A DNA stretch of 64,000 bases, taken from the NCBI GenBank assembly GCA_028288765.1, contig JAQGHQ010000090.1:1-64000 (forward strand). Direction: 5' to 3'. A model generated the notes under the pieces. That model searched no databases and had not been told where the DNA came from. It saw only the letters and a list, made by a program, of their open reading frames with translations. This document shows positions 1 through 64,000 of the stretch, one piece after another; within the stretch, counting starts at the first letter, position 1, and each line of letters begins with the position of its first letter. Made by a program: the position numbers and the translations under genes. This stretch comes from Gemmataceae bacterium. GTDB taxonomy: Bacteria > Planctomycetota > Planctomycetia > Gemmatales > Gemmataceae.

Positions 1-165
1 AGAGCCCCCAGAACCGATACACCGCCCCGGCCGCCGTGTTACCCTGTAACGGGGATGTAACTCCCGCCCCCGGTTCCCGTCCCCCGTATCCGAACAAGCG
101 TCTATAAGTGAGCACAGTGGGCGGCCGCGCGCCGCTCCGCCTTTCCCGGGTCGAGGTCAGTCCCC

Positions 166-3100
166 ATGAAACGGTCGAACCGCCTTCTGGGCCTCTCGGT
201 GGCGATCGGCTGCGTCGCCGCGGGGGTCGCCGTCATGCTCGCCGCGCAGCCGCCTCGCCCCGAGCAGTGGAAGAAGGTCGACGAGGCCGTCCAGAAGGGC
301 CTGCCGAAAACCGCGATCAAGGAGATCGAGCCGATCATCGAATCCGCCCTCAAGGACAAGGCGTACCCCGAGGCGATCAAGGCGGTCTGCAAGAAGATCG
401 TCCTCGAAGCCAACATTGAGGGGACCAAGCCCGAGGAGAAAATCACCCGGATGCAGGCGGCCATCGCCACCATGCCCGCCGAGATGCACCCGGTCATGCA
501 CGCCGTCCTCGGCCACTGGTACTTCCACTACTTCCAGCAGAACCGGTGGCGGATCGCCCGCCGCAGCTCCGCCGGCGAGACCACCGGGAATGACGTCACC
601 ACCTGGGACGTCCCCCGCATCATCGCCGAGGTCGACAGGCAGTTCGACACCGCCCTCGCGCACGAGAAGGAGCTGAAGGCCATCCCGGTCGGCGACTACG
701 ACGCCCTGCTCGACAAGGGCTCCGTCCCGGACAAGTTCCGGCCCACCCTCTTCGACTTCCTCGCGTTCGACGCCCTCAGTTTCTACGCGATCGGCGACCA
801 GGCCGCCGGCCCCAAGACCGAGGACGCCTTCGAGCTCACCGCCGACTCCCCGGCCTTCGCCCCGGTCGACGAGTTCCTGAAGTGGCAGCCGAACACCACC
901 GACGGCGCCTCCCGCACCCTGAAAGGCGTCCGGCTGTACCAGAAGCTGCTCGACTTCCATAAAGCCGACGCCGACAAGTCCGCCCTGCTCGACACCGACC
1001 TGCACCGCCTCCGGTTCGGGTACAACAAGGCCGTCGGCGAGGGGAAGAACGAGGCCTACGTCGCCGCCCTCACGCGCTTCGTGGACGCGAACAAGGACCA
1101 CGAGCTCGCCGCCATGGCCCGCTACCAGTGGGCCGAGGTGCTGAAGACCGAGAACGAGCTGGTGAAGGCCCGCGGGATCGCCCTCGCCGGCGCGACCGGG
1201 TTCCCCGACAGCCCCGGCGGGAAGCTCTGCCACAACCTCGTGCAGCAGATCGAGGCGAAGACCTCGAACGTCGCCACCGAGCGGGTGTGGGCCGACCCGC
1301 TGCCCCAGATCCGCGTGAGCTACGCGAACCTCTCCAAGGTCTACTTCCGGCTCGTGAAGACGGACTACGTCGACCGGCTGAAGCGGCAGCGGTGGCGGCC
1401 GGAACAGCTCGACCCGGGCGAGCAGCAAGCCCTCCTCAAGCAGGACCCGGTCCTGGAGTTCAGCCGCGACCTCCCACCGACCACGGACTACCGGCCGCGG
1501 ACCGAGTCCGTCCCCGCCCCGAAGGGCGTCGCCCCCGGGTTCTACTACCTGATCGCCAGCCACGCCGCCGACTTCGGCGCGGGCAACAACGTCGTCACCT
1601 ACACCGACGTTTGGGTGTCCGACCTCGCCGTCGTCAACCGGTACGACCACGGCACCCTCCGGGTCGAGGGGTTCGTCCTCACCGGCATGGGCGGCGAGCC
1701 GGTCGAGGGGGCGAAGGTCCAGGTCTGGTTCCGGTCCAACAACGGCGGCGGGTGGGCCCCGGGCGACACCGCGACCACCGACAAGAACGGCATGTACGCC
1801 CTCACCGGGCGGGCGCAGCACGCCCACCTCGTACTCGCCACCCACAAGGACCAGGCCCTCGCGTCTGCCCACGACACCTACCTGTACCAGCAGGACCTCA
1901 CGCCGAAGCCCCAGGAGCAGACGGTCTTCTTCACCGACCGGGCACTGTACCGGCCGGGTCAGACGATCCAGTTCAAGGGCGTCTGCGTCCGCTACGACCA
2001 GGCCAAGGATAATTACGAGACGATCGCGAACCGCGAGGTCACAGTCGTGTTCAACGACGTGAACGGGAAGGAGATCGCCCGGCACCAGGCCCGGACGAAC
2101 GACTACGGGTCGTTCGCCGCGAGCTTCACCGCCCCCCGCGACCGCCTCACCGGGCGGATGTACATCCACGTCCCGGCCGGCCCGCCCGGCGGCACGAACG
2201 TCTCGGTCGAGGAGTACAAGCGGCCGAAGTTCACGGTCGCGGTCGAGGCCCCGAAGGACCCGGCGAAGCTGAACGCCGAGGTGAAGGTGCCGGGCAAGGC
2301 GACCGCGTACACCGGGGTCCCGATCGGCGGGGCCAAGGTCACGTACCGGGTGGTCCGCGAGGTTCGCTACCCGGCGTGGTTCTTCGAGTACTGCTGGTGG
2401 CGGCCGGTCCCGCAGAAGCCGGCCCAGGAAATCGCCCACGGTGTCCTCACCACCGAGGCCGACGGGTCGTTCACCGTCGCGTTCCTCGCGAAGCCCGACC
2501 CGACCGTCCCCGAGAAGGACGAGCCGGCGTTCCGGTATACCGTGACCGCGGACGTGACCGACACCACCGGCGAGACCCGGACCGGGACGAAGTCCGTCGA
2601 GGTCGGGTATGCTGCCCTGCGGGCGACCGTGGCCGCGGCCGAGTGGCAGACGCCCGACAAGGACGTGAAATTCAGCATCTCCACCACCACACTCGACGGC
2701 CTCGGCCAGGAGGCGAAGGGGACGCTGAAGGTGTACCACCTGAAGCAGCCGGAAACCGTGGTCCGGCCGGAGATCCTGGAGCGCCGGTTCGACTTCCCCG
2801 CCGCGACGGAGCCGAAACCGGACCCGGCCAGGCCGGTGAGCTGGGAACTCGGCGAGGTGGCCTACAGTGCGGACTTCACCACCGACGGGAAGGGCAAGAC
2901 CGAGCTCGCCGCGAAGCTCCCGGCCGGGATTTATCGGGCGGTGGTCGAATCGAAGGACAAGTTCGGCAAGACGGTCACCGGCAAGGCGCAGCTGCTGGTG
3001 CTGAACCCGGCGGTCGATCGGCTGAACGTCAAGGTGGCGAACGTCGTGTCGGCGCCCGACTGGAAGGTCGAGCCGGGCGCCGAGTTCACGCTGTTCTGGG

Positions 3101-6100
3101 GCACCGGGTACGACGCCGGCCGGGCGTTCCTGGAGGTCGAGCACCGCGGGAAGATCACCCAGGCGTTCTGGACCGAGCCCGGGAAGACGCAGGCCACCCT
3201 AAAGGTTCCGGTGACGGAGGCGATGCGCGGCGGGTTCACCGTCCGGGCCACCTTCGTCCACGAGAACCGGGCGTACCTGACGAGCCGGCACGTCGACGTG
3301 CCGTGGACGAACAAGGAGTTCACGGTCAAGTGGGAGACGTTCCGGTCGAAGCTGGAGCCTGGGAAGAAGGAGACGTTCACCGCCGTGGTCACCGGCCCGG
3401 ACGCCAGGCGGGCGGTCGCCGAGATGGTCGCCGCCGTGTACGACCAGTCGCTCGACGCCTACCTGCCGCACGACTGGCTCCACCGGTTCGGCGTGTTCCG
3501 GCAGGATTACTCGCAGCTGAATTCGCAGTTCGAGAACATCGGCCATTGGTTCAACTATCTGCACGGGCAGTGGCCGGCGAACTACAAGCACGTGGACCTA
3601 CACTACCGCGGCCTGCCCGGCGACCTGACCCAGAATTACATGCGATACGAGTACTTCGGGAAGGGCGGCGGCCAGGGCGGGTTCGAGTACGGGTACGCGG
3701 AAGGCCACACCCGGCTCCGCGGGGCCGAGCAGCAAGGCCGGAACATGGCCCTCGACTTCGCGCCCGCAGCCCCGGGGATGGCCGGGGCCATGAAGCGGGA
3801 CGGCAAGTTCGCCGCCGAGGCGGAGGCCACGAAGGCGCTCAATGGGGCGGCGGCCATAGGCCCGGTCGACAGCCCCGGCCCGGACCTGAATAACGTGACC
3901 GCCCGGAAGAACCTGAACGAGACGGCGTTCTTCTTCCCCCATCTGGTGTCCGACGCCGAGGGCGTGGTCCGGATGGAGTTCACCATGCCCGAGGCCCTGA
4001 CCAAGTGGAAGTTCCTCGGGTTCGCTCACGACAAGGAACTGCGGAGCGGGTTCCTCACCGACGAGATCGTCACCGCCAAGGACCTCATGGCCCAACCGAA
4101 CCCGCCCCGGTTCCTCCGCGAGGGCGACGTCCTCGAATTCCCGGTCAAGGTCTCCAACCAGTCGGCCACCCGTCAGAAGGGCACCGTCCGGCTCGCCGTC
4201 CGCGACGCCCGGACCGACGCCCCGCTCGACGCCGCCCTCGGGCTCACCGCCCCGGACCAGGCGTTCGACCTCCCGGCCGGTGAGTCGAAGACGTTCGCCT
4301 GGCGGCTGACCGTCCCCGAGGGCGTCGGCCCGCTCGCCTACAAGGCCGTCGCCGCCAGCGACCGTCTCTCCGACGGGGAGGAGGGCGTCCTCCCCGTCCT
4401 CTCGAAGAAGGTCCTGGTCACCGAGTCCCTGGCCCTCCCGATCCGGAACGCCGGGACGAAGGATTTCGACTTCGTCAAGCTCCGCCAGTCGGCCGGGTCG
4501 GAGACGATTCGGAACCAGTCGTACACGGTGCAGATGGTGTCCCAGCCGGCCTGGTACGCGGTCCTGGCCCTCCCGTACCTGATGGAGTTCCCGCACGAGT
4601 GTACCGAGCAGACGTTCAACCGCCTGTACGCCAACGGCCTGGCCCGGCACATCGGCAACAGTGACCCGAAGATCCGCAAGATCTTCGACCTGTGGAAGGG
4701 GACCCCGACCCTCGACAGCCCGCTCGAGAAGAACCAGGACCTCAAGGCCGTCCTCCTCGACGAGACCCCGTGGGTCCGGCAGGCGGTGAAGGAGGGCCAG
4801 GCCCGGAAGAACGTCGGCATCCTGTTCGACGACAACCGGCTCACCGACGAGACGACCCGGCTGACCCGGACGATGGCCGAGCTCCAGCACCCCGACGGGA
4901 TGTGGCCGTGGTTCCCGGGCGGCCGGCCGAACGAGTACGTCACCCTGTACATCACCACCGGGTACGGCCGGCTCCGCCACCTCGGGGTGAAGATCGACCC
5001 GGCCCCGGCGGTCAAGGCGACGGCCAAGCTCGACGCCTGGGCCGACGAGAAGTACCGGTGGATCCTGGCCCACGCCAAGCCGGACGACAACCACCTGTCC
5101 CCGACCATCGCCCTGTACCTGTACGGGCGGAGCTTCTTCCTCCCCGACCGGGCCATCGCCAACGAACACCGTCAGGCGGTCGACTACTGGCTCGGTCAAT
5201 CGAAGAAATACTGGTTGCAACTGGCCAACCGCCAGTCCCAGGGTCACCTGGCCCTGGCCCTCAAGCGGTTCGGGGACAAAGAGACCCCGGCGGCGATCAT
5301 GGCGTCGGTCAAGGAGCGGTCCGTCTCGAACGAGGAGATGGGGATGTTCTGGCGGGACCTGGAACTCCAGCAGTGGTGGTTCCACGCCCCGATCGAGACC
5401 CAGGCCCTGATGATCGAGGCGTTCGACGAGGTGGCCAACGACGCCAAGGCGGTCGAGGACTGCAAGGTCTGGCTGATCAAGCAGAAGCAGACCCAGGACT
5501 GGAAGACGACCAAGGCCACCGCCGACGCGATCTACGCCCTGCTCCTGCGGGGCGAGGGGCTGCTGAAGTCGGACGCGCTGGTCGAGGTGTCGGTCGGGAA
5601 CCAGAAGATCGTGCCGGAGAAGGTGGAGGCCGGGACCGGGTTCTACGAGCACAAGTTCCTGCGGACGGAGGTGAACCCGTCCTTGGCGGCGATCACCCTG
5701 AAGAAGACGGACCCGGGGGTGAGCTGGGGGAGCGTCCACTGGCAGTACCTGGAGGACCTCGACAAGGTGTCCGCGGCCGACGGGAACCCGCTGAAGGTCG
5801 AGAAGCGGCTGTTCAGGCGGTCGCTCACCAAGGCCGGGCCGGTGATCGACCCGTTCAAGGGGGACCCGCTGGCGGTCGGGGACGAGGTGGTGGTGCGGGT
5901 GGTGCTGCGGACCGACCGGGACCTGGAGTACGTCCACCTGAAGGACCACCGGGGGAGCGGGACGGAGCCGGTGACCGTGCTGTCGCGGTACAAGTTCCAG
6001 GACGGGCTGGGGTACTACGAGTCGACGAAGGACACGGCGACGCACTTCTTCATCGACTACCTGCCGAAGGGGAACTACGTGTTCGAGTACGCGGTCCGGG

Positions 6101-6204
6101 TCCAGCACCGGGGCCGGTACCCGACCGGGTTCGCGAGCTTGCAGTGCATGTACGCCCCGGAGTTCAACAGCCACTCCGAGAACATCAACCTCGAAGTGAA
6201 GTGA
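166..6204 (+). CDS. Bacterial alpha-2-macroglobulin family protein, thioester type, 2012 aa
   Basis: Secreted or lipid-free periplasmic protease-trap protein. The N-terminus (residues 1-28) is a signal peptide with two Arg/Lys followed by a hydrophobic run ending in AAQ. The MG2-type signature DRALYRPGQT starts at D591. A low-complexity stretch rich in Ala, Gly and Met at about 1150-1240 lies where the protease bait region should be. The A2M domain begins near N1249 (NLNETAFFFPH). The thioester motif is complete: C1479-T-E-Q1482, followed by an alpha-helical thioester/complement-like domain rich in Trp. In the family the Cys-Gln thioester covalently captures attacking proteases. The E. coli-type partner gene, a PBP1C transglycosylase, is absent here; the next gene is convergent. 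ATG 166 is chosen because the signal peptide starts there. TATAAG at 101-106 is a possible -10 box. Family assignment is firm; the target protease is unknown. Confidence 0.95.
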   Translation: MKRSNRLLGLSVAIGCVAAGVAVMLAAQPPRPEQWKKVDEAVQKGLPKTAIKEIEPIIESALKDKAYPEAIKAVCKKIVLEANIEGTKPEEKITRMQAAIATMPAEMHPVMHAVLGHWYFHYFQQNRWRIARRSSAGETTGNDVTTWDVPRIIAEVDRQFDTALAHEKELKAIPVGDYDALLDKGSVPDKFRPTLFDFLAFDALSFYAIGDQAAGPKTEDAFELTADSPAFAPVDEFLKWQPNTTDGASRTLKGVRLYQKLLDFHKADADKSALLDTDLHRLRFGYNKAVGEGKNEAYVAALTRFVDANKDHELAAMARYQWAEVLKTENELVKARGIALAGATGFPDSPGGKLCHNLVQQIEAKTSNVATERVWADPLPQIRVSYANLSKVYFRLVKTDYVDRLKRQRWRPEQLDPGEQQALLKQDPVLEFSRDLPPTTDYRPRTESVPAPKGVAPGFYYLIASHAADFGAGNNVVTYTDVWVSDLAVVNRYDHGTLRVEGFVLTGMGGEPVEGAKVQVWFRSNNGGGWAPGDTATTDKNGMYALTGRAQHAHLVLATHKDQALASAHDTYLYQQDLTPKPQEQTVFFTDRALYRPGQTIQFKGVCVRYDQAKDNYETIANREVTVVFNDVNGKEIARHQARTNDYGSFAASFTAPRDRLTGRMYIHVPAGPPGGTNVSVEEYKRPKFTVAVEAPKDPAKLNAEVKVPGKATAYTGVPIGGAKVTYRVVREVRYPAWFFEYCWWRPVPQKPAQEIAHGVLTTEADGSFTVAFLAKPDPTVPEKDEPAFRYTVTADVTDTTGETRTGTKSVEVGYAALRATVAAAEWQTPDKDVKFSISTTTLDGLGQEAKGTLKVYHLKQPETVVRPEILERRFDFPAATEPKPDPARPVSWELGEVAYSADFTTDGKGKTELAAKLPAGIYRAVVESKDKFGKTVTGKAQLLVLNPAVDRLNVKVANVVSAPDWKVEPGAEFTLFWGTGYDAGRAFLEVEHRGKITQAFWTEPGKTQATLKVPVTEAMRGGFTVRATFVHENRAYLTSRHVDVPWTNKEFTVKWETFRSKLEPGKKETFTAVVTGPDARRAVAEMVAAVYDQSLDAYLPHDWLHRFGVFRQDYSQLNSQFENIGHWFNYLHGQWPANYKHVDLHYRGLPGDLTQNYMRYEYFGKGGGQGGFEYGYAEGHTRLRGAEQQGRNMALDFAPAAPGMAGAMKRDGKFAAEAEATKALNGAAAIGPVDSPGPDLNNVTARKNLNETAFFFPHLVSDAEGVVRMEFTMPEALTKWKFLGFAHDKELRSGFLTDEIVTAKDLMAQPNPPRFLREGDVLEFPVKVSNQSATRQKGTVRLAVRDARTDAPLDAALGLTAPDQAFDLPAGESKTFAWRLTVPEGVGPLAYKAVAASDRLSDGEEGVLPVLSKKVLVTESLALPIRNAGTKDFDFVKLRQSAGSETIRNQSYTVQMVSQPAWYAVLALPYLMEFPHECTEQTFNRLYANGLARHIGNSDPKIRKIFDLWKGTPTLDSPLEKNQDLKAVLLDETPWVRQAVKEGQARKNVGILFDDNRLTDETTRLTRTMAELQHPDGMWPWFPGGRPNEYVTLYITTGYGRLRHLGVKIDPAPAVKATAKLDAWADEKYRWILAHAKPDDNHLSPTIALYLYGRSFFLPDRAIANEHRQAVDYWLGQSKKYWLQLANRQSQGHLALALKRFGDKETPAAIMASVKERSVSNEEMGMFWRDLELQQWWFHAPIETQALMIEAFDEVANDAKAVEDCKVWLIKQKQTQDWKTTKATADAIYALLLRGEGLLKSDALVEVSVGNQKIVPEKVEAGTGFYEHKFLRTEVNPSLAAITLKKTDPGVSWGSVHWQYLEDLDKVSAADGNPLKVEKRLFRRSLTKAGPVIDPFKGDPLAVGDEVVVRVVLRTDRDLEYVHLKDHRGSGTEPVTVLSRYKFQDGLGYYESTKDTATHFFIDYLPKGNYVFEYAVRVQHRGRYPTGFASLQCMYAPEFNSHSENINLEVK

Positions 6205-6212
6205 GGCGCGAG

Positions 6213-6569
6213 CCCTGGTTTCCAGCCTGAAGGGCTGGGACAGGATAGCCCAGGGCAACGCCCTGGGTTCGCGAACAAACGACCCTCCAGCCTGACGTGC
6301 AGGGAGGGTGCCTCCCCGGGCCGACAGGCCGCCCAGGGCGTTGCCCTGGGCATCCTGTCCCAGCCCTTCAGGCTGAAAACCCTGGCCACCTACCCGGCTG
6401 CCAATCAAGGGTTCGACAAGACTCTTTGGTGACGTGCAGGGAGGGTGCCTCCCCGGGCCGACCGGCCGCCCAGGGCGTTGCCCTGGGCTATCCTGTCCCA
6501 GCCCATCAGGCTGAAAACCCTGGCCACCTACCCGGCTGCCAATCAAGGGGTTCGACAAAGCTCTTTGGT
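6213..6569. repeat. Palindromic repeat family A with a 138-bp tandem duplication
   Basis: Fills the 377-bp gap between two convergent genes. The left arm (6217-6267) and right arm (6332-6382) are imperfect inverted copies built around CCCAGGGCGTTGCCCTGGG and a CAGCCCTTCAGGCTG-type segment, so a long hairpin is possible. The right half, 6294-6430, is repeated directly as 6431-6569 with only a few differences. The same family recurs at 23426-23700 between sdhA and sdhB. It probably acts as a bidirectional transcription end, although no T-run follows the stems. Confidence 0.85.
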
Positions 6570-6581
6570 GACCCCCGCCCA

Positions 6582-9500
6582 TTATCCCTTCGCCTTCGGG
6601 CCCGGCGCGACGGCGGGGAACTCGACCACGGCGGTCGACCCGTCCGACAGCGGGATCACCACCCGCGAGTCGCCGACCGGGACGCCCGCGGCGGCCGGGA
6701 CGGCACCCGGCAGACCCACCTCGCGGGTGAGCGTCGGGCGGCCGGTTTCGGCGTCCAGCACCGAGACCCGCCCGGACAGATCCGTCACCAGCCACCGGCC
6801 GTCGCCCATCGGGTGCGGCAAGCCGACGATCGACCGCCCCACGTCGTCGCCGGCCGGGGTGACCCACCGCAGCTCGTTCGAGTCCACGTCCAGGCACACC
6901 ACCTGCTTCCCGTCCACCACGTAAACCACCAGCTGCCGGCCGGCCGGGTCGGTCTGCACCGCGAAGCCTGAAGACGCCTTGCCGCCCGGCAGCGACACCG
7001 TCCGCCCCGGGACCCACCGCCGGACCGCCGTCTCGGCCCGCTCCTGCCCGTACAGCCACACACTACCCGTCACGTCGGCCACCAGGAACTGCGCGGGCCG
7101 GCCGCCCGCCGCGGGCAGCACCAGCGGCGGGCCGGCGATCCGCTCCCGGACCTCCCACCGCGCGTCGCCGTCCACCCAGGCCCCGTCGGCCGGCCACCCC
7201 CAGCGCTTGAGGCCCCGGCCGCCGTCGGACGTGAGGAACGTGTCGTCGGCCAGCGGGGTCACGAAGCACTCCGGGTCCTGGGTCCGGCGGTCGGCCAACC
7301 ACTTCGGCCCGGGGGCCAGCGCGTCCGGCTTCAGCCGGCCGTCGCCGAGCACCAGCCGGTGGACGAACCCGTCGGCCGCCGGCAGGAGGAGGGAGCCGTT
7401 CATCACCACGGGCGGGCCGGCGAGGGGGGCGGGCGCGTTGACCGTGCCGGTGTGATCGACCTTCCCCCCGGCCATCCGCCGGATCAACCACTTCGCCGCG
7501 GCCGCGGGCCCGATCGGGGTGATCGCGAACACCGTCTTCCCGTCGGCCGACGTCACCACCCGCGTCGGCCCCGAGACGCCGTCCGGGGGCGCGGCGACAA
7601 CCCAGTCCGGGGCAGCCTTCGTCGTGACCCGCGGGATCGCGACCCCCGCGGCCGGGATCGCGACCGCCCCGCCGTCCTCGTCCACGAGCATCACCCCGGC
7701 CTCGGTCCGGATCGCCGTCTTGATGGGGATGACGCCGAGCTGCCGCTGCCACCGCGGCTCGCCGTCTTCCAGCCGCACCGCCACCGCCCGGTACCCGGCC
7801 GAGTTCGTCGACCGGACGACGAAACACGCCGCGTCGCGGCGGGGGGTCAGCTGCGCGGGCTGCGTCGGCTCCCCGACCGCCAGCCCGGCCGCCACCGGCA
7901 CCAGGGCGAGCCCGCGTTCCGGGAGCAGCGTGAGTCTGAACTTCTGGAGCGCGCCGCCGGCCAGCACCCAGAACGCCCCTTCCTCCGCCGGCACGACCAG
8001 CCCGCGGACCGGCCGGCCGTCGGGCGGGGCCGGCAGGTCCGGGTACGGGAGCGGGAAGACGGCGCTATCCTTGTTCCCGGGCTGGTTGATGCCGAACAGC
8101 CGGAACTGGCCGGCGTCGGTAACGGTCGCGAACCGCTCGCCGTCCGAGACCGGCGGGAACCAGCTCCACCCGGGCAGCGGCAGGTCGGCCGCCGGGACGA
8201 TCGGCTCGATCACGGGCGGGGCGTCGGCCGCCCCCGGCGGGACCGCCGGCGGGAGCGGGAAGGCGCGGAGCTTCATCGCCGTCGGCCCGTCGGCCTGCGC
8301 CAGCACGAGCCACCGCGGGGCGGGGGCGTCGCCCGGCGGGCCGAGGATCACGGGCGGGGTGCGGAGGGTGCCGGCCGGGTGCTCGGTCGGGATCACCCGG
8401 GCGCACCGCGGGGCGCCGCCCTCGTCGCCCGCGTCCACGTCGAACACGAACACGCGGCGGGACTCGGCGGCGATATAGAGCTGGGTCGTCCCGGCCCGCG
8501 CGACCACGGACCCGACCGGCTGGCCGATGGTGATCCGCCCGACCCGGATGCCGGACGTGAGGTCGAATACGAACACCGTGCCGGCCGGGTCGCGGGTCGG
8601 AACGAACACCCGCGCCCCGCTCACCGCGACCGGCCCGGCCGCCGGGAACGGGAGCGGCTGGGACCACACCGGGCGGCCGGCCCGGAGGGTATACCCGGAC
8701 ACCGCCGGTTTCCCCGCGACGTTCGACGTCACCACCGCGAGGTCGGTCGGCCCCTCCGCCAGTTCGGCCCGGGCGACGGCCGGCAGGTCGAACACGTCCG
8801 GCCCGACCCGGGCCGCCCAGAGCTGGTCGCCGGTGTCCTCGTCGAGGGCGTAGAGCACCCCGCGGGCGACGGCCAGGAACACCGCGGACGGCTCGCCCCC
8901 GAGCGCCTCCCGGACGGCGGGCCGGGTCGGGCCGACCGGGGTGACGAACAGGAACGACGCGGCCCCCGGGGGGGGCAGCGGTTGCGGGGCCGCCGGGTCG
9001 CGGTCGTACCGCACCCGCCGGAGGAAATCGCCCTCGGCCCGCCGGATCAGCTCCCTCGCCTCGGGGTCGTCCGCCCACCCCTTCGCGGCGAGGAAGGTCT
9101 TGGCCTCCTCGATCGCCGGGTCGGTCGGGGACTTCAGGATCACCCCGACCTGGGCGAGGGTCGCGAGCCGGTCCCGTTCGCGGTCGATGTCGACCTTGAC
9201 CGTCTCGAACCGCTTCCCGAGCTCGTCCAGCGGCTTGTCCTCCTTCGTCCGGAACGGCCCGAGCAGCGGAACGAAGTCCCGCCCGGCGGCGAGCGTCTCC
9301 TCGGCCAGCCGGAGCTCGTCCGCCTTCGTCCGGTCGCCCTGGTACGCCTTGACCCGGTCCGCGGCGTAATCGGCCACGTCGTCAATGACCTTCTTCCCGG
9401 CGTCGAGTACGTCGTGCCCGTAGGCGTCGGTCTTGACGAACGGGGACTCCTTGTGGGTGTCGATGAAGGCCCGGAGCTTGTCGATCGCCGGCCGCGGGTT

Positions 9501-10355
9501 CTCGCGGTTCGTCACCGACCGGACGACGACCTGGACCGCCGACAAGTCGGCGAAGAACCGGTACTTCTCGGCGTCCGCGCTGTCGGGGTAGTCGGCGGCG
9601 AGCTTGTCGAACGCCTTCCCCGAGGGGCCGTACTCGTTGCGCTTGTATTGCTCCATCGCGTCCTGGGCGAACTGCGCCTCGGTCCGGACCTGGACCCGCA
9701 GTAGGAAGAGCACGGTGGCCCCGGCCACGAGCAGGAGCACGACGGTCAACCCGATGAGGATGACCGGCCCGCGGTGCTTCCGCTTCTTCCGCCGGCGCAG
9801 GACCGGCAGGTCTTCGGTGGCGGATTCGGCCCGCACGGGTTTGCGCTCCCGGCCGGCCGGCTTGGGCGGCGGCAGCTCCGCGCCGGGCTTCCACACGAGC
9901 TCCCGGGCCGGCGGCGGGGCGGAAATCACCACCGCCTCGACGACCTCGGGCTCCGGCGGGGCGACCGGGGCGACCGGAACGGCGTCGACGACCTGGGGTT
10001 CGTCCGGGAGGGCGTCGAACACCTCGGGTTCATCGGCCGGCGGAGGCAGGGCTTTCGGGGCGGCGGACCCGTTCGACACGGCCTCGGCTTCGACGAGTGG
10101 AAGGAAATCGCCCACGGAGCCGGAGGTGTACACCGGGCGCGGGGCGTCGACGCGGGGCGTGGCCGGGGCGTTGGCCGCGGGCGGGGTCGGGAGGGTCTCC
10201 GTCGCGGGCGCAGGTGCGGGTTGCGGAGGGGCCACCGGTTTGACCACGAACGCCTGGCGACAGTCCAGGTTCGGACACCGCATCGCCTTGCCGACGAGGT
10301 CCGGACGGAGGTTGAACCGCGTTTCGCAGTGGGGGCACTCGGCAACAATCGACAC
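6582..10355 (-). CDS. Zinc-ribbon, single-TM, PQQ-like beta-propeller protein (1257 aa)
   Basis: Probable membrane-anchored protein with a large propeller domain. From the GTG at 10355, the N-terminus carries a CPHC...CPNLDC zinc ribbon of the MJ0042 kind, followed by a Pro/Ala-rich linker with acidic patches to about residue 190. A basic RRRKKRKHR stretch precedes one transmembrane helix at about 196-218. A helical region to about 450 follows, then many repeats of the PQQ/BamB-like type (for example YALDEDTGDQLWAARVG and SVLDAETGRPTLTREVG). The open frame extends another 56 codons upstream, but that part has no domain character and the zinc ribbon starts immediately after GTG, so GTG is preferred. 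It lies downstream of the secretin-like gene on the same strand with a 167-bp gap, so the two may be co-transcribed. The basic-TM order suggests the zinc ribbon is cytoplasmic and the propeller exported. Ligand unknown. Confidence 0.85.
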   Translation of the reverse strand: MSIVAECPHCETRFNLRPDLVGKAMRCPNLDCRQAFVVKPVAPPQPAPAPATETLPTPPAANAPATPRVDAPRPVYTSGSVGDFLPLVEAEAVSNGSAAPKALPPPADEPEVFDALPDEPQVVDAVPVAPVAPPEPEVVEAVVISAPPPARELVWKPGAELPPPKPAGRERKPVRAESATEDLPVLRRRKKRKHRGPVILIGLTVVLLLVAGATVLFLLRVQVRTEAQFAQDAMEQYKRNEYGPSGKAFDKLAADYPDSADAEKYRFFADLSAVQVVVRSVTNRENPRPAIDKLRAFIDTHKESPFVKTDAYGHDVLDAGKKVIDDVADYAADRVKAYQGDRTKADELRLAEETLAAGRDFVPLLGPFRTKEDKPLDELGKRFETVKVDIDRERDRLATLAQVGVILKSPTDPAIEEAKTFLAAKGWADDPEARELIRRAEGDFLRRVRYDRDPAAPQPLPPPGAASFLFVTPVGPTRPAVREALGGEPSAVFLAVARGVLYALDEDTGDQLWAARVGPDVFDLPAVARAELAEGPTDLAVVTSNVAGKPAVSGYTLRAGRPVWSQPLPFPAAGPVAVSGARVFVPTRDPAGTVFVFDLTSGIRVGRITIGQPVGSVVARAGTTQLYIAAESRRVFVFDVDAGDEGGAPRCARVIPTEHPAGTLRTPPVILGPPGDAPAPRWLVLAQADGPTAMKLRAFPLPPAVPPGAADAPPVIEPIVPAADLPLPGWSWFPPVSDGERFATVTDAGQFRLFGINQPGNKDSAVFPLPYPDLPAPPDGRPVRGLVVPAEEGAFWVLAGGALQKFRLTLLPERGLALVPVAAGLAVGEPTQPAQLTPRRDAACFVVRSTNSAGYRAVAVRLEDGEPRWQRQLGVIPIKTAIRTEAGVMLVDEDGGAVAIPAAGVAIPRVTTKAAPDWVVAAPPDGVSGPTRVVTSADGKTVFAITPIGPAAAAKWLIRRMAGGKVDHTGTVNAPAPLAGPPVVMNGSLLLPAADGFVHRLVLGDGRLKPDALAPGPKWLADRRTQDPECFVTPLADDTFLTSDGGRGLKRWGWPADGAWVDGDARWEVRERIAGPPLVLPAAGGRPAQFLVADVTGSVWLYGQERAETAVRRWVPGRTVSLPGGKASSGFAVQTDPAGRQLVVYVVDGKQVVCLDVDSNELRWVTPAGDDVGRSIVGLPHPMGDGRWLVTDLSGRVSVLDAETGRPTLTREVGLPGAVPAAAGVPVGDSRVVIPLSDGSTAVVEFPAVAPGPKAKG

Positions 10356-10522
10356 AGCGGCCCCCCGGGCTCGGGAAATGAGTGGTGACCTGGGTGCGGA
10401 CGAACTCCCTGACCATTCTAGATGCCAGACGGGCGGGATGTGAACCACGTTTGCGCGACGGAAATGCGACACGGGCGGCCCGGCCGCCCGTGCGCTATCC
10501 CTAGCCTTCCTATCTTCTTGCA

Positions 10523-12652
10523 TTACCGGCGGAACTGGACGGATGTCATGGGCGGGGGCGGGCTGGTCACGCCGCCCGGGGGCACCGGTGGATGATCGAC
10601 CGTCATCAGGATCAGGATCTCGGCGGCCCCGACGCCCGACATCTTGAACGCCGCCCCGCGGACGACCAGCGTGCTGCCGAACGGGACCTTCTCCACGACC
10701 GTCCGGATGTCCAAGCTTCGTTTGCCGGACTCGTCGGAGACCTCCGTCTCGACTTTCAGGACAACCTTCTTTCCGTCGGCCGTCACCCCCGGGGTCAGGG
10801 TAGTCGTCGCAATGGAGAGCTGGTTCTCCAAGCCGACGAAGACAGACCCGGCCTGCCTGTCGCTCAGGCAGGTCGTCGGTTGGACCCAGAGTTCACTTTT
10901 CTTGTCGCGGCGGAGGGCGGCGGTGAGCAGCCGGGTCTCGAGATCGGCCAGCACCCACTTGTCCTCGAAGTCCCCGGCCTTCTCGTCCGCGAGCCCGGCG
11001 TCCTTCACGAACCCGGCCGGGACCTTCGCGATCGTCATCTTCACGACCACGGACGCCGCCGACGCGGCCCCGGCCGATCCTGCCGACAGGTTCGCCGGGA
11101 TGCGCATCTCCCGAACGCCGGCCGGGACGACCGCCGGAGCAGGCAGCGTGGCCGCCGGGACGGCGACCCGGGCGACCGCCGGCCGGCTGTTGTCGTTCAC
11201 GATCAGAGCGAGCTGATCGAGGCCGCGGAGGGCCGCCTCATTCCGAGGATCTTTCGCGATCGCCCGTTGGAAGCGGGCGCGGGCCATTTCCAGGAGATCT
11301 TCCCGGTTCGGGGGGGGCGGGTCGGCAAGGGCGAGGGCCAGGTGCGCCTCGGCGAGGGCCACCTCCATCTCCGGGAGTAAGACCGATCGTGAGGTCGTTT
11401 GGGGCGTCGGGGGCACCACCCGGGGACACGTCGCGACCAGGCGTGGCGATTCGCCCGCCGCCGGCGCGGGTTCAGTCGCACTGACGCCGCGCACCTCCCC
11501 GTCGCGGCTCACCGCCCGGGGCATCGGCGCGACCGGGAGGGCGACCGGATCCTGCGGGGGGGCGGCTTCGCCCGTGTCCCGGAGCACCCGGACAGTTGCC
11601 AGCGCGACCACCTCGTAGTCGGCGGCCGGGCCGGTCGTCTTGAACAGCTGGTTCAGGTACGGCACGTCGCTCATCACCGGCCGGGTCGTCATCGAGTCCC
11701 CGGCCGGCTCCTTCCAGCTGCCGAGGACGATCGTTCCGCCGTCCGGGACCACCGCCGTCTTCTCGACCGACACCGTCTTCAACTGCGGGACTTGAAGGAT
11801 CTGCGTGACCGGGACCGGCATCCCCCTCGACCCGCCCTCGAACACCGGCGTGATTCGGGCGGTGACCGGAAGGCTCTCCGTCGGACCGGTCTGGGTGGTC
11901 CGGGTGAGATGTGTCCGGAGGGTCACACTCTTCTCGTCGGCCGAGATCCGGCCGCAGAGAATCAGCGAGTCCCCGATCTCGACCGGCGCGTGACTCGGGA
12001 GGAACATGACGGCACCCTTCATCCGGGTCGCCTTCACTTCGGAGGCGACGTGCATCTGTTCGCCGGCGCGGACGGTCGCCACCTGGCCGTCGAAGGTAGT
12101 GAGCTTCGGGAACTGCATCACGCTGGCGTCCCGATACCCCTGGGCCGTCTCGATCACCGCCCGGAACTGGCGGTCGGTCAGGATCGCGTCCCCGGTCGTC
12201 TTGAGGCCAGCCCGGGCGCAGAACCCGGTCGGGGCCTTCACGACCCTCACCTCGCAGATCACGCTCACGTCCTGGACCCGGCGCATGCCTTCGAGCAGCG
12301 TGGCGACCTCGGCCACCGCCTCCGGGGTGTTGGTCACGGTGAGGGCGAACCCGGGTTCGGTGAACGCGATCGTCCCCGGGCCGCCGGCCTTCTCCCACGA
12401 ACCCGGGCGGACCGTCGCCGCCACAAGCCTGGCGAGCTGGGCGGCGGACTCGGTCACGGTCGGCTTCTTCCACCGGTCCGCGGGCCCCGGCTTCGCGCCG
12501 GGAGCAGGCCAGGCGAAGTCCGGGATCGGGGTGACCAGATCGGCCACGGCGAACGTCTTCGTGACGAACTGGGGTTTCGGCGGGTCGGCAGCGCGGCCGG
12601 TGGCGGCCAGGGCGAGCGCCGCCGCAAGGGCCGACAGGAGATGGGATCGCAT
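10523..12652 (-). CDS. Secretin-like (type II/III secretion system-like) exported protein, 709 aa
   Basis: Signal peptide at residues 1-21 (AALALAATGRAA). The segment around VTNTPEAVAEVATLLEGM resembles the N-domain that precedes secretin cores, and VVPDGGTIVLGSW near residue 300 matches the secretin C-terminal signature VPDGGT-VLGG. A helical TPR-like stretch follows (about 405-470). The C-terminal third repeats the theme of the first half: VVVKMTIAKVPAGF pairs with VICEVRVVKAPTGF, and GSTLVVRGAAF resembles the GGTIVLGSW end. This points to an internal duplication of a secretin-like beta domain. The usual long transmembrane beta-barrel and multiple N-domains of a true secretin are not evident, so pore formation is doubtful. 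No other secretion genes are nearby. It precedes the propeller gene on the same strand. Confidence 0.75.
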   Translation of the reverse strand: MRSHLLSALAAALALAATGRAADPPKPQFVTKTFAVADLVTPIPDFAWPAPGAKPGPADRWKKPTVTESAAQLARLVAATVRPGSWEKAGGPGTIAFTEPGFALTVTNTPEAVAEVATLLEGMRRVQDVSVICEVRVVKAPTGFCARAGLKTTGDAILTDRQFRAVIETAQGYRDASVMQFPKLTTFDGQVATVRAGEQMHVASEVKATRMKGAVMFLPSHAPVEIGDSLILCGRISADEKSVTLRTHLTRTTQTGPTESLPVTARITPVFEGGSRGMPVPVTQILQVPQLKTVSVEKTAVVPDGGTIVLGSWKEPAGDSMTTRPVMSDVPYLNQLFKTTGPAADYEVVALATVRVLRDTGEAAPPQDPVALPVAPMPRAVSRDGEVRGVSATEPAPAAGESPRLVATCPRVVPPTPQTTSRSVLLPEMEVALAEAHLALALADPPPPNREDLLEMARARFQRAIAKDPRNEAALRGLDQLALIVNDNSRPAVARVAVPAATLPAPAVVPAGVREMRIPANLSAGSAGAASAASVVVKMTIAKVPAGFVKDAGLADEKAGDFEDKWVLADLETRLLTAALRRDKKSELWVQPTTCLSDRQAGSVFVGLENQLSIATTTLTPGVTADGKKVVLKVETEVSDESGKRSLDIRTVVEKVPFGSTLVVRGAAFKMSGVGAAEILILMTVDHPPVPPGGVTSPPPPMTSVQFRR

Positions 12653-12819
12653 GCGTATCCTCTGGCGTGTCGGGACCGGGGCCGGAAGATGAGCGCAGGC
12701 CGGCCCGCACCAGGGTGCGAAGCGACCCGGGCGGGCGGGGAGGATAGCGAGACGGGCGGGCGGGGCAAGCCGAAACGCGCGGTTAGAATGTTCGGGGAGG
12801 TGGTTCCACGCCGCAATCT

Positions 12820-13085
12820 GCCCAGGGTTCCCGCCCGGGCTTGCTATGCATTACCCACATCCGCGGATCTCTGGTCGGAGGTGTCTTTACCCCGGAGGGG
12901 TTGTAGTCCACAGCCCAGGGGCGCGCTTCGCGCACCCTGGGCTGTGGACAACAACCCCTCCGGGGTAACGGCCGGTATAGCCGGTACCGTTCTCCTTAGT
13001 CAAGCGGTGTTTACACCAATGTGGGTAATGCATAGCCCGGGCTTGTGGGGGCAAGTTTCCAACTTGCCCCCACAAGCCCGGGCGG
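12820..13085. repeat. Composite of nested palindromes
   Basis: Fills most of the 434-bp gap between the radical SAM gene stop and the secretin-like gene start. Three palindromes are nested. An outer pair, GCTATGCATTACCCACAT near 12842-12860, has its exact reverse complement at about 13018-13036. An inner stem near 12890-12967 pairs CCCCGGAGGGGTTGT with ACAACCCCTCCGGGG and encloses a second stem, GTCCACAGCCCAGGG with CCCTGGGCTGTGGAC. A third stem near 13044-13078 pairs CTTGTGGGGGCAAGTT with AACTTGCCCCCACAAG. No coding potential is seen. The element directly abuts the radical SAM stop codon. Confidence 0.85.
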
Positions 13086-13086
13086 G

Positions 13087-14328
13087 CTACTTCCCCGTCA
13101 GGACGCCGGGGGCGGCGGTGCGGGTGTGGTCGTGCCCGGCGTACACCCCGAAGTCGTTGAAGAAGAGCCGTTTCGCCAGCCGGTAGAACGGGTTCTTCTC
13201 CGGGATCTCGGCCGTCGGGTTGTACTGCGAGGTCCGCACGCGCATGGCCGCGAGTTCCTGTAGCGCCGTCTGCCGGGCGGTCGCGTCCTTCGCCCCGTGG
13301 GCCTCGACCAGCGTCTTGAGCAGGTCGGGCCGCTCCAGCACGATGCACCCGCGGGTCGTTTCGGCGGCGAGCTTGCGGAAGTCGGCGAGGAACCCGGACC
13401 GCAGGAACTTCTCCTTCAACGGCCGCGGGTCGGCGCCGGTCGCGTGGATCGATTCCTTCGAGAACTGGACGATCGGGCACGGCTCGATCCCGCCCCACGG
13501 GTTGATGTGATGGCTGATCCCGTTCGCTGCCGGGCAGAGCGCCTTCCCTTCCCCGTCGTGGTACGCGTCGACGATCACGATCGGCTTCTTCGCCCGCATC
13601 TCGACCACGAACTTCCGCGCCCGCACCGCCTGATCCGCCGTCAGGCACAGGTCCGGGTTCGGGTTCGGGCCCATCGGCCGGTAGACGTGGAACCAGGTGT
13701 ACATCACCCCCAGCTCGATCAGCCGATCGATCCACTCTTCGCGGAGCAGGTCATCGATGTTCGTCCGGCAGAGGCTGGTGCAGACCCCGGTGAACACCCC
13801 GGCGTCGAGGGCGTTGTGGATGCCCTGCATCGTCTTGTTCAGCACCCCGGCCCGGCCGCGGCGCTCGTCGCTGACGATCTCGGTCCCCTCCACGCTCACG
13901 AGCGGGGTGACGTTCCCGAGCTGCCACAGCCGTTTGGCGCGTTCGGGGGTGAGGAAGTGGCCGTTGGTGAAGATCTGGAAGTAGCAATCCGGGTGCTCGG
14001 CGAGCATGTCGAGCAGGTGCGGGTGCATGAACGGCTCGCCACCGACGATCCCGAAGAACACGTTCCCGACCGCCTTCGCCTCGCGCACTAGCTGGTGGAA
14101 CGCGTCCGGGGAGATGGTCTGCTGCTTGTGGGCCACGTCGACCCAGCACCCCTGGCAGCGGAGGTTGCAGGAGTTGATGACCGAGACGTACAGGAACGGG
14201 GGAAAGACCTGCCCCTGCCTGAGCCGGAGCTTGTGCCGGTGGACCGACAGGGCGCCCTTGAACCCCATGTTGTAGATCAGCTTCCAGAGCAGTCGCTTGT
14301 CGGTCTCGAACAGCACCCGCTTGGCCAT
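13087..14328 (-). CDS. Radical SAM protein with SPASM-like C-terminus, 413 aa
   Basis: Radical SAM enzyme of unknown substrate. The 4Fe-4S-binding motif is C54-NLR-C58-QG-C61, preceded by a beta strand (FPPFLYVSVIN). The GGEPFMHP motif that contacts SAM follows, along with a full barrel. C-terminal cysteines in ALCPAANG, GGIEPCPIVQF and RGCIVLERPD could ligate an auxiliary SPASM-type cluster. ATG 14328 is chosen because the conserved sequence starts there (MAKRVLFETDKRLLW); the open frame extends about 100 codons further but crosses a palindromic repeat. No peptide substrate or partner gene is evident next to it, so a role in RiPP maturation is not supported; a metabolic radical SAM role is equally possible. 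Confidence 0.9.
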   Translation of the reverse strand: MAKRVLFETDKRLLWKLIYNMGFKGALSVHRHKLRLRQGQVFPPFLYVSVINSCNLRCQGCWVDVAHKQQTISPDAFHQLVREAKAVGNVFFGIVGGEPFMHPHLLDMLAEHPDCYFQIFTNGHFLTPERAKRLWQLGNVTPLVSVEGTEIVSDERRGRAGVLNKTMQGIHNALDAGVFTGVCTSLCRTNIDDLLREEWIDRLIELGVMYTWFHVYRPMGPNPNPDLCLTADQAVRARKFVVEMRAKKPIVIVDAYHDGEGKALCPAANGISHHINPWGGIEPCPIVQFSKESIHATGADPRPLKEKFLRSGFLADFRKLAAETTRGCIVLERPDLLKTLVEAHGAKDATARQTALQELAAMRVRTSQYNPTAEIPEKNPFYRLAKRLFFNDFGVYAGHDHTRTAAPGVLTGK

Positions 14329-14448
14329 TTTCAGGTACACGGCGGACCTCGGTGGCGTGGTCGATCCGGGCGTAAGACCGCTGTCGTTCCTGACCCCGTC
14401 GTTCCGGATACCGCCCGGCCCGCGGAATCTTAACCTCGGGTTCTGTCG

Positions 14449-14512
14449 GGTGGGTCGAGTCTTCGAGGCCCACGTCTTCTCAAGCCCGTGGGCCTCGAAG
14501 ACTCGACCCACC
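14449..14512. repeat. Perfect 26-bp inverted repeat (family C)
   Basis: Arms 14449-14474 and 14487-14512 are exact reverse complements, with the core GGGTCGAGTCTTCGAGGCCC, separated by 12 bases. A single arm recurs at 15659-15683. The element lies in the 371-bp divergent gap between the radical SAM gene and the Gly-rich gene; the rest of the gap shows only a TACAAT box at 14614. Confidence 0.9.
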
Positions 14513-14613
14513 GGACAAGAAGCAAAACCGCCGACAGTGTTTGAATGTATCAGCGCCCCCGGGACCGCAACAGACCCGGCCCGCTCCGGCTTCCTTTCCC
14601 CCCGGCCCCGGCT

Positions 14614-14619
14614 TACAAT
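14614..14619 (+). promoter_or_regulatory. Candidate -10 box TACAAT for the Gly/Tyr-rich gene
   Basis: TACAAT stands out in GC-rich DNA 80 bases before the ATG at 14700. No convincing -35 element was found at 17-base spacing. Similar boxes precede several other genes in the window. Confidence 0.35.
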
Positions 14620-14699
14620 CCCTACAGATGGCAACGCCAGCGGAACCCTTCAGCCATCTCGGGTGGGTTGGTGCAGACCACTAAACGGGAGGATGGAGG

Positions 14700-15536
14700 A
14701 TGGCGAGGACCATGTGGAGACCGGCGGCAATCGCCTTCGGGGTGGTGCTGGCGGTGAGCGGACTGGCGACGGCCGACGACACCGTCCGACTGGGCGGGTC
14801 GACGAAGTCGAGCATCGGTGGCGCCACGCTCGGTCTGGTCGGTAAGGGGACGGTCGCCGACGCCGCGACCGCCGACGACACGGAGCTGGCTCGCGGGCAT
14901 CACGGTGGGGGATATCACGGGGGGTATCACGGGGGATATCACGGCGGCTACGGCTACGGCGGGCACCGGGGTTACCACGGCGGCTACGGCTACGGCGGAC
15001 ACCGGGGCTACTACGGCGGGTACGGCTACGGCGGACACCGGGGCTACTACGGTGGCGGGTATCGCGGTTACTACGGCGGCTACGGTGGCTATTACCGACC
15101 CTACTACTACGGTGGGTACGGCTACGGCGGGTACCCGTATTCCTACGGCGGGTACGGCAATGGCGGGTACGGCGGGTACGGCTATGGCGGGTACGGCAAC
15201 GGTGGCGGGGTGTACATCGGCGCCGGGTACGGGGGTCTCGGCGGATACTATGGCGGGTATTGCGGGATCAGCGGTGGGACCGCGGACGCGAACGCCCCGG
15301 TGATCTCGTTGAAGACGGCGACTCCTTTGCCGGCCGTGGCTGTGTCCCAGTCCCGGCCGATCACCCCGGCGGGTGCCACGTTCGACTACAACAGCCCGTC
15401 CGCCCCGTCGGTCGAGCCCCGTCCGGCCCCGGCGCCGGTCGTCCCGGCGGCGGTCGATCTGCCGGTATCGCTGAAAGTGAAGGACCTCAAGAAGCCGGCG
15501 AAGCAGTACACCTACAAGGCGTACGGAGAGAAGTAA
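14700..15536 (+). CDS. Secreted Gly/Tyr-rich repeat protein, 278 aa
   Basis: Signal peptide at residues 1-25 (ending LATADD). Residues about 60-190 are almost entirely Gly, Tyr and His in repeats such as GYGGHRGYYGG and GGYHGGY, giving a flexible, low-complexity body. The C-terminal 80 residues are normal composition with Pro/Ala-rich linkers and end in a Lys/Tyr-rich tail (KKPAKQYTYKAYGEK). A GGGAGG ribosome-binding site lies about 8 bases before the ATG. Gly/Tyr-rich proteins are often structural surface or matrix components, but no specific homologue is recognised. A strong terminator follows, so the gene is probably monocistronic. Confidence 0.85.
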   Translation: MARTMWRPAAIAFGVVLAVSGLATADDTVRLGGSTKSSIGGATLGLVGKGTVADAATADDTELARGHHGGGYHGGYHGGYHGGYGYGGHRGYHGGYGYGGHRGYYGGYGYGGHRGYYGGGYRGYYGGYGGYYRPYYYGGYGYGGYPYSYGGYGNGGYGGYGYGGYGNGGGVYIGAGYGGLGGYYGGYCGISGGTADANAPVISLKTATPLPAVAVSQSRPITPAGATFDYNSPSAPSVEPRPAPAPVVPAAVDLPVSLKVKDLKKPAKQYTYKAYGEK

Positions 15537-15577
15537 GCGAGACGGCTGCGGGTGCGCCGAATCTCGAATAGCAGTTC

Positions 15578-15607
15578 GCCGCGGGGTCATCCCCCGCGGC
15601 GTTTTTT
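15578..15607 (+). terminator. Rho-independent terminator
   Basis: GCCGCGGGG and CCCCGCGGC form a stem around a short loop at 15578-15600, followed directly by a run of six T at 15602-15607. It lies 41 bases after the stop of the Gly/Tyr-rich gene. Confidence 0.9.
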
Positions 15608-15658
15608 GATAGTCGCCCGCCGCTGTCGAGATCTCTTGTTGGGGACGACTCTTGTATG

Positions 15659-15683
15659 GTGGGCCTCGAAGACTCGACCCACC
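15659..15683. repeat. Single arm of repeat family C
   Basis: Identical over 25 bases to the right arm of the inverted repeat at 14487-14512. It lies in the otherwise featureless 299-bp gap between the Gly/Tyr-rich gene and the small membrane protein gene. Confidence 0.85.
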
Positions 15684-15835
15684 CTACAAAACTTGCTCAT
15701 CTGCTGGCGGGGCATCAATAAGCCATCATCCACCGAAACCTGTCATGCCTCGCCAGTCAGGCTGTATGTTGCCTTTCAAGTCGGTGACGCAGCCTTCAGA
15801 ATCCCTACTGGAGAACCGTGGGGGAGGCCTTTCGA

Positions 15836-16222
15836 TCAGGTTGAGGCACGACCTCTTGCTGCAGATTGACTCCTCCGCGTTTGATCCAAGTGCCGGTCAT
15901 CTGCAGCGGATTGTTCGGCTGCGACTGGTGAGCGGAGACGCCACCAGTCGCGCACAATCGAAACGACAAGAATCGCCGCATACATGGCATGAAGCGAACC
16001 GATGACTATCGTACCCCAAGGGCCTATGACGAGATCGGTCAGTATCGCTGTGACCCACAGAACCAAAGGAAATACGGGAATGACTGGTGCAGGGCTCATA
16101 CCCCTTCGTTGATCATCTGGTAACGGTCGGCACGCGTTCTCAACAGCTACCTGTGCCGCCGCCGCAACGGCCCACAAGCACCAGACAAAGAAGATGAAAA
16201 CCAGAAGAAGCCACCAAGACAT
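15836..16222 (-). CDS. Small membrane protein, unknown function (128 aa)
   Basis: Three hydrophobic segments are visible: residues 1-23 (SWWLLLVFIFFVWCLW), about 47-67 (FPLVLWVTAILTDLVI) and about 70-90 (IVIGSLHAMYAAILVV). The C-terminal 35 residues are polar and charged. AGGAAAG lies 5-11 bases before the ATG at 16222 and serves as ribosome-binding site. Base composition is visibly less GC-rich than in neighbouring genes, which hints at transfer or weak coding constraint. The C-terminal part may be repeat-derived. No family recognised. Confidence 0.55.
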   Translation of the reverse strand: MSWWLLLVFIFFVWCLWAVAAAAQVAVENACRPLPDDQRRGMSPAPVIPVFPLVLWVTAILTDLVIGPWGTIVIGSLHAMYAAILVVSIVRDWWRLRSPVAAEQSAADDRHLDQTRRSQSAARGRAST

Positions 16223-16506
16223 CGGTCTTTCCTAGAGGTCAAACCTCTGATTGGTCTGCGCACGAATCCCGGTGGTAGCCTGCGCCCGGCGCAGTTCGGG
16301 GCTCGGTGTTAGCCAACACCCCTCACCCGGTCACGATGCTCGGAAACTGGTTCGACGTAGCCGGATTCTTGCAGGCAGACCGATCCCCGTCAAGCAATCC
16401 CCGAGGGACCGCGACGGGGCTGGAGGTTGTGGTCAAAATCGGATATGAAAGAGGAAACCAACGGCCCACACGCCGGTCGTACCCGGACGCGCAAACCCTC
16501 GATCTC

Positions 16507-17349
16507 ATGCCTTATACCGCTCAGATCAGTCGGGTCAATCCGGCCTGCATTTTGTTGCTCGTCGACCAGTCGAAGTCGATGGCCAACCCGTTCGCCGGGA
16601 TCGGCACCCGGTCGAAGGCCGAGGTCGTGGCCGATGCGGTCAACCGACTCATCCAGAACCTCGTCCTCCGGTCGGCCAAGGCGGGCGGCGTGCGGGACTA
16701 CTTCCACGTCGGGCTGATCGGCTACGGGAGGGACGTCCGGGCCGGACTCGGCGGGAACCTTCTGTCCAACCCCTTCGTCCCGATCAGCAAGCTTGGCGAC
16801 GAGCCACTCCGGATCGAGAACCGCACCCGCCTCGCCCCGGACGGGCACGGCGGGGTCGTCGAGAAGACGATCAAGTTCCCGATCTGGTACGACCCCGAGG
16901 CCGGTGGGTCGACCCCGATGTGCGAGGCGTTCGACTACGCGACCGAGGCCGCCAGGAAGTTCACCGAGAAGTACCCGAACTCCTTCCCCCCGATCGGCAT
17001 GAACCTGACCGACGGGAAGCCCACCGACGGCGACCCCGCCGGGAAAGCCTGGCTGTTCCGGATGGTGTCCCCCGACGACGGGAATGCCCTGCTGTTCAAC
17101 CTGCTCATGTCCGTCACGCCCCTCCCGGCCACGTACTTTCCGGCGTCCGTGGATCAACTCACGGACCCGTACGCCCAGGCGCTGTTCCGGATGTCGAGCG
17201 AGCTCCCCCCGAAGCTCTGTACCGCCGCCCAGGCGGAAGGGTTCGCGATCCGCGAAGGGGCACGCGGCGTGGTGATCAACGCCGACCCGATCGCCCTGGT
17301 CCGGTTCCTGGACATCGGGACCCGGGTGACGCCGGGCGGGGGCGTGTGA
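16507..17349 (+). CDS. VWA-domain protein (TerY-like), 280 aa
   Basis: Von Willebrand factor A domain. Starting at ATG 16507 (MPYTAQISRVNPACILLLVD), the first strand runs straight into a MIDAS motif DQSKSM (DxSxS), with a second acidic loop at LTDGKPTDGD. In the TerY-P triads known from bacteria, a VWA protein of this kind is encoded with a PP2C phosphatase and a protein kinase; here a kinase follows after about 90 bases but no phosphatase is present. The open frame reaches 67 codons further upstream, but the added residues have no domain character. Most likely a cytoplasmic partner or substrate presenter for the downstream kinase; this role is inferred from gene order. Confidence 0.88.
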   Translation: MPYTAQISRVNPACILLLVDQSKSMANPFAGIGTRSKAEVVADAVNRLIQNLVLRSAKAGGVRDYFHVGLIGYGRDVRAGLGGNLLSNPFVPISKLGDEPLRIENRTRLAPDGHGGVVEKTIKFPIWYDPEAGGSTPMCEAFDYATEAARKFTEKYPNSFPPIGMNLTDGKPTDGDPAGKAWLFRMVSPDDGNALLFNLLMSVTPLPATYFPASVDQLTDPYAQALFRMSSELPPKLCTAAQAEGFAIREGARGVVINADPIALVRFLDIGTRVTPGGGV

Positions 17350-17443
17350 CCCCGCGCCGGCCCGTCTCCCCACTTCAGACGGCGCCGCGATCATGAAGTA
17401 CCCTTGATCGCGATCTCGCTTTTCGCTCTCCCGAGCCGTGAAT

Positions 17444-19948
17444 ATGAAGTGGCCGCTCCCACAGGACTTCAACGAGGCCGTCCAGAACCCGGCGGCGGCG
17501 TTTTCCGACCCGGACCTGCGGGACGGAGAGGCGGTTGTCGGAGTCCAGGGGCTGCCGCTTCCGTATTCCGGGAACTTCGCCGACGTCTATCAGATGCTCG
17601 GGCCGGACGGCCGGAACTGGGCGGTCAAATGTTTCACCCGCCCGGTGTTCGGGCTGGAGGGCCGGTACGCGCAGGTGGCCGAGGCTCTGACCCGGGCCAG
17701 ACTTCGGTTCGGGGTCGAGTTCAACTTCCTCGCGGAGGGGATCAAGGTCCGCGGGGCGTGGCGGCCGGTAGTCAAGATGGAGTGGGTGGCCGGGCGGTTG
17801 CTCAACGAGGTCGTCGGGGATAATGCCGGCCGCCCGGCGGTCCTGGCGACCCTGTCCCGGATGTGGGTCAAGCTCTGCCGGCGGCTCCGGAAGTCCGGGA
17901 TCACCCACGCCGACCTCCAGCACGGGAACGTCCTACTCGTCCCGGGGTCGCGGCCCGGGGCTTACGGGCTGAAACTGATCGACTACGACGGGATGTACAT
18001 TCCCGCCCTGGCCCATCTCCCGTCCGGCGAGGCCGGCCACCCGAACTTCCAACACCCGGTCCGGATCGCCACGCGGACGTACTCACCGGACCTGGACCGG
18101 TTCCCCCATCTGGTGGTGGTAACCGCCTTGAAGGGCCTGGAAGTCGGCGGGGAGGACCTCTGGGCCCGGTACGACACCGGGGACAACCTGCTCTTCGTGG
18201 AGAAGGATTTCAAGAACCCCGCCCGGTCGTCGGTAATGCGGGAACTGTGGCAGTCGGCGGACCCGGGGGTTCGCGCCCTGGTCGGGCGGCTGGCGGTCGC
18301 ATGCGGGAGGCCGATCCCGGAGACCCCATGGCTCGACGAGGTCGCGCCGGGCGGAGAGCTGCTCCCGCTGGACCCGGACACGACCCGGGAAGCGACCGAT
18401 CTCCTCGGATCGCCCGCCCTGGGGTCGGTTTCCCTGGCGGTCCCGGTCGACCTGGCGTTCGAGTCGGGCGACTCGGGCGAGACGGGCGATGTGGTTGAGG
18501 CGGAATCCGTTCCGGAGCCTACCGAGACGCCCGTCCTACTGGATTTGGGGGGCTCGACGGACGCCGACTACGAATCGATGCCAGATGCCCCCCGGGACCC
18601 GCCGGGCTCGACGGACGACGGCCACGAATCGGCGCCCGAGGACTCCTGGGACCCGCAGGATGACGACCTGGGGGAGAGAGCCGAGCTCCCCCGCCGTCCC
18701 AGGCCTGTGGCCGACACCCGGAGGGGCACGCGGCGGTGGAGGGAGAGGAGGCCGGGGAGGAAGAACCGCCTCCCACTGCTCGTCGGCATCGGGGTATTCC
18801 TTCTGGTCGGGGCGGCTGCCGGCGGGGTCCTCCTCCTCGCCGCGAAGAGATCCGCGAACCCGGGCCGGCTCGCCCTGCTGGAAGCCGCCAGAGACCCGGG
18901 CCGGACGAACGGGCCCGATCCGGGCGTGCCCGGTCTCGGCGGGGCGATTGCCACCCCGTCGGACCCGCGCCCGGTGACGATCCCGACCCTGCCCTTCCGG
19001 TGGTCGGTCCAGACGAAGGACCGGGTTTGGGTCAAGACGTCGTTGATCGGCGACGTGGTATTCGCCTACGAGCCCGGCCGGCCGGTCCGGTTTTACTCGG
19101 CCCGCACACCGAACTTTCTCGGTGAGTTCAGCGACGGCACGCGCCTCTGGGAATTCCGCCCGCGGGCGGACGGCACCGTGGTCTCCTGGGCCCCGGACCA
19201 GCCGACCGCCGTCGTCTGGGACCCGGCGACGAGGAAAGTGGTCGGCACGGTGCCGGTCGGTACTCCCCCGCCCGTGACCGGCGAGATGGTGTTCGACGTC
19301 TCCCCCGATTCGCGCTACGTCGTGGCCGGGACTCGCACCCTGCCGACGGATCAGAACCCGGCGGGCGAGGGACAGGTCCGGGTGTACGACGCCCAGGCCA
19401 GACGGGACATTCTGAATCTCAAGGTCCGGTCGCCGCAGTTCCGGTTTACCAGCCGGGGCGAACTCCTCGTCGCGGACGTCGACCGCTGCTTTTGGTTCAA
19501 GCTCCCGGACGGGACGCCGGAGGGCGCGGTCGCTCTCCCCTCGGCGACCCGCCCGGTACTGTCCGCCATTTCGCCGGACGGCGGCCGGGCCCTGTGGGGG
19601 GACGGCAATCGCACCGTTAGCCTGATCGACACCCGGAGCGGCAGTGTCCTGTCCCAGTTTCCGGGCCGGGTCGCGGTCCCGAACAGCGGGTTCTCGCCCG
19701 ACGGCAGGCTCGCGGTCGTGGCGATCCCGGCGGACTCAGGAATCGCCGCACCGGGCTCGCACCTGGAGGTGCTCGACCTCCAAACCGGCCACCCGGTCGG
19801 CCGGTTTTCGCTCGGCAAGGACAGCCCACCGGACATCACCACCGCGTATTTTTCCGCGGACGGGCGGTCGGTAGCGGCCGGACGCCTCAAGGGGTCCATC
19901 CTGGTCGTCGGTCTGCCGGGGGAGGGCCCGGAGGCGCCGAACCCGTGA
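17444..19948 (+). CDS. Protein kinase-like domain, TM, WD40/beta-propeller protein (834 aa)
   Basis: The N-terminus matches the YegI-type kinase-like family (WPLPQDFNEAVQNP, SGNFADVYQM). Kinase residues are K62 (AVKCF), catalytic loop H155-A-D157-LQHG-N162 and D180-Y-D-G in place of DFG. A Glu/Asp/Pro-rich linker (about 320-430) leads to a basic RRGTRRWRERRPGRKNR stretch and one transmembrane helix at about 443-467. The exported part, from about 490 to the end, looks like a WD40-type propeller. A GTG two codons upstream is an alternative start. The upstream VWA gene is probably co-transcribed. The stop is a TGA in the same frame as the next open segment, so the protein may once have continued into, or may read through to, the jelly-roll domain. 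Confidence 0.85.
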   Translation: MKWPLPQDFNEAVQNPAAAFSDPDLRDGEAVVGVQGLPLPYSGNFADVYQMLGPDGRNWAVKCFTRPVFGLEGRYAQVAEALTRARLRFGVEFNFLAEGIKVRGAWRPVVKMEWVAGRLLNEVVGDNAGRPAVLATLSRMWVKLCRRLRKSGITHADLQHGNVLLVPGSRPGAYGLKLIDYDGMYIPALAHLPSGEAGHPNFQHPVRIATRTYSPDLDRFPHLVVVTALKGLEVGGEDLWARYDTGDNLLFVEKDFKNPARSSVMRELWQSADPGVRALVGRLAVACGRPIPETPWLDEVAPGGELLPLDPDTTREATDLLGSPALGSVSLAVPVDLAFESGDSGETGDVVEAESVPEPTETPVLLDLGGSTDADYESMPDAPRDPPGSTDDGHESAPEDSWDPQDDDLGERAELPRRPRPVADTRRGTRRWRERRPGRKNRLPLLVGIGVFLLVGAAAGGVLLLAAKRSANPGRLALLEAARDPGRTNGPDPGVPGLGGAIATPSDPRPVTIPTLPFRWSVQTKDRVWVKTSLIGDVVFAYEPGRPVRFYSARTPNFLGEFSDGTRLWEFRPRADGTVVSWAPDQPTAVVWDPATRKVVGTVPVGTPPPVTGEMVFDVSPDSRYVVAGTRTLPTDQNPAGEGQVRVYDAQARRDILNLKVRSPQFRFTSRGELLVADVDRCFWFKLPDGTPEGAVALPSATRPVLSAISPDGGRALWGDGNRTVSLIDTRSGSVLSQFPGRVAVPNSGFSPDGRLAVVAIPADSGIAAPGSHLEVLDLQTGHPVGRFSLGKDSPPDITTAYFSADGRSVAAGRLKGSILVVGLPGEGPEAPNP

Positions 19949-19966
19949 TGGGACCACCTTCTCGTC

Positions 19967-20416
19967 GTGAACGATGCTCGCGTGGTCGGGGACGTCTTTC
20001 GGATCTCTCCGGGCGCACGGGTCGTGACCCGGGAGGAGGTCACCGGCCCGTTCGAAGTCCAGGCGGTGGCCCGAACGACCCGGAACAACATCCGGCTCTG
20101 CGGCCCATCCGGGTCGGGCGTAATCTTCAACTGGGAAGGGAACCAGCGGGAGCTCCGGGTCAACCGGCCGAACGGGGTGAACGGCCGACTGGAAAGCGGG
20201 ACGGTCGCCACCGCCCCGGTCACCCCGCTCACCCCCGACACCTGGTACACCCTCCGGTGGCGGGTGACCAAAACCCAGATCGACGTCTGGGTGGACGACG
20301 CGTGTGTGTTCTCCGAGAAGGGGGTTTACGACCTGTCGGCATCGTACCCGGTCCAGGTGCGGGCGATGGATTCCGTGGTCGAGCTCAAATCCCTCTCGGC
20401 CAGGTCCCTCCAGTAG
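19967..20416 (+). CDS. Jelly-roll (LamG/DUF1080-like) domain, detached from the kinase gene by one TGA
   Basis: 149 residues from GTG 19967. Alternating strands with WEGNQRELRV, TPDTWYTLRWRVT and IDVWVDDACVF resemble concanavalin-like jelly-roll domains common in planctomycete extracellular proteins. There is no signal peptide and no good ribosome-binding site. The frame is identical to that of the kinase gene: the kinase stop TGA (19946-19948) is followed by six sense codons (WDHLLV) and then this GTG. An exported fold lacking its own signal suggests it was the C-terminal domain of the kinase-propeller protein. It could instead be a separately translated, coupled gene, or a sequencing error may have created the stop. 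Confidence 0.55.
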   Translation: MNDARVVGDVFRISPGARVVTREEVTGPFEVQAVARTTRNNIRLCGPSGSGVIFNWEGNQRELRVNRPNGVNGRLESGTVATAPVTPLTPDTWYTLRWRVTKTQIDVWVDDACVFSEKGVYDLSASYPVQVRAMDSVVELKSLSARSLQ

Positions 20417-20490
20417 GGTTTCGCCCCGGTCCGCGAACCGGCAGGCACCAGTTCCGCTCCGGGTCATGGCCGCCGGCCGATCGTCTTACC

Positions 20491-20496
20491 TAGAAT
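20491..20496 (+). promoter_or_regulatory. Candidate -10 box TAGAAT for the sdh operon
   Basis: TAGAAT lies 55 bases before the ATG at 20552. It overlaps an upstream ATG at 20495, which argues for the downstream ATG as the true sdhC start. Confidence 0.35.
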
Positions 20497-20551
20497 GCTG
20501 GGAGACGACCCGCACCCGCCCGCCCCCGACACCCAACCCGGCCCCCGGCAT

Positions 20552-21361
20552 ATGGCATCAGCGACCGGAACCGTCCGCCACCCGAAGGGCCCCGCCGAGC
20601 CCCCCACCGGCCCCGACGCGGCGGCGTTCCTCAAGGCCCTCCTCGACTCGTCCGTCGGGGCCAAGGCCCTGATCGGGCTGACCGGGGTCGGGCTCGTCCT
20701 GTTCGTGATCTCCCACATGATCGGGAACCTGAAGATCTTTCAGGGGCCCGACGCGATCAACGGCTACGCCTACTTCCTCAAGCACGACATCGGGTCGCTC
20801 CTCTGGGTCGCCCGGGCCGGGCTTTTGCTCATCTTCGTGCTGCACCTCGCCCTCGCGATCCGGCTGAAGCTGCGGTCGGCCGCCGCCCGCCCGGTCGCGT
20901 ACGCCCACCCCGGCTCCGTGCAGGCCACGGTCGCCAGCCGGACGATGATCTGGACCGGCGTCGTGATCCTGCTGTTCACCCTGTTCCACCTCGCCCACTA
21001 CACGTTCGCCTGGGTGAAGGGAGCCCACGTCCCCGACCCGGCGACCGGGCAGCTGGTGTACAAGAACTACCTCGACCTGGTCGACCACAAGGGCCGGCAC
21101 GACGTCTACGAGATGATGGTGGCCGGGTTCTCGAACGGGTACATCGTGGTCCTGTACCTCGTCTCCCAGGTCTTCCTGTTCGTCCACCTGCGGCACGGCA
21201 TCCCGAGCGTGTTCCAGACCCTCGGGCTGAAGAACGCCCGGTTCCACGGCCCGATCGACATCCTCGGGCTCGTCCTGGCGCTCCTCATCCTGATCGGGAA
21301 CAGCGCGATCGTCGTCGCCGTCCAGCTCGGGTGGGTCCAGTCGCAGTACAAGACGCCGTGA
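20552..21361 (+). CDS. sdhC: Succinate dehydrogenase / fumarate reductase cytochrome b subunit
   Basis: Membrane anchor of complex II, of the single-subunit five-helix type (SdhC b558 family). Residues 1-35 are a Pro-rich cytoplasmic head. Five hydrophobic helices follow, starting with [22 protein letters not shown], which carries a His in the first helix; others include [39 protein letters not shown] and [18 protein letters not shown]. Histidines in these helices are candidates for ligands of two haems. The order sdhC-sdhA-sdhB is typical of lineages with this anchor type. The ATG at 20552 is preferred over one 57 bases upstream, which overlaps the likely promoter. Confidence 0.92.
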
Positions 21362-21428
21362 TTATTCTCCCCTCTCCCCGGGAGAGGGTCACAGCCAGAC
21401 TCCCAGGGCGGCGCGGAGGTTTTTGGAT

Positions 21429-23363
21429 ATGAATCTCGACCCCAAGGTCCCGGCCGGCCCGCTGGCCGAGAAGTGGACCCTGTTCAAGCAGAAGCAACAG
21501 CTGATCAACCCGGCGAACAAGCGGAAGTACACGGTCATCGTGGTCGGGACCGGGCTGGCCGGCGGGAGCGCGGCCGCGACGATGGCGGAACTGGGGTACA
21601 ACGTCCTCTCGTTCTGCTTCCAGGACTCGCCCCGGCGGGCCCACAGCATCGCCGCCCAGGGCGGGATCAACGCCGCGAAGAACTACAAGAACGACGGCGA
21701 CAGCGTCTACCGGCTCTTCTACGACACGATCAAGGGCGGCGACTTCCGCTCCCGCGAGGCGAACGTCTACCGGCTCGCCGAGGAGAGTGTCAACATCATC
21801 GACCAGTGCGTCGCCCAGGGGGTGCCGTTCGCCCGGGAGTACGGCGGGCTGCTCGACACCCGCAGCTTCGGCGGGGCCCAGCTCCAGCGGACGTTCTACT
21901 GCCGCGGGCAGACCGGCCAGCAGCTCATGCTCGGGGCGTACCAGGCCCTCAGCCGGCAGATCGCGGTCGGCGGGGTGAAGATGTTCCCCCGGTGCGAGAT
22001 GCTCGACCTCGTGGTGGTCGACGGCCGGGCCCGCGGGATCGTCACCCGGCACCTCGAGACCGGGAAGATCGAGTCCTTCGCCGCGGACGCCGTCGTGCTC
22101 GCCACCGGCGGGTACTCGAACGTCTACTTCCTGAGCACGAACGCGAACGGGTGCAACGTCTCGGCGACCTACCGGGCGTACAAGCGGGGGGCGGCCTTCG
22201 CCAACCCGTGCTTCACGCAGATCCACCCGACCTGCATCCCGGTCACCGGCGACTACCAGTCGAAGCTCACCCTGATGAGCGAGTCGCTGCGGAACGACGG
22301 CCGGATGTGGGTGCCGAAGAACAAGGCGGACGTCCACAAGCACCCGAACCAGATCCCCGAGCCCGACCGCGACTACTTCCTGGAGCGGAAGTACCCGAGC
22401 TTCGGCAACCTGGCCCCCCGGGACATCGCCAGCCGGGCGGCGAAGGAGGTGTGCGACGAGGGCCGCGGGGTGGGGCCGGGCGGGCGGGGGGTGTATCTCG
22501 ATTTCAGCCGGGCGATCGCCCAGCAGGGCGTGGAGAAGATCAGGGATAAGTACGGCAATCTGTTCGACATGTACGAGCGGATCACCGCCGAAAACGCGTA
22601 CGAACAGCCGATGCGGATCTACCCGGCCGTCCACTACACGATGGGCGGGCTGTGGGTGAACTACGAGCTGATGAGCAACCTGGACGGCCTGTTCGTGATC
22701 GGCGAGGCGAACTTTTCCGACCACGGGGCGAACCGGCTCGGGGCGTCGGCGCTCATGCAGGGCCTGGCCGACGGGTACTTCATCCTCCCGTACACGATCA
22801 CGAACTGGCTCGCCGGGGTGAAGCCGGAGTCGGACAAGAAGGAGAACCGGATCACCGCCGACCACGCCGAGTTCAAGCGGGTCGAGGCGGAGGCGACCGA
22901 GAAGTTGAAGAAGCTCCTGGCGATCAAGGGGAAGAAGACGGCGACCGAGCTGCACCGCGAGCTCGGCAAGGTGATGTGGGACGACGTGGGCATGGCCCGC
23001 AGCCGCGAGAGCCTGGAGCGCGCGATCCGGCGGATCCAGGAGATCCGCGAGGAGTTCTGGCGGAACCTGAACGTCCCCGGGTCGGCCGACGACCTGAACA
23101 CCGCGCTCGAGCGGGCGAACCGGGTGGCCGACTACATGGAGTTCGGCGAGCTCCTGGCCCGCGACGCCCTGACCCGCGAGGAGTCGTGCGGCGGGCACTT
23201 CCGGGTCGAGTACCAGTACCCGGACGGCGAGGCCAAGCGGGACGACGAGCGGTTCAGCCACGTCGCCGCCTGGGAGTACGCCGGCCCGGACAAGACCCCG
23301 ATCCGGAACGTCGAGCCGCTCGTCTGGGACGTCGTCCACCCGAGCGTGCGGAGCTACAAGTAA
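21429..23363 (+). CDS. sdhA: Succinate dehydrogenase / fumarate reductase flavoprotein subunit
   Basis: Catalytic flavoprotein, 644 aa, of the Bacillus-type SdhA/FrdA group. An N-terminal dinucleotide fold carries the [10 protein letters not shown] motif near residue 40. H72 in [11 protein letters not shown] is the residue that binds FAD covalently in this family. [17 protein letters not shown] and the active-site HPTCIP segment are present. The C-terminal helical domain carries the expected Arg/Glu-rich repeats. A TTG two codons upstream is less likely than ATG 21429. The gene is followed not by sdhB directly but by a 352-bp repeat-filled gap, which is unusual for this operon. Confidence 0.95.
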
Positions 23364-23425
23364 GCGGGCACACGCCCCGAGCGATGCCATTGCTCTGTAG
23401 AAAGCCCAGAGAAATCGACGGATCT

Positions 23426-23700
23426 GGGGTTTTCAGTCTGAAAGGCTGGGACAGTTTAGCCCAGGGCAACGCCCTGGGCGGCCTGTCGGGCAAGGGTCAG
23501 GCTAGACGGTCGATGGTTCGCAGACCCAGGGCGTTGCCCTGGGCTAAACTGTCCCACCCCTCCGGGGTGAAGACCAGGGTCAACTACCGGATCCGGACCG
23601 GGGATGTCGACAGAGCACTATGCGTCCCAGCCCTTCGGGCTGAAAACTATCCTGGCACCCTGAATGGGTGCGACAACATAGCCCAGGACAACGCCCTGGG
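23426..23700. repeat. Palindromic repeat family A inside the sdh operon
   Basis: Occupies most of the 352 bases between sdhA and sdhB. Left arm 23426-23478 and right arm 23524-23575 are inverted copies around CCCAGGGCGTTGCCCTGGGC and a TTTAGCCC / GGGCTAAA extension. A third partial unit follows up to about 23700, with GCCCAGGACAACGCCCTGGG. It is the same family as 6213-6569. Confidence 0.88.
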
Positions 23701-23715
23701 ACTCACGGTAGCCCC

Positions 23716-24468
23716 ATGAAACTGACCCTACACGTCTGGCGGCAGAAGAACCGGACCGACCCCGGGAAGATCGTGACGTACCCGCTCGACGGGGTCAGCC
23801 CGGACATGTCGTTCCTGGAGATGATGGACGTCCTGAACGAACAGTTGATCAAGGCCGGGGAGGACCCGGTGGCGTTCGACCAGGACTGCCGGGAGGGCAT
23901 CTGCGGGTCGTGCGACATGATGATCAACGGGCTGGCCCACGGCCCGGAGCGGGCGACCACGACCTGCCAGCTGCACATGCGGAGTTTCCGGGACGGGGAC
24001 CAGATCTACGTCGAGCCGTGGCGGGCGCGGGCGTTCCCGGTAATCAAGGACCTGTGCGTCGACCGGACGGCCTTCGACCGGATCATCCAGGCCCGCGGGT
24101 TCGTGAGCGTGAACACCGGCGGGGCCCCGGACGGGAACACGCTGCCGATCCCGAAGACGGTGCAGGAGGTCGCGATGGACGCGGCCGAGTGCATCGGCTG
24201 CGGGGCGTGCGTGGCGGCCTGCCCGAACGCGTCGGCGATGCTGTTCCTGTCGGCGAAGGTGAGCCACCTGGGCCGGCTGCCGCAGGGCGCGACGGAGCGG
24301 CACGAGCGGGTGCGGAAGATGGTGGAGCAGCACGACCGGGAAGGGTTCGGGCACTGCACGAACATCAACGAATGCGAGGCCGCCTGCCCGAAGGAGATCT
24401 CTGTCGAGCACATCGCCCAGCTGAACCGCGACTTCATCGGCAGCACGTGCAGCTCGATGGTGAAGTGA
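23716..24468 (+). CDS. sdhB: Succinate dehydrogenase / fumarate reductase iron-sulfur subunit
   Basis: Electron-transfer subunit, 250 aa. The 2Fe-2S site is C58-REGI-C63-GS-C66 plus C84. The 4Fe-4S site is C159-IG-C162-GA-C165 with C169 (VAACPN). The 3Fe-4S site uses C214, C220 and C224 ([14 protein letters not shown]). ATG 23716 gives the family's usual length; an upstream frame from 23668 runs through repeat sequence and is rejected. Separation from sdhA by a repeat raises the question of how its expression is kept in balance. A hairpin follows the stop. Confidence 0.95.
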
Positions 24469-24504
24469 GACCCGCCGGCCCCGGATGATGCCCCTGATCC
24501 GCTC

Positions 24505-24539
24505 GTCCGACCGGTGGGGGCCTCACCAACCGGTCGGAC
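24505..24539 (+). terminator. Hairpin after sdhB
   Basis: GTCCGACCGGT (24505-24515) and ACCGGTCGGAC (24529-24539) are perfect inverted arms with a 13-base loop, followed by TTCTCC. It is the first strong hairpin after the sdh operon. The T-run is weak, so termination efficiency is uncertain. Confidence 0.6.
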
Positions 24540-24645
24540 TTCTCCACCCGGTCCTCGTGCGGTACGACCGGATCGCCTTGAACCGCCCCTTCCTGCCGAA
24601 CATCATCCCCCTTCATCCGGGATTCAACCGCCCCGGGCCCTCCGG

Positions 24646-24651
24646 TACAAT
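24646..24651 (+). promoter_or_regulatory. Candidate -10 box TACAAT for the DUF4058 gene
   Basis: TACAAT lies 38 bases before the ATG at 24690. TTCAAC at 24623-24628 is at 17-base spacing but is a poor -35 match. Confidence 0.4.
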
Positions 24652-24689
24652 CCCCTCACCACCGCACGCCGTCAACGACCGAGACCGCG

Positions 24690-25478
24690 ATGTCCTCGCC
24701 GTTTCCAGGAATGGACCCGTACCTGGAGGCTCCCCGTCTGTGGACCGATGTCCGTCACGGGCTAATTACCGCGATCCAAGAACTTTTGAATCAGGTTATC
24801 CGGCCCAAGTATGTCGCTCGGATCGAAATCCGCACATACATGGTACCCGACGACGACCCGGACCACGACCTGTACCGCGTACCGGACGTGAAGATCGAGT
24901 ACCGGCCGGTACGCCGATCACAAGAACACCGGCCGGGATCGGGTGGAGTCGCCATCGCCGAGCCGGTCATCATTCGCCAGAGTGATCCCATCCGGGAGGG
25001 GCGGGTCGAGATCCAGGAGGTCGCCAGCCGGGAGGTAGTGACTGTCATCGAGCTGCTCAGTCCGAGCAACAAACTGAACGGGGCGGCGGGGCGGAAGAGC
25101 TTCCTCGAAAAGAAGGAAGAGATTCTGGGATCGGTGGTGAACTGGGTCGAGATCGACCTGCTCCGCGGCGGGACCCCGAACCCCGTGAAGAAACGATTTC
25201 CGAAACACCAGTACCTGGTCTACTCATCCCCCGCCGACATGCGGCCGGACGGCAAGGCGTGGCCGATCCGGCTCCAAGACCCTCTTCCGGTGATCGGTAT
25301 CCCGCTCCGCGACCCTGACCCGGACGCCCCGCTCGACCTCCAAGCCGCTCTGACCCTTGCGTACGACCGGGCCGCATACAATGCGAGCGCGGACTACACC
25401 GCCGACCCCGTCCCGCCGCTCCCACCCGGTCTTACCAAGTGGGCGAACAAGCTTCTCAAGCGGAAGAAGGTCCGCTAA
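24690..25478 (+). CDS. DUF4058 family protein, 262 aa
   Basis: The N-terminus MSSPFPGMDPYLEAP and the segment TDVRHGLITAIQELLNQ are the hallmark of DUF4058, a family abundant in planctomycetes and cyanobacteria. A central motif, VVTVIELLSPSNKLNG, followed by REGRVEIQEV and VNWVEIDLLRGG, has spaced acidic residues and a Lys reminiscent of the PD-(D/E)XK nuclease fold of Uma2-like proteins, but no function is proven. The last 20 residues are basic. It stands alone, with its own candidate promoter, and converges on the reductase gene 19 bases downstream. Confidence 0.88.
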   Translation: MSSPFPGMDPYLEAPRLWTDVRHGLITAIQELLNQVIRPKYVARIEIRTYMVPDDDPDHDLYRVPDVKIEYRPVRRSQEHRPGSGGVAIAEPVIIRQSDPIREGRVEIQEVASREVVTVIELLSPSNKLNGAAGRKSFLEKKEEILGSVVNWVEIDLLRGGTPNPVKKRFPKHQYLVYSSPADMRPDGKAWPIRLQDPLPVIGIPLRDPDPDAPLDLQAALTLAYDRAAYNASADYTADPVPPLPPGLTKWANKLLKRKKVR

Positions 25479-25497
25479 GTCCGACCGGCGATGAGGG

Positions 25498-26547
25498 TCA
25501 GCCGAGCCACTCCGGGTGTGTGGCCGTGCTGTCGAACTGCACCCCCGTCTTGAACCGCTCGTACTCCCCCTTCCCCGCCGCCTTCTTCGTCTTGTCCAGG
25601 ATCGCGGCCACCTGCTCCTCCGTCAGCGGCTTGAAGTCCTTCACCACCTCCAGCGCCTGTTTCAGCCGGTCCGTCGACTCGATCCCGGTAATGACTACCG
25701 AGGTCGACAGGGTGAGGGCGTAGCGCAGACACTCCGCCGGCGTCACCGTCTCGCTCTTGAGGATGTTCCCGTCCCCCATCGATTTCATCCCGAGCACCCC
25801 GACCCCTTCCTTCACCAGCACCGGGAGCACCTTCCGGGCGAAGCTCCGGAAGTGCGCGTCCATCACGTTCAGCGGCATCTGGGCGGTGTCGAAATGGAAC
25901 CCGTGGTCCCGCGCCACGTCCAGGGTGCGCAGGTGGACGAGCGGGTCCTTGTGCCCAGTGAACCCGACGAAGCGGATCTTTCCCGCCTTCCGCGCCGCCT
26001 CGACCGCTTCCTGGGCCCCGTCCTCGCCGAAGATGCGGTCGGCGTCTTCCATCCGGATCATCTCGTGGTGCTGGACGAGGTCGATGGTGTCGACCCGGAG
26101 GCGGAGCAGGCACTGGTCGATCTGCTTGGCCGCCGCCGCCCTCGTCCGGCCGTCGATCTTGGTCATCAGGAAGACCTTTTTCCGGTACCCGTCCAGGAGG
26201 GCCTTGCCCATGCGGAGTTCGCTGAGCCCGTCGTGGTAGTCCCAGGAGTTGTCCATGAATGTGATCCCGGCGTCGATCGCCGCGCGGATCAGCTTGATGC
26301 TCTCGGCCTCGTCCTTCGGCCGGCCGATGTGGTGCCCGCCCAGGCCGATGCACGATACCTCCGTGCCGGTCGTCCCGAGTTTCCGGTACTGCATGTCCCC
26401 GCGGGTAACGATCTGCGCCGGGTCCACCCGGGGGAGCGGGGCGGCGGCGTCCGCGTCGGCCGCCGAGGCGGGGGTCACGAGGCCGCCGGCCAGCAGCGGA
26501 GCAGCACCGGCCGCGGACACGGAGTGGAAGAATTCGCGTCGCTTCAT
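25498..26547 (-). CDS. Tat-exported aldo/keto reductase, 349 aa
   Basis: NAD(P)H-dependent oxidoreductase with a TIM barrel. The catalytic tetrad is complete: D99, Y104 (WDYHDG), K130 (LMTKIDG) and H160 (VQHHE). The C-terminus carries the ITGIESTDRLKQALE cofactor-binding loop. The start at ATG 26547 gives a twin-arginine leader (MKRREFFHSVSAAG), so it is probably exported folded with its cofactor, or anchored, as in many planctomycete oxidoreductases. The frame extends 22 codons further, but those residues would bury the Tat leader. Substrate unknown. It is convergent with DUF4058 and divergent from the zinc-ribbon gene. Confidence 0.9.
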   Translation of the reverse strand: MKRREFFHSVSAAGAAPLLAGGLVTPASAADADAAAPLPRVDPAQIVTRGDMQYRKLGTTGTEVSCIGLGGHHIGRPKDEAESIKLIRAAIDAGITFMDNSWDYHDGLSELRMGKALLDGYRKKVFLMTKIDGRTRAAAAKQIDQCLLRLRVDTIDLVQHHEMIRMEDADRIFGEDGAQEAVEAARKAGKIRFVGFTGHKDPLVHLRTLDVARDHGFHFDTAQMPLNVMDAHFRSFARKVLPVLVKEGVGVLGMKSMGDGNILKSETVTPAECLRYALTLSTSVVITGIESTDRLKQALEVVKDFKPLTEEQVAAILDKTKKAAGKGEYERFKTGVQFDSTATHPEWLG

Positions 26548-26728
26548 GGGGTGTCTCGGGTTCGGTTCTGATAAAGTGGAATAGCCTAATGGAAAACCCA
26601 GCAAATCGCGCACCGGCCGGGTGGCCGGTTCCGGGGCGGTGTCGCGGATTGTCTCTCGACATCCCGCCCGGCCGTGGTAACTTCGGGATTACCACTTCGA
26701 GAAGCGAAGCCGGCCCTCTCCCGTCAGG

Positions 26729-27874
26729 ATGTCTATGCTCATCACCGCCTTGTGCCCGTACTGCCGTGCCGCCGGGTTTCGCGCTCCGGTCAGCGCGACC
26801 GGCATGAGTGTGACCTGCCCGAAATGCAAGAGCAATTTCACGATCGTCCCGTCGAACGATCTTCCGGGCCGGGCTCCCCCCGCGACCGCCTCGCCACTAT
26901 CCGCCCGGCCGACGCCGGCCGGTCCGCAGGCGCCGCCGGTCGAGGAGACCCGGCCGCACCCCGTGACCGCCGACGTGACCGAGCCGTCCCCCGTCGTCCC
27001 GCCCACCCGGGTTCCCGCCCGTTCCCTGGCCGCGACCACCCCCATCGAGTCACCCCAGTTCGAGCCCGGCTTCACGACCGCCCTCGTCGCCGTCATCCTG
27101 TTCGGGCTGGCGATGCTGGCAACCCTGTTCCCGTACGGGCGGCTGATTGCCCTCGGGCTCGCCGGCGTCGGCCTCCTGACCGGCCTCGTGTGCCTGGCCG
27201 CCGAGGGCCGCGCGCAGCTGGTCGGAGCGGCGGCGGCGGTCCTTCACCTCGTGGCGGCAGGGGTACTCCTCCTCGCCCCGAGCTGGCTCGGACTCGACCC
27301 GTGGCGGTCTTCCGTGCCGAACGACGGTCCGAAGGGACCGCATTCGGTCGCGCACGGGACGAGCGAGATCGGCCCGACCGACCGGATCGACGGGGACAAG
27401 GCGGCGTGGGCGTCCGGGGACGTCCGGGTCAGCGTCCGCTCGGGCGGGGTTAACCCGATCGAACTGACCGCCCCGAATGGGGCGAAGCGGCAAACGCGGG
27501 ACGCGGCTCTGCGTATATTGGTTCGGGTCACGAACACCGGCGTCGAGCGGCGGGTCGGGCTTTCCGACTGGGCCGCCGGGGGCAAACCCGACGGCCCACG
27601 CCTGACCGACCCGGCCGGAAAGGTACTCAAGCCGAAGACGTTCGACGCGGGCTGGGAACCGAGCGGCCTCGTGAAATCGGACGGGTTGTTCCCCGGTCAG
27701 TCGGCGGAGATTTCCTTCTGGTATGAACCGCCCGGTCCGGCCACCCCGGCGACACCTCCGGGGCCGGCCAAGGGCCCCCGGGCGGCCCGGGTCGAGTTCC
27801 TCCAGCTCGAATTGCCGGGGGGCGCGGTCGGGAGCCCGGACCCGATCCGGTTCCGCCTACCGGGGCCGTTCTGA
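26729..27874 (+). CDS. Zinc-ribbon multi-TM protein, copy 1 (381 aa)
   Basis: N-terminal zinc ribbon with C9, C12, C30 and C33 (CPYC...CPKC), then a Pro/Ala-rich linker of about 80 residues. Three to four hydrophobic segments follow (about 112-190, including ALVAVILFGLAMLATLFPYG and LIALGLAGVGLLTGLVCLAA). The C-terminal half is a beta-rich extracytoplasmic domain ([24 protein letters not shown]) reminiscent of DUF4352-like Ig folds. It is paralogous over its length to the protein at 29447-30541, and each is followed by a DUF1559 gene. A second ATG lies two codons in. Function unknown; the pairing suggests a role in assembly or regulation of the pilin-like DUF1559 protein. Confidence 0.85.
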   Translation: MSMLITALCPYCRAAGFRAPVSATGMSVTCPKCKSNFTIVPSNDLPGRAPPATASPLSARPTPAGPQAPPVEETRPHPVTADVTEPSPVVPPTRVPARSLAATTPIESPQFEPGFTTALVAVILFGLAMLATLFPYGRLIALGLAGVGLLTGLVCLAAEGRAQLVGAAAAVLHLVAAGVLLLAPSWLGLDPWRSSVPNDGPKGPHSVAHGTSEIGPTDRIDGDKAAWASGDVRVSVRSGGVNPIELTAPNGAKRQTRDAALRILVRVTNTGVERRVGLSDWAAGGKPDGPRLTDPAGKVLKPKTFDAGWEPSGLVKSDGLFPGQSAEISFWYEPPGPATPATPPGPAKGPRAARVEFLQLELPGGAVGSPDPIRFRLPGPF

Positions 27875-27937
27875 CCGGCCGATCGGTCCCGGAAGTCTCG
27901 GTGAGGATCACGGCAGACTCGCCCCAGGAGATGGCTC

Positions 27938-28798
27938 ATGCGCGGCGTGCGGGTTCGAGGAGCGTTCACCCTGATCGAGCTGTTGGTGGTCATCGCCATC
28001 ATCTCGACCCTGATCGGGTTACTGATGCCGGCCGTGCAGAAGGCCCGGGAGGCGGCCAACCGGATCAGCTGTACGAACAACCTGAAGCAGATCGGGTTGG
28101 CCATGCATCACTACGAGAACGTCAGCGAGCGGCTCCCTTCGAGCCGCCTCGGCGCGGGTGCCACCTGGGCGGTCCAGCTCCTGCCGTTCCTCGAGCAGGA
28201 CAACCTGTACCGCCAATGGAACATCGGGTCCGATTACTACAGTCAGAACGTCGTCGCGCGGCAGACGGCGGTCAAGGCGTTCTTCTGCCCGGCCCGGCGG
28301 GCCCCGCCGGCCATGAGCGTCTCCGGGGACATTCCGAGCTGGGACCCGTCGAGGGGCTTCTTCCCGGGGGCGGTCGGCGACTACGCGGCGGTCGTCGACC
28401 GGTCCGGGAGCGACCAGGTCGACCAGACCACCCCGGCCATCCACGGTACATTCCGGAGGGACCTCGGGTTCCGGTTCGCGGATATTACCGACGGTTTGAG
28501 TAACACACTGCTCGTCGGGGAGAAGCACGTCCCCCAGGGCAAAGACGGCGTCGGCTGGTGGGACTGCTCGATGTACAATGGGGACTATCCCCAGTGCTCG
28601 TGCCGGGCGGCGTCGCGGCTCTACCCGCTGACGACCAACCCGTCGGACACGGGCTGGAAGTTCGGCAGCCGGCATACCGGGACCGTCCTGTTCTGCTTCG
28701 CCGACGGCCGGGTGCAACGGGTCCCCGAGACGATCAACCCGTACACCCTCGAACTGCTCGGGATGCGGGATGACGGACAGGTGATCCCCGACTACTGA
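27938..28798 (+). CDS. DUF1559 pseudopilin-like protein, copy 1 (286 aa)
   Basis: The N-terminus [26 protein letters not shown] is a type IV pilin/pseudopilin leader: cleavage before F, Glu at +5, followed by one long hydrophobic helix. [24 protein letters not shown] is the DUF1559 signature that follows. The C-terminus has the conserved FADGRVQ and IPDY end. Planctomycete genomes carry large numbers of these proteins; they are thought to be exported through a type II secretion/pilus-like system. The gene follows the zinc-ribbon gene after 63 bases and precedes csaA by 19 bases, so the three are probably one operon. Confidence 0.93.
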
Positions 28799-28817
28799 CC
28801 CGCCCGGACGAGGGCCG

Positions 28818-29147
28818 ATGGAACCGCTCGACGCATTCGCCGTCCTCGACCTCCGGGTCGGTCGTGTCACCCGGGCAGAGCCGAACGAAGGGGCGCGCAA
28901 ACCCGCGTTCAAGCTCTGGGTCGACTTCGGCCCCCTTGGGGTGAAGACCTCCAGCGCCCAGCTCACCTCCCTGTACACCCCCAAAGACCTCGTCGGCCGG
29001 CTGGTCGTTGCCGCCGTCAACCTTGGCGTCCGGCGGGTAAACGGGTTCGCCTCCGAGGTTCTGGTCCTCGGCCTGCCCGATACAGACGGTCGGGTCGTGC
29101 TGCTCGCCCCCGAGCGGGACGTCCCGCTCGGCGGACGGGTGTTCTGA
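28818..29147 (+). CDS. csaA: CsaA-type tRNA-binding domain protein, 109 aa
   Basis: Single tRNA-binding OB-fold of the EMAP/CsaA type: FAVLDLRVGRVTRAEPNEGARKP at the N-terminus, LGVKTSSAQLTSLY in the middle and the VVAAVNLGVRRVNGFASEVLVLG segment near the end. CsaA is described as a small export-related chaperone in Bacillus; free-standing domains of this kind bind tRNA as dimers. Length matches the family. It is the last gene of the first duplicated block. A deleted copy of the same gene lies at 31525-31578. Confidence 0.92.
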   Translation: MEPLDAFAVLDLRVGRVTRAEPNEGARKPAFKLWVDFGPLGVKTSSAQLTSLYTPKDLVGRLVVAAVNLGVRRVNGFASEVLVLGLPDTDGRVVLLAPERDVPLGGRVF

Positions 29148-29202
29148 CACGTCCTCCCCACCGTCCGCCAGCCCCCCGAAAAGGGCGTATCGACAGGACG
29201 GA

Positions 29203-29307
29203 TGGTGCCCTGCTAATGTTGCACGCCTCGAATTGACTGTGAATTCCGGCGGACACCCCTCTGATTTCGTTGGGAAATCGAGGGTGTGCAACATTAGCAG
29301 GGCACCA
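29203..29307. repeat. Inverted repeat with 22-bp perfect arms
   Basis: Arms 29203-29224 and 29286-29307 are exact reverse complements (core GGTGCCCTGCTAATGTTGCA). Inside the arms, CCTCGAATT and AATCGAGG continue the symmetry imperfectly. It lies in the 299-bp gap between csaA and the second zinc-ribbon gene, at the junction of the two duplicated blocks. The bases after it (29310-29400) are unusually AT-rich and contain a TACAGT box at 29394-29399. Confidence 0.88.
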
Positions 29308-29446
29308 CCACAGGACGAATCGGCGCAAATAAAACGATCAAACACATAATATATATTGCGGGATTTCCTTCTCGACATCCGGGTCTGGCATGGTACAGTC
29401 GGTGCTACGTCGAAACCGACACCATCGCTCCACCGCCAGATCGTCC

Positions 29447-30541
29447 ATGCCGATCACCGCCATTTGCCCGTACTGCTCCGCCGGCGGGGTCCGGGCGCCC
29501 GACCGGGCGGTCGGGCTGAGCGCGACCTGCCCAAAGTGTGGGAGCAACTTCACCATCATCCCTTCGGCTGACCCGCCCCAACCGGCCGGGCGGTCGTCCC
29601 CGGCCGTGCCGCCGTCCTCGCCGGTCGGCGAAACGCGGGCTCACGCCGTGGCCGGCGACGTGACCGAGCCATCCCCGATCCTCCCGCCCGAGTCACGCCC
29701 GTCTGTTCGCCCGGTCGCACCCGTCCAGCTTCCCCCGAGTCCGGCGTCGCCAGCCCTCGGCGGGTTCGCGGTCGCCCTGGTCGGGGTGATCCTGTTCGGG
29801 TTCGCGATGCTGGCGGCACAGGTCCCGCACGGCCGGATGATCGGCATCGGGCTCGGAGGGCTGGGGCTGGTGATCGGGCTCGGGTGCCTGGCGGCCGAGG
29901 GCCGTACGCGTCTCGTCGGGGCGGGCGCGGCGCTGCTGAACCTTGTCGCGGTCGGGCTGCTGCTGTTCGCCCCGGTCTGGCTCGGCCTGGCCCCGTGGCG
30001 GGGAACTGCCCCGGCTGAGGGCTTGAAAGGGCCGCACGCGGTCGGTCATGGGACAGGGATCTCGGCTCCCGCGGAGTGGGTCGATGCCGAAAACGCTTCG
30101 TGGGAAGTGGATGACGTTCGGGTCAGTGTCCGCTCGGCCGTACTCGGGCCGGTTGAACTCATCGGCCCGAACGGACAGAAGCGGCGGACCCGAGAGGACT
30201 ACCTCCAGCTCACCATTCGGGTCGCCAATGAGGGAGCCCGGCGGCGGATCGAATTGACCGGGTGGGCCGCCGGCCGCAGGGTGGAAGGCCTCCGGCTGAC
30301 CGACGCGGCGGGGACGGAACTCAAGCCGAAGACGTTCGAGGCGGAGTGGGGCCTGTGGTCTGGGCCTTCTTCCGACGGCCTGTTCCCCAGCAAATCAGTC
30401 CTCGTGTTACTCGTGTTCGACCCGCCGGCCGGCCGGGTCGGGCCGCTCCACCTCACCCTACCCGGGGCGGCGGTCGGGGTGGATCAGCCGGTCCGGTTCC
30501 AGATCCCCAGGTCGATCGTCACCCGCCAGCGGACCCCGTGA
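29447..30541 (+). CDS. Zinc-ribbon multi-TM protein, copy 2 (364 aa)
   Basis: Same architecture as the protein at 26729-27874: zinc ribbon (ICPYC...[11 protein letters not shown]), Pro-rich linker, hydrophobic segments ([57 protein letters not shown]) and a C-terminal beta domain ([24 protein letters not shown]). ATG 29447 aligns exactly with the start of copy 1 ([10 protein letters not shown] versus MLITALCPYC). The divergence between copies is large enough that the duplication is not recent. It is followed after 44 bases by a DUF1559 gene that carries an in-frame stop. Confidence 0.85.
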
Positions 30542-30585
30542 CCCGGCGTCGCGGTCGTGGCGGGCCGGTCGAGAGGAGGTGCGGC

Positions 30586-31452
30586 ATGCACGGGGAGTCG
30601 AGGCGGTGGGGGTTCACGCTAATCGAGTTGCTGGTGGTGATCGCCATTATCTCGGTACTGGTGGGACTACTCCTGCCGGCGGTACAGAAGGCCCGGGAGG
30701 CGGCCGCCCGCATCAGTTGTGCGAACAACCTCAAGCAGATCGGGTTGGCTCTGCACCAGTACGAGGGCGTCAACGGGTCCCTGCCCCCGAGCGCGCTCGA
30801 ACGCGGTCGGGCCACCTGGGCGGTGCTCATCCTGCCCTACCTGGAGCAGGACAACCTGTACCACCGGTGGGCCCTGCCCCGGTCGTACTACGAGCAAACC
30901 GCGGGCGCCCGGGAAACCGCCGTGAAGAGCTACTTTTGCCCGTCCCGGCGAACGGCGACCGGGCCGCCCCCGGTGAGCGTGTCCGGGGACACGCCGGCCG
31001 ACGGCCCCGGGGTCGTCAACTACCCGGGGGCCCTGGGAGACTACGCCGTCGTCGTCGACCCGACCGGCCACGACGAACCGATGGAGACTTGACCGGAGAT
31101 GCGTGGTCCGTTCCAGTTGGGAACGGGAAAACGGTTCGCGGATTTCACCGACGGGCTGAGCAATGTGATCTGGGTCGGTGAAAAGCAGGTCGCACTGACC
31201 CAACAGGGCGTCGGCTGGTCTGACTGTTCGACGTATAATGGGGACTATCCCACGTGCTGGGGTCGGGGGGTTACGACCGGCCTTACGACCAACCCGCGGG
31301 ATACGGGGATTAAATTCGGGAGCCGGCACACCGGGGTCGTCCAGTTTTGCTTCGGCGACGGCCGGGTTCGATCGCTCCCCGTCTCGATCGACCCGTACAC
31401 GCTTACGCTGCTCGGCACTCGGGGGCACGGACAGGTGATCCCCGATTACTGA
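30586..31452 (+). pseudogene. DUF1559 protein, copy 2, interrupted by an in-frame TGA
   Basis: A good AGGAGGTG ribosome-binding site precedes ATG 30586. The first 168 codons encode the pilin-like leader ([15 protein letters not shown]), the DUF1559 signature and the [15 protein letters not shown] region. A TGA at 31090-31092 stops the frame. Six bases later, at 31099, the same frame continues with ATG and 117 more codons that complete the family, ending in GQVIPDY. Aligned with copy 1, no base is gained or lost; the TGA replaces a Thr codon (…DQTTPAIHG versus …MET-stop-PEMRG). So this is a point-type interruption, not a frameshift. Options are a decayed gene, stop readthrough, restart at ATG 31099, or a sequence error. 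Confidence 0.82.
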
Positions 31453-31474
31453 CCGCCACGGTTCTGATACTGAG

Positions 31475-31505
31475 ACCGGCCGCGGGGGTAGCTCCCGCGG
31501 CCGGT
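31475..31505 (+). terminator. Hairpin after DUF1559 copy 2
   Basis: ACCGGCCGCGGG (31475-31486) pairs with CCCGCGGCCGGT (31494-31505) around a 7-base loop. It is a 12-bp perfect GC stem 23 bases after the stop, without a T-run. It may terminate or stabilise the mRNA. Confidence 0.55.
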
Positions 31506-31524
31506 TGCCATTCGGGGAGGGCCA

Positions 31525-31578
31525 ATGGAACTGCTCGCCCCCGAGCAGGACGGCGCGCTCGGCGGACGGGCGTTCTGA
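31525..31578 (+). pseudogene. csaA: Internally deleted csaA remnant (17 codons)
   Basis: The sequence starts like csaA (GAGGGCC-ATGGAA-CTGCTCG against GAGGGCC-ATGGAA-CCGCTCG) and then continues with the last 15 codons of csaA (LLAPEQDGALGGRAF against LLAPERDVPLGGRVF), sharing the TGACACG after the stop. Everything between is missing, about 276 bases. The join falls on a near-identical CCGCTCG/CTGCTCG pair present at both ends in the intact gene, which suggests deletion between short direct repeats. It lies where csaA should be in the second duplicated block. Confidence 0.85.
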
Positions 31579-31746
31579 CACGACCCGCGTGCCAACCCCA
31601 CTCAGGGGGGAAGAGAACGCTGGCACCCACGACTCAAACTTTCAAACTCGCACGAACACAACATCGCGGGTTTGACTTCACCGTCCAGCCCGGCTAATCT
31701 GCACTCGAGCCTACCGCCGCGCCCCGCCTTCGTCGGAGCCCTTCAG

Positions 31747-33144
31747 ATGCCCGCCCATCCGGCCCCCTGCCCCGGCCCCGACCGCCGGGATGTGCTGCGT
31801 TTCGGTTCGGTCGCCCTGGCGTCTGCCGCCCTCGGCCCGATCGTCTCGTACCGGTCGAAGGGGCTCGCGGCCGAGGCCGCACGAACGTCGAACGACCCGG
31901 CTGTGATCTTCGTCTGGCTACCTGGCGGTCCGCCGCACCAGGACACCTTCGACATGAAGCCGGACGCCCCGGCCGAGTACCGCGGGGCATTCAAACCGAT
32001 CCGGACGAACGTCTCCGGGATCGACGTCTGTGAACACCTCCCTCACCTCGCCAAAGTCGCCGACAAGTTCTCGGTCATCCGGTCCATCGCCCACACGTTC
32101 GCCGACCACGGCGGCGGGCACAAGCGGTTCCTGACCGGCCGCGACCCGCTCCAGCCGGCCGGGTTCGTCAACGACACCCCGATGGTCGGGTCGATGGCCG
32201 CCGAGGCACTCAAGGGGAAGCACGCGGCCGTCCCGAACTACATCTGCGGCATGGACGGCGGGCGACAGGGGATCGACGTATTCAGCTTCGGGTCGGCGTA
32301 CCTCGGCCCGCAGACGCACCCGTTCATGATCGCCGGCGACCCGGCCGACGCGCGGTTCGAGATCCGGAACCTCTCGCCCGTGGCGGGGACCGAGGGGAAA
32401 TTGCCCGACCGGCTGGACCTCCTGCGGACGCTGGACCGGCCGCTCGCGGGCACCGACCCCGCCGGGACCGCGGCCGGGATGGACGTGATCCGCGGGCGGG
32501 CGGTGGAGCTCATCACCACCGGGACGGCCCGGGGCGCGTTCGACCTGTCGAAGGAATCGCCGAAGGTCCGCGACCGGTACGGAATGCACCGGTACGGGCA
32601 GCGGGCGCTGCTCGCCCGGCGACTGGTCGAGCACGGGGCGAGCTGGGTGACGATGGTGATGGAGAACGCGACCCCGCCGGGGGCCTCGCTCAAGGAGAAC
32701 CACACCTACAACTGGGACTCGCACGCGGTCAACTGCCACATCTTCGAGGACACGCGGTACAAGCTGGGGTTCCTGGACCAGGCCATCTCGGCGCTGATCG
32801 AGGACCTGTACGCCCGCGGGCTGGACCGGCGGGTGCTCCTGGTGGTGACCGGGGAGTTCGGGCGGACCCCGAAACTGGAGTACGCGAAGGACCGGCCGGG
32901 TCGTGACCACTGGCCGCAGGCGATGAGCATTCTGGTGAGCGGGGCGTGCAAGACCGGCGTCGTGGTCGGGAGCACGACGGCGCGGGCGGAAACACCCAAG
33001 GACCGGCCGATGACCCCGAACGACCTGTGGGCGACGGTGTTCAGGCACCTCGACATCGACTACAACCGCACGTCCTTCCTCGACGGCACCGGCCGCCCGA
33101 TGCCGATGCTCCCGTACGGCGAGGTGATCGGGGAGCTGGTGTGA
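31747..33144 (+). CDS. DUF1501 domain protein, Tat-exported (465 aa)
   Basis: The N-terminus carries a twin-arginine leader (DRRDVLRFGSVALASAALG). Typical DUF1501 features follow: VIFVWLPGGPPHQDTFDMKP, FSVIRSIAHTFADHGGGH and, near the end, VLLVVTGEFGRTPKLE with RDHWPQAMSILVSG. The family is related to the alkaline phosphatase/sulfatase fold. In planctomycetes DUF1501 genes usually pair with a DUF1549/DUF1553 cytochrome-type gene; here it is alone. ATG 31747 is chosen because the Tat leader follows; the frame reaches 25 codons further upstream. TAATCT at 31695-31700 is a possible -10 box. Its last 60 bases have been copied downstream, next to a REP element. Confidence 0.92.
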   Translation: MPAHPAPCPGPDRRDVLRFGSVALASAALGPIVSYRSKGLAAEAARTSNDPAVIFVWLPGGPPHQDTFDMKPDAPAEYRGAFKPIRTNVSGIDVCEHLPHLAKVADKFSVIRSIAHTFADHGGGHKRFLTGRDPLQPAGFVNDTPMVGSMAAEALKGKHAAVPNYICGMDGGRQGIDVFSFGSAYLGPQTHPFMIAGDPADARFEIRNLSPVAGTEGKLPDRLDLLRTLDRPLAGTDPAGTAAGMDVIRGRAVELITTGTARGAFDLSKESPKVRDRYGMHRYGQRALLARRLVEHGASWVTMVMENATPPGASLKENHTYNWDSHAVNCHIFEDTRYKLGFLDQAISALIEDLYARGLDRRVLLVVTGEFGRTPKLEYAKDRPGRDHWPQAMSILVSGACKTGVVVGSTTARAETPKDRPMTPNDLWATVFRHLDIDYNRTSFLDGTGRPMPMLPYGEVIGELV

Positions 33145-33151
33145 CCGTGTC

Positions 33152-33263
33152 TCTTGGCGGGGGCGTGAGCCCCCCGAGGAAGCACGCGACCCGCAGAATA
33201 CCTGTACGCAAGGGTGAGGGGGGAACTTCCTCGGGGGGCTCACGCCCCCGCTCGCCGGGGTGA
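33152..33263. repeat. REP pair (BIME-like) 1
   Basis: Two REP-type palindromes face each other: GGCGGGGGCGTGAGCCCCCC at 33156-33175 and the inverse CGGGGGGCTCACGCCCCCGC ending near 33252. The spacer contains AGAATACCTGTACGC, which recurs inverted in the second pair. It begins 8 bases after the DUF1501 stop. Confidence 0.88.
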
Positions 33264-33337
33264 TCGACCGTATCCTTCCTCGACGGTAGCGGCCGCCCGA
33301 TGCCGATGCACCCGCACGGCGAGGTGATCCATATCTC
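33264..33337 (+). repeat. Duplicated 3' end of the DUF1501 gene
   Basis: Bases 33273-33329 repeat 33073-33129 of the DUF1501 gene at an offset of exactly 200 bases, encoding SFLDGSGRPMPMHPHGEVI against SFLDGTGRPMPMLPYGEVI. The copy lies between two REP pairs and has no start codon of its own. Confidence 0.88.
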
Positions 33338-33491
33338 GTGGCGAGCGGGGGGCGTGAGCCCCCCGAGCAAGCTCATCATGACTGTAACGCGAGGAAAATC
33401 GAGCGAAGCTGACACCCTCGACTTCGCGTACAGGTATTCTCAGAGTTGCGCGATTCCTCGGGGGGCTCATGCCCCCCGCTCGCCGGGGTGA
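33338..33491. repeat. REP pair (BIME-like) 2
   Basis: Left palindrome GCGGGGGGCGTGAGCCCCCC at 33344-33363, right inverse palindrome at 33458-33485, with 90 bases between. The spacer carries GCGTACAGGTATTCT, the inverse of the spacer motif in pair 1, so the two elements are in opposite orientation. It ends 7 bases before the RAYT start codon. Confidence 0.88.
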
Positions 33492-33497
33492 CTGGTC

Positions 33498-34079
33498 GTG
33501 TCTCGATCCTGGTTGCTCACGTCGACCTTTTACGGAAACTGGCTCCCCGGCGACCCACGCGGGTTCGTCTCCCGGGTTCGGGACCAACGGCTCGAAGATG
33601 AAGATACCGTCGTGCGTTTCGAACACGACATTCCCGGGACGGCCTACGACGAAGATTTACCGGGGTTGTGGAGGGCCGCGGCCGGTCAGATGAAGGGCCC
33701 TCGGATCTTGATCGACCACGATCAGGCGCAAGTCTTGTTCGACCAGTTTCAGGAAACAGCGGTGCATCGGTCCTGGTCACTCCAGGCGGTGGCGGCAATG
33801 GAGAACCACGTCCATCTTGTGGTAACCGTCCCGGGCGATCCCGACCCCTCGGACATTCTCGGCGACTTCAAGGGGTACGGGAGCCGCGTGTTGAATCGGC
33901 GATGGGGCAAGCGACCTAACGGAACGTGGTGGACAGAGGGTGGCTCGAAGCGGAAGTTGCCTGATGAACAAGCTGTCGCTGGTGCGGTCGGCTATGTCCT
34001 TCGTCAGCGGGCTCCGTTGCTCGTCTGGGCTCATCCCGACGTGACGCCCGACGAGCGGGGGCGTGAGTTCCCCGAGTGA
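33498..34079 (+). CDS. REP-associated tyrosine transposase (RAYT, Y1/HUH family), 193 aa
   Basis: Single-strand DNA transposase of the IS200/IS605 superfamily that in known systems is linked to REP elements. The HUH motif is H104-V-H106 in ENHVHLVV. Candidate catalytic tyrosines are Y127 (FKGYGSRVLN) and Y166 (VGYVLRQR). Other family-like segments are STFYGNWLPGDPRGFV at the N-terminus and NGTWWTEGGSKR. The start is GTG 33498, just after REP pair 2. The last ten codons (PDERGREFPE) are encoded by a degenerate REP (GACGAGCGGGGGCGTGAG), so the repeat forms part of the protein end. REP palindromes flank the gene on both sides. Confidence 0.87.
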   Translation: MSRSWLLTSTFYGNWLPGDPRGFVSRVRDQRLEDEDTVVRFEHDIPGTAYDEDLPGLWRAAAGQMKGPRILIDHDQAQVLFDQFQETAVHRSWSLQAVAAMENHVHLVVTVPGDPDPSDILGDFKGYGSRVLNRRWGKRPNGTWWTEGGSKRKLPDEQAVAGAVGYVLRQRAPLLVWAHPDVTPDERGREFPE

Positions 34080-34080
34080 C

Positions 34081-34210
34081 CGAACGGAACGTGGCGGGCG
34101 GAGAATGGCTCGAAGCGAATTTCGCCCGACGAAGGGCTATCTCCGGTGCGATTGCTTACGTCCTTCGGCGACGAGCTGAGTTGCTCGTATGGGCTGATCA
34201 CATCATCAAG
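34081..34210 (+). pseudogene. Duplicated 3' tail of the RAYT gene
   Basis: Bases 34081-34210 are a diverged copy of the RAYT 3' end (about 33916-34047). GAACGGAACGTGGCGGGCGGAG aligns with TAACGGAACGTGGTGGACAGAG, and later CTTACGTCCTTCGGCGACGAGC with CTATGTCCTTCGTCAGCGGGC. The copy has indels that break the frame and has no start. It is followed by a REP palindrome in the same relative position as in the source. Confidence 0.8.
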
Positions 34211-34244
34211 CCCGGCGAGCGGGGGGCGTGAGCCCCCCGAGTGA
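34211..34244 (+). repeat. REP palindrome
   Basis: Full unit with core GCGGGGGGCGTGAGCCCCCC and flanks GGCGA and GAGTGA. It follows the RAYT tail remnant. Confidence 0.85.
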
Positions 34245-34296
34245 TACTTCGATTTAGGTGGAACACCGAGGTCAACTCAAGGGCTCACACCACGGT

Positions 34297-34326
34297 CACT
34301 CGGGGGGCTCACGCCCTCAGCTCGCC
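34297..34326 (-). repeat. REP palindrome, inverted
   Basis: CACTCGGGGGGCTCACGCCC followed by TCAGCTCGCC, inverse to the unit at 34211. One arm is degenerate. Confidence 0.82.
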
Positions 34327-34358
34327 AAGACGTCACCCGCCTGACCCTCGGATGTGCG

Positions 34359-34390
34359 TCACTCGGGGGGCTCACGCCTCCCGCTCGCCC
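34359..34390 (-). repeat. REP palindrome overlapping the scpA stop
   Basis: TCACTCGGGGGGCTCACGCC followed by TCCCGCTCGCC. Its inner half forms the last six codons and the stop of scpA (34372), so the element invades the gene end. Confidence 0.85.
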
Positions 34391-35094
34391 TCGACCGCGA
34401 TCAGCCAGATCTCGCCCTCCGGGTCGGGTTGTTCCAGCCCGATGCCGTGGTGCCGGATCAGCTCCAGGATCGCCAGGAAAATCCCGATCAGACGGGCCTT
34501 GAAGTAGGGCGGGGTGAACACCGCCCGGAACGCGACCCGCCCCTCGGCCCGCACCCGGTCCTTGATCTGCCCTTCATAGACGTGCTGGGGGGTGTCGTCG
34601 ACCGCGATCGTCGCCGGCTGGAGCGACTGGGTCTCCCGCATCAGCCTGGCGAACGCACTCACCAGGTCCCACAGCTCGACCGGCTTCACCACCGGACCGG
34701 CGGTCGCGGTCGGCTCCGGGAGTTCTTGCCGGGCGAGCCGGGAGCCTTGCCGCTCGGCCCGCTCCTCCAGCGCCACCGCGGCGTCCTTGAACTTGCGGTA
34801 CTCCAGGAGCTGTTTCACCAGCTCCCGCCGCGGGTCGGCAGTCTCTTCCTCCGCCACCGCGGCCCCGGCCGGGAGCAGCATCCGGCTCTTAATCTCCATC
34901 AGCGTGGCGGCCATCACGACGAAGTCGCCGGCCAGTTCCACGTCGAGCTCCCGCACCACGTGCAGGTACTCGAGGAACTGGTCGGTGATCCGCGCGATCG
35001 GGATGTCGAGGACGTCCACCTCGTCCCGCTTCACGAGGTAGAGAAGCAGATCGAGCGGGCCGTGGAACGCATCGAGCACGACGGTGTAGGACAT
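34372..35094 (-). CDS. scpA: Segregation and condensation protein A
   Basis: Kleisin subunit of the bacterial SMC-ScpAB condensin, 240 aa. The N-terminal segment DAFHGPLDLLLYLVKRDEVDVLDIPIARITDQFLEYL is nearly canonical (positions 7-43) and contacts the SMC neck. FVVMAATLMEIKSRMLLP is the second family signature. The winged-helix C-terminus that contacts the SMC head is present (FKARLIGIFLAILELIRHH). ATG 35094 is chosen to match the family start; a frame extending 20 codons upstream is less likely. The final residues EGEREA derive from a REP element. It lies 76 bases downstream of glgC on the same strand. scpB and smc are not in the window. Confidence 0.93.
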   Translation of the reverse strand: MSYTVVLDAFHGPLDLLLYLVKRDEVDVLDIPIARITDQFLEYLHVVRELDVELAGDFVVMAATLMEIKSRMLLPAGAAVAEEETADPRRELVKQLLEYRKFKDAAVALEERAERQGSRLARQELPEPTATAGPVVKPVELWDLVSAFARLMRETQSLQPATIAVDDTPQHVYEGQIKDRVRAEGRVAFRAVFTPPYFKARLIGIFLAILELIRHHGIGLEQPDPEGEIWLIAVEGEREA

Positions 35095-35170
35095 CGAGTT
35101 ACCGAGGGGGCCCCGGGGCCCCCACTGGATACCGAACCCGGCCGGCACCGGCAACCCGAACCCCGCGGGC

Positions 35171-36463
35171 TCACAGCACCGTCCCCTCGGGGATGATGGC
35201 CCCGCGGGGGATGCAGATGATCCCGTCCCGGATGTAGTACATCCCGTTCGGCCCGTCGGCCTCCGCCTTCCGCCCCGCGTTCACCAGCTTGACCCCCTTC
35301 CCGACCCGGCAGTCCTTGTCGAGAATGGCCCGCTCGATCACCGACCCGTCCCCGATGTTCAGGTTCGGCCGGCCGGCCCGGGCGTTCTCCGCCCGCTGGG
35401 CGTCCGTCTCGAACCGGTCCGACCCGATCAGCACCGTGTCCCGGATGATGCAATCCGACCCCACCCGGCTGCGGACCCCGAGCAGGCTCTTTTCCAGCCG
35501 GGTCCGCGGGCCGACCACGCACCCGTCGGCGACCAGGCTGTGCTCCAGCGTCGCCCCGTTGATCCGGCTGGCCGGGAGGTTCCGCATCCGGGTGTAGATC
35601 ACCCCCTCGGGGGCGAAGAAGTCGAACGGCGGGTGTTCCCCGGCCAGGGCGAGGCTCGACTCGTGGTAACTCTTGATCGTCCCCAGGTCCTCCCAGTACC
35701 CGTCGAACAGGTGGGCGTGGACGTGCCTCGTCTTGTAGCTCCGCGGGAACACCTCCTTGCCGAAGTCGGTCGCGAGCGGGCGGGCGGTTAGGACCTCGTA
35801 GAGCACCTCGGTCTTGAACAGGTAGATCCCCATGTTCGCGAGGAAGTGCCGGCCCTTCGCCGGGATGCCCCGCTTCTCGATCCAGTCGGCCGGGACGTGG
35901 TACGGGGCCCGCTCGTCCGCCGTCTTCGGCTTCTCCACGAACCCGGTCACCCGGCCGTCGTCGGTCATGCTCATCAGCCCGAACCCGGCCGTGTCCTTCT
36001 CCGGCACCGGGATGGCCGCGATGGTCACGTCCGCCTTCGCCTCCCGGTGCGTCCGGATCAGGTCCTGGTAGTCCATTCGGTAGAGCTGGTCGCCCGAGAG
36101 GATCAGCACGTCGTCCGGGTCGTCCCGCTCGATGTAGGAGAGGTTCTGCCGGACCGCGTCGGCGGTGCCCTGGTACCAGTCGGCCGTCTCGTTCGTCTGC
36201 TGGGCCGCGAGGATCTCGACGAACCCCCGGCTGAACATGTCGAACTTGTACGTGTTCGCGATGTGCCGGTGCAGGCTGGCCGAGAGGAACTGCGTGAGGA
36301 CGTAGATCCGGTGGAGCTTGCTGTTGATGCAGTTGCTGATCGGGATGTCGATCAGCCGGTACTTACCGGCGACCGGGACGGCGGGCTTGGACCGCTGGGC
36401 GGTGAGCGGGAAGAGCCGCGAGCCGCGGCCGCCGCCGAGGATGATCGCGAGGACGGAGCGCAT
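35171..36463 (-). CDS. glgC: Glucose-1-phosphate adenylyltransferase
   Basis: Makes ADP-glucose from glucose-1-phosphate and ATP for glycogen synthesis. The nucleotide-binding N-terminus reads LAIILGGGRGSRLFPLT followed by R-SKPAVPVAGKYRLIDIPISN, the canonical GlgC start. GTADAVRQN and LILSGDQLYRMDY are the next family motifs. The C-terminal part is a left-handed beta-helix (NGATLEHSLVADGCVVG, VIERAILDKDCRVG). Length 430 aa is normal. The ATG at 36463 is the only sensible start. Probably the first gene of a glgC-scpA transcript; no other glycogen genes are nearby. Confidence 0.95.
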   Translation of the reverse strand: MRSVLAIILGGGRGSRLFPLTAQRSKPAVPVAGKYRLIDIPISNCINSKLHRIYVLTQFLSASLHRHIANTYKFDMFSRGFVEILAAQQTNETADWYQGTADAVRQNLSYIERDDPDDVLILSGDQLYRMDYQDLIRTHREAKADVTIAAIPVPEKDTAGFGLMSMTDDGRVTGFVEKPKTADERAPYHVPADWIEKRGIPAKGRHFLANMGIYLFKTEVLYEVLTARPLATDFGKEVFPRSYKTRHVHAHLFDGYWEDLGTIKSYHESSLALAGEHPPFDFFAPEGVIYTRMRNLPASRINGATLEHSLVADGCVVGPRTRLEKSLLGVRSRVGSDCIIRDTVLIGSDRFETDAQRAENARAGRPNLNIGDGSVIERAILDKDCRVGKGVKLVNAGRKAEADGPNGMYYIRDGIICIPRGAIIPEGTVL

Positions 36464-36851
36464 GGCAGAGGAGCCTCGGAGTCACGGGGGTTGCGTTCGG
36501 CGGGCCGGCCAGATGGGTGGGAGAACCGGCCTGATGAGACGGTATGCTACCAGCGTGCCGGGGCACCGGATAGCCTCTACCCGCCGGACGGCGCGGCGAC
36601 CCAGGGTGGGACGACCGGTTGTGCGGGCTGGTTATGATCCTTTTCCCCCGGACCGAGGACGGGCACCCGTTCGGGAACCCGCCGCGTCGTCTCGGTCATT
36701 GATCCCATAAGCAGTTGCGGCTAGAGTCTGGTCGGAAGGCCGGGCCGTTCGCGACCCGGACGAGCGTCCTCACGAGTCGGGGTTGCCGCGTGGCGCACTC
36801 CGTCAACCGGGGCGGGAGCAAAATCCCTTATCGATTCGGGGAGGAACAACG
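36464..36851. other. Divergent intergenic region
   Basis: 388 bases between glgC (minus) and the VOC gene (plus). TATGAT at 36633-36638 and TAGAGT at 36722-36727 are weak -10-like boxes on the plus strand. No repeat, RNA gene or coding frame with domain character is seen. A GAGGAAC ribosome-binding site ends the region before the VOC start. Confidence 0.5.
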
Positions 36852-37220
36852 ATGATCCGTGGCGTGCATACCATGTTCTACTCGTCGGAGCCGGAGGCGC
36901 TGCGCGCCTTCCTGCGGGACAAGCTCGGGTTCCCGGCGGCGGACGTGGGCGACGGCTGGCTCATCTTCGACATGCCCGAGGCCGACATGGGCTGCCACCC
37001 GGCCGACCCGCAGGAGGGCGCGCCGTCCGGTACTCAAAACATCTCCTTCTACTGCGATAACATCGAACAGACCGTCGCCGAACTGACGGCCCGCGGGGTG
37101 GAGTTCACCGGGCCGGTCGCGAACCACGGCTACGGCCTGGTGACCCATTTCAAGGTGCCGGGGGGCTTCGCGGTGCAACTGTATCAGCCGCTCTACACGA
37201 AGCGCCCGTCCGCTCCCTGA
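36852..37220 (+). CDS. VOC (glyoxalase/bleomycin resistance) superfamily protein, 122 aa
   Basis: One full paired beta-alpha-beta-beta-beta fold: MIRGVHTMFYSSEPEALRAFLRDKLGF at the N-terminus and ISFYCDNIEQTVAELTARGVEF with the closing PGGFAVQLYQP strand. H6 and a terminal Gln are in the usual metal-ligand places, but the substrate is unknown. ATG 36852 has a GAGGAAC ribosome-binding site; the frame opens 23 codons earlier without family similarity. It stands alone between divergent glgC and the membrane module. Confidence 0.88.
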   Translation: MIRGVHTMFYSSEPEALRAFLRDKLGFPAADVGDGWLIFDMPEADMGCHPADPQEGAPSGTQNISFYCDNIEQTVAELTARGVEFTGPVANHGYGLVTHFKVPGGFAVQLYQPLYTKRPSAP

Positions 37221-37276
37221 CCGCGCATTCGGCGGCCGGTCCCCGGCGCGACCACCTCACCCTCCCGAGGTAACCC

Positions 37277-38044
37277 ATGCGTATCCGCCCCTGGTACGTG
37301 ATCGTATGCGTCGCGACGATTTCCGTGGTGCTCATCGGGCTCTCGTACGCGGCGAACGAGAGGGCCAAAGAGATCCTCCTCGGGCTCGGGCTCAACCTCC
37401 TCTCGTCCGTCGTCTTCTTCGTGCTCCTCGAACTGTACTGGGAGCGAATCAAGCTGGTGAACGGGAAAGAGGTCAGCGGGTTCGACTACCTCACTTTTTC
37501 GCGGAACATCGATCGCTCGAGTCGGGTCCGCGTCCTGGCAACCTTCATCTACCCGCTCACCGACCGGCCGGACTACGCGGCGGAACGACTTGCCCTTGTC
37601 AAGGCCCTCGAGGATGCCGCCCGGCGGCCCTCGTTCGTGGCCGCGCAACTATTGTTCCTCCATCCGGCGAGCCTGGCCGCCCAGCTGCGCGCGGGCGAGC
37701 GGAAGGACGACACGATCATCCGGCGGATGGAGGAGGGGCTGGCGACCCTCCGCGCCCTCGGCCGGCGGCTGGAGGGCGGGCCGGCCGCCGGCCGGATCGA
37801 GGTCCGGTTGTTCTCCCGGTCGCCCCCGTTCGCCCTGTTTCAGACGGACAACTTCGCCTCGCTCTCCTTCTACTACCGGGACCGCCCAATCAGCGAGGTC
37901 ACCCGGTACGAGTTCTTCACCGACGCGCCGATCGGGACGTTTGTGGAGAAGACATTCGACGATTTGTGGACCGACGAACGGACGGTTCCGCTCGGGGACT
38001 GCGTCCCCGACTCGCCGCCGGCAGAGGACCGAACTGGGGCATGA
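37277..38044 (+). CDS. Two-TM protein with a PLD-like soluble domain, unknown function (255 aa)
   Basis: Residues 7-25 (YVIVCVATISVVLIGLSYA) and about 35-55 (LLGLGLNLLSSVVFFVLLEL) are transmembrane helices, so both ends are likely on the cytoplasmic side. The soluble part contains SSRVRVLATFIYPLTDRP, an Ala/Arg-rich helix and a C-terminal FQTDNFASLSFYYRDRP-ISEVTRYEFFTDAPIGTFVEKTFDDLW segment (about 198-240) that recalls the DUF5919/phospholipase D-like sensor domains; the catalytic HKD motif is absent. Its TGA overlaps the ATG of the next gene (ATGA), so the two are translationally coupled. Role unknown. Confidence 0.7.
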   Translation: MRIRPWYVIVCVATISVVLIGLSYAANERAKEILLGLGLNLLSSVVFFVLLELYWERIKLVNGKEVSGFDYLTFSRNIDRSSRVRVLATFIYPLTDRPDYAAERLALVKALEDAARRPSFVAAQLLFLHPASLAAQLRAGERKDDTIIRRMEEGLATLRALGRRLEGGPAAGRIEVRLFSRSPPFALFQTDNFASLSFYYRDRPISEVTRYEFFTDAPIGTFVEKTFDDLWTDERTVPLGDCVPDSPPAEDRTGA

Positions 38045-38289
38045 ATGGGGGGCTTCCGATGGGCGTCGACCGGGGCAAGTGGCCGCTGGTGATGCAACTG
38101 GGCTTGTGGGGGCTGCCGACCCGTGGGGCGGCGTGGGGGTTCTTCTGGCTCTCCGTCGTTATCGCGCTCGCGTGCGTCGGCATGGGCTTCGTGAACCCGT
38201 TCTTCTTCGTCGGCGGGCTGACGGCGACCGCGGCGCTGTGGTACTATCTCGCCATCCGCTGGGTGGACCGGAACAGTCGCTGGGGGTAA
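38041..38289 (+). CDS. Small two-TM protein coupled to the preceding gene (82 aa)
   Basis: ATG 38041 overlaps the previous stop in ATGA. Two hydrophobic segments are visible: AAWGFFWLSVVIALACVGMGF and PFFFVGGLTATAALWYYLAI. It ends in a short basic tail (RWVDRNSRWG). No family is recognised. The four-base overlap argues that it works with the 255-aa membrane protein. Confidence 0.72.
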   Translation: MNGGLPMGVDRGKWPLVMQLGLWGLPTRGAAWGFFWLSVVIALACVGMGFVNPFFFVGGLTATAALWYYLAIRWVDRNSRWG

Positions 38290-38417
38290 GGACCGGGCCC
38301 GACCGACCACTCCGGCCCGCGCTCGTTACACTCCCGTCACACTTTTTCGGGTAATCTCACCCCGTCTTCGCCGCGGCGGACCCCGCCGCACCTCTTCCGA
38401 ACGCACGAGGGCCGACC

Positions 38418-41400
38418 ATGACACGGGCGACGGCGTGGCTCCCCGCGGGCCTGCTCGCGGCTCTGGCCGCCGGGCTCTTGCTGACCCCCACCACCCGGGC
38501 CGGCGACATCGGCTACGTCGAGGACTTCGCCCTTGCGAAGGACCGGAGCGCGGCCCTCAAACAACTCATTCCCGGCACCGAGGATTACTACTACTACCAC
38601 GCCCTCCACGCGCTCAACACCGGGCAGGTCGAGAAGCTCGACGCCCTCCTCCGCCCCTGGCACGAGCGCCACGGCCAGACCGGCCGGCTCACCGAAATCC
38701 AGGTCCGCCACGCCCTCCTCGGGTACGAGAAGAACCCGAAGCAGTCCGTCGATTTCCTCGTCCGGCATCTCGGCCTTCAGTTCGCCCACCAGAAAGAGAC
38801 CCTCGGCGTCGCCCCGAACCTGCCCACCGCCCTTGACCCGAAACTGATCGACCGCGCCGCCCTCCGCGCCAACACGTTCGCCCGGTGGGGCAACCTGGAC
38901 AACTTCGAGGATTCCGCCCTCGACTGGCTCGCCGCCGGCGAGCTCACCTGGGAACGACGCCGGCACCTGCTCCAGCGGCTCCAGCGGCCGGACGTCCCGA
39001 CGCTGCCGAAGCTCATCCACGACGACCTAACCGCCGAACACGCCCAGCCGTTCGGCTCGTTCCCGGTCCACTTCATGCTCACCGTCCCCCAGCTAGAGGA
39101 ACTGCTGAAACTCCGGCCGGGGCTCATCAACGACGGGAATTTCGTGCGGGCGTGGGTGAGCAAACTCCACCCCGGGGCCGACGCCGACTGGCGGCGGGAC
39201 AAGGCCGTCGCCCGCGCCTACCTCGACCGGCTCCAGGCGGTCACCGACACGCTCCCGCCGGTCCACAACGCCCTCAAGGCCCACGTCCTGTTCCACCGGC
39301 TCGCGCTCGACCGGTCCGAAGACGTCTACGACAAGGACCGGTTCCTCGCCTACCTCCAGCTGCCGCGGTTCCAGCCGTACATGGCGAAGGCGTGGAACGA
39401 CCGGCGGGCGTCTCAGGAGTTTCCGGCCCACCTGAACGTGGACTTCACCGCGCACACCCTTCTGCCGGCCCCGACCACCGACGAGGAGCTCGTCCGCAGC
39501 TACCTGAAGCACTTCCTCGCCGACGCGCCCGGGACCGCCGAGTTCGAGCCGTACATCGACCCCACCTGGCTGACCCGCCTGTTCGCCGAGACCAAGGTCG
39601 AGGACGGGGTCGGCGACCCGGAGGCGTGGGCGTCGAAGCTCCCGCCGGACCTGTTCGCCAAACTGAAGGACCGGATCGACATCGACTTCGCGTACACGAA
39701 CAAGACCGACTTCGCGGCCGACGAGCCGGTGAAACTCGACCTGTTCGTCAAGAACGTGCCGAATCTTCTGGTCAAGGTGTTCGAGGTGAACGCCGCCAAC
39801 TTCTACCGGGCGCAGCTGCGCGAGGTGGACACGGACATCAACCTCGACGGGCTGGTGGCGAACACCGAGCGGGCCCACCCGTACGCCGACCCGCCGACCC
39901 GCCGGATGGCCCGGACGTTCGAGTTCCCCCAGCTGACCAAGCCCGGGGTGTACGTGATCGACTTCATCGGCAGCGGGAAGAGCAGCCGGGCGCTCGTCCG
40001 CAAGGGCCGGCTGCGGCCGGTCGTGGCCACCGGGACTGCCGGCCAGACCGTGACGGTGGTGGACGAGACCGACAAGCCGGTGGCCGACGCGGTGGTCTGG
40101 CTCGCGGGTGTCGAGTACCGGTGCGACAAAAACGGGAAAGCCATTCTCCCGTTCACGGCCCAGCCGGGCCGCCGCCCGGTCGTCCTCAGCCGGGGCGAGT
40201 TCTCCTGCCTCGACACCGTCGAGCACCAGCCCGAGAACTATCAGCTCACCGCCGGCATCCACGTCGACCGCGAGTCCCTGCTCGCCCAGCGGCCGACCTC
40301 GCTCGTCGTCCGCCCGGCGCTCGCGCTGAACGGCCTGCCGGTGTCGGTGAAGCTGCTCGAAGAGGTCCGGCTGCGGATCACCTCCGTCGACCACAGCGGG
40401 ATCGCGTCGTCGACAGAGGTCCCCGAGTTCAAGCTGTTCGAGGACCGCGAGGCGGTGCAGGACTTCCGCGTCCCGGGCCGTCTGCACCGGCTCACCGTTT
40501 CGCTCTCCGCCAAGGTCAAGAGCCTCGGTACCGGCAAGCCGATCGACCTCGCCGTCCACGAGACGTTCGCCCTCAACGAGATCGACCACACGGACAAGAT
40601 CGAGGACCTTCATCTCGCGAAGTTCGGGCCGAACTTCGTTCTCGAGCTGCTCGGCCGGACCGGCGAGTTCAAGCCCGATCGGCCGGTCCAGGTCGCGTTC
40701 AAACACCGCGACTTCAAGGAAGTGATCGGCGCGACCCTGAAAACCGACGCCGCCGGCCGGGTGGTCCTCGGGCCGCTGGCCGACGTCGTCGTCGTGAGCG
40801 CCGTCTCGCCCGAGGGCACGCAATACACCTGGCCCCTCCCGCTCGACCGGCACACCTACCGCGGCACCCTGCACGCGAAGGCCGGCGACACCGTGACCGT
40901 CCCGTACCTCGGTGCCGCCGACAAGCCGACCCGGGGGGAGTTCGCCCTGCTGGAAGTCCGCGGGACTGTGATCGCGGCCGACAAGTTCGACGCGCTCGCG
41001 ATCAAGGACGGGCTGCTCGAAGCCCGCGGGCTCGCCCCCGGCGACTACGACCTCTGGGTGAAGCAGACCGGGCAGAAGGTCCGCATCCGGGTGACTGACG
41101 GCCCGGCCGTCGCCGGGTATCTGCTCGGCAAGCTCCGCCAGCTACAGGTGCCGGGGCTGAAACCGGTGCAGATCGCGGCCGTCACCGCCGACGCGGACGT
41201 GGTCCTGGTCCAGCTGAAGGACGCGAACAAGTTCGCCCGGGTGCATCTCTTCGCCTCCCGTTACCTGCCGGCGTACTCGGCGTTCGACAACCTCGGAAAG
41301 GTGCGGGACGCGGACCTCGGCGGGGTCGTCCCGACCCGGCCGGAGTCGGTGTACCTGACCGGCCGGAACATCGGGGACGAGTACCGGTACGTCCTCGACC

Positions 41401-44400
41401 GCCGGGGCATGAGGAAGTTCCCCGGGAACATGCTCGACCGGCCCCAGCTGCTCCTCAACCCGTGGGCCATTCGCTCGACCGAGACGGGTGAACAGCTCGC
41501 GCAGGGTGGCGAGATGTTCAAGCCGAGGGGCGAGCCGCCGGCGTCGTCCGCGTTCGGAACCACCCCGGCCAAGCCGCACCCGGGCTCGACGGCCGGGGCC
41601 GACTTCGCGAACCTCGACTTCCTCGCCGACCCGTCCGCCGTGCTGCTCAACCTGGAACCGAACAAGGACGGTCTCGTCCGGGTGGACCGGAAGAAGATCG
41701 GGCCGCACCCGGTCCTTCAGGTGGTCGCCGTGGACCCGCTCACGACCACGGTCCGCACCGTCAGTCTCGCCGAGCAGCCGGCCGGGTTCGTGGACCTGCG
41801 GCTGCGCGACGGCCTCGACCCCGCCGGGCACTTCACTCAGCAGAAGCAGGTGAGCGTCCTCACCCCCGGCCGGCCGTTCGTCCTGAACGACGTCGTGGGC
41901 AGCCGGTTCGAGGCGTACGACAGCCTCGCCAAGGTGTACGGCCTGTACGCCACGCTCTCGAAGGACCCGAAGCTGGCCGAGTTCTCGTTCGTGCTGACCT
42001 GGCCGAAGCTGAAGGACGCGGAGAAGCGGGAGCTGTACTCGAAGTTCGCCTGCCACGAGCTGAGCTTCTTCCTCTGGAAGAAAGACCCGGCATTCTTCGC
42101 CGCCGTGGTGAAGCCGTATCTGGCGAACAAGAAGGACAAGACGTTCCTCGACCACTGGCTCCTGGGCGACGACGTGTCCGCGTACACCGACCCGTGGCGG
42201 CACGGCCGGCTGAACACGGTCGAGCGAGTGCTCCTCTCCCGCCGGCTCGCCGGCGAGGGGGATCGGACCGCCCGCCACCTCGACGACCTGTTCCGACTCC
42301 TCCCGCCAAACATCGGGCGGGAGCTGGTGCTGTTCGATACGGCGGTCCAGACGAGCGAACTGGCGCCCGAAGGAACCGACTTCGCGAAGATGAAGGACAA
42401 TCTGCACTCGCGTCAGGCTCTCGGGCAGCTGGGGGCCGGGGACGCGGGGCCGGATCTGGCGGCCAAAATGCCCGGAGGCGGTCCCGGCGGTGGCAGGATG
42501 CCCGGCGCCCCGCCGGCCTCCCAGCCGGCGCCCGCGGCTGTGAAACCCCAGGAAGAAATGAAGAAACAGGCCAAGGAGTCCGGAGCGCGGTCGGGGAGGT
42601 CCGAACGCGGTGATAAGGACGGCAAGAGGCTGGAGGACGCCCAGGCCGGTATTGAGCTGTACTACGAGAACGACCGGGAGAAGGCGGTCGTCCGCCAGCT
42701 GTACCGCAAGCTCGACCCGACGATGGAGTGGGCCGAGAACAACTACTACAAACTCCGCATCACCGAACAGACGGCGGGGCTGATCGGCGTCGACCCGTTC
42801 TGGGTGGACTACGCCCGGTACGCCGGGAACGGCCCGTTCCTCTCCCGGCACCTCGCCGACGCGTCGCGGAACTTCACCGAGATGATGTTCGCCCTGGCCG
42901 CGCTCGACCTGCCGTTCGAGCCGGCCAAGCACGTCGTCGCGTTCGACGGCGGGAAGATGACCCTCGGCCCGGCCGGGCCGGTCGTCGCGTTCCACGAGGA
43001 GGTCCGCCGGACCGACGGCCCGGACGGGAAGGTGCCGGTGCTGGTCGGCCAGAACTTCTACCGCCCCGCCGACCGGTTCCGGGAGGAGAACGGCGAGAAG
43101 GTGGACAAGTACGTGAGCGGCGAGTTCATCGTCCACACCGTCTACGGGTGCCAGGTGGTCGTCACCAACCCGACCTCCACCCGCCAGCGGCTGAGCGTCC
43201 TGGTCCAGCTGCCGGTCGGGGCGATCCCGGTTGGCAACGGCCAATACACCCGGACCGTCCACGTCGACCTGGAGCCGTACCGCACCCAGACGGTGGACTA
43301 CCTGTTCTACTTCCCGAAGCCCGGCCGGTTCGCCCACTTCCCGGCCCACGTGGCGAAGAGCGAGCGGGTGGTCGCCGCCGCCCAGCCGACCCAGTTCGAG
43401 GTGCTGGAGAAGCCGAGCCGGCCGGACACCACGTCGTGGGACTACATCTCCCAGCACGGGACGGACGACGAGGTGTTCGCGTACATGAACCGGGAGAACG
43501 TGAACGCCCTGAACCTGGACAAGATCGCGTTCCGGATGCGGGACCGGGCGGTGTACGAGCGGGTGATCGTCCTCCTCCGCGGGCGGCACGTATTCCACCC
43601 GACGCTCTGGTCGTACGGGCTGTTCCACAACGACCCGGGGGTGGTGCGGGAGTACCTGCCCCACAACGACGGGCTGGTGGGCCAGTGCGGCGGGCCGATC
43701 GACACGCCGCTCCTGACGATCGACTCCGTCGAACGGCACGCCTACGAGCACCTGGAGTACAAGCCGTTGGTGAACGCCCGGGCCCACAGTCTCGGCTCCC
43801 GCCGGCAGATCGTGAACGGCCCGCTCCACGACCAGTACCACAGGCTGCTCAAGCAGCTGAGCTACCGCACCCAGCTCGACGACACCGACCTCCTCGCGGT
43901 CGTGTATTACCTGCTCCTACAGGACCGGATCGAGGAAGCCCAGACCGCGTTCGCCCGGGTGGAAGCGGAACGGGTGCCGACGAAGCTCCAGTACGACTAC
44001 TGCGCGGCGTACCTCGCGATGTTCGACGAGAACCCGGTCCGGGCCCGGTCGATCGCCGCGAAGTACCTCGGCCACCCGGTCGACCGGTGGCGGAACGCGT
44101 TCGCGGCGATCGTCAACCACCTGGACGAGGCGACCGGGAAGGGGTCGAAGGTCGCCGACCCGACCGACCCGGGCCAGAACCAGGGTAACCTGGCGGCCAC
44201 CGAGCCGGCGTTCGAGGCCGGGGTCCAGGGGAAGGGCGTCAGCCTGAGCTGGCAGAACCTGGAAGCGGTGACGCTCAACTACATCCCGATGGACGTGGAG
44301 CTGTTGTTCAGCCGGAGCCCGTTCGCCCAGCAAGGGGGTGGGCAGTTCGCGTTCACCCGGCCGAGCTACTCACAGGTGGTGAAGCTCCCGGCCGGGCGGG

Positions 44401-44777
44401 ACAAGGTGGTGATCCCCCTCCCCGACGATCTGGTGAAGCGGAACATGCTGGTGGAGGTGACCGGGGCCGGGAAGGCGCGGGTGGTGACGTACTTCGCCAG
44501 CGAGATGGACGTGAAGATCACCGAGAACTACGGCCAGCTGAAGGTGGCCGACGCGGTGGGCGGGAAGCCGCTGGGCAAGGTGTACGTGAAGGTGTACGCG
44601 AAGCTCGCGGACGGGTCGGTGAAGTTCCACAAGGACGGGTACACGGACCTCCGGGGGCGGTTCGACTACGTGTCGGTGAACACGCCCGAGCGGCAGCCGG
44701 TCCAGCGGTTCTCGGTGCTCGTGCTGAGCGAGGACCGCGGGGCGGTGATCCGCGAGCAGGGCCCGCCGCAGCAGTGA
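38418..44777 (+). CDS. Giant secreted protein, 2119 aa, unknown function
   Basis: Signal peptide at residues 1-28 (GLLAALAAGLLLTPTTRAG). The N-terminal 420 residues are helical, with TPR-like character (YYYYHALHALNTGQVEKLDALL, HALLGYEKNPKQSVDFLV). From about 420 on, beta-rich modules alternate: ITNKTDFAADEPVKLDLFVKN-type strands, a carboxypeptidase-regulatory-like unit (TVTVVDETDKPVADAVVWLAG) and A2M MG-like phrases (FKPDRPVQVAFKHRDF). A Pro/Gly/Lys-rich linker lies at about 1345-1410. The last third is helical-then-beta and ends with LRGRFDYVSVNTPE. No thioester CxEQ is present and no known enzyme domain is recognised. The macroglobulin-like layout without the active motif makes a distant relation to the 2012-aa A2M protein possible but unproven. 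Confidence 0.88.
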   Translation: MTRATAWLPAGLLAALAAGLLLTPTTRAGDIGYVEDFALAKDRSAALKQLIPGTEDYYYYHALHALNTGQVEKLDALLRPWHERHGQTGRLTEIQVRHALLGYEKNPKQSVDFLVRHLGLQFAHQKETLGVAPNLPTALDPKLIDRAALRANTFARWGNLDNFEDSALDWLAAGELTWERRRHLLQRLQRPDVPTLPKLIHDDLTAEHAQPFGSFPVHFMLTVPQLEELLKLRPGLINDGNFVRAWVSKLHPGADADWRRDKAVARAYLDRLQAVTDTLPPVHNALKAHVLFHRLALDRSEDVYDKDRFLAYLQLPRFQPYMAKAWNDRRASQEFPAHLNVDFTAHTLLPAPTTDEELVRSYLKHFLADAPGTAEFEPYIDPTWLTRLFAETKVEDGVGDPEAWASKLPPDLFAKLKDRIDIDFAYTNKTDFAADEPVKLDLFVKNVPNLLVKVFEVNAANFYRAQLREVDTDINLDGLVANTERAHPYADPPTRRMARTFEFPQLTKPGVYVIDFIGSGKSSRALVRKGRLRPVVATGTAGQTVTVVDETDKPVADAVVWLAGVEYRCDKNGKAILPFTAQPGRRPVVLSRGEFSCLDTVEHQPENYQLTAGIHVDRESLLAQRPTSLVVRPALALNGLPVSVKLLEEVRLRITSVDHSGIASSTEVPEFKLFEDREAVQDFRVPGRLHRLTVSLSAKVKSLGTGKPIDLAVHETFALNEIDHTDKIEDLHLAKFGPNFVLELLGRTGEFKPDRPVQVAFKHRDFKEVIGATLKTDAAGRVVLGPLADVVVVSAVSPEGTQYTWPLPLDRHTYRGTLHAKAGDTVTVPYLGAADKPTRGEFALLEVRGTVIAADKFDALAIKDGLLEARGLAPGDYDLWVKQTGQKVRIRVTDGPAVAGYLLGKLRQLQVPGLKPVQIAAVTADADVVLVQLKDANKFARVHLFASRYLPAYSAFDNLGKVRDADLGGVVPTRPESVYLTGRNIGDEYRYVLDRRGMRKFPGNMLDRPQLLLNPWAIRSTETGEQLAQGGEMFKPRGEPPASSAFGTTPAKPHPGSTAGADFANLDFLADPSAVLLNLEPNKDGLVRVDRKKIGPHPVLQVVAVDPLTTTVRTVSLAEQPAGFVDLRLRDGLDPAGHFTQQKQVSVLTPGRPFVLNDVVGSRFEAYDSLAKVYGLYATLSKDPKLAEFSFVLTWPKLKDAEKRELYSKFACHELSFFLWKKDPAFFAAVVKPYLANKKDKTFLDHWLLGDDVSAYTDPWRHGRLNTVERVLLSRRLAGEGDRTARHLDDLFRLLPPNIGRELVLFDTAVQTSELAPEGTDFAKMKDNLHSRQALGQLGAGDAGPDLAAKMPGGGPGGGRMPGAPPASQPAPAAVKPQEEMKKQAKESGARSGRSERGDKDGKRLEDAQAGIELYYENDREKAVVRQLYRKLDPTMEWAENNYYKLRITEQTAGLIGVDPFWVDYARYAGNGPFLSRHLADASRNFTEMMFALAALDLPFEPAKHVVAFDGGKMTLGPAGPVVAFHEEVRRTDGPDGKVPVLVGQNFYRPADRFREENGEKVDKYVSGEFIVHTVYGCQVVVTNPTSTRQRLSVLVQLPVGAIPVGNGQYTRTVHVDLEPYRTQTVDYLFYFPKPGRFAHFPAHVAKSERVVAAAQPTQFEVLEKPSRPDTTSWDYISQHGTDDEVFAYMNRENVNALNLDKIAFRMRDRAVYERVIVLLRGRHVFHPTLWSYGLFHNDPGVVREYLPHNDGLVGQCGGPIDTPLLTIDSVERHAYEHLEYKPLVNARAHSLGSRRQIVNGPLHDQYHRLLKQLSYRTQLDDTDLLAVVYYLLLQDRIEEAQTAFARVEAERVPTKLQYDYCAAYLAMFDENPVRARSIAAKYLGHPVDRWRNAFAAIVNHLDEATGKGSKVADPTDPGQNQGNLAATEPAFEAGVQGKGVSLSWQNLEAVTLNYIPMDVELLFSRSPFAQQGGGQFAFTRPSYSQVVKLPAGRDKVVIPLPDDLVKRNMLVEVTGAGKARVVTYFASEMDVKITENYGQLKVADAVGGKPLGKVYVKVYAKLADGSVKFHKDGYTDLRGRFDYVSVNTPERQPVQRFSVLVLSEDRGAVIREQGPPQQ

Positions 44778-44788
44778 CCACGTGTCTT

Positions 44789-44867
44789 GTAGGGCCGGTT
44801 GTACCGGCCGATGTCTCCGTTCCGTGCCGGGGGACAGCCAACCCCGGCCGGCACAGCCGGCCCTACC
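44789..44867. repeat. Imperfect palindrome between convergent genes
   Basis: TAGGGCCGGTTGTACCGGCC near 44790 pairs with GGCCGGCACAGCCGGCCCTA near 44846-44865. It fills the 93-bp gap between the 2119-aa gene and the FG-GAP gene and is probably a shared transcription end. Confidence 0.75.
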
Positions 44868-44870
44868 GGC

Positions 44871-46646
44871 TCACCTCGCCCCGACGAACGCCCCGCCGTC
44901 GAACCCCTCGAACGCCCTCAACCCGGCGATCTCTCGTCCGTTCTTCCCGCTGAACACCCGGACCGGGCAGTCTTTCAGCCCGCCGCCCGGCGCACAGATG
45001 ATGTCCGGCACCCCGTCCCCGTCCACATCGGCGTATGCGACCCGGACGCCGCCCGGGTAATCCTCCGGGAACGCGAGCCGATCCACCGCCGGCCGCCGGA
45101 ACTGACCCGGGTTGAAGACCCGTACCGCCGGCGGACCGCCGCCGTCGAGCCCGCAGACGATGTGCCCGCCGCGGTCTGCGGAGACCCACAGCCCGCCCCG
45201 CCAGTTCGGATCGAACGCCCCGAACTCGGTCAGCACCTTCTGGTCGGCGAGGTTGAACACCCGGACCAGCGGGCCGATATCGGCCGGCCCTGAAGCGGCC
45301 ACGATGTCCGGGTTCCCGTCCGCGTTCAGGTCGGTCCACGCCACCCGGACCCCGCCGCGCAGCTGCTCGGGGAAGGCGAAAAAGCTGGCCACCTCCTTCC
45401 CCTGCGCCAGGTCGAATACCCGGACGTGCGGCCCGCCGCCGACGTCCGGGGCGACCGCAACGAGCGCCCGGCCGTCCGCCGTCACGTCCGCGGCGGCGAC
45501 GTTCACCCCGCCGGCCCACTGCGGATCGGCCCCCAGGAACTCGGCGAGCAGGCTCATGTCCCGTCCGTCGAACACCCGAACGAGCGCCGGCATTCCCTTG
45601 CCCGGCACGGTCACCACGTCCGGGTAGCCGTCCCCGTTCAGGTCGGCGACCGCCACCCGCACCCCGCCGCGGAACTCGGCGTCGTAGGCGAAGAAGTCGA
45701 ACGCCGCGGGCGCCCGCAGGTCGTGGAACACGCGGACCCGGGGACCGCCCCCGTCGCCGGCCCCGATCGCGACCGCGGCCGCCTTCGACGGGGCGAGCCC
45801 GATCACCGGGGGCGGCGGGACACCCGGGTTCGGGGCCGGCGTGGCGAGAACGGCCACCCGCTCGCCGAGCCGGCGGTACAGCCCGTCGACCCGCGTGACC
45901 TGATCCCGCACCCCGGCCGGGAGGTTCGGCACCCGATCGAGCTGAGCCACCACCTCGCCCCACGCCTGTCCCACGGCCGGGAACGCCGCGGCCGCCTTCG
46001 CGAGGTCACCCGTCGCCTCAAGATTCCGGCGCAGCTGCCGCGCTGCGCGGGCGAACTTCCGGATCGCCCGGTCCGCGTCCCGCGTGAACGCCGCCCCGAG
46101 CTGATGGTCGGCCGTGGTCCAGAGGTCGTCCGCCTGCTCGTCGAGCGCACCGGCCAGCCGGGCCACCGATTCCTTCCCCCGGTCCGCGTCCGTGTCGCCC
46201 TCGGTCAGGGCGGCGGCCAGCTGTTGGACGTCATACCCGACCCGGGCGAAGGCCGGGCTGGCGGACGCGTTCCGGGTCGTCAGCTCGTTCAGCCCCGCGA
46301 ACTCCGTCTCGACCGTCTCGAGCGCGCGGTACAGCTGCCCGCGGTCGGCAGTCTTGCGGGCGAGGGTCGCCAGGGAGGTTGCCGCCGCGGCCGCCCGGTC
46401 GACACGGGCGGCGATCTCATCGCGGACCGGCGGTGGGACCCGGAGACTCGTGAGCTCGGCCCTTGCGGTGGTGAGGTCGACGACGAGCTGATCGGCCCGG
46501 CGAGCCACCGCCGACTGGTAAAACCGCTCCTCCGAGATGCCGCCGAACGGTTTGAACTTCACCGGCTTCTTCGGGTCGGCGGTCGCCGCCGCGGCGGTCA
46601 TGACCAGAGAAAGAAGGGCGAGGACGCGGATGGTGGTAGGCGGCAT
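44871..46646 (-). CDS. FG-GAP/VCBS-type repeat protein, exported (591 aa)
   Basis: ATG 46646 gives a signal peptide (TIRVLALLSLVMTAAAATADP). Residues about 25-280 are helical, rich in Ala and Arg (RADQLVVDLTTARAEL). The C-terminal half is a beta-propeller of FG-GAP type: about five repeats such as VRVAVADLNGDGYPDVVT, VRVAWTDLNADGNPDIVA and VRVAYADVDGDGVPDIIC, with Asp-rich calcium-binding-like loops. One repeat (LWVSADRGGHIVC) has lost its acidic loop. The frame extends 24 codons upstream but the leader begins at this ATG. Surface or secreted adhesion-type role is inferred. Confidence 0.87.
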   Translation of the reverse strand: MPPTTIRVLALLSLVMTAAAATADPKKPVKFKPFGGISEERFYQSAVARRADQLVVDLTTARAELTSLRVPPPVRDEIAARVDRAAAAATSLATLARKTADRGQLYRALETVETEFAGLNELTTRNASASPAFARVGYDVQQLAAALTEGDTDADRGKESVARLAGALDEQADDLWTTADHQLGAAFTRDADRAIRKFARAARQLRRNLEATGDLAKAAAAFPAVGQAWGEVVAQLDRVPNLPAGVRDQVTRVDGLYRRLGERVAVLATPAPNPGVPPPPVIGLAPSKAAAVAIGAGDGGGPRVRVFHDLRAPAAFDFFAYDAEFRGGVRVAVADLNGDGYPDVVTVPGKGMPALVRVFDGRDMSLLAEFLGADPQWAGGVNVAAADVTADGRALVAVAPDVGGGPHVRVFDLAQGKEVASFFAFPEQLRGGVRVAWTDLNADGNPDIVAASGPADIGPLVRVFNLADQKVLTEFGAFDPNWRGGLWVSADRGGHIVCGLDGGGPPAVRVFNPGQFRRPAVDRLAFPEDYPGGVRVAYADVDGDGVPDIICAPGGGLKDCPVRVFSGKNGREIAGLRAFEGFDGGAFVGAR

Positions 46647-46800
46647 GGCGTGCCTCACGCAGCTGGGAGCCGGGGTGTTCCGCCGACGATTTCGACGGGT
46701 CACCGCCCAGGAGCCCATTCACCCGATGAGCAAAAAGAGTACCGGGTGGGCCGGCTCCTGCCGGGCGAAGCTCTGACGAGTCGAGGGCCGGCCCGGGTTC

Positions 46801-46806
46801 TACAAT
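46801..46806 (+). promoter_or_regulatory. Candidate -10 box TACAAT for the dehydrogenase gene
   Basis: TACAAT lies 47 bases before ATG 46854. No -35 element at normal spacing is recognised. Confidence 0.4.
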
Positions 46807-46853
46807 TCGCCACATCCCGCCAGGCCGTTTCTCGCGATCTGAAAGGTTACCGC

Positions 46854-47888
46854 ATGGTCGTCGCACGTCAGGCCGTCATCACCGAGCCGTTCAAGGCCGG
46901 GGTCCGCGAGGTCGAGCTCCCGGACCCCGGCCCGAACCAGATCCTGCTTGCCGCCGAATACTCCGCGGTCAGTGCGGGGACCGAGCTCGCGGTCTATACC
47001 GGAACCCACCAGTGGCTGAAAGACCCGAACCTCCCGGACTGGAAGTTCCCGTTTCGGTCGGGCTACTCCGCCGCCGGTCGGGTGTTGAAGGTCGGGAAGG
47101 AATTCCCCGGCGGGTTCAAGGAAGGGGACCGCGTCAGCTACCCCGGGAACCACGCCTCGGCTGAACTGCTGACGGTCGGGCACGAGCGGTGCCGGGTCTG
47201 GAAGCTGCCCGACAATCTACCCTTCGACAAGGCCGCCGTGGCGTGCATCTCCCGGTACGGATTCGGGGCGTCCGTTCGGGCCGGGCTCACTCTCGGGCGC
47301 AGTGCGGCCGTCCTGGGGCTCGGGATCATCGGGCAGTTCGCGCTCCGGTGCCTGATCGCGGCCGGGGCGTCGCCGGTGGTCGGGATCGACGCGGTCAAGA
47401 TGCGCCGGGACGCGGCCCTCGCGGCCGGGGCCGACTTCTGCATCGACGCGGCCACGCCGGACATCCGCGGCCAGCTCGCCGACTTCCTCGGCGCCCGCGG
47501 GGCGGAGGTGGTGGCCGACGCGACCGGCGTCCCGGACGCGATCCCGACGGCGATGTCCCTGGCGTGCGACGCCGGCCAGGTGGTGGTAGTCGGGAGCCCG
47601 CGGGGGAAGGCGAAGGAGGTGAACTTCTACGACGACCTCCACCGCCGGTACATCGAGGTGACCGGCGCGCACGGGAACATGCTGTTCGAACCGGCGCACA
47701 CCCGCCTGGCCGGGGCGTGGGACATCAACAAGGCACAAATGTGGCTCTTGCGGGCGCTCGCGGCCGGACGGCTGAGCCTCGCCGGGCTGGTCACCCACAC
47801 CATCGCCCCGGAACAGCTCGGCACTGCCTACGAGGGGCTGCTCAAGGACAAGGACCACTACCTCGGGGTGCTGGTGAAGTGGGTGTAA
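46854..47888 (+). CDS. Zinc-type medium-chain dehydrogenase (344 aa)
   Basis: Alcohol dehydrogenase-like MDR fold. The N-terminal GroES-like part includes PGPNQILLAAEYSAVSAGTELAVYTG and FPFRSGYSAAGRVLKVG. The nucleotide-binding Rossmann segment is AAVLGLGIIGQFALRCLIAAGASPVVGID (starting near residue 141), with the VVADATGVPDAIPTAM strand after it. The canonical catalytic zinc ligands (Cys and His pair of GHE type) are not in their usual places, so it may be a zinc-independent or sugar-linked member, as in the bacteriochlorophyll/polyketide ER branch. ATG 46854 has a -10 box upstream; the frame upstream is antisense to the FG-GAP gene and is not coding. Substrate unknown. Confidence 0.87.
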   Translation: MVVARQAVITEPFKAGVREVELPDPGPNQILLAAEYSAVSAGTELAVYTGTHQWLKDPNLPDWKFPFRSGYSAAGRVLKVGKEFPGGFKEGDRVSYPGNHASAELLTVGHERCRVWKLPDNLPFDKAAVACISRYGFGASVRAGLTLGRSAAVLGLGIIGQFALRCLIAAGASPVVGIDAVKMRRDAALAAGADFCIDAATPDIRGQLADFLGARGAEVVADATGVPDAIPTAMSLACDAGQVVVVGSPRGKAKEVNFYDDLHRRYIEVTGAHGNMLFEPAHTRLAGAWDINKAQMWLLRALAAGRLSLAGLVTHTIAPEQLGTAYEGLLKDKDHYLGVLVKWV

Positions 47889-47911
47889 AGCAAGCAGCAG
47901 GAGAAGATCTA

Positions 47912-47987
47912 CCCGCTTCGTAGGGCACGCACTGCGTGCCGGGTTTTGTTAGCGAAACGGCACGCAGTGCGTGCCCTACGAAGCGGG
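47912..47987. repeat. Perfect 29-bp inverted repeat
   Basis: Arms 47912-47940 and 47959-47987 are exact reverse complements (CCCGCTTCGTAGGGCACGCA start) around an 18-base loop. Each arm also contains an inner palindrome, GGCACGCACTGCGTGCC, so a cruciform is possible. It lies 24 bases after the dehydrogenase stop. The remaining bases up to 48209 show only a short TCGACCTC/GAGGTCGA hairpin near 48067-48086 and no gene. Confidence 0.92.
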
Positions 47988-48209
47988 CGGAACGAATCGC
48001 GGGTCTGCTTCTTCCGACCGCTCGCCGACCATTAGCTGGCGAAGTCGATCATCACGATCCGCTTTCTCGACCTCAAGTGAGGTCGACCACATGTCCGGGC
48101 CTATTCCATCGGCGAGAACCGGGCTCGTCTTCGTCCAGAACCCGAAAAAGAGGTGAATGGGCGTCGCCGGAACGCGGGAAGTAGCCGGCTTGCTCGTCGA
48201 CGGGAGGGG

Positions 48210-49244
48210 TCACTTCACCGGCCGCGATGGAGTTAAACACCCCAGCAAGCCTTGTTCGAACGCGGACCAGTTTGGAACGTCGGCGAAGACTTCGAGCCGG
48301 CTGTCGCGGCGGTACGCGGTCGGGGAGACGGTCAGGTTCGCCCCGGCCCGGTTGACCGCGACCCACTCGTCCGCGAGACGGAACACGCCCTTCAGCCTGG
48401 TCACGCCGGGGGCCGTATGGAGGAGGGCAAGGAGCCGGTCCTCGTCGAACACGTCGGCGGGTGAGAACACCCACCCACACGCCGGCCGTACGCCCGGGGG
48501 TGACTCGTAGCGGGCCGGGGAACCTGACCCCACATCCCCCTTCCCCGTGGGTGAAGGAAGAGCGATGGGTTCCTCCGTTGCCCGGTGCGGCGAAGGGTGT
48601 TCGTGGTGCCCGTGGGCTTCCGGGTACAGCGGCAGGCGCTCGTCGTCCGCGGTCAGGTCGAGCCAGGCGGGGTCGAGCCGCCCGTGGGTGGTCCCGGCGA
48701 TCAGGAGCTTCGGCGGGAAAAGGCCGTCGGCCCACGCCTGGAAGTCCGACACGAGTTCCGGGGTAGCGGTGTCGAGCTTGTTCATCACCACCACGTCGGC
48801 GAGCTGGACCTGGTCGACGAACACCGGGTTCGTCTTCATCTCCGGGCGGGCGAAGTCGGCGGGGTCGACGATGCCGAGCGTGGCCCGCAGGTCGAGCCGG
48901 CCGGCATAGTCCTGGCGGAGGGTGTCGAGCAGCCGGGCCGGGTGGCCGAGGCCGGTGGTCTCGATGATCAGCCGTTCGGGCTTCGCGTCGAGGAGGAGGA
49001 AGTGCAGCGCGACCGGCAGGTACGGGGCGGACGCGCAGCACACGCACCCCCCGCCGACCTCGCGGACGGACACCCCGTCCGGGCTGCTCCCCTCGATCAA
49101 GGCACCGTCGATGGACACCTCGCCGTATTCGTTGACGAGGACCGCCCACCGCGACCCCGGCGGCTTGCGAGTCAGCAGGTCGATGACCGCGGTCGTCTTC
49201 CCGACGCCGAGGAAGCCGGTGATCAGGTTGGTCGGGATGGCCAT
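48210..49244 (-). CDS. COG0523 (CobW/YjiA-type) metal-chaperone GTPase, 344 aa, with repeat-derived insert
   Basis: P-loop GTPase that delivers a metal. Walker A is GFLGVGKT (10-17), the metal motif is C67-V-C69-C70, the Walker B-type region is RLIIETTGLG and the guanine motif is NKLD (155-158). A His-rich HGHHEH (211-216) precedes a 38-residue segment (about 217-254) of unrelated composition (PSPHRATEEPIALPSPTGKG…), followed by the CobW C-terminal domain (FDEDRLLALLHTAPGVTRLKGVF). On the opposite strand this stretch reads LTPHPPSPWVKEERW, a widespread repeat-type sequence. The insert keeps the frame. It lies 26 bases downstream of two TIGR02996 genes on the same strand. Confidence 0.9.
   Translation of the reverse strand: MAIPTNLITGFLGVGKTTAVIDLLTRKPPGSRWAVLVNEYGEVSIDGALIEGSSPDGVSVREVGGGCVCCASAPYLPVALHFLLLDAKPERLIIETTGLGHPARLLDTLRQDYAGRLDLRATLGIVDPADFARPEMKTNPVFVDQVQLADVVVMNKLDTATPELVSDFQAWADGLFPPKLLIAGTTHGRLDPAWLDLTADDERLPLYPEAHGHHEHPSPHRATEEPIALPSPTGKGDVGSGSPARYESPPGVRPACGWVFSPADVFDEDRLLALLHTAPGVTRLKGVFRLADEWVAVNRAGANLTVSPTAYRRDSRLEVFADVPNWSAFEQGLLGCLTPSRPVK
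48483..48596. repeat. Interspersed repeat inserted in-frame in the GTPase gene
   Basis: About 114 bases that encode the linker at residues 217-254. The composition (CCCCTTCCCCGTGGGTGAAG region) is typical of the LTPNPSP-type interspersed repeats of bacterial genomes, and a fragment of similar kind (CTCCCCTCTCCCCGGGAGAG) lies at 21366-21386 after sdhC. Boundaries are approximate. Confidence 0.6.
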
Positions 49245-49270
49245 GCGGGAATTGTACGGGCCGGCGGCGG

Positions 49271-49849
49271 TCAGCCCCGCGACCCGCCGTCGAGGTCGTC
49301 TCGCGGGTCGTACCCCTCGATCTCGTCGTCCGGGCCGAGGAAGCCGAGCTCAACAACCTCAGCGGACTGGTCACCGAGGTCGAAGTCGCCCGGCGTGCGG
49401 GGTATCGCCCGTGAGATTGCGACGCAATACCCCTCGTCGGCGAACTGCCGGGCCTCGGCGAGCGACCGGCAGTAGAGCACTTCCTCCCGGCACCTGTCGC
49501 AATACCGGACAGTCTCGTCACGGGTCGGGGTGAGTTGCTCCCATTTCTGTGGGCAGCGGAAGGCGAACGTCGAAGGGCAGTTCTCGATCTTCGGCCGGTC
49601 GACGATCGCGATCCAGACGGGGTCGAGGGTCGCGCACAACTCACGGACACGGGCCTCCAGCCGCTCCAGTTCCGGGCTATTTGCCGGCTCCCGCCCGAGT
49701 TCCGCTTGCAGCCGAAGGTACTCCGCCCGCGGGTCGTCGCGATCGGCGAGCCAGTCGGCGTATACGAGCCATGTCGTGATATCCTCCGGCCGGTCGATGA
49801 TCGATCGGAGGAATGCCTTGTCTTCGGCGGCGAACGTGGGGTTTGACAT
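49271..49849 (-). CDS. TIGR02996 domain protein, copy B (192 aa)
   Basis: N-terminal repeat-companion domain: EDKAFLRSIIDRPEDITTWLVYADWLADRDDPRAEYLRLQ. The middle and C-terminus (DRPKIENCPSTFAFRCPQKWEQL, RYCDRCREEVLYCRSLAEA) are shared with copy A. The CxxC and YC pairs could bind zinc. ATG 49849 starts right at the domain; a frame extending 40 codons upstream overlaps copy A's end and is rejected. The TIGR02996 domain is known mostly from Gemmata and near relatives; no function has been assigned. Confidence 0.87.
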   Translation of the reverse strand: MSNPTFAAEDKAFLRSIIDRPEDITTWLVYADWLADRDDPRAEYLRLQAELGREPANSPELERLEARVRELCATLDPVWIAIVDRPKIENCPSTFAFRCPQKWEQLTPTRDETVRYCDRCREEVLYCRSLAEARQFADEGYCVAISRAIPRTPGDFDLGDQSAEVVELGFLGPDDEIEGYDPRDDLDGGSRG

Positions 49850-49881
49850 AACCGCCCCGACACATGGACCGGGGGCCGGGT

Positions 49882-50445
49882 TCACCAGAACTTCCACCAG
49901 GGCCGCCGGGGCGGCGGGGGCGGGTCCGGGTCGGCGATCATGAGGCCCATCATCATTTCTTCCGGCCACAACACTTCGAGGTCCCTCGGGGAGCGGGTCT
50001 CGGCGAGGGAGACGGCGACACAGTGACCGAGCCGGGCGTGATTTCGCGCCTGGGAGATGTCGTGGCAGTAGTACACCAGCTGCTCACAACTCTCGCAGTA
50101 GCGCTCGCCGACTTCTCCGATCACTTTCAGGTTTTCCCACCGCCCCGGACACCTGAAGGCAAAGTCCGCCGTGCAATTCTCGATCGCCGGCCGGTCGAAG
50201 ACCGCCACCCAGAGCCGGGGCAGCGTTAGACGTAACACACGGAGCCGGGCGTCGACGCCAGGCCGGTCGGGGTCGTCGGGCCCGAGCTGCCCTTGCCGGA
50301 CCTGGAGCCGGAGGAACTCGGCCCGCAACGGGTGGTCACGTTCGTCCAACCAGTCGGCGTAGATGAGCCACCCGGTCAGTTCGGCCGGGTTGTTGAGGAT
50401 GCGGCGGAGGAACGCCTTGTCCTCGTCGGTGAACGGGGCAGACAT
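49882..50445 (-). CDS. TIGR02996 domain protein, copy A (187 aa)
   Basis: Paralogue of the next gene: EDKAFLRRILNNPAELTGWLIYADWLDERDHPLRAEFLRLQ, then DRPAIENCTADFAFRCPGRWENL and RYCESCEQLVYYCHDISQA. It ends with a Pro-rich, Trp-rich tail (PPPPPRRPWWKFW) that copy B lacks. The two copies are 32 bases apart and read in the same direction toward the GTPase gene. A shared cysteine pattern in a region not described in the domain model may be a new small zinc-binding unit. Confidence 0.87.
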   Translation of the reverse strand: MSAPFTDEDKAFLRRILNNPAELTGWLIYADWLDERDHPLRAEFLRLQVRQGQLGPDDPDRPGVDARLRVLRLTLPRLWVAVFDRPAIENCTADFAFRCPGRWENLKVIGEVGERYCESCEQLVYYCHDISQARNHARLGHCVAVSLAETRSPRDLEVLWPEEMMMGLMIADPDPPPPPRRPWWKFW

Positions 50446-50524
50446 GGGGAGCCCCGGAACGGGATGTGGTCGGACGTGATCGGTTCACCGCATCGTACCA
50501 CCGCCCTCCCCAAAACGACAACGA

Positions 50525-50538
50525 GGGGCCGAAGCCCC
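50525..50538 (-). terminator. UUCG-loop terminator after the PpiD-like gene
   Basis: On the minus strand GGGGC-TTCG-GCCCC forms a stable tetraloop hairpin, followed by TCGTTGTCGTTTT. It lies 70 bases after the stop at 50608. Confidence 0.7.
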
Positions 50539-50607
50539 CCGCGTTGGGCCGCGACCCTTTTGGGCCGCGGCAATCCGGTCTTCTCATCCCGCGTTTCGTA
50601 CCGGAGG

Positions 50608-53334
50608 CTACTCCTCGCCCTTCTTCTCCCGTTCGTCGAGCCTCTTCTTCTGATCGTCCGTCTCCACGTAGTTCAGCTCTTTCTTGACCAGCTCGAGAAC
50701 CGAGTTTCGGGCCTTGAACCGCGCCTCCTCGAAGAATGCCCCGCGGAGCTGGGTAGGGACCTGGCCCCGTCCGAACCCGCCGAACGTACTCTTGAACTGG
50801 TCCGGGTCCCGCTCCTCCCGCTTCAACAGTGCGATCACGTAGTAAGTGTCCTTCGGCTGGTCGGGCTGCACCAGCACCGTCTTCGGGGGCTTGGTCCGTT
50901 CCTCGATCAGAACCTTGACCATTTCCTGCGTCGGGTACGGCAAGTCGGTCGTGGGCGTCAGCTGGAACGGCCGGATGGTATCCGTCCCCACCCCGCCGAC
51001 CCCGGGCACGATCTGGATCGGGGCGACGTTGTCGATCCGGAACAGCCTCACCCGGTCCTTCGCCTTCGGGTCCGTGGCCTGCTTCTGGAGCTGGGCCTGC
51101 ATGTCCGCCATGTCCTGGGCGATGATGAACTCGGACGTGCTCGGCTTCGCCCGGAGGTCGTTCGCCAGACGCTCGGCCTCGGCCTTCGCCAGGTCCCGGG
51201 CCTTGATCCGCTTCCACGCCTCGATCACCCTCGGCTTCGCGATCTGGAAGGGCACGATCTTGCCAGGCAGTTCCTCCGTCCGCCATACCAGGAACACCGG
51301 GTCCGCCTTTCCGAGCGGGCTGGCGGCGGCGTCCGCCGCCTTCTCGGGATAGAACTCCGGTTTGTACGTCCCGCTCGCCTGCTCCCGGGTCCTGTTCATC
51401 GGGTTGGTCGTCCAGAAAAACTTCTGCCCGAACTGGATCGGGGAAGCTCCCCCCAGGCCGGCGTGCGGGTCCGTCCCGTCGACCCCCCTGTCCTTGATCG
51501 CCTTGAGCGGGGCCAGCCCCGGGTCTTCCGCGATCGTCCACTCGCTCTGGGGTTCGGTCGTCCCGCCGGTCTTCAGGCCGCGGGTCTTCACGAACTGCGC
51601 GATGTACTCCCGGGCGGCAGACTTGTCCTTCGCCTTCCCGTTCTCGGTCAGCTTCTCCACTTCCTCCTTCAACTTCTTCAGGTCGGCGACCGCCAGCTCC
51701 CGGGCCTTGTGCTCGGTCATCTCCTTCAACAGCTCGGGCTTCACCGCCTCGATCGGGAGCGGCGGGGGCAGCGCGGCCTGGTAGGCGCCCAGGCCCCCGA
51801 CCGACGTGGCCAGCAGCCCCGGCCCCGGGACGCCGCCGAGGAGCAGGGGAAGCCCGGCCTTGACCCGGGCCCGCTGCTCATTCGCGACCGCGGCCGAGTA
51901 GAACAGGTTCGCGGGGAGGAACGCGGGCCCGAACCCGGCGGCCGCGCCGGCCGCCCCGCCGGCCGCGGCGGCCAGGGTCTGCGGGCGGACGATGCTCGTG
52001 TCCAGGATGTCCATCGGGAGGACGAACAGGCTCGCCCCGCCCCACCGGCTCTCGACCGCGAACTTATGGTTGCCGACGACCCGGGTCCGGTACTGCTCGT
52101 ACACGAGCGGCTCCTTGGCCGCCCCCGGGCCGGCGGTCAACACCGCCCACGCCCCGGCCCCCATGCCCGGGACCGGAACGATCAGGCCCCACACCTCCGA
52201 CTTGACAAGCTGTTCGGCCCGGCTGACCCACGCCTTCGCCGCGTCCTGGTAGTACTTCTCCTCGCCGGTCGCCGACACCCACTCGACCTTTACCTTCCGC
52301 GGCTCGCGGAACCCGGGCTCTTCCTTCGACGGGTCCGGCTCGTAGTCCTTCCGCTCGTTGAACAGCCGTTGCAGCTGGTCGTCGGACGGCACCGGGATCT
52401 TGTCGGCGAAGAGCGCGCCCGGCACCCCCAGCGCCTCGTAAGCGGTCGGGCTTGTCTTCTCCCGGTAGAATTCGAACATGTCGTACGGCGGGTCGAAGAC
52501 GTTCGGGGTCCGGCCGGGGCCGGGGGAGTCCCGCCCCGTCATGCCGGAGAACGGGTTGCTGTCGCCGAGCAGGGCCGTCTGGGCGGCCCGGACGCGGAAC
52601 TCCGCGGCCAGGGCCGTCAGGCAGGCGTCGAGGCTGAACCCGGGGGTTTCCTTCTGGAGGACGTCCCGGACCTGGATCTCGGCTTCGGGCTTGAACTGGC
52701 CCAGAAACTCCCGCTGGATCAGGGCCTTGACGTCGTCTTTCCCGAACTCGATTCCGAGCGCCTTCGCCTTCCGGTCCCAGAGGATGAACTCGACCCGGTC
52801 GCGGTCGGTCCGGTTCGGGGCGTTCGCGAAGTAGGTTCCGACGGCCCGGGCCAGCTGCACGTTCTGCTGCAGCGCGGTCATGACTTCGAGCGTCTTGAGG
52901 GCGTCCTTGTCCGCCTGCTTCGCCTTCGGGTTGTTCGCGATCATCGGGAGGACGTAGCCCGCCATCTGCGGGTTGCTGAGGGCTAACCGGAGCATGCCCT
53001 GGATCTCGGGCGTTCCCTGGGCCATCTGCTCGGCGAGACTCACCTGGAGGGTGCTCGAGGTCTGCATCGCGGCGTAGACCATGAACTTGCTGGCCATCGC
53101 CCGCTGGGTCCGGAGCTGGTACACGTCCCGCTCGTAAACCTTGGTGCCGTCGATGGTGCAGAGCTGTTCGCCCTTTTTGGCCTTGCCCCGGACGAACCCC
53201 GGGAGCCAGTCGAAGAAGTCGGCCCCGCCCCCGAGCCCGCTCGAGAGGACGAACGTGAACATGATGAAGACGGTGACCACCGCGAAGATTGCCCGCTGGT
53301 TCCGCCGGAAAATGTTAAACGGGTTGTAGGCCAT
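50608..53334 (-). CDS. PpiD/SurA-like membrane-anchored protein, 908 aa
   Basis: One transmembrane helix at residues 14-34 (AIFAVVTVFIMFTFVLSSG) after a basic FRRNQR head, as in PpiD. The following region (about 55-330) has SurA N-domain character: CTIDGTKVYERDVYQLRTQRA and LIQREFLGQF. A Pro-rich break at about 265-290 and an Ala/Gly-rich stretch follow. The C-terminal helical region ends in highly charged residues. A clear parvulin domain is not recognised; a segment around VRLFRIDNVAPIQIVPGVGG may be a remnant. Probable periplasmic folding factor held in the inner membrane. The gene is divergent from topA across a 323-bp gap. Confidence 0.83.
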   Translation of the reverse strand: MAYNPFNIFRRNQRAIFAVVTVFIMFTFVLSSGLGGGADFFDWLPGFVRGKAKKGEQLCTIDGTKVYERDVYQLRTQRAMASKFMVYAAMQTSSTLQVSLAEQMAQGTPEIQGMLRLALSNPQMAGYVLPMIANNPKAKQADKDALKTLEVMTALQQNVQLARAVGTYFANAPNRTDRDRVEFILWDRKAKALGIEFGKDDVKALIQREFLGQFKPEAEIQVRDVLQKETPGFSLDACLTALAAEFRVRAAQTALLGDSNPFSGMTGRDSPGPGRTPNVFDPPYDMFEFYREKTSPTAYEALGVPGALFADKIPVPSDDQLQRLFNERKDYEPDPSKEEPGFREPRKVKVEWVSATGEEKYYQDAAKAWVSRAEQLVKSEVWGLIVPVPGMGAGAWAVLTAGPGAAKEPLVYEQYRTRVVGNHKFAVESRWGGASLFVLPMDILDTSIVRPQTLAAAAGGAAGAAAGFGPAFLPANLFYSAAVANEQRARVKAGLPLLLGGVPGPGLLATSVGGLGAYQAALPPPLPIEAVKPELLKEMTEHKARELAVADLKKLKEEVEKLTENGKAKDKSAAREYIAQFVKTRGLKTGGTTEPQSEWTIAEDPGLAPLKAIKDRGVDGTDPHAGLGGASPIQFGQKFFWTTNPMNRTREQASGTYKPEFYPEKAADAAASPLGKADPVFLVWRTEELPGKIVPFQIAKPRVIEAWKRIKARDLAKAEAERLANDLRAKPSTSEFIIAQDMADMQAQLQKQATDPKAKDRVRLFRIDNVAPIQIVPGVGGVGTDTIRPFQLTPTTDLPYPTQEMVKVLIEERTKPPKTVLVQPDQPKDTYYVIALLKREERDPDQFKSTFGGFGRGQVPTQLRGAFFEEARFKARNSVLELVKKELNYVETDDQKKRLDEREKKGEE

Positions 53335-53657
53335 TGCCGGTCCTCGGTTTGCGGCGGCGATACGGGCTCGCCCGTCGGCTGTGGGGGTTGACAGCCGTCG
53401 TATGGTCGTACTAAGGGTGATGGGCGCTGCTCGGCCCTCAAGCCTCCGATTGTAGAGATTCTATCAACTGCAACAACCGCAAAGGGGGGTCGGGCCCTCT
53501 AAGACGGGTGGTGTGACGGAAAAGGTGGAGCCGCTCCCCGAGCCCGGCGGTGTGGCGAGCCCTGGCAGCCTGCCCAAACCCTGACCAACATCCCGCCGGC
53601 TTGCCGTCCGTCATACAATCGACCCACGCCCGACTAACCCGTACGGAGTCTCAGCTG
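53335..53657. other. Divergent intergenic region before topA
   Basis: 323 bases between the PpiD-like gene (minus) and topA (plus). TACAAT at 53614-53619 is the best promoter element, for topA. On the left, an AT-rich patch near 53452-53472 (TTGTAGAGATTCTATCAACT) is a plausible promoter element for the minus-strand gene. No repeat or RNA gene is seen. Confidence 0.45.
53614..53619 (+). promoter_or_regulatory. Candidate -10 box TACAAT for topA
   Basis: TACAAT lies 38 bases before the GTG at 53658. TTGCCG at 53601 is too close to act as -35. The box position supports the GTG start. Confidence 0.42.
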
Positions 53658-56600
53658 GTGCCTACGCCACGCAAGAAGCCGGCGAGCAAGCCCTCGTCCG
53701 ACCCGAAGAAGCCCACCCGCAGCCCGCGGAAGAAGGCCGCCAACACCCCGGCCACGACCGGGGTCGAGCCGGCCGCCGGCCGCCGCAAGCGGTCTGCCCC
53801 GAACCCCGCCGCGGTCCCCATCGGGAACGGGGACGGTGCGCCCCCGCCGGCCGGCGGACGGACGTTCGACCTCGTCATCGTCGAGTCGCCGGCCAAGGCC
53901 AAGACGATCAACAAGTATCTCGGGCCGAGCTTCCGGGTACTCGCCAGCTACGGCCACGTCCGCGACCTGTCGACGCGGAAGCTGAAGGGCGAGGAGATCG
54001 CCGGCATCCGGATCGCCGACGGGTGGAAGCTCCGGTACGCGGTCGACGAGAAGGCCGAGGAGGAGGGGCGCGGCCGGCGGCGGACCGCCAAGGACATCCT
54101 CGCGGAACTCCGGCGGGAGGCGGACCGGGCGAACCGGGTACTGCTCGCGAGTGACCCGGACCGGGAGGGCGAGGCCATCGCCCGCGACATCGCCGACGAG
54201 CTGAAACTCGACCCGGCCCGGACCTACCGCATCCGGTTCAACGAGATCACCAAGTCGGCGATCCAGCAGGCCCTTGCCAGCCCGGAGCAGATCAACACCG
54301 ACCGGGTGGCCGCCCAGGAGGCCCGCCGGGCGATGGACCGGGTGGTGGGCTTCCCGCTCTCGAACCTGCTCGGGAAGAAGGTGGCGGGCGGGCTGAGCGC
54401 CGGCCGCGTGCAGTCGGTCGCGGTCAAGCTGATCGTCGACCGCGAGCGGGAGATCGAGGCGTTCGTCACCGACGAGTACTGGAAGATCACCGCGCTGCTC
54501 GCCCCGCAAGGGTCGGACGTCGTGTGGGCGGCGGACCCGAAGAAGTCGAAGATCTTCGCGAAGAAGAAGCCGGGCGACGAGAAGGCGGCCGTCGGGCCGA
54601 AGGCGGCCGACGCCGCCGAGACCGACGAGCCGGTCGAGGACACCGAGGCCCCGGAGCCGGAGGCGGCCGACGGTCAGGAAACGGCCGCGGCCGAAGTCGC
54701 CCCGGGGGCGTCCCCGGGCCAGGAGCGGGCCGGGCTGCCGAAACCGCCGGCCGGGTCGTTCATGGCGGAGCTGGTGAAGTGGGACGCGGCCGACCCGAAG
54801 CTCGGGGCCGAGACCGCGGCGGACGCCGTGGTCGAAGCCCTGCGGGGCGTCCCGTTCGTGGTCGCGAAGGTCGAGGAGAAGGACCGCCAGGACCGGCCCC
54901 ACGCCCCGTTCACCACCAGCACCCTGCAGCAGCAGGCGTTCCTCCGGCTGCGGTTCGCCGCCAGCCGGTCGATGCGGGCCGCCCAGGACCTGTACCAGGG
55001 CGTCGAGCTCCAGGGGCAGGGGCAGACGGCGCTCATCACGTACATGCGGACCGACAGCACACGGATCTCGCCGGACGCCTTGACCGCGGTCCGGAGTTTC
55101 ATCGGGGCGCACCCGAAACTTGGTGCCCAGTACCTGCCGGCCAAGCCGAACGTCTACGCCTCCGGAAAGTCGGCCCAGGAAGCACACGAGGCGATCCGCC
55201 CGACCGACGTGACCATGACCCCGAACCGGGCCAAAGAACTGGGCCTGGGCGGGGACCAGTTCCGGCTGTACGAGCTGATCTGGCAGCGGTTCGTGGCCAG
55301 CCAGTGTACGCCCGCGATCCTCGCCGTGACCACCTACGACATCACCGCCGGGCAGGGGCTTTTCCGGGCCCGCGGGCAGGTGGAGAAGTTCCCCGGATAC
55401 CGGCGGGTCCTCGCCCCGGTCGGCGGCCAGGATAACGTGGTGCTGCCGGCGGTGAAGGAGCGGGACGTCCTCGACCGGCTCGACCTGTTCGAGACCCAGC
55501 ACTTCACCCAGCCGCCGCCGCGGTACAACCAGGCGTCGCTGGTGAAGGCCCTGGAGAAGGAAGGGATCGGCCGGCCGAGCACGTACGCGGAGATCATCCG
55601 GCGGATCCAGTCGAAGGGGTACGTGACCGAGGAGAAGAACCGGTTCTTCGCGACCGAGATCGCCAAGGTGGTGACCGACCTCTTGGTCCGCCACTTCCCG
55701 AAGATCATGGACATGAAGTTCACCAGCCACTTCGAGGAGGAGCTGGACGAGATCGAGACCGGGAGGTGCAACTACCGGGAGGTGCTGGACGAGTTCTGGG
55801 GGCCGTTCTCGGAGGCGCTGAAGCAGGCAACCGAGGGGATGGCCGCGGCCCGCGAGGTCCTTGAGGAGAAGTGCCCGAAGTGCGGCCGGCCGCTCGAACG
55901 GCGGTACAGCGCGAAGACGGGCGGGTCGTTCGTCGGGTGTACCGGGTGGAAGGACAAGGAGAGCCCGTGCCGGTTCAAGCGCGGGGAGGACGGGAAGGAG
56001 ATCGCCGGCCCGGAGGTGACCGACATCCCGTGCCCGGCGTGCGGGAAGATGATGGTGAAGAAGGAAGGCCGGTTCGGCACGTTCTTCACCTGCTCCGGGG
56101 AGCCGGACTGCCCGACCACGATGAACCTTCGGGCCGACGGGACCCGGGTGGTGACGGCCCTGCCGACCAAGAACAAGTGCCCGAAGTGCGGGAAGCAGTT
56201 CCTGCTCCTGAAGGAGAGCAAGGCGGGCAAGAAGTACGTCCAGTGTCCGGACGCGAAGTGCAAGTTCATCGCCGACGCGGACCCGGAGGGCAACCCGGTC
56301 AAGCCGGCGGACACCGGGATCGTGTGCGAGAAGTGCGGCCAGCCGATGGTGATCAAGGTGGCGTGGCGGGGGCCGTTCCTGTCGTGCTCGGGCTATCCGA
56401 AGTGCCGGAACGCGAAGTCGATCAACGCGGAGCTGCGGGAGAAGCTGAAGGACATCCTGCCGCCGATGCCGGAGAAGGGGGCGAAGGAGAAGGCGAAGTC
56501 GGACCTGCCGCAGGTGGAGATCACCGAGAAGTGCCCGGATTGCGGGGCGCCGATGCGGCTACAGAAGTCGCGGTTCGGCGGCCGGCTCTTCCTCGGCTGC

Positions 56601-56696
56601 ACGCACTACCCGAAGTGCAAGGCGACGGCGAAGGTGACGCCGGAACTCCAGGCCCGCATCGACGCGGCGGGGGCGGCCCCGACCCCGGCGGGGTGA
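53658..56696 (+). CDS. topA: DNA topoisomerase I (type IA), 1012 aa
   Basis: Relaxes negative supercoils. GTG 53658 is followed by a basic Lys/Pro-rich tail of about 55 residues. TOPRIM strand DLVIVESPAKAKTIN starts at D71; the acidic SDPDREGEAIA motif is at 165-175. The catalytic Tyr is Y462 in ITYMRTDSTRIS. Residues about 295-370 are an acidic Ala/Glu/Pro insert inside the core that most relatives lack. The C-terminus carries five four-cysteine zinc modules, beginning with CPKCGRPL near 737, then CPACGKMM, CPKCGKQF, CEKCGQPM and CPDCGAPM. The frame opens 36 codons upstream, but that part overlaps the promoter region. Confidence 0.94.
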   Translation: MPTPRKKPASKPSSDPKKPTRSPRKKAANTPATTGVEPAAGRRKRSAPNPAAVPIGNGDGAPPPAGGRTFDLVIVESPAKAKTINKYLGPSFRVLASYGHVRDLSTRKLKGEEIAGIRIADGWKLRYAVDEKAEEEGRGRRRTAKDILAELRREADRANRVLLASDPDREGEAIARDIADELKLDPARTYRIRFNEITKSAIQQALASPEQINTDRVAAQEARRAMDRVVGFPLSNLLGKKVAGGLSAGRVQSVAVKLIVDREREIEAFVTDEYWKITALLAPQGSDVVWAADPKKSKIFAKKKPGDEKAAVGPKAADAAETDEPVEDTEAPEPEAADGQETAAAEVAPGASPGQERAGLPKPPAGSFMAELVKWDAADPKLGAETAADAVVEALRGVPFVVAKVEEKDRQDRPHAPFTTSTLQQQAFLRLRFAASRSMRAAQDLYQGVELQGQGQTALITYMRTDSTRISPDALTAVRSFIGAHPKLGAQYLPAKPNVYASGKSAQEAHEAIRPTDVTMTPNRAKELGLGGDQFRLYELIWQRFVASQCTPAILAVTTYDITAGQGLFRARGQVEKFPGYRRVLAPVGGQDNVVLPAVKERDVLDRLDLFETQHFTQPPPRYNQASLVKALEKEGIGRPSTYAEIIRRIQSKGYVTEEKNRFFATEIAKVVTDLLVRHFPKIMDMKFTSHFEEELDEIETGRCNYREVLDEFWGPFSEALKQATEGMAAAREVLEEKCPKCGRPLERRYSAKTGGSFVGCTGWKDKESPCRFKRGEDGKEIAGPEVTDIPCPACGKMMVKKEGRFGTFFTCSGEPDCPTTMNLRADGTRVVTALPTKNKCPKCGKQFLLLKESKAGKKYVQCPDAKCKFIADADPEGNPVKPADTGIVCEKCGQPMVIKVAWRGPFLSCSGYPKCRNAKSINAELREKLKDILPPMPEKGAKEKAKSDLPQVEITEKCPDCGAPMRLQKSRFGGRLFLGCTHYPKCKATAKVTPELQARIDAAGAAPTPAG

Positions 56697-56715
56697 GCCG
56701 GGGCCGGTGGCCGGG

Positions 56716-56721
56716 TATACT
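56716..56721 (+). promoter_or_regulatory. Candidate -10 box TATACT for the small-protein/TIR-like pair
   Basis: TATACT lies 36 bases before ATG 56758 and 20 bases after the topA stop, so the pair may have its own promoter rather than depend on topA. Confidence 0.4.
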
Positions 56722-56757
56722 GCGGGCGGAGAGACTGAGGCCGCGAGGAGGGTCGCA

Positions 56758-56910
56758 ATGGCGAAAAAGAAAGCGCCTGCCAAACCGAAGTTCGTCCCCA
56801 TCCGGCTTCCCGGAAAGGGGAAGATCCCGCTAAAGGTCATCCGCGAGGCGGTCAAGAAGGTCCGCGAGATGGAACTCGCCCGGCAGAAGTTGCTTGAGAC
56901 CGCGTCATGA
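56758..56910 (+). CDS. Small basic protein, 50 aa, coupled to the TIR-like gene
   Basis: MAKKKAPAKPKFVPIRLPGK opens a strongly basic N-terminus; the rest (VIREAVKKVREMELARQ) is a single amphipathic helix. It carries a GAGGAGGG ribosome-binding site before ATG 56758. The stop TGA overlaps the ATG of the next gene (ATGA), so both are coupled. No family is recognised. Its size and coupling fit an antitoxin-like, sensor or targeting partner, but this is inferred only from arrangement. Confidence 0.7.
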   Translation: MAKKKAPAKPKFVPIRLPGKGKIPLKVIREAVKKVREMELARQKLLETAS

Positions 56911-57572
56911 GTACGGGGGCGGTCGGAGGTCCGGGGTACGAGACCAGTGTCTTCATCAACTGTCCGTTCGACGAACCGTACCAGCCGCTCTTCCGCGCCC
57001 TCGTGTTCACAGTCGAGTATTGCCGGTTCGCCGCCCGCTGTGCTCTCGAAGTCGACGACTCCGGGGAAACCCGGGCCGCGAAAATCATTCGTCTGATCGA
57101 GAATTCCCGTTTCGGCATCCACGACATTTCCCGGACGGAGTTTTCGGTCATGGACGGCGAGCAACTCCCGCGCTTCAATATGCCCTACGAGTTCGGCATC
57201 TTCACCGGGTTCAAGACGGGTGGGTCGGTCAAACAGCGGCGGAAAGCAATCCTCGTCCTGGACCGACAGAAATACCGGTACCAGAAGTTTCTTTCGGACA
57301 TCGCCGGACAGGACATTCGAAGTCATAACAACGACCCGGAAACGTTGATCCGGGAAGTCCGGGGCTGGCTTCAAGCCCAGGCCGGGAAGCGGAACCTGTA
57401 CGGGGCCGACTACATCATCTCCCAGTTCCGCCGCTTCACTGTGTTGATACCGGACCTGCTTGCCGTGATGAAGAAGACCGAGGCAGATTTGACGAACTAC
57501 AGAGATCTGCACAACTTGGTCGGCGACTGGATCGCGGCGAACATAGAGGATAAGTTGCCGGCTCACCAGTGA
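56907..57572 (+). CDS. TIR-like / nucleoside deoxyribosyltransferase-like protein, 221 aa
   Basis: Rossmann-type fold with an N-terminal strand VFINCPFDEPYQPLFRALVF, a second strand FAARCALEVDD, the segment LIENSRFGIHDISRTE and NMPYEFGIFTG. In TIR-like and deoxyribosyltransferase-like enzymes the fourth of these carries the catalytic Glu (here the E of PYEFGIF), with an upstream Asp (HDIS). KAILVLDRQKYRYQKFLSDIAGQDIRSH follows as a further core element. The C-terminal 60 residues are helical. Related folds hydrolyse NAD or nucleotides and serve as effectors in bacterial conflict systems; here activity is inferred. Coupled to the 50-aa gene upstream, and convergent with the UbiB-like gene. Confidence 0.75.
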   Translation: MSTGAVGGPGYETSVFINCPFDEPYQPLFRALVFTVEYCRFAARCALEVDDSGETRAAKIIRLIENSRFGIHDISRTEFSVMDGEQLPRFNMPYEFGIFTGFKTGGSVKQRRKAILVLDRQKYRYQKFLSDIAGQDIRSHNNDPETLIREVRGWLQAQAGKRNLYGADYIISQFRRFTVLIPDLLAVMKKTEADLTNYRDLHNLVGDWIAANIEDKLPAHQ

Positions 57573-57654
57573 CTGATGCGTCGCGAACGCTTGCCCGCGA
57601 CCAGGCCGGACGGCAACCCGACACGTGGGACGGTGAGTACCCGCCCCATCCCAC

Positions 57655-59340
57655 TCACTCCCGCTCTTCCAGCCGCCCCGAGTGCTGGATCGCCCGGAAC
57701 AGGTAGAACCCGAGGACGCCCGCCACCACGCACCCGAGGACGCCGAACACCGACACGTCCCACACGAGCGGCGGGGCCTTCGCCGCCCACATCACCGCCG
57801 ACCCCAGGAACAGGGCGCTCACCAACAGCCCGAACACCAGCCGGTTCACCGAGGGTTCCAGGTGCCGGTGCATCAGCTGGACGCCGACCTCCTGCCGCTG
57901 CATCATCCGCATCAACCCGCCGAACTGCCGCGGGAGCGACCGCACGAGGTCGTCCCAGTCTTGCGCCCCGGCCAGCGCCCGCTGGAGGACCCGCCGCGGC
58001 GACAACTTCTTCAGGATCAGCGTCCGCTTGTACGGCTCCAGTAGCTCCACCAGGTTGAACTTCGGCGACAGGAGCCGGCCCGTGCCCTCCAAAATGACCA
58101 GCACCCGCAACAGCATCGCGAGCGGCGGCGGGAGCATCACCTGGTAGCGGCGGATCGCGTCCGTGACTTCGTTGAGCGCGGTCCCGAGCTGGAACTGCTC
58201 GAGCGGCATCCCCCAGTAGAACGCCAGCTGTTCGGCCACCTCGCCCTCCAGGGCGTCGGCGTCGAACTTCGCGGGCACGTCCCCGACCTGGGCGACGAGG
58301 TCCGTCAGGACCGCCGCGTCCTGCCGGACGACCGCGGTGACCGCCCGCTCGATCCGGTCCCGCATCCGGGCGTCCAACCGCCCGACCATGCCGACGTCGA
58401 GGAGCCCGATACACCCTTCCGGGCGGTCCCCGCCCGGCGGCAGGTACAGGAGGTTGCCCGGGTGCGGGTCGGCGTGGAAGAACCCGTCGCGGAAGATCAT
58501 CTCCAGGAAGATGCGGGCCCCGCACCGGGCGAGGGCGTCGGGGTCGCCGCCGGCCGCCTTGACCTTCTCGATGTGCGTGAACGGGATGCCGTCGAGGTAC
58601 TCCATCGTGAGGACCAGGCCGGTCGAGAACGCCGGGAACGGCTCCGGCACGCACACCCCCGGGTCCGCGGCGAACGCGTACCGGAACATCTGGAGGTGAC
58701 GGAGCTCGCGGCGGAAGTCGAGTTCCCGGATGAGCACCCGGTTGAACTCGGCCACCACCGCGACCGGGCGGTAGCTCCGCACGTCGGGTAAGAATCGTTC
58801 GGCGAGCCCGGCGAGCTCGGACACGATCGCGAGGTCGTCCGCCACCCGCCGGGCGATCCCCGGGTGCTGCACCTTCACCACCACCCGCCGCCCGTCGTGC
58901 AGCGTGGCCCGGTGGACCTGCCCGATCGACGCCGACGCGATCGCCACGGCCTCGAACTCCGGGAACAGCTCGGCGAGCGGCCGCTTCAACTCGGCCTCGA
59001 TCAGCTCCTTGGTGACCGGGAACGGGTCGGCGGGGACGTTCCCCTGGAGCTGGGCCAGCTCGTCGGCGAGGGCGGACCCGACCAGGTCGCGGCGGGTGCT
59101 AAGGACCTGCCCGAGCTTGATGAACGTGGTCCCGAGTTCGGTCAGCGCGAGACGGACGCGGGCCTCGTGGCTGACCTCCGACAGCCGGACGATCGCGGTG
59201 CCGCCGGCCCACCGGCGGACGGATGCCGAGTCGAGCCGGGCGAGCCAGTTGGCGAGCCCGTACTTGGTCAGAACCCGGGCGATCTCCGCCAGCCGCGAGA
59301 GGTTCCGGGCGAGCTGGGGGATGGCGGTGAGGTCGAGCAT
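57655..59340 (-). CDS. ABC1/UbiB-like protein kinase family protein, 561 aa
   Basis: Atypical kinase of the UbiB/ABC1 family. Signature elements are FIKLGQVLSTR (KxGQ at 75-78), IASASIGQVHRATL, VVVKVQHPG, ELDFRREL, FFHADPHPGN and LLDVGMVGRL. Two hydrophobic helices near the C-terminus (about 507-545: FGLLVSALFLGSAVMWAA and VSVFGVLGCVVAGVLGFYLF) anchor it in the membrane. Known members support quinone biosynthesis or lipid homeostasis. ATG 59340 starts at the family N-terminus; the 20 extra upstream codons encode only the 9-base repeat (RPDRPDRPDR). Confidence 0.92.
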   Translation of the reverse strand: MLDLTAIPQLARNLSRLAEIARVLTKYGLANWLARLDSASVRRWAGGTAIVRLSEVSHEARVRLALTELGTTFIKLGQVLSTRRDLVGSALADELAQLQGNVPADPFPVTKELIEAELKRPLAELFPEFEAVAIASASIGQVHRATLHDGRRVVVKVQHPGIARRVADDLAIVSELAGLAERFLPDVRSYRPVAVVAEFNRVLIRELDFRRELRHLQMFRYAFAADPGVCVPEPFPAFSTGLVLTMEYLDGIPFTHIEKVKAAGGDPDALARCGARIFLEMIFRDGFFHADPHPGNLLYLPPGGDRPEGCIGLLDVGMVGRLDARMRDRIERAVTAVVRQDAAVLTDLVAQVGDVPAKFDADALEGEVAEQLAFYWGMPLEQFQLGTALNEVTDAIRRYQVMLPPPLAMLLRVLVILEGTGRLLSPKFNLVELLEPYKRTLILKKLSPRRVLQRALAGAQDWDDLVRSLPRQFGGLMRMMQRQEVGVQLMHRHLEPSVNRLVFGLLVSALFLGSAVMWAAKAPPLVWDVSVFGVLGCVVAGVLGFYLFRAIQHSGRLEERE

Positions 59341-59346
59341 CGGGGT

Positions 59347-59380
59347 GAGTCTGTCGGGTCTGTCGGGTCTGTCGGGTCTG
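59347..59380. repeat. 9-base tandem repeat
   Basis: CTGTCGGGT repeated about 3.5 times between the UbiB-like and TrmB-like genes. It could vary in copy number and alter the leader of the UbiB-like mRNA. Confidence 0.8.
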
Positions 59381-59396
59381 CCGGAGACCCGATTCC

Positions 59397-60158
59397 TCAC
59401 GCCAACCGATCCAGGTCTCGCAGCCGGCGGTCGGCGTCGAACGTCGGCGGGGGGAGCGACTCGGCGAGCTTCAGGGCCTCATCCTCGCCCAGGTCGGCCT
59501 TCGTCGTCCCGTGCCCCCGGAACACGGGGAGCTGTTTCTTCAGGGCGATGATCTCGCGGCGGGTCCGGCCCCTCGGGGCGTCGGGCCAGCGGCCGATCCG
59601 CTCGTGGAAATCGAAAAAGACCGGGACCACTTCGCGGATGTACCTCCAGTAGCCCGGGTTATCGGTCTGCACGACGAACAGCCCGCCCGGCACCAGGGAC
59701 CGGTGGACGAGCGCCAGGAACGCCGGGGTGATCAGCCGGCGGTGGACCTGGGCCGGGTCGTAATACGGCTGCGGATGGTAGCAGTGGATCTCGGCGACGG
59801 AATGCGGTTCGACGTACCGCTCCAACAACTCGTGGGCCCCGAGGACCGCGAACCGGAGGTTCGACAGGCCCCGCTGGTTCCCCCGTTTGCGGGCGTACCG
59901 GATGACCACGGGGAGGATGTCGGTCCCGAGGTGGTCGTGACCGTGGCGGGTGAAGGCCGACCCGATCAAAAAACGCCCGTTCCCGCACCCCACGTCGAGG
60001 ACGACCGGGGCGGTCCGGCCGAACAACTCCGGCCAGTTCAACCGGCCTTCCGCCGGCATGGCTTTGAGGGCGGTCTGGGCCCACTTCGAGGAGTCGAGGA
60101 TGCGGCCGGGGAACGGCACCCCGAATTCCCGTTCGGTGTCCGGGTTCGGTCGGGTCAT
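59397..60158 (-). CDS. TrmB-like tRNA (guanine-N7-)-methyltransferase, 253 aa
   Basis: Class I SAM methyltransferase. Motif I is VVLDVGCGNGRFL (52-64). The next features follow the TrmB plan: TDILPVVIRYARKRG, NLRFAVLGAHELLERYV and a C-terminal GLFVVQTDNPGYWRYIREV that resembles the TrmB LHTATDW-type strand. The signature loop after motif IV is CYHPQPYYDPAQVHRRLITP where TrmB has a PDPWPK-type loop, so the substrate site is altered. The open frame continues upstream over an antisense region; ATG 60158 fits. It may be a divergent TrmB or a related enzyme; it lies 56 bases from the UbiB-like gene, with which it may be co-transcribed. Confidence 0.75.
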   Translation of the reverse strand: MTRPNPDTEREFGVPFPGRILDSSKWAQTALKAMPAEGRLNWPELFGRTAPVVLDVGCGNGRFLIGSAFTRHGHDHLGTDILPVVIRYARKRGNQRGLSNLRFAVLGAHELLERYVEPHSVAEIHCYHPQPYYDPAQVHRRLITPAFLALVHRSLVPGGLFVVQTDNPGYWRYIREVVPVFFDFHERIGRWPDAPRGRTRREIIALKKQLPVFRGHGTTKADLGEDEALKLAESLPPPTFDADRRLRDLDRLA

Positions 60159-60257
60159 GGCTCGGTTCGTGAGGCGGGCCGAAAGTTTCACGTCCGGCGC
60201 CGGATACGGATAGGATACACGACTGAGGCCCTTTGAGCCGTTGTCGCCGGGGAACGT

Positions 60258-61001
60258 ATGTCGGTTCTGTCCGCACTGGCCCGCCGTGAGCGCATCCCCG
60301 AACTCATGGACGACCCCGCCCTCGACCCCGTCGAACACCGCCGCGCCCTCGACGGGTTGGCGCGGATCAACCGTGTCAGCGGGTCGGCGGAGGTACTCTG
60401 GAAGCCGCTCGCCGCTCTCGCCCGCGGCCGCCCCGGTCGGCCGCTGCGGGTGCTCGACGTGGCGTGCGGGTCCGGGGATGTGCCCGTCGGCCTGTGGGCG
60501 AAGGGAAAGAATACCGGACTCGCCATCGCCGCCGACGGGTGCGACATCAGCCCGACCGCCGTCGCGATCGCGAGCCGGGGTGCGGCGGCCGCCGGCGCGC
60601 CGGGCCGGTTTTTCGTCCACGACGTGATCCGCGCCCCCCTGCCGACCGGGTACGATGTCGTGACGTGTTCGCTGTTCCTCCACCACCTGTCGGACGAGGA
60701 CGTGGTGACGGTCCTGCGGCGGATGGCGGACGCGGCCGGGGCGCTGGTACTCGTGAACGATCTGGCCCGGTCGCGGTTCAACTACGTGGCGGTGTGGCTG
60801 GCCAGTCACGCGCTGACCCGGTCGCGGGTCGTGCGGTACGACGGCCCGGCGTCGGTCCGGTCCGCGTTCACCCCGCGGGAAGCGCTCGCGCTCGCCGACC
60901 GGGCCGGGCTCACCGGGGCGACGGCGACCCGCCGGTGGCCGTGCCGGTACCTCCTCCAGTGGAGTCGGGACTCCGAAATCCGAAATCCGAAACCCGAATG
61001 A
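60258..61001 (+). CDS. Class I SAM-dependent methyltransferase of the polyketide operon, 247 aa
   Basis: SAM-binding motif VLDVACGSGDVPVGL at about 66-80, followed by GCDISPTAVAIAS and YDVVTCSLFLHHL. The acidic residue after the third strand is in place. The C-terminus is short and its last residues, SRDSEIRNPKPE, are encoded by a CCGAAATCCGAAATCCGAAA repeat that also sits at the junction with the next gene. Its TGA overlaps the next ATG (ATGA). In type III PKS clusters, methyltransferases of this kind modify the alkylresorcinol or pyrone ring; the specific site here is unknown. Confidence 0.87.
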   Translation: MSVLSALARRERIPELMDDPALDPVEHRRALDGLARINRVSGSAEVLWKPLAALARGRPGRPLRVLDVACGSGDVPVGLWAKGKNTGLAIAADGCDISPTAVAIASRGAAAAGAPGRFFVHDVIRAPLPTGYDVVTCSLFLHHLSDEDVVTVLRRMADAAGALVLVNDLARSRFNYVAVWLASHALTRSRVVRYDGPASVRSAFTPREALALADRAGLTGATATRRWPCRYLLQWSRDSEIRNPKPE

Positions 61002-62233
61002 AGCCAGACCCACACACCCCGACTGCCGACGCGGCCGAGCCGGGCGGTGCGGCCTCTCCTTTCGTATTTAGGGCCTCGGATTCCGGGTTTCGTCCCGAAT
61101 GGGACGCCGTGGTCGTCGGGGCGGGGCCGGCGGGGTCGGTGACGGCACGAGAACTCGCCCGCGGCGGGGCGAGCGTGCTCCTCGTGGAAAAGACCACATT
61201 CCCCCGGGCGAAGGTTTGCGGGTGCTGCCTGAACGGGGCGGCACTCGCCGCGCTGAGGGGGGTCGGTCTCGGGCACGTCACGGAAGCGTGCGGGGCGGTG
61301 CCGCTGCGGTCGATTCAACTCGCGGCGGGTCGGTCGCGGGTCGAACTCGCTCTGCCTACGGGGGTATCTCTGTCGCGCGAGATGTTCGATGCGGCACTGG
61401 TGCGCGAGGCGACAGCGGCCGGGGTCAGCTTCCTGCCGGGGACGGTCGCCAGGTGCGGTGATGATGCCTCGGGCGACCAGGATCATCGACCGGTGGAACT
61501 GCACCGCGGGAGCGACCGCACGTCCGTTCGGGTCCGCGTCGTGGTTGCGGCGAACGGGCTCCCCGGCCGGCCCGGTGTGCGGCCCGGCGTATCTCCCGGC
61601 TCCCGTCTCGGCGGCGGGGTCGTCGTCCCGGCTCTACTCGCCCCGGGGGTCTTTGCCCCGGGCACGATTTACATGGCAACCGGCCCCGGTGGGTACGTCG
61701 GGCTCGTCCGGCTCGAAAACGATCAGCTCGACATCGCCGCCGCCTTCGACCCGGGCTTCGTGCGCTCCTCCGGCGGGCTCGGGGCCGCGGCGGTCGCCCT
61801 TTTGGCCCGGACCGACTGGCCCCCGATTCCCGGTCTCGCGCAGCTGCCCTGGAAGGGGACGCCGGCCCTGACCCGGCGGCCGGCGAAAGTCGCCGCCCGC
61901 CGCCTGTTCGCCGTCGGAGACGCGGCCGGGTACGTCGAGCCGTTCACCGGCGAGGGGATGGCGTGGGCGGTCGCGTCGGCCGCCGCCCTCGCCCCGATCG
62001 CCCGCCGGGCCGTGGCCGCCTGGGACGACACCCTGGTCCAGGAGTGGGAGCGGATCCACGCGCGGGTCGTCCGCCGTCGCCAGTGGGTGTGTCGGGCCGC
62101 CGCCCACATCCTTCGCTCGCCCGTGTTCACCGGCCTCGCCGTCCGCACCCTCGCCCTTCTCCCGTTCCTGTCCCGCCCGGTCGTGGCCGCCCTCAACCGC
62201 CCGCCCGCCTTTCACCACGGACTCCCCGCATGA
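60998..62233 (+). CDS. FAD-dependent oxidoreductase (geranylgeranyl reductase-like), 411 aa
   Basis: The FAD-binding motif AVVVGAGPAGSVTAREL lies at about 36-52 and VLLVEKTTFPRAKVCGCCLNG follows, with a Cys cluster. The second FAD motif is LFAVGDAAGYVEPFTGEGM near 305-323. ATG 60998 overlaps the previous stop and the gene ends with an ATGA overlap into the type III PKS gene. The first 35 residues are unstructured and partly repeat-like. Enzymes of this family reduce or hydroxylate lipid or ring substrates; in a PKS operon it likely oxidises the polyketide product. Confidence 0.88.
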   Translation: MKPDPHTPTADAAEPGGAASPFVFRASDSGFRPEWDAVVVGAGPAGSVTARELARGGASVLLVEKTTFPRAKVCGCCLNGAALAALRGVGLGHVTEACGAVPLRSIQLAAGRSRVELALPTGVSLSREMFDAALVREATAAGVSFLPGTVARCGDDASGDQDHRPVELHRGSDRTSVRVRVVVAANGLPGRPGVRPGVSPGSRLGGGVVVPALLAPGVFAPGTIYMATGPGGYVGLVRLENDQLDIAAAFDPGFVRSSGGLGAAAVALLARTDWPPIPGLAQLPWKGTPALTRRPAKVAARRLFAVGDAAGYVEPFTGEGMAWAVASAAALAPIARRAVAAWDDTLVQEWERIHARVVRRRQWVCRAAAHILRSPVFTGLAVRTLALLPFLSRPVVAALNRPPAFHHGLPA

Positions 62234-63360
62234 GTTTTGTTATCCACGGGCTCGGAACCGCCCTCCCGCCCGGCCGGGTCACTCAGGAGGAGGCGGCCGC
62301 ATGCGCCCGGGTACTGGCCGGCCCCGCGATCCGGGATGCGAGCTGGCTCCCCGCGGTGTACGCCCACTCGGGCATCCGGACGCGGCACCAGATCCTGGGC
62401 CGGGCGCTGGTCGATGACCTGATGGGGGGGACCGAGGAATCCGGATCGCCGTTCCTCCCGCGGGCCGACCGGGCCGGCGGCCCGTCGACCGGGGAGCGGA
62501 TGCGGATCTACGCCGCGGAGGCGGGACCGCTGGCGGTCCGGGCCGCCGCGGGGGCAGTCGCCGAGGCCGGGTTCGACCCGCTCTCGTTCACCCATCTCGT
62601 CACGGTGTCGTGTACCGGGTTCGTCGCCCCGGGGGTCGATCTGGCCCTGATCCGCGGGCTCGGGCTGAGGCCGACGGTCGAGCGGACCCACGTCGGGTTC
62701 ATGGGCTGTCACGGCGCGCTGAACGGCCTGCGGGTGGCGAACGCCTATGCCACCGCCACCCCGGCCGCCCGGGTGCTCCTGTGCGCGGTGGAGCTGTGCA
62801 GCCTGCACTTCCACTGCGGGGACGACGCGGACAAGGCGGTCGCGAACGCGATCTTCGCCGACGGGGCCGCGGCGGTGGTCGGGGCCGGCCCGGACCCCCG
62901 GGGTCAGCCCCAGGAAGGGACCGAAGACGGGCATCGTTTCTGGCGGGTCGCCGCCACCGGCTCGTGTCTCATCCCGGATACGGCCCAGGCGATGGGCTGG
63001 GCGGTGGGCGACGAGGGGTTCGAGATGACCCTGTCGCGGAAGATCCCGGGGCTGATCGCGAAGAACATCCGCCCGTGGGTGGAAGGGTGGCTGGGGGGCA
63101 ACGGGCTGTCACTCGGCGGGGTGGGGAGCTGGGCGATCCACCCGGGCGGGCCGAAGATCCTGACGGCGGCGGCGGAGGGGCTGGGCCTCCCGCCGGACGC
63201 GCTGGCCGCGTCCCGGGCGGTGTACGCCGAGTACGGGAACATGTCGTCGCCGACGGTGTTGTTCGTCCTCGACCACCTGCGGCGGGCCGGGGCCCCCCGG
63301 CCGTGCGTCGCCCTCGGGTTCGGCCCCGGACTGGTCGCCGAGGCGGTGCTGTTCGTGTAG
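62230..63360 (+). CDS. Type III polyketide synthase (chalcone/stilbene synthase family), 376 aa
   Basis: Thiolase-fold condensing enzyme. The catalytic triad is complete: C160 (GFMGCHGALNG), H304 (WAIHPGGPKIL) and N337 (EYGNMSSPTV). TVSCTGFVAPGVDLALI is the usual strand before the active-site Cys. Bacterial homologues extend fatty acyl starters with malonyl-CoA to alkylresorcinols or alkylpyrones. ATG 62230 overlaps the preceding stop (ATGA). The methyltransferase-oxidoreductase-PKS order suggests a single product that is made, oxidised and methylated. The 346-bp inverted-repeat element begins six bases after the stop. Confidence 0.94.
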   Translation: MSFVIHGLGTALPPGRVTQEEAAACARVLAGPAIRDASWLPAVYAHSGIRTRHQILGRALVDDLMGGTEESGSPFLPRADRAGGPSTGERMRIYAAEAGPLAVRAAAGAVAEAGFDPLSFTHLVTVSCTGFVAPGVDLALIRGLGLRPTVERTHVGFMGCHGALNGLRVANAYATATPAARVLLCAVELCSLHFHCGDDADKAVANAIFADGAAAVVGAGPDPRGQPQEGTEDGHRFWRVAATGSCLIPDTAQAMGWAVGDEGFEMTLSRKIPGLIAKNIRPWVEGWLGGNGLSLGGVGSWAIHPGGPKILTAAAEGLGLPPDALAASRAVYAEYGNMSSPTVLFVLDHLRRAGAPRPCVALGFGPGLVAEAVLFV

Positions 63361-63365
63361 AGCCG

Positions 63366-63711
63366 AGCCGCACGATGAACGCGGAAAATACACGATTAAA
63401 TCGGCAGATATATTAAACAATAATAATTAGACAATTCTCGCTGAACACGACACCGGCTCTGCTCCCCTCGGTCCCCCGCTCAGCGTGGGAACAGGTCTTC
63501 CCCCGCTCTGCGGGGTGGGCCAACCCACCCCGGGTGACGTTCGTCGGGTCCCCGGGAACCCGCCCGGACCGTCTCGGCCGCGACGCAGAGCGTCGAAGAG
63601 GGCATTCCCACGCGGAGCGTGGGAACGAGGGGATAATACACTCAAAGTGATTTGCCAACAATTAATATGCTGTCTTCTTAATCGTGTATTTTCCGCGTTC
63701 ATCGTGCGGCT
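63366..63711. repeat. 346-bp element with perfect 34-bp terminal inverted repeats
   Basis: Arms 63366-63399 and 63678-63711 are exact reverse complements (core GATGAACGCGGAAAATACAC). Internal 8-25 bases continue the symmetry imperfectly and are AT-rich. The GC-rich centre contains CCACGCGGAGCGTGGGAACG, the SHAERG-type repeat common in bacterial genomes, and an inverted partner near 63480 (CAGCGTGGGAACAGG). No transposase is encoded. MITE-like structure; no target-site duplication was identified. It fills the whole gap to the last gene. Confidence 0.88.
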
Positions 63712-63720
63712 GTCATTCGC

Positions 63721-64000
63721 TTATTTCGACCCGCCGGTGATCGAGACCACCTTCTCCGTTTCCAGCGGGCCCTTGGTGAGGACGTCGGCGGTCATCCTCG
63801 CCCGGAACCGGGCGTGGGCGGCCCGCCGGGCCTCGTAAATGACCGTGTACGTCGCCTCCCCGCGGGGTGAGATCGTCGCGGGGCCGAACACCAGCTTACC
63901 CCCGGTCTGGCGGGCCTCCGGGGTCGCCCGCTTCAATCCCACCTCGTCCGGCAGGTCCACCTCCACGCCGACGTTCCGGGCCTCCGCCCCGCCGTTGTTC
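63721..64000 (-). CDS. C-terminal end of a DUF11-like/conserved-repeat-domain protein (partial)
   Basis: Truncated by the window edge. 92 codons of the 3' end are visible. The protein reads NNGGAEARNVGVEVDLPDEV at the start and RGEATYTVIYEARRAAHARF in the middle, an Ig-like pattern (DUF11/CARDB-type) found in planctomycete surface proteins. It ends in SITGGSK. The start and the rest of the domain order lie beyond the window. Confidence 0.75.
   Translation of the reverse strand, partial: NNGGAEARNVGVEVDLPDEVGLKRATPEARQTGGKLVFGPATISPRGEATYTVIYEARRAAHARFRARMTADVLTKGPLETEKVVSITGGSK

Follow-up and report, generated by a model that had tools for sequence, protein, structure and literature searches.

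The window analysed here is a 64,000-nucleotide stretch of contig C391 (65.9 kb), which carries a RAYT gene and belongs to the 10.06-Mb, 615-contig genome of a Gemmataceae bacterium. At positions 33158-34389, eight REP hairpins, two of them degenerate, surround a gene for a RAYT-like HUH/Y1 transposase (Table 1). A first-pass annotation had described at least seven REP units around a single HUH transposase, in facing pairs before the gene and in mixed orientation after it. This description holds for the eight units and the one full gene copy now found: two facing pairs lie 5' of RAYT and the remaining hairpins 3' of its start, in the order + - + - RAYT + + - -.

Some of these hairpins also encode protein ends. 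The last codons and the stop of scpA are supplied by a REP hairpin, as are the last codons of RAYT, whose stop codon (34077-34079) follows directly behind REP5 in the conserved GAGTGA edge. The end of scpA in a congener (genome G005) likewise carries a degenerate REP (locus L011, around 1419-1441).

Table 1. Features of the REP array in the window and copies of a REPIN-bearing element elsewhere
Feature	Position	Strand	Remark
DUF1501 gene end, 57-nt tandem duplicate	33073-33129 and 33273-33329		upstream flank of each REP pair
REP1	33158-33178	+	foot degenerate
REP2	33230-33256	-	pairs with REP1
REP3	33340-33367	+	perfect GGCGAG-CGGGGGGC-GTGA-GCCCCCCG-AG
REP4	33457-33484	-	pairs with REP3
RAYT-like HUH/Y1 transposase gene, 193 aa	33498-34079	+
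REP5	34050-34076	+	degenerate; inside RAYT 3' end, codes RAYT C-terminus
Decayed tandem duplicate of RAYT 3' end with its REP	34075-34239	+
REP6	34214-34241	+	perfect
REP7	34299-34326	-
REP8	34362-34389	-	overlaps scpA 3' end
scpA	34372-35154	-	last residues and stop coded by REP8
MITE-like element with REPIN body	G000 C130:33243-33464, C240:2959-3175, C390:10669-10893		also L061, L065, L078

Local duplication accounts for part of the growth of the array. A tandem repeat covers the final 165 bp of RAYT, including the REP (33910-34074 and 34075-34239), with 74-78% identity between the halves in two ungapped pieces; the decayed copy retains 49% amino acid identity and has one in-frame TGA. A tandem duplication also precedes RAYT: its unit spans ~200 bp, carries a REP pair together with the end of the DUF1501 gene, and is visible as the 57-nt repeat of Table 1 (93%) and as a 30-nt repeat (83%; 33245-33274 and 33473-33502). 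Both duplications had been overlooked in the first-pass annotation. Moreover, the interiors of the two upstream REP pairs are mutually inverted, with 62-nt arms (82%). These arms explain why the 15-nt spacer motif AGAATACCTGTACGC, of which 0.01 copies are expected in the window, occurs in opposite orientations, at 33195-33209 (+) and 33426-33440 (-). The inverted motif had been taken to suggest that the pair moves as one unit. The motif is present on opposite strands as stated, but it reflects local duplication. Its only exact matches genome-wide are the two window sites, which rules out AGAATACCTGTACGC as a genome-wide REPIN element. The REP pair as a unit is backed instead by facing pairs at fixed spacing across the genome.

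The RAYT-like protein matches the Pfam family Y1_Tnp (1.7e-8) and scores below cutoff against the NCBIfam models for RAYT (40 bits, cutoff 80) and IS200 (31.7, cutoff 55). Its HUH motif is NHVH (residues 103-106), and its catalytic tyrosine is predicted to be Y166, which forms a Y---Q motif with Q170. H106, Y166 and Q170 are invariant in 64 homologues, most of which carry NH[VIF]H and W[TAS]; the window protein has WT at the latter position. All 64 have Y---Q or Y----Q, with both lengths represented among close homologues, and YxxxNP is found in none of them. A PDB profile search with the window protein leads to the IS200 transposases 2f4f and 2ec2, and structural alignment of its AlphaFold2 model (pLDDT 86.9) gives Z about 13-14 with IS200/IS605 TnpA and Z 11.9 with 4er8, the RAYT of E. 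coli. Profile, alignment and model agree on an HUH motif, a single catalytic tyrosine and a Y1 fold, as expected of a RAYT in a REPtron. The earlier assignment to RAYT is thus retained in part: the protein is a RAYT-like Y1 enzyme with a REP family, but its Y---Q motif and sub-cutoff score set it apart from canonical class 2. The genome contains one full copy, with the decayed 3' piece directly behind it. RAYT keeps an atypical codon usage (GC3 0.72; 0.92 for each neighbour) even though the congener has the gene at the same locus.

The REP core GGGGGGCGTGAGCCCCCC occurs, with at most two mismatches, at 228 sites in the genome, compared with 9 for a reversed-pattern control. The consensus of 104 copies is GGCGAG-CGGGGGGC-GTGA-GCCCCCCG-AGT. 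Each base of the foot GGCGAG is present in 83-95% of copies, and a C is conserved 3 nt 5' of it. Close neighbouring REPs face inward in 50 of 61 pairs, and 38 of these 50 are spaced 32-35 nt apart (REPINs). A conserved REPIN spacer sequence was ruled out, as spacer length is conserved while the sequences are mostly unrelated. Folded as DNA, a single REP has a z-score of about -4 and an entire REPIN one of -11.9; the two strands differ in modelled hairpin stability by only 0.4-0.5 kcal/mol.

Genomic context was assessed at 67 loci, mostly picked for an exact core from among the 228 copies. At these loci, a home-made codon-usage gene finder, which does not call RAYT itself, places 58 of the 89 testable REPs in non-coding DNA, against a non-coding background of 14%, and 31 within predicted genes. 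The dispersed copies, their position mostly outside genes and the shared 5' foot are positive outcomes of the genome tests that the first-pass annotation had proposed. REPINs at six loci (L044, L057, L067, L094, L101 and L103) lie inside long predicted genes with in-frame read-through, which could reflect over-extension by the gene finder.

In the congener G005, RAYT resides at the same locus, beside scpA and glgC. The gene is single-copy and holds a shared place, as in REPtrons, whose gene is not mobile. An inversion of RAYT relative to scpA in G005 was ruled out, because the locus is merely recorded on the opposite strand and synteny is collinear. Inspection of gaps reveals an intact REP at none of six orthologous G005 sites, and pairwise alignment reveals none at a seventh. 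Two of the seven sites carry REP-like remnants, so REPs may have been lost as well as gained.

A search of 149 related genomes gave RAYT homologues in 68. At 30 RAYT loci, 93 hairpins of the form nnGAG-stem-GTNA were detected, compared with 0.2 in shuffled sequences. We also examined 80 named homologue loci, nearly all planctomycete, and found 193 hairpins at 48 of them, a set that overlaps the previous 93. Patterns with altered loops or feet have 0-19 matches at the named loci, except for GCG, which picks up the same sites with an offset. The foot is GCGA(G) in 138 of the 193 hairpins and CCGA or CTGA in 19. Whereas stems are lineage-specific, the 5' foot (usually GCGAG) and the GTNA tetraloop are constant, and hairpin distance correlates with protein distance (Mantel r 0.54; 0 of 5000 permutations). 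The commonest arrangement is REP+ ... REP- RAYT REP+ ... REP-, or REPIN-RAYT-REPIN, with exceptions.

REP abundance follows RAYT presence across the 149 genomes, both for genomes with at least 5 copies (odds ratio about 10, p 3.5e-8) and in mean pattern matches (23.7 with RAYT, 2.6 without; Mann-Whitney p 2.6e-10), in each case uncorrected for relatedness. Three genomes carry 57 (G022), 26 (G033) and 83 (G078) REP copies without a RAYT detected at an E threshold of 1e-10; gene loss, assembly gaps or orphan REPs are possible reasons. Conversely, 22 genomes with RAYT lack the searched REP pattern, and their stems may differ from it.

These data point strongly to a REPtron, in which a class 3 TnpA-Y1 (RAYT-like) gene, present once and inherited vertically, serves a REP/REPIN family. 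The enzyme would bind single-stranded REP hairpins exposed in replication, with the foot GCGAG, a GC-rich stem of about 8 bp and a C(GTNA)G loop. The foot presumably acts as a guide, and cleavage by Tyr166 would fall a few bases on its 5' side, at C|T or C|C. Facing REP pairs would then be moved or copied to new, mostly intergenic sites, while the gene stays put. E. coli-type RAYTs cleave at C|T, and in one system there is evidence that the GTAG bases guide the choice of cleavage site (PMC8266576). Of 97 REPs, 56 have CC or CT as the upstream dinucleotide, which is compatible with the C|T cleavage of TnpAREP (PMC8266576). We infer that RAYT is the cause of REP spread.

However, part of the REP copy number is probably owed to a separate, MITE-like element with inverted ends GTGCTTTGTCGAAA. 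The genome contains 63 such TIR-like ends, compared with 1 in the control, and they form pairs 135-225 bp apart; among the 63, neither pairs 1-2 kb apart nor an autonomous partner was seen. One identical REPIN spacer occurs at six places with common MITE flanks and dissimilar DNA outside them. REPINs within this element indicate that some REPs probably spread by the MITE route. On a broader version of this explanation, REPs would travel chiefly as MITE cargo, moved by another transposase, and RAYT would be incidental. We consider this unlikely, since GTGCTTTGTCGAAA-like ends lie at one or both sides of ~18 of 67 REP loci and are absent from ~45, and since cargo status leaves the phylum-wide linkage and co-divergence of REPs and RAYT unexplained.

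The Y---Q motif is as in class 1, and IS200/IS605 TnpA is the best match of the protein both by profile and by fold. These traits would also suit an ordinary insertion sequence of that type, bounded on the left and the right by REPs and mobile together with its gene. This is very unlikely, because one gene copy contrasts with hundreds of hairpins, near-identical gene copies are absent from the genome, the congener has the gene at the same locus beside scpA and the NCBIfam IS200 score is below its cutoff. Least probable is a role of the hairpins as bidirectional terminators or mRNA stabilisers that are maintained by selection and are not mobile DNA. Intergenic bias, overlap with the ends of scpA and RAYT and strong folding are what such elements would display, but the hairpins lack a T-run, have conserved unpaired features off the stem (the foot and the GTNA loop), are not intact at orthologous congener sites and have stems that co-diverge with RAYT. 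A secondary regulatory role of REPs besides mobility is possible.

Linkage of RAYTs and REPs in Planctomycetes has already been published (PMC3733652, 2013; PMC6006769, 2018, as "class 3"). The array in the window is therefore not the first extension of this association beyond proteobacteria; the first-pass annotation had noted that a planctomycete case would extend it. Class 3 TnpAY1 enzymes were reported from Planctomycetes with atypical hairpins, and their consensus comprises an NHVH-type HUH motif, W[TA], Y----Q and the hairpin foot CnGA (Quentin et al. 2018, PMC6006769). Judged by NHVH and WT, the window protein fits class 3, with differences in the Y motif and the foot. Shared traits are the planctomycete host, NH[VIF]H, W[TA], Y-(3/4)-Q, a length of about 178-193 residues, several atypical hairpins around the gene and a high hairpin copy number. 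The foot, by contrast, is mostly GCGAG, with CCGAG or CTGAG in a minority of relatives, and the Y---Q of the window protein is one residue shorter than the consensus.

Class 2 TnpAREP/RAYT systems (E. coli, Pseudomonas, Stenotrophomonas) are similar in their single-copy Y1 gene flanked by REPs, their REPINs, their intergenic bias and the final AG of the foot, as in GTAG. They differ in that the present system lacks a GTAG foot and YxxxNP and has a constant GTNA tetraloop; the foot GT[AG]G, typical of those class 2 subclasses that have canonical REPs (class 2 includes Bertels groups 1-5), differs from the GGCGAG foot of the copies in this genome. IS200/IS605 TnpA proteins (IS608, ISDra2) share the HUH/Y1 fold, Y---Q and a hairpin with a 5' guide-like foot, but the gene studied here is not multi-copy and apparently not a mobile unit. 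The GTAG/CGTC palindromes and TIRtrons (PMC3733652), for which Planctomycetes are already listed, also have tyrosine transposase genes surrounded by REPs or TIRs; their tag differs from ours.

The kind of system is thus already known, and its signature and architecture are more detailed here than in the literature found. The sparsely described class 3 gains a phylum-wide anatomy across dozens of species, in which the recognition signature is fixed, REPIN-RAYT-REPIN is the conserved layout and the hairpin diverges along with the enzyme. These three properties make the choice of REPs by RAYT testable outside proteobacteria. They also bear on whether the REPIN lifestyle evolved more than once. 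Tentatively, class 3 might represent a separate domestication of an IS200-type enzyme in Planctomycetota, with a REPIN lifestyle independent of class 2 and its own hairpin code. Such a code would consist of a near-constant GCGAG foot and a C(GTNA)G loop, with the stem free to vary.

DUF1501 genes lie near RAYT in 12 of the loci examined. DUF1501 is a large family in Planctomycetota.
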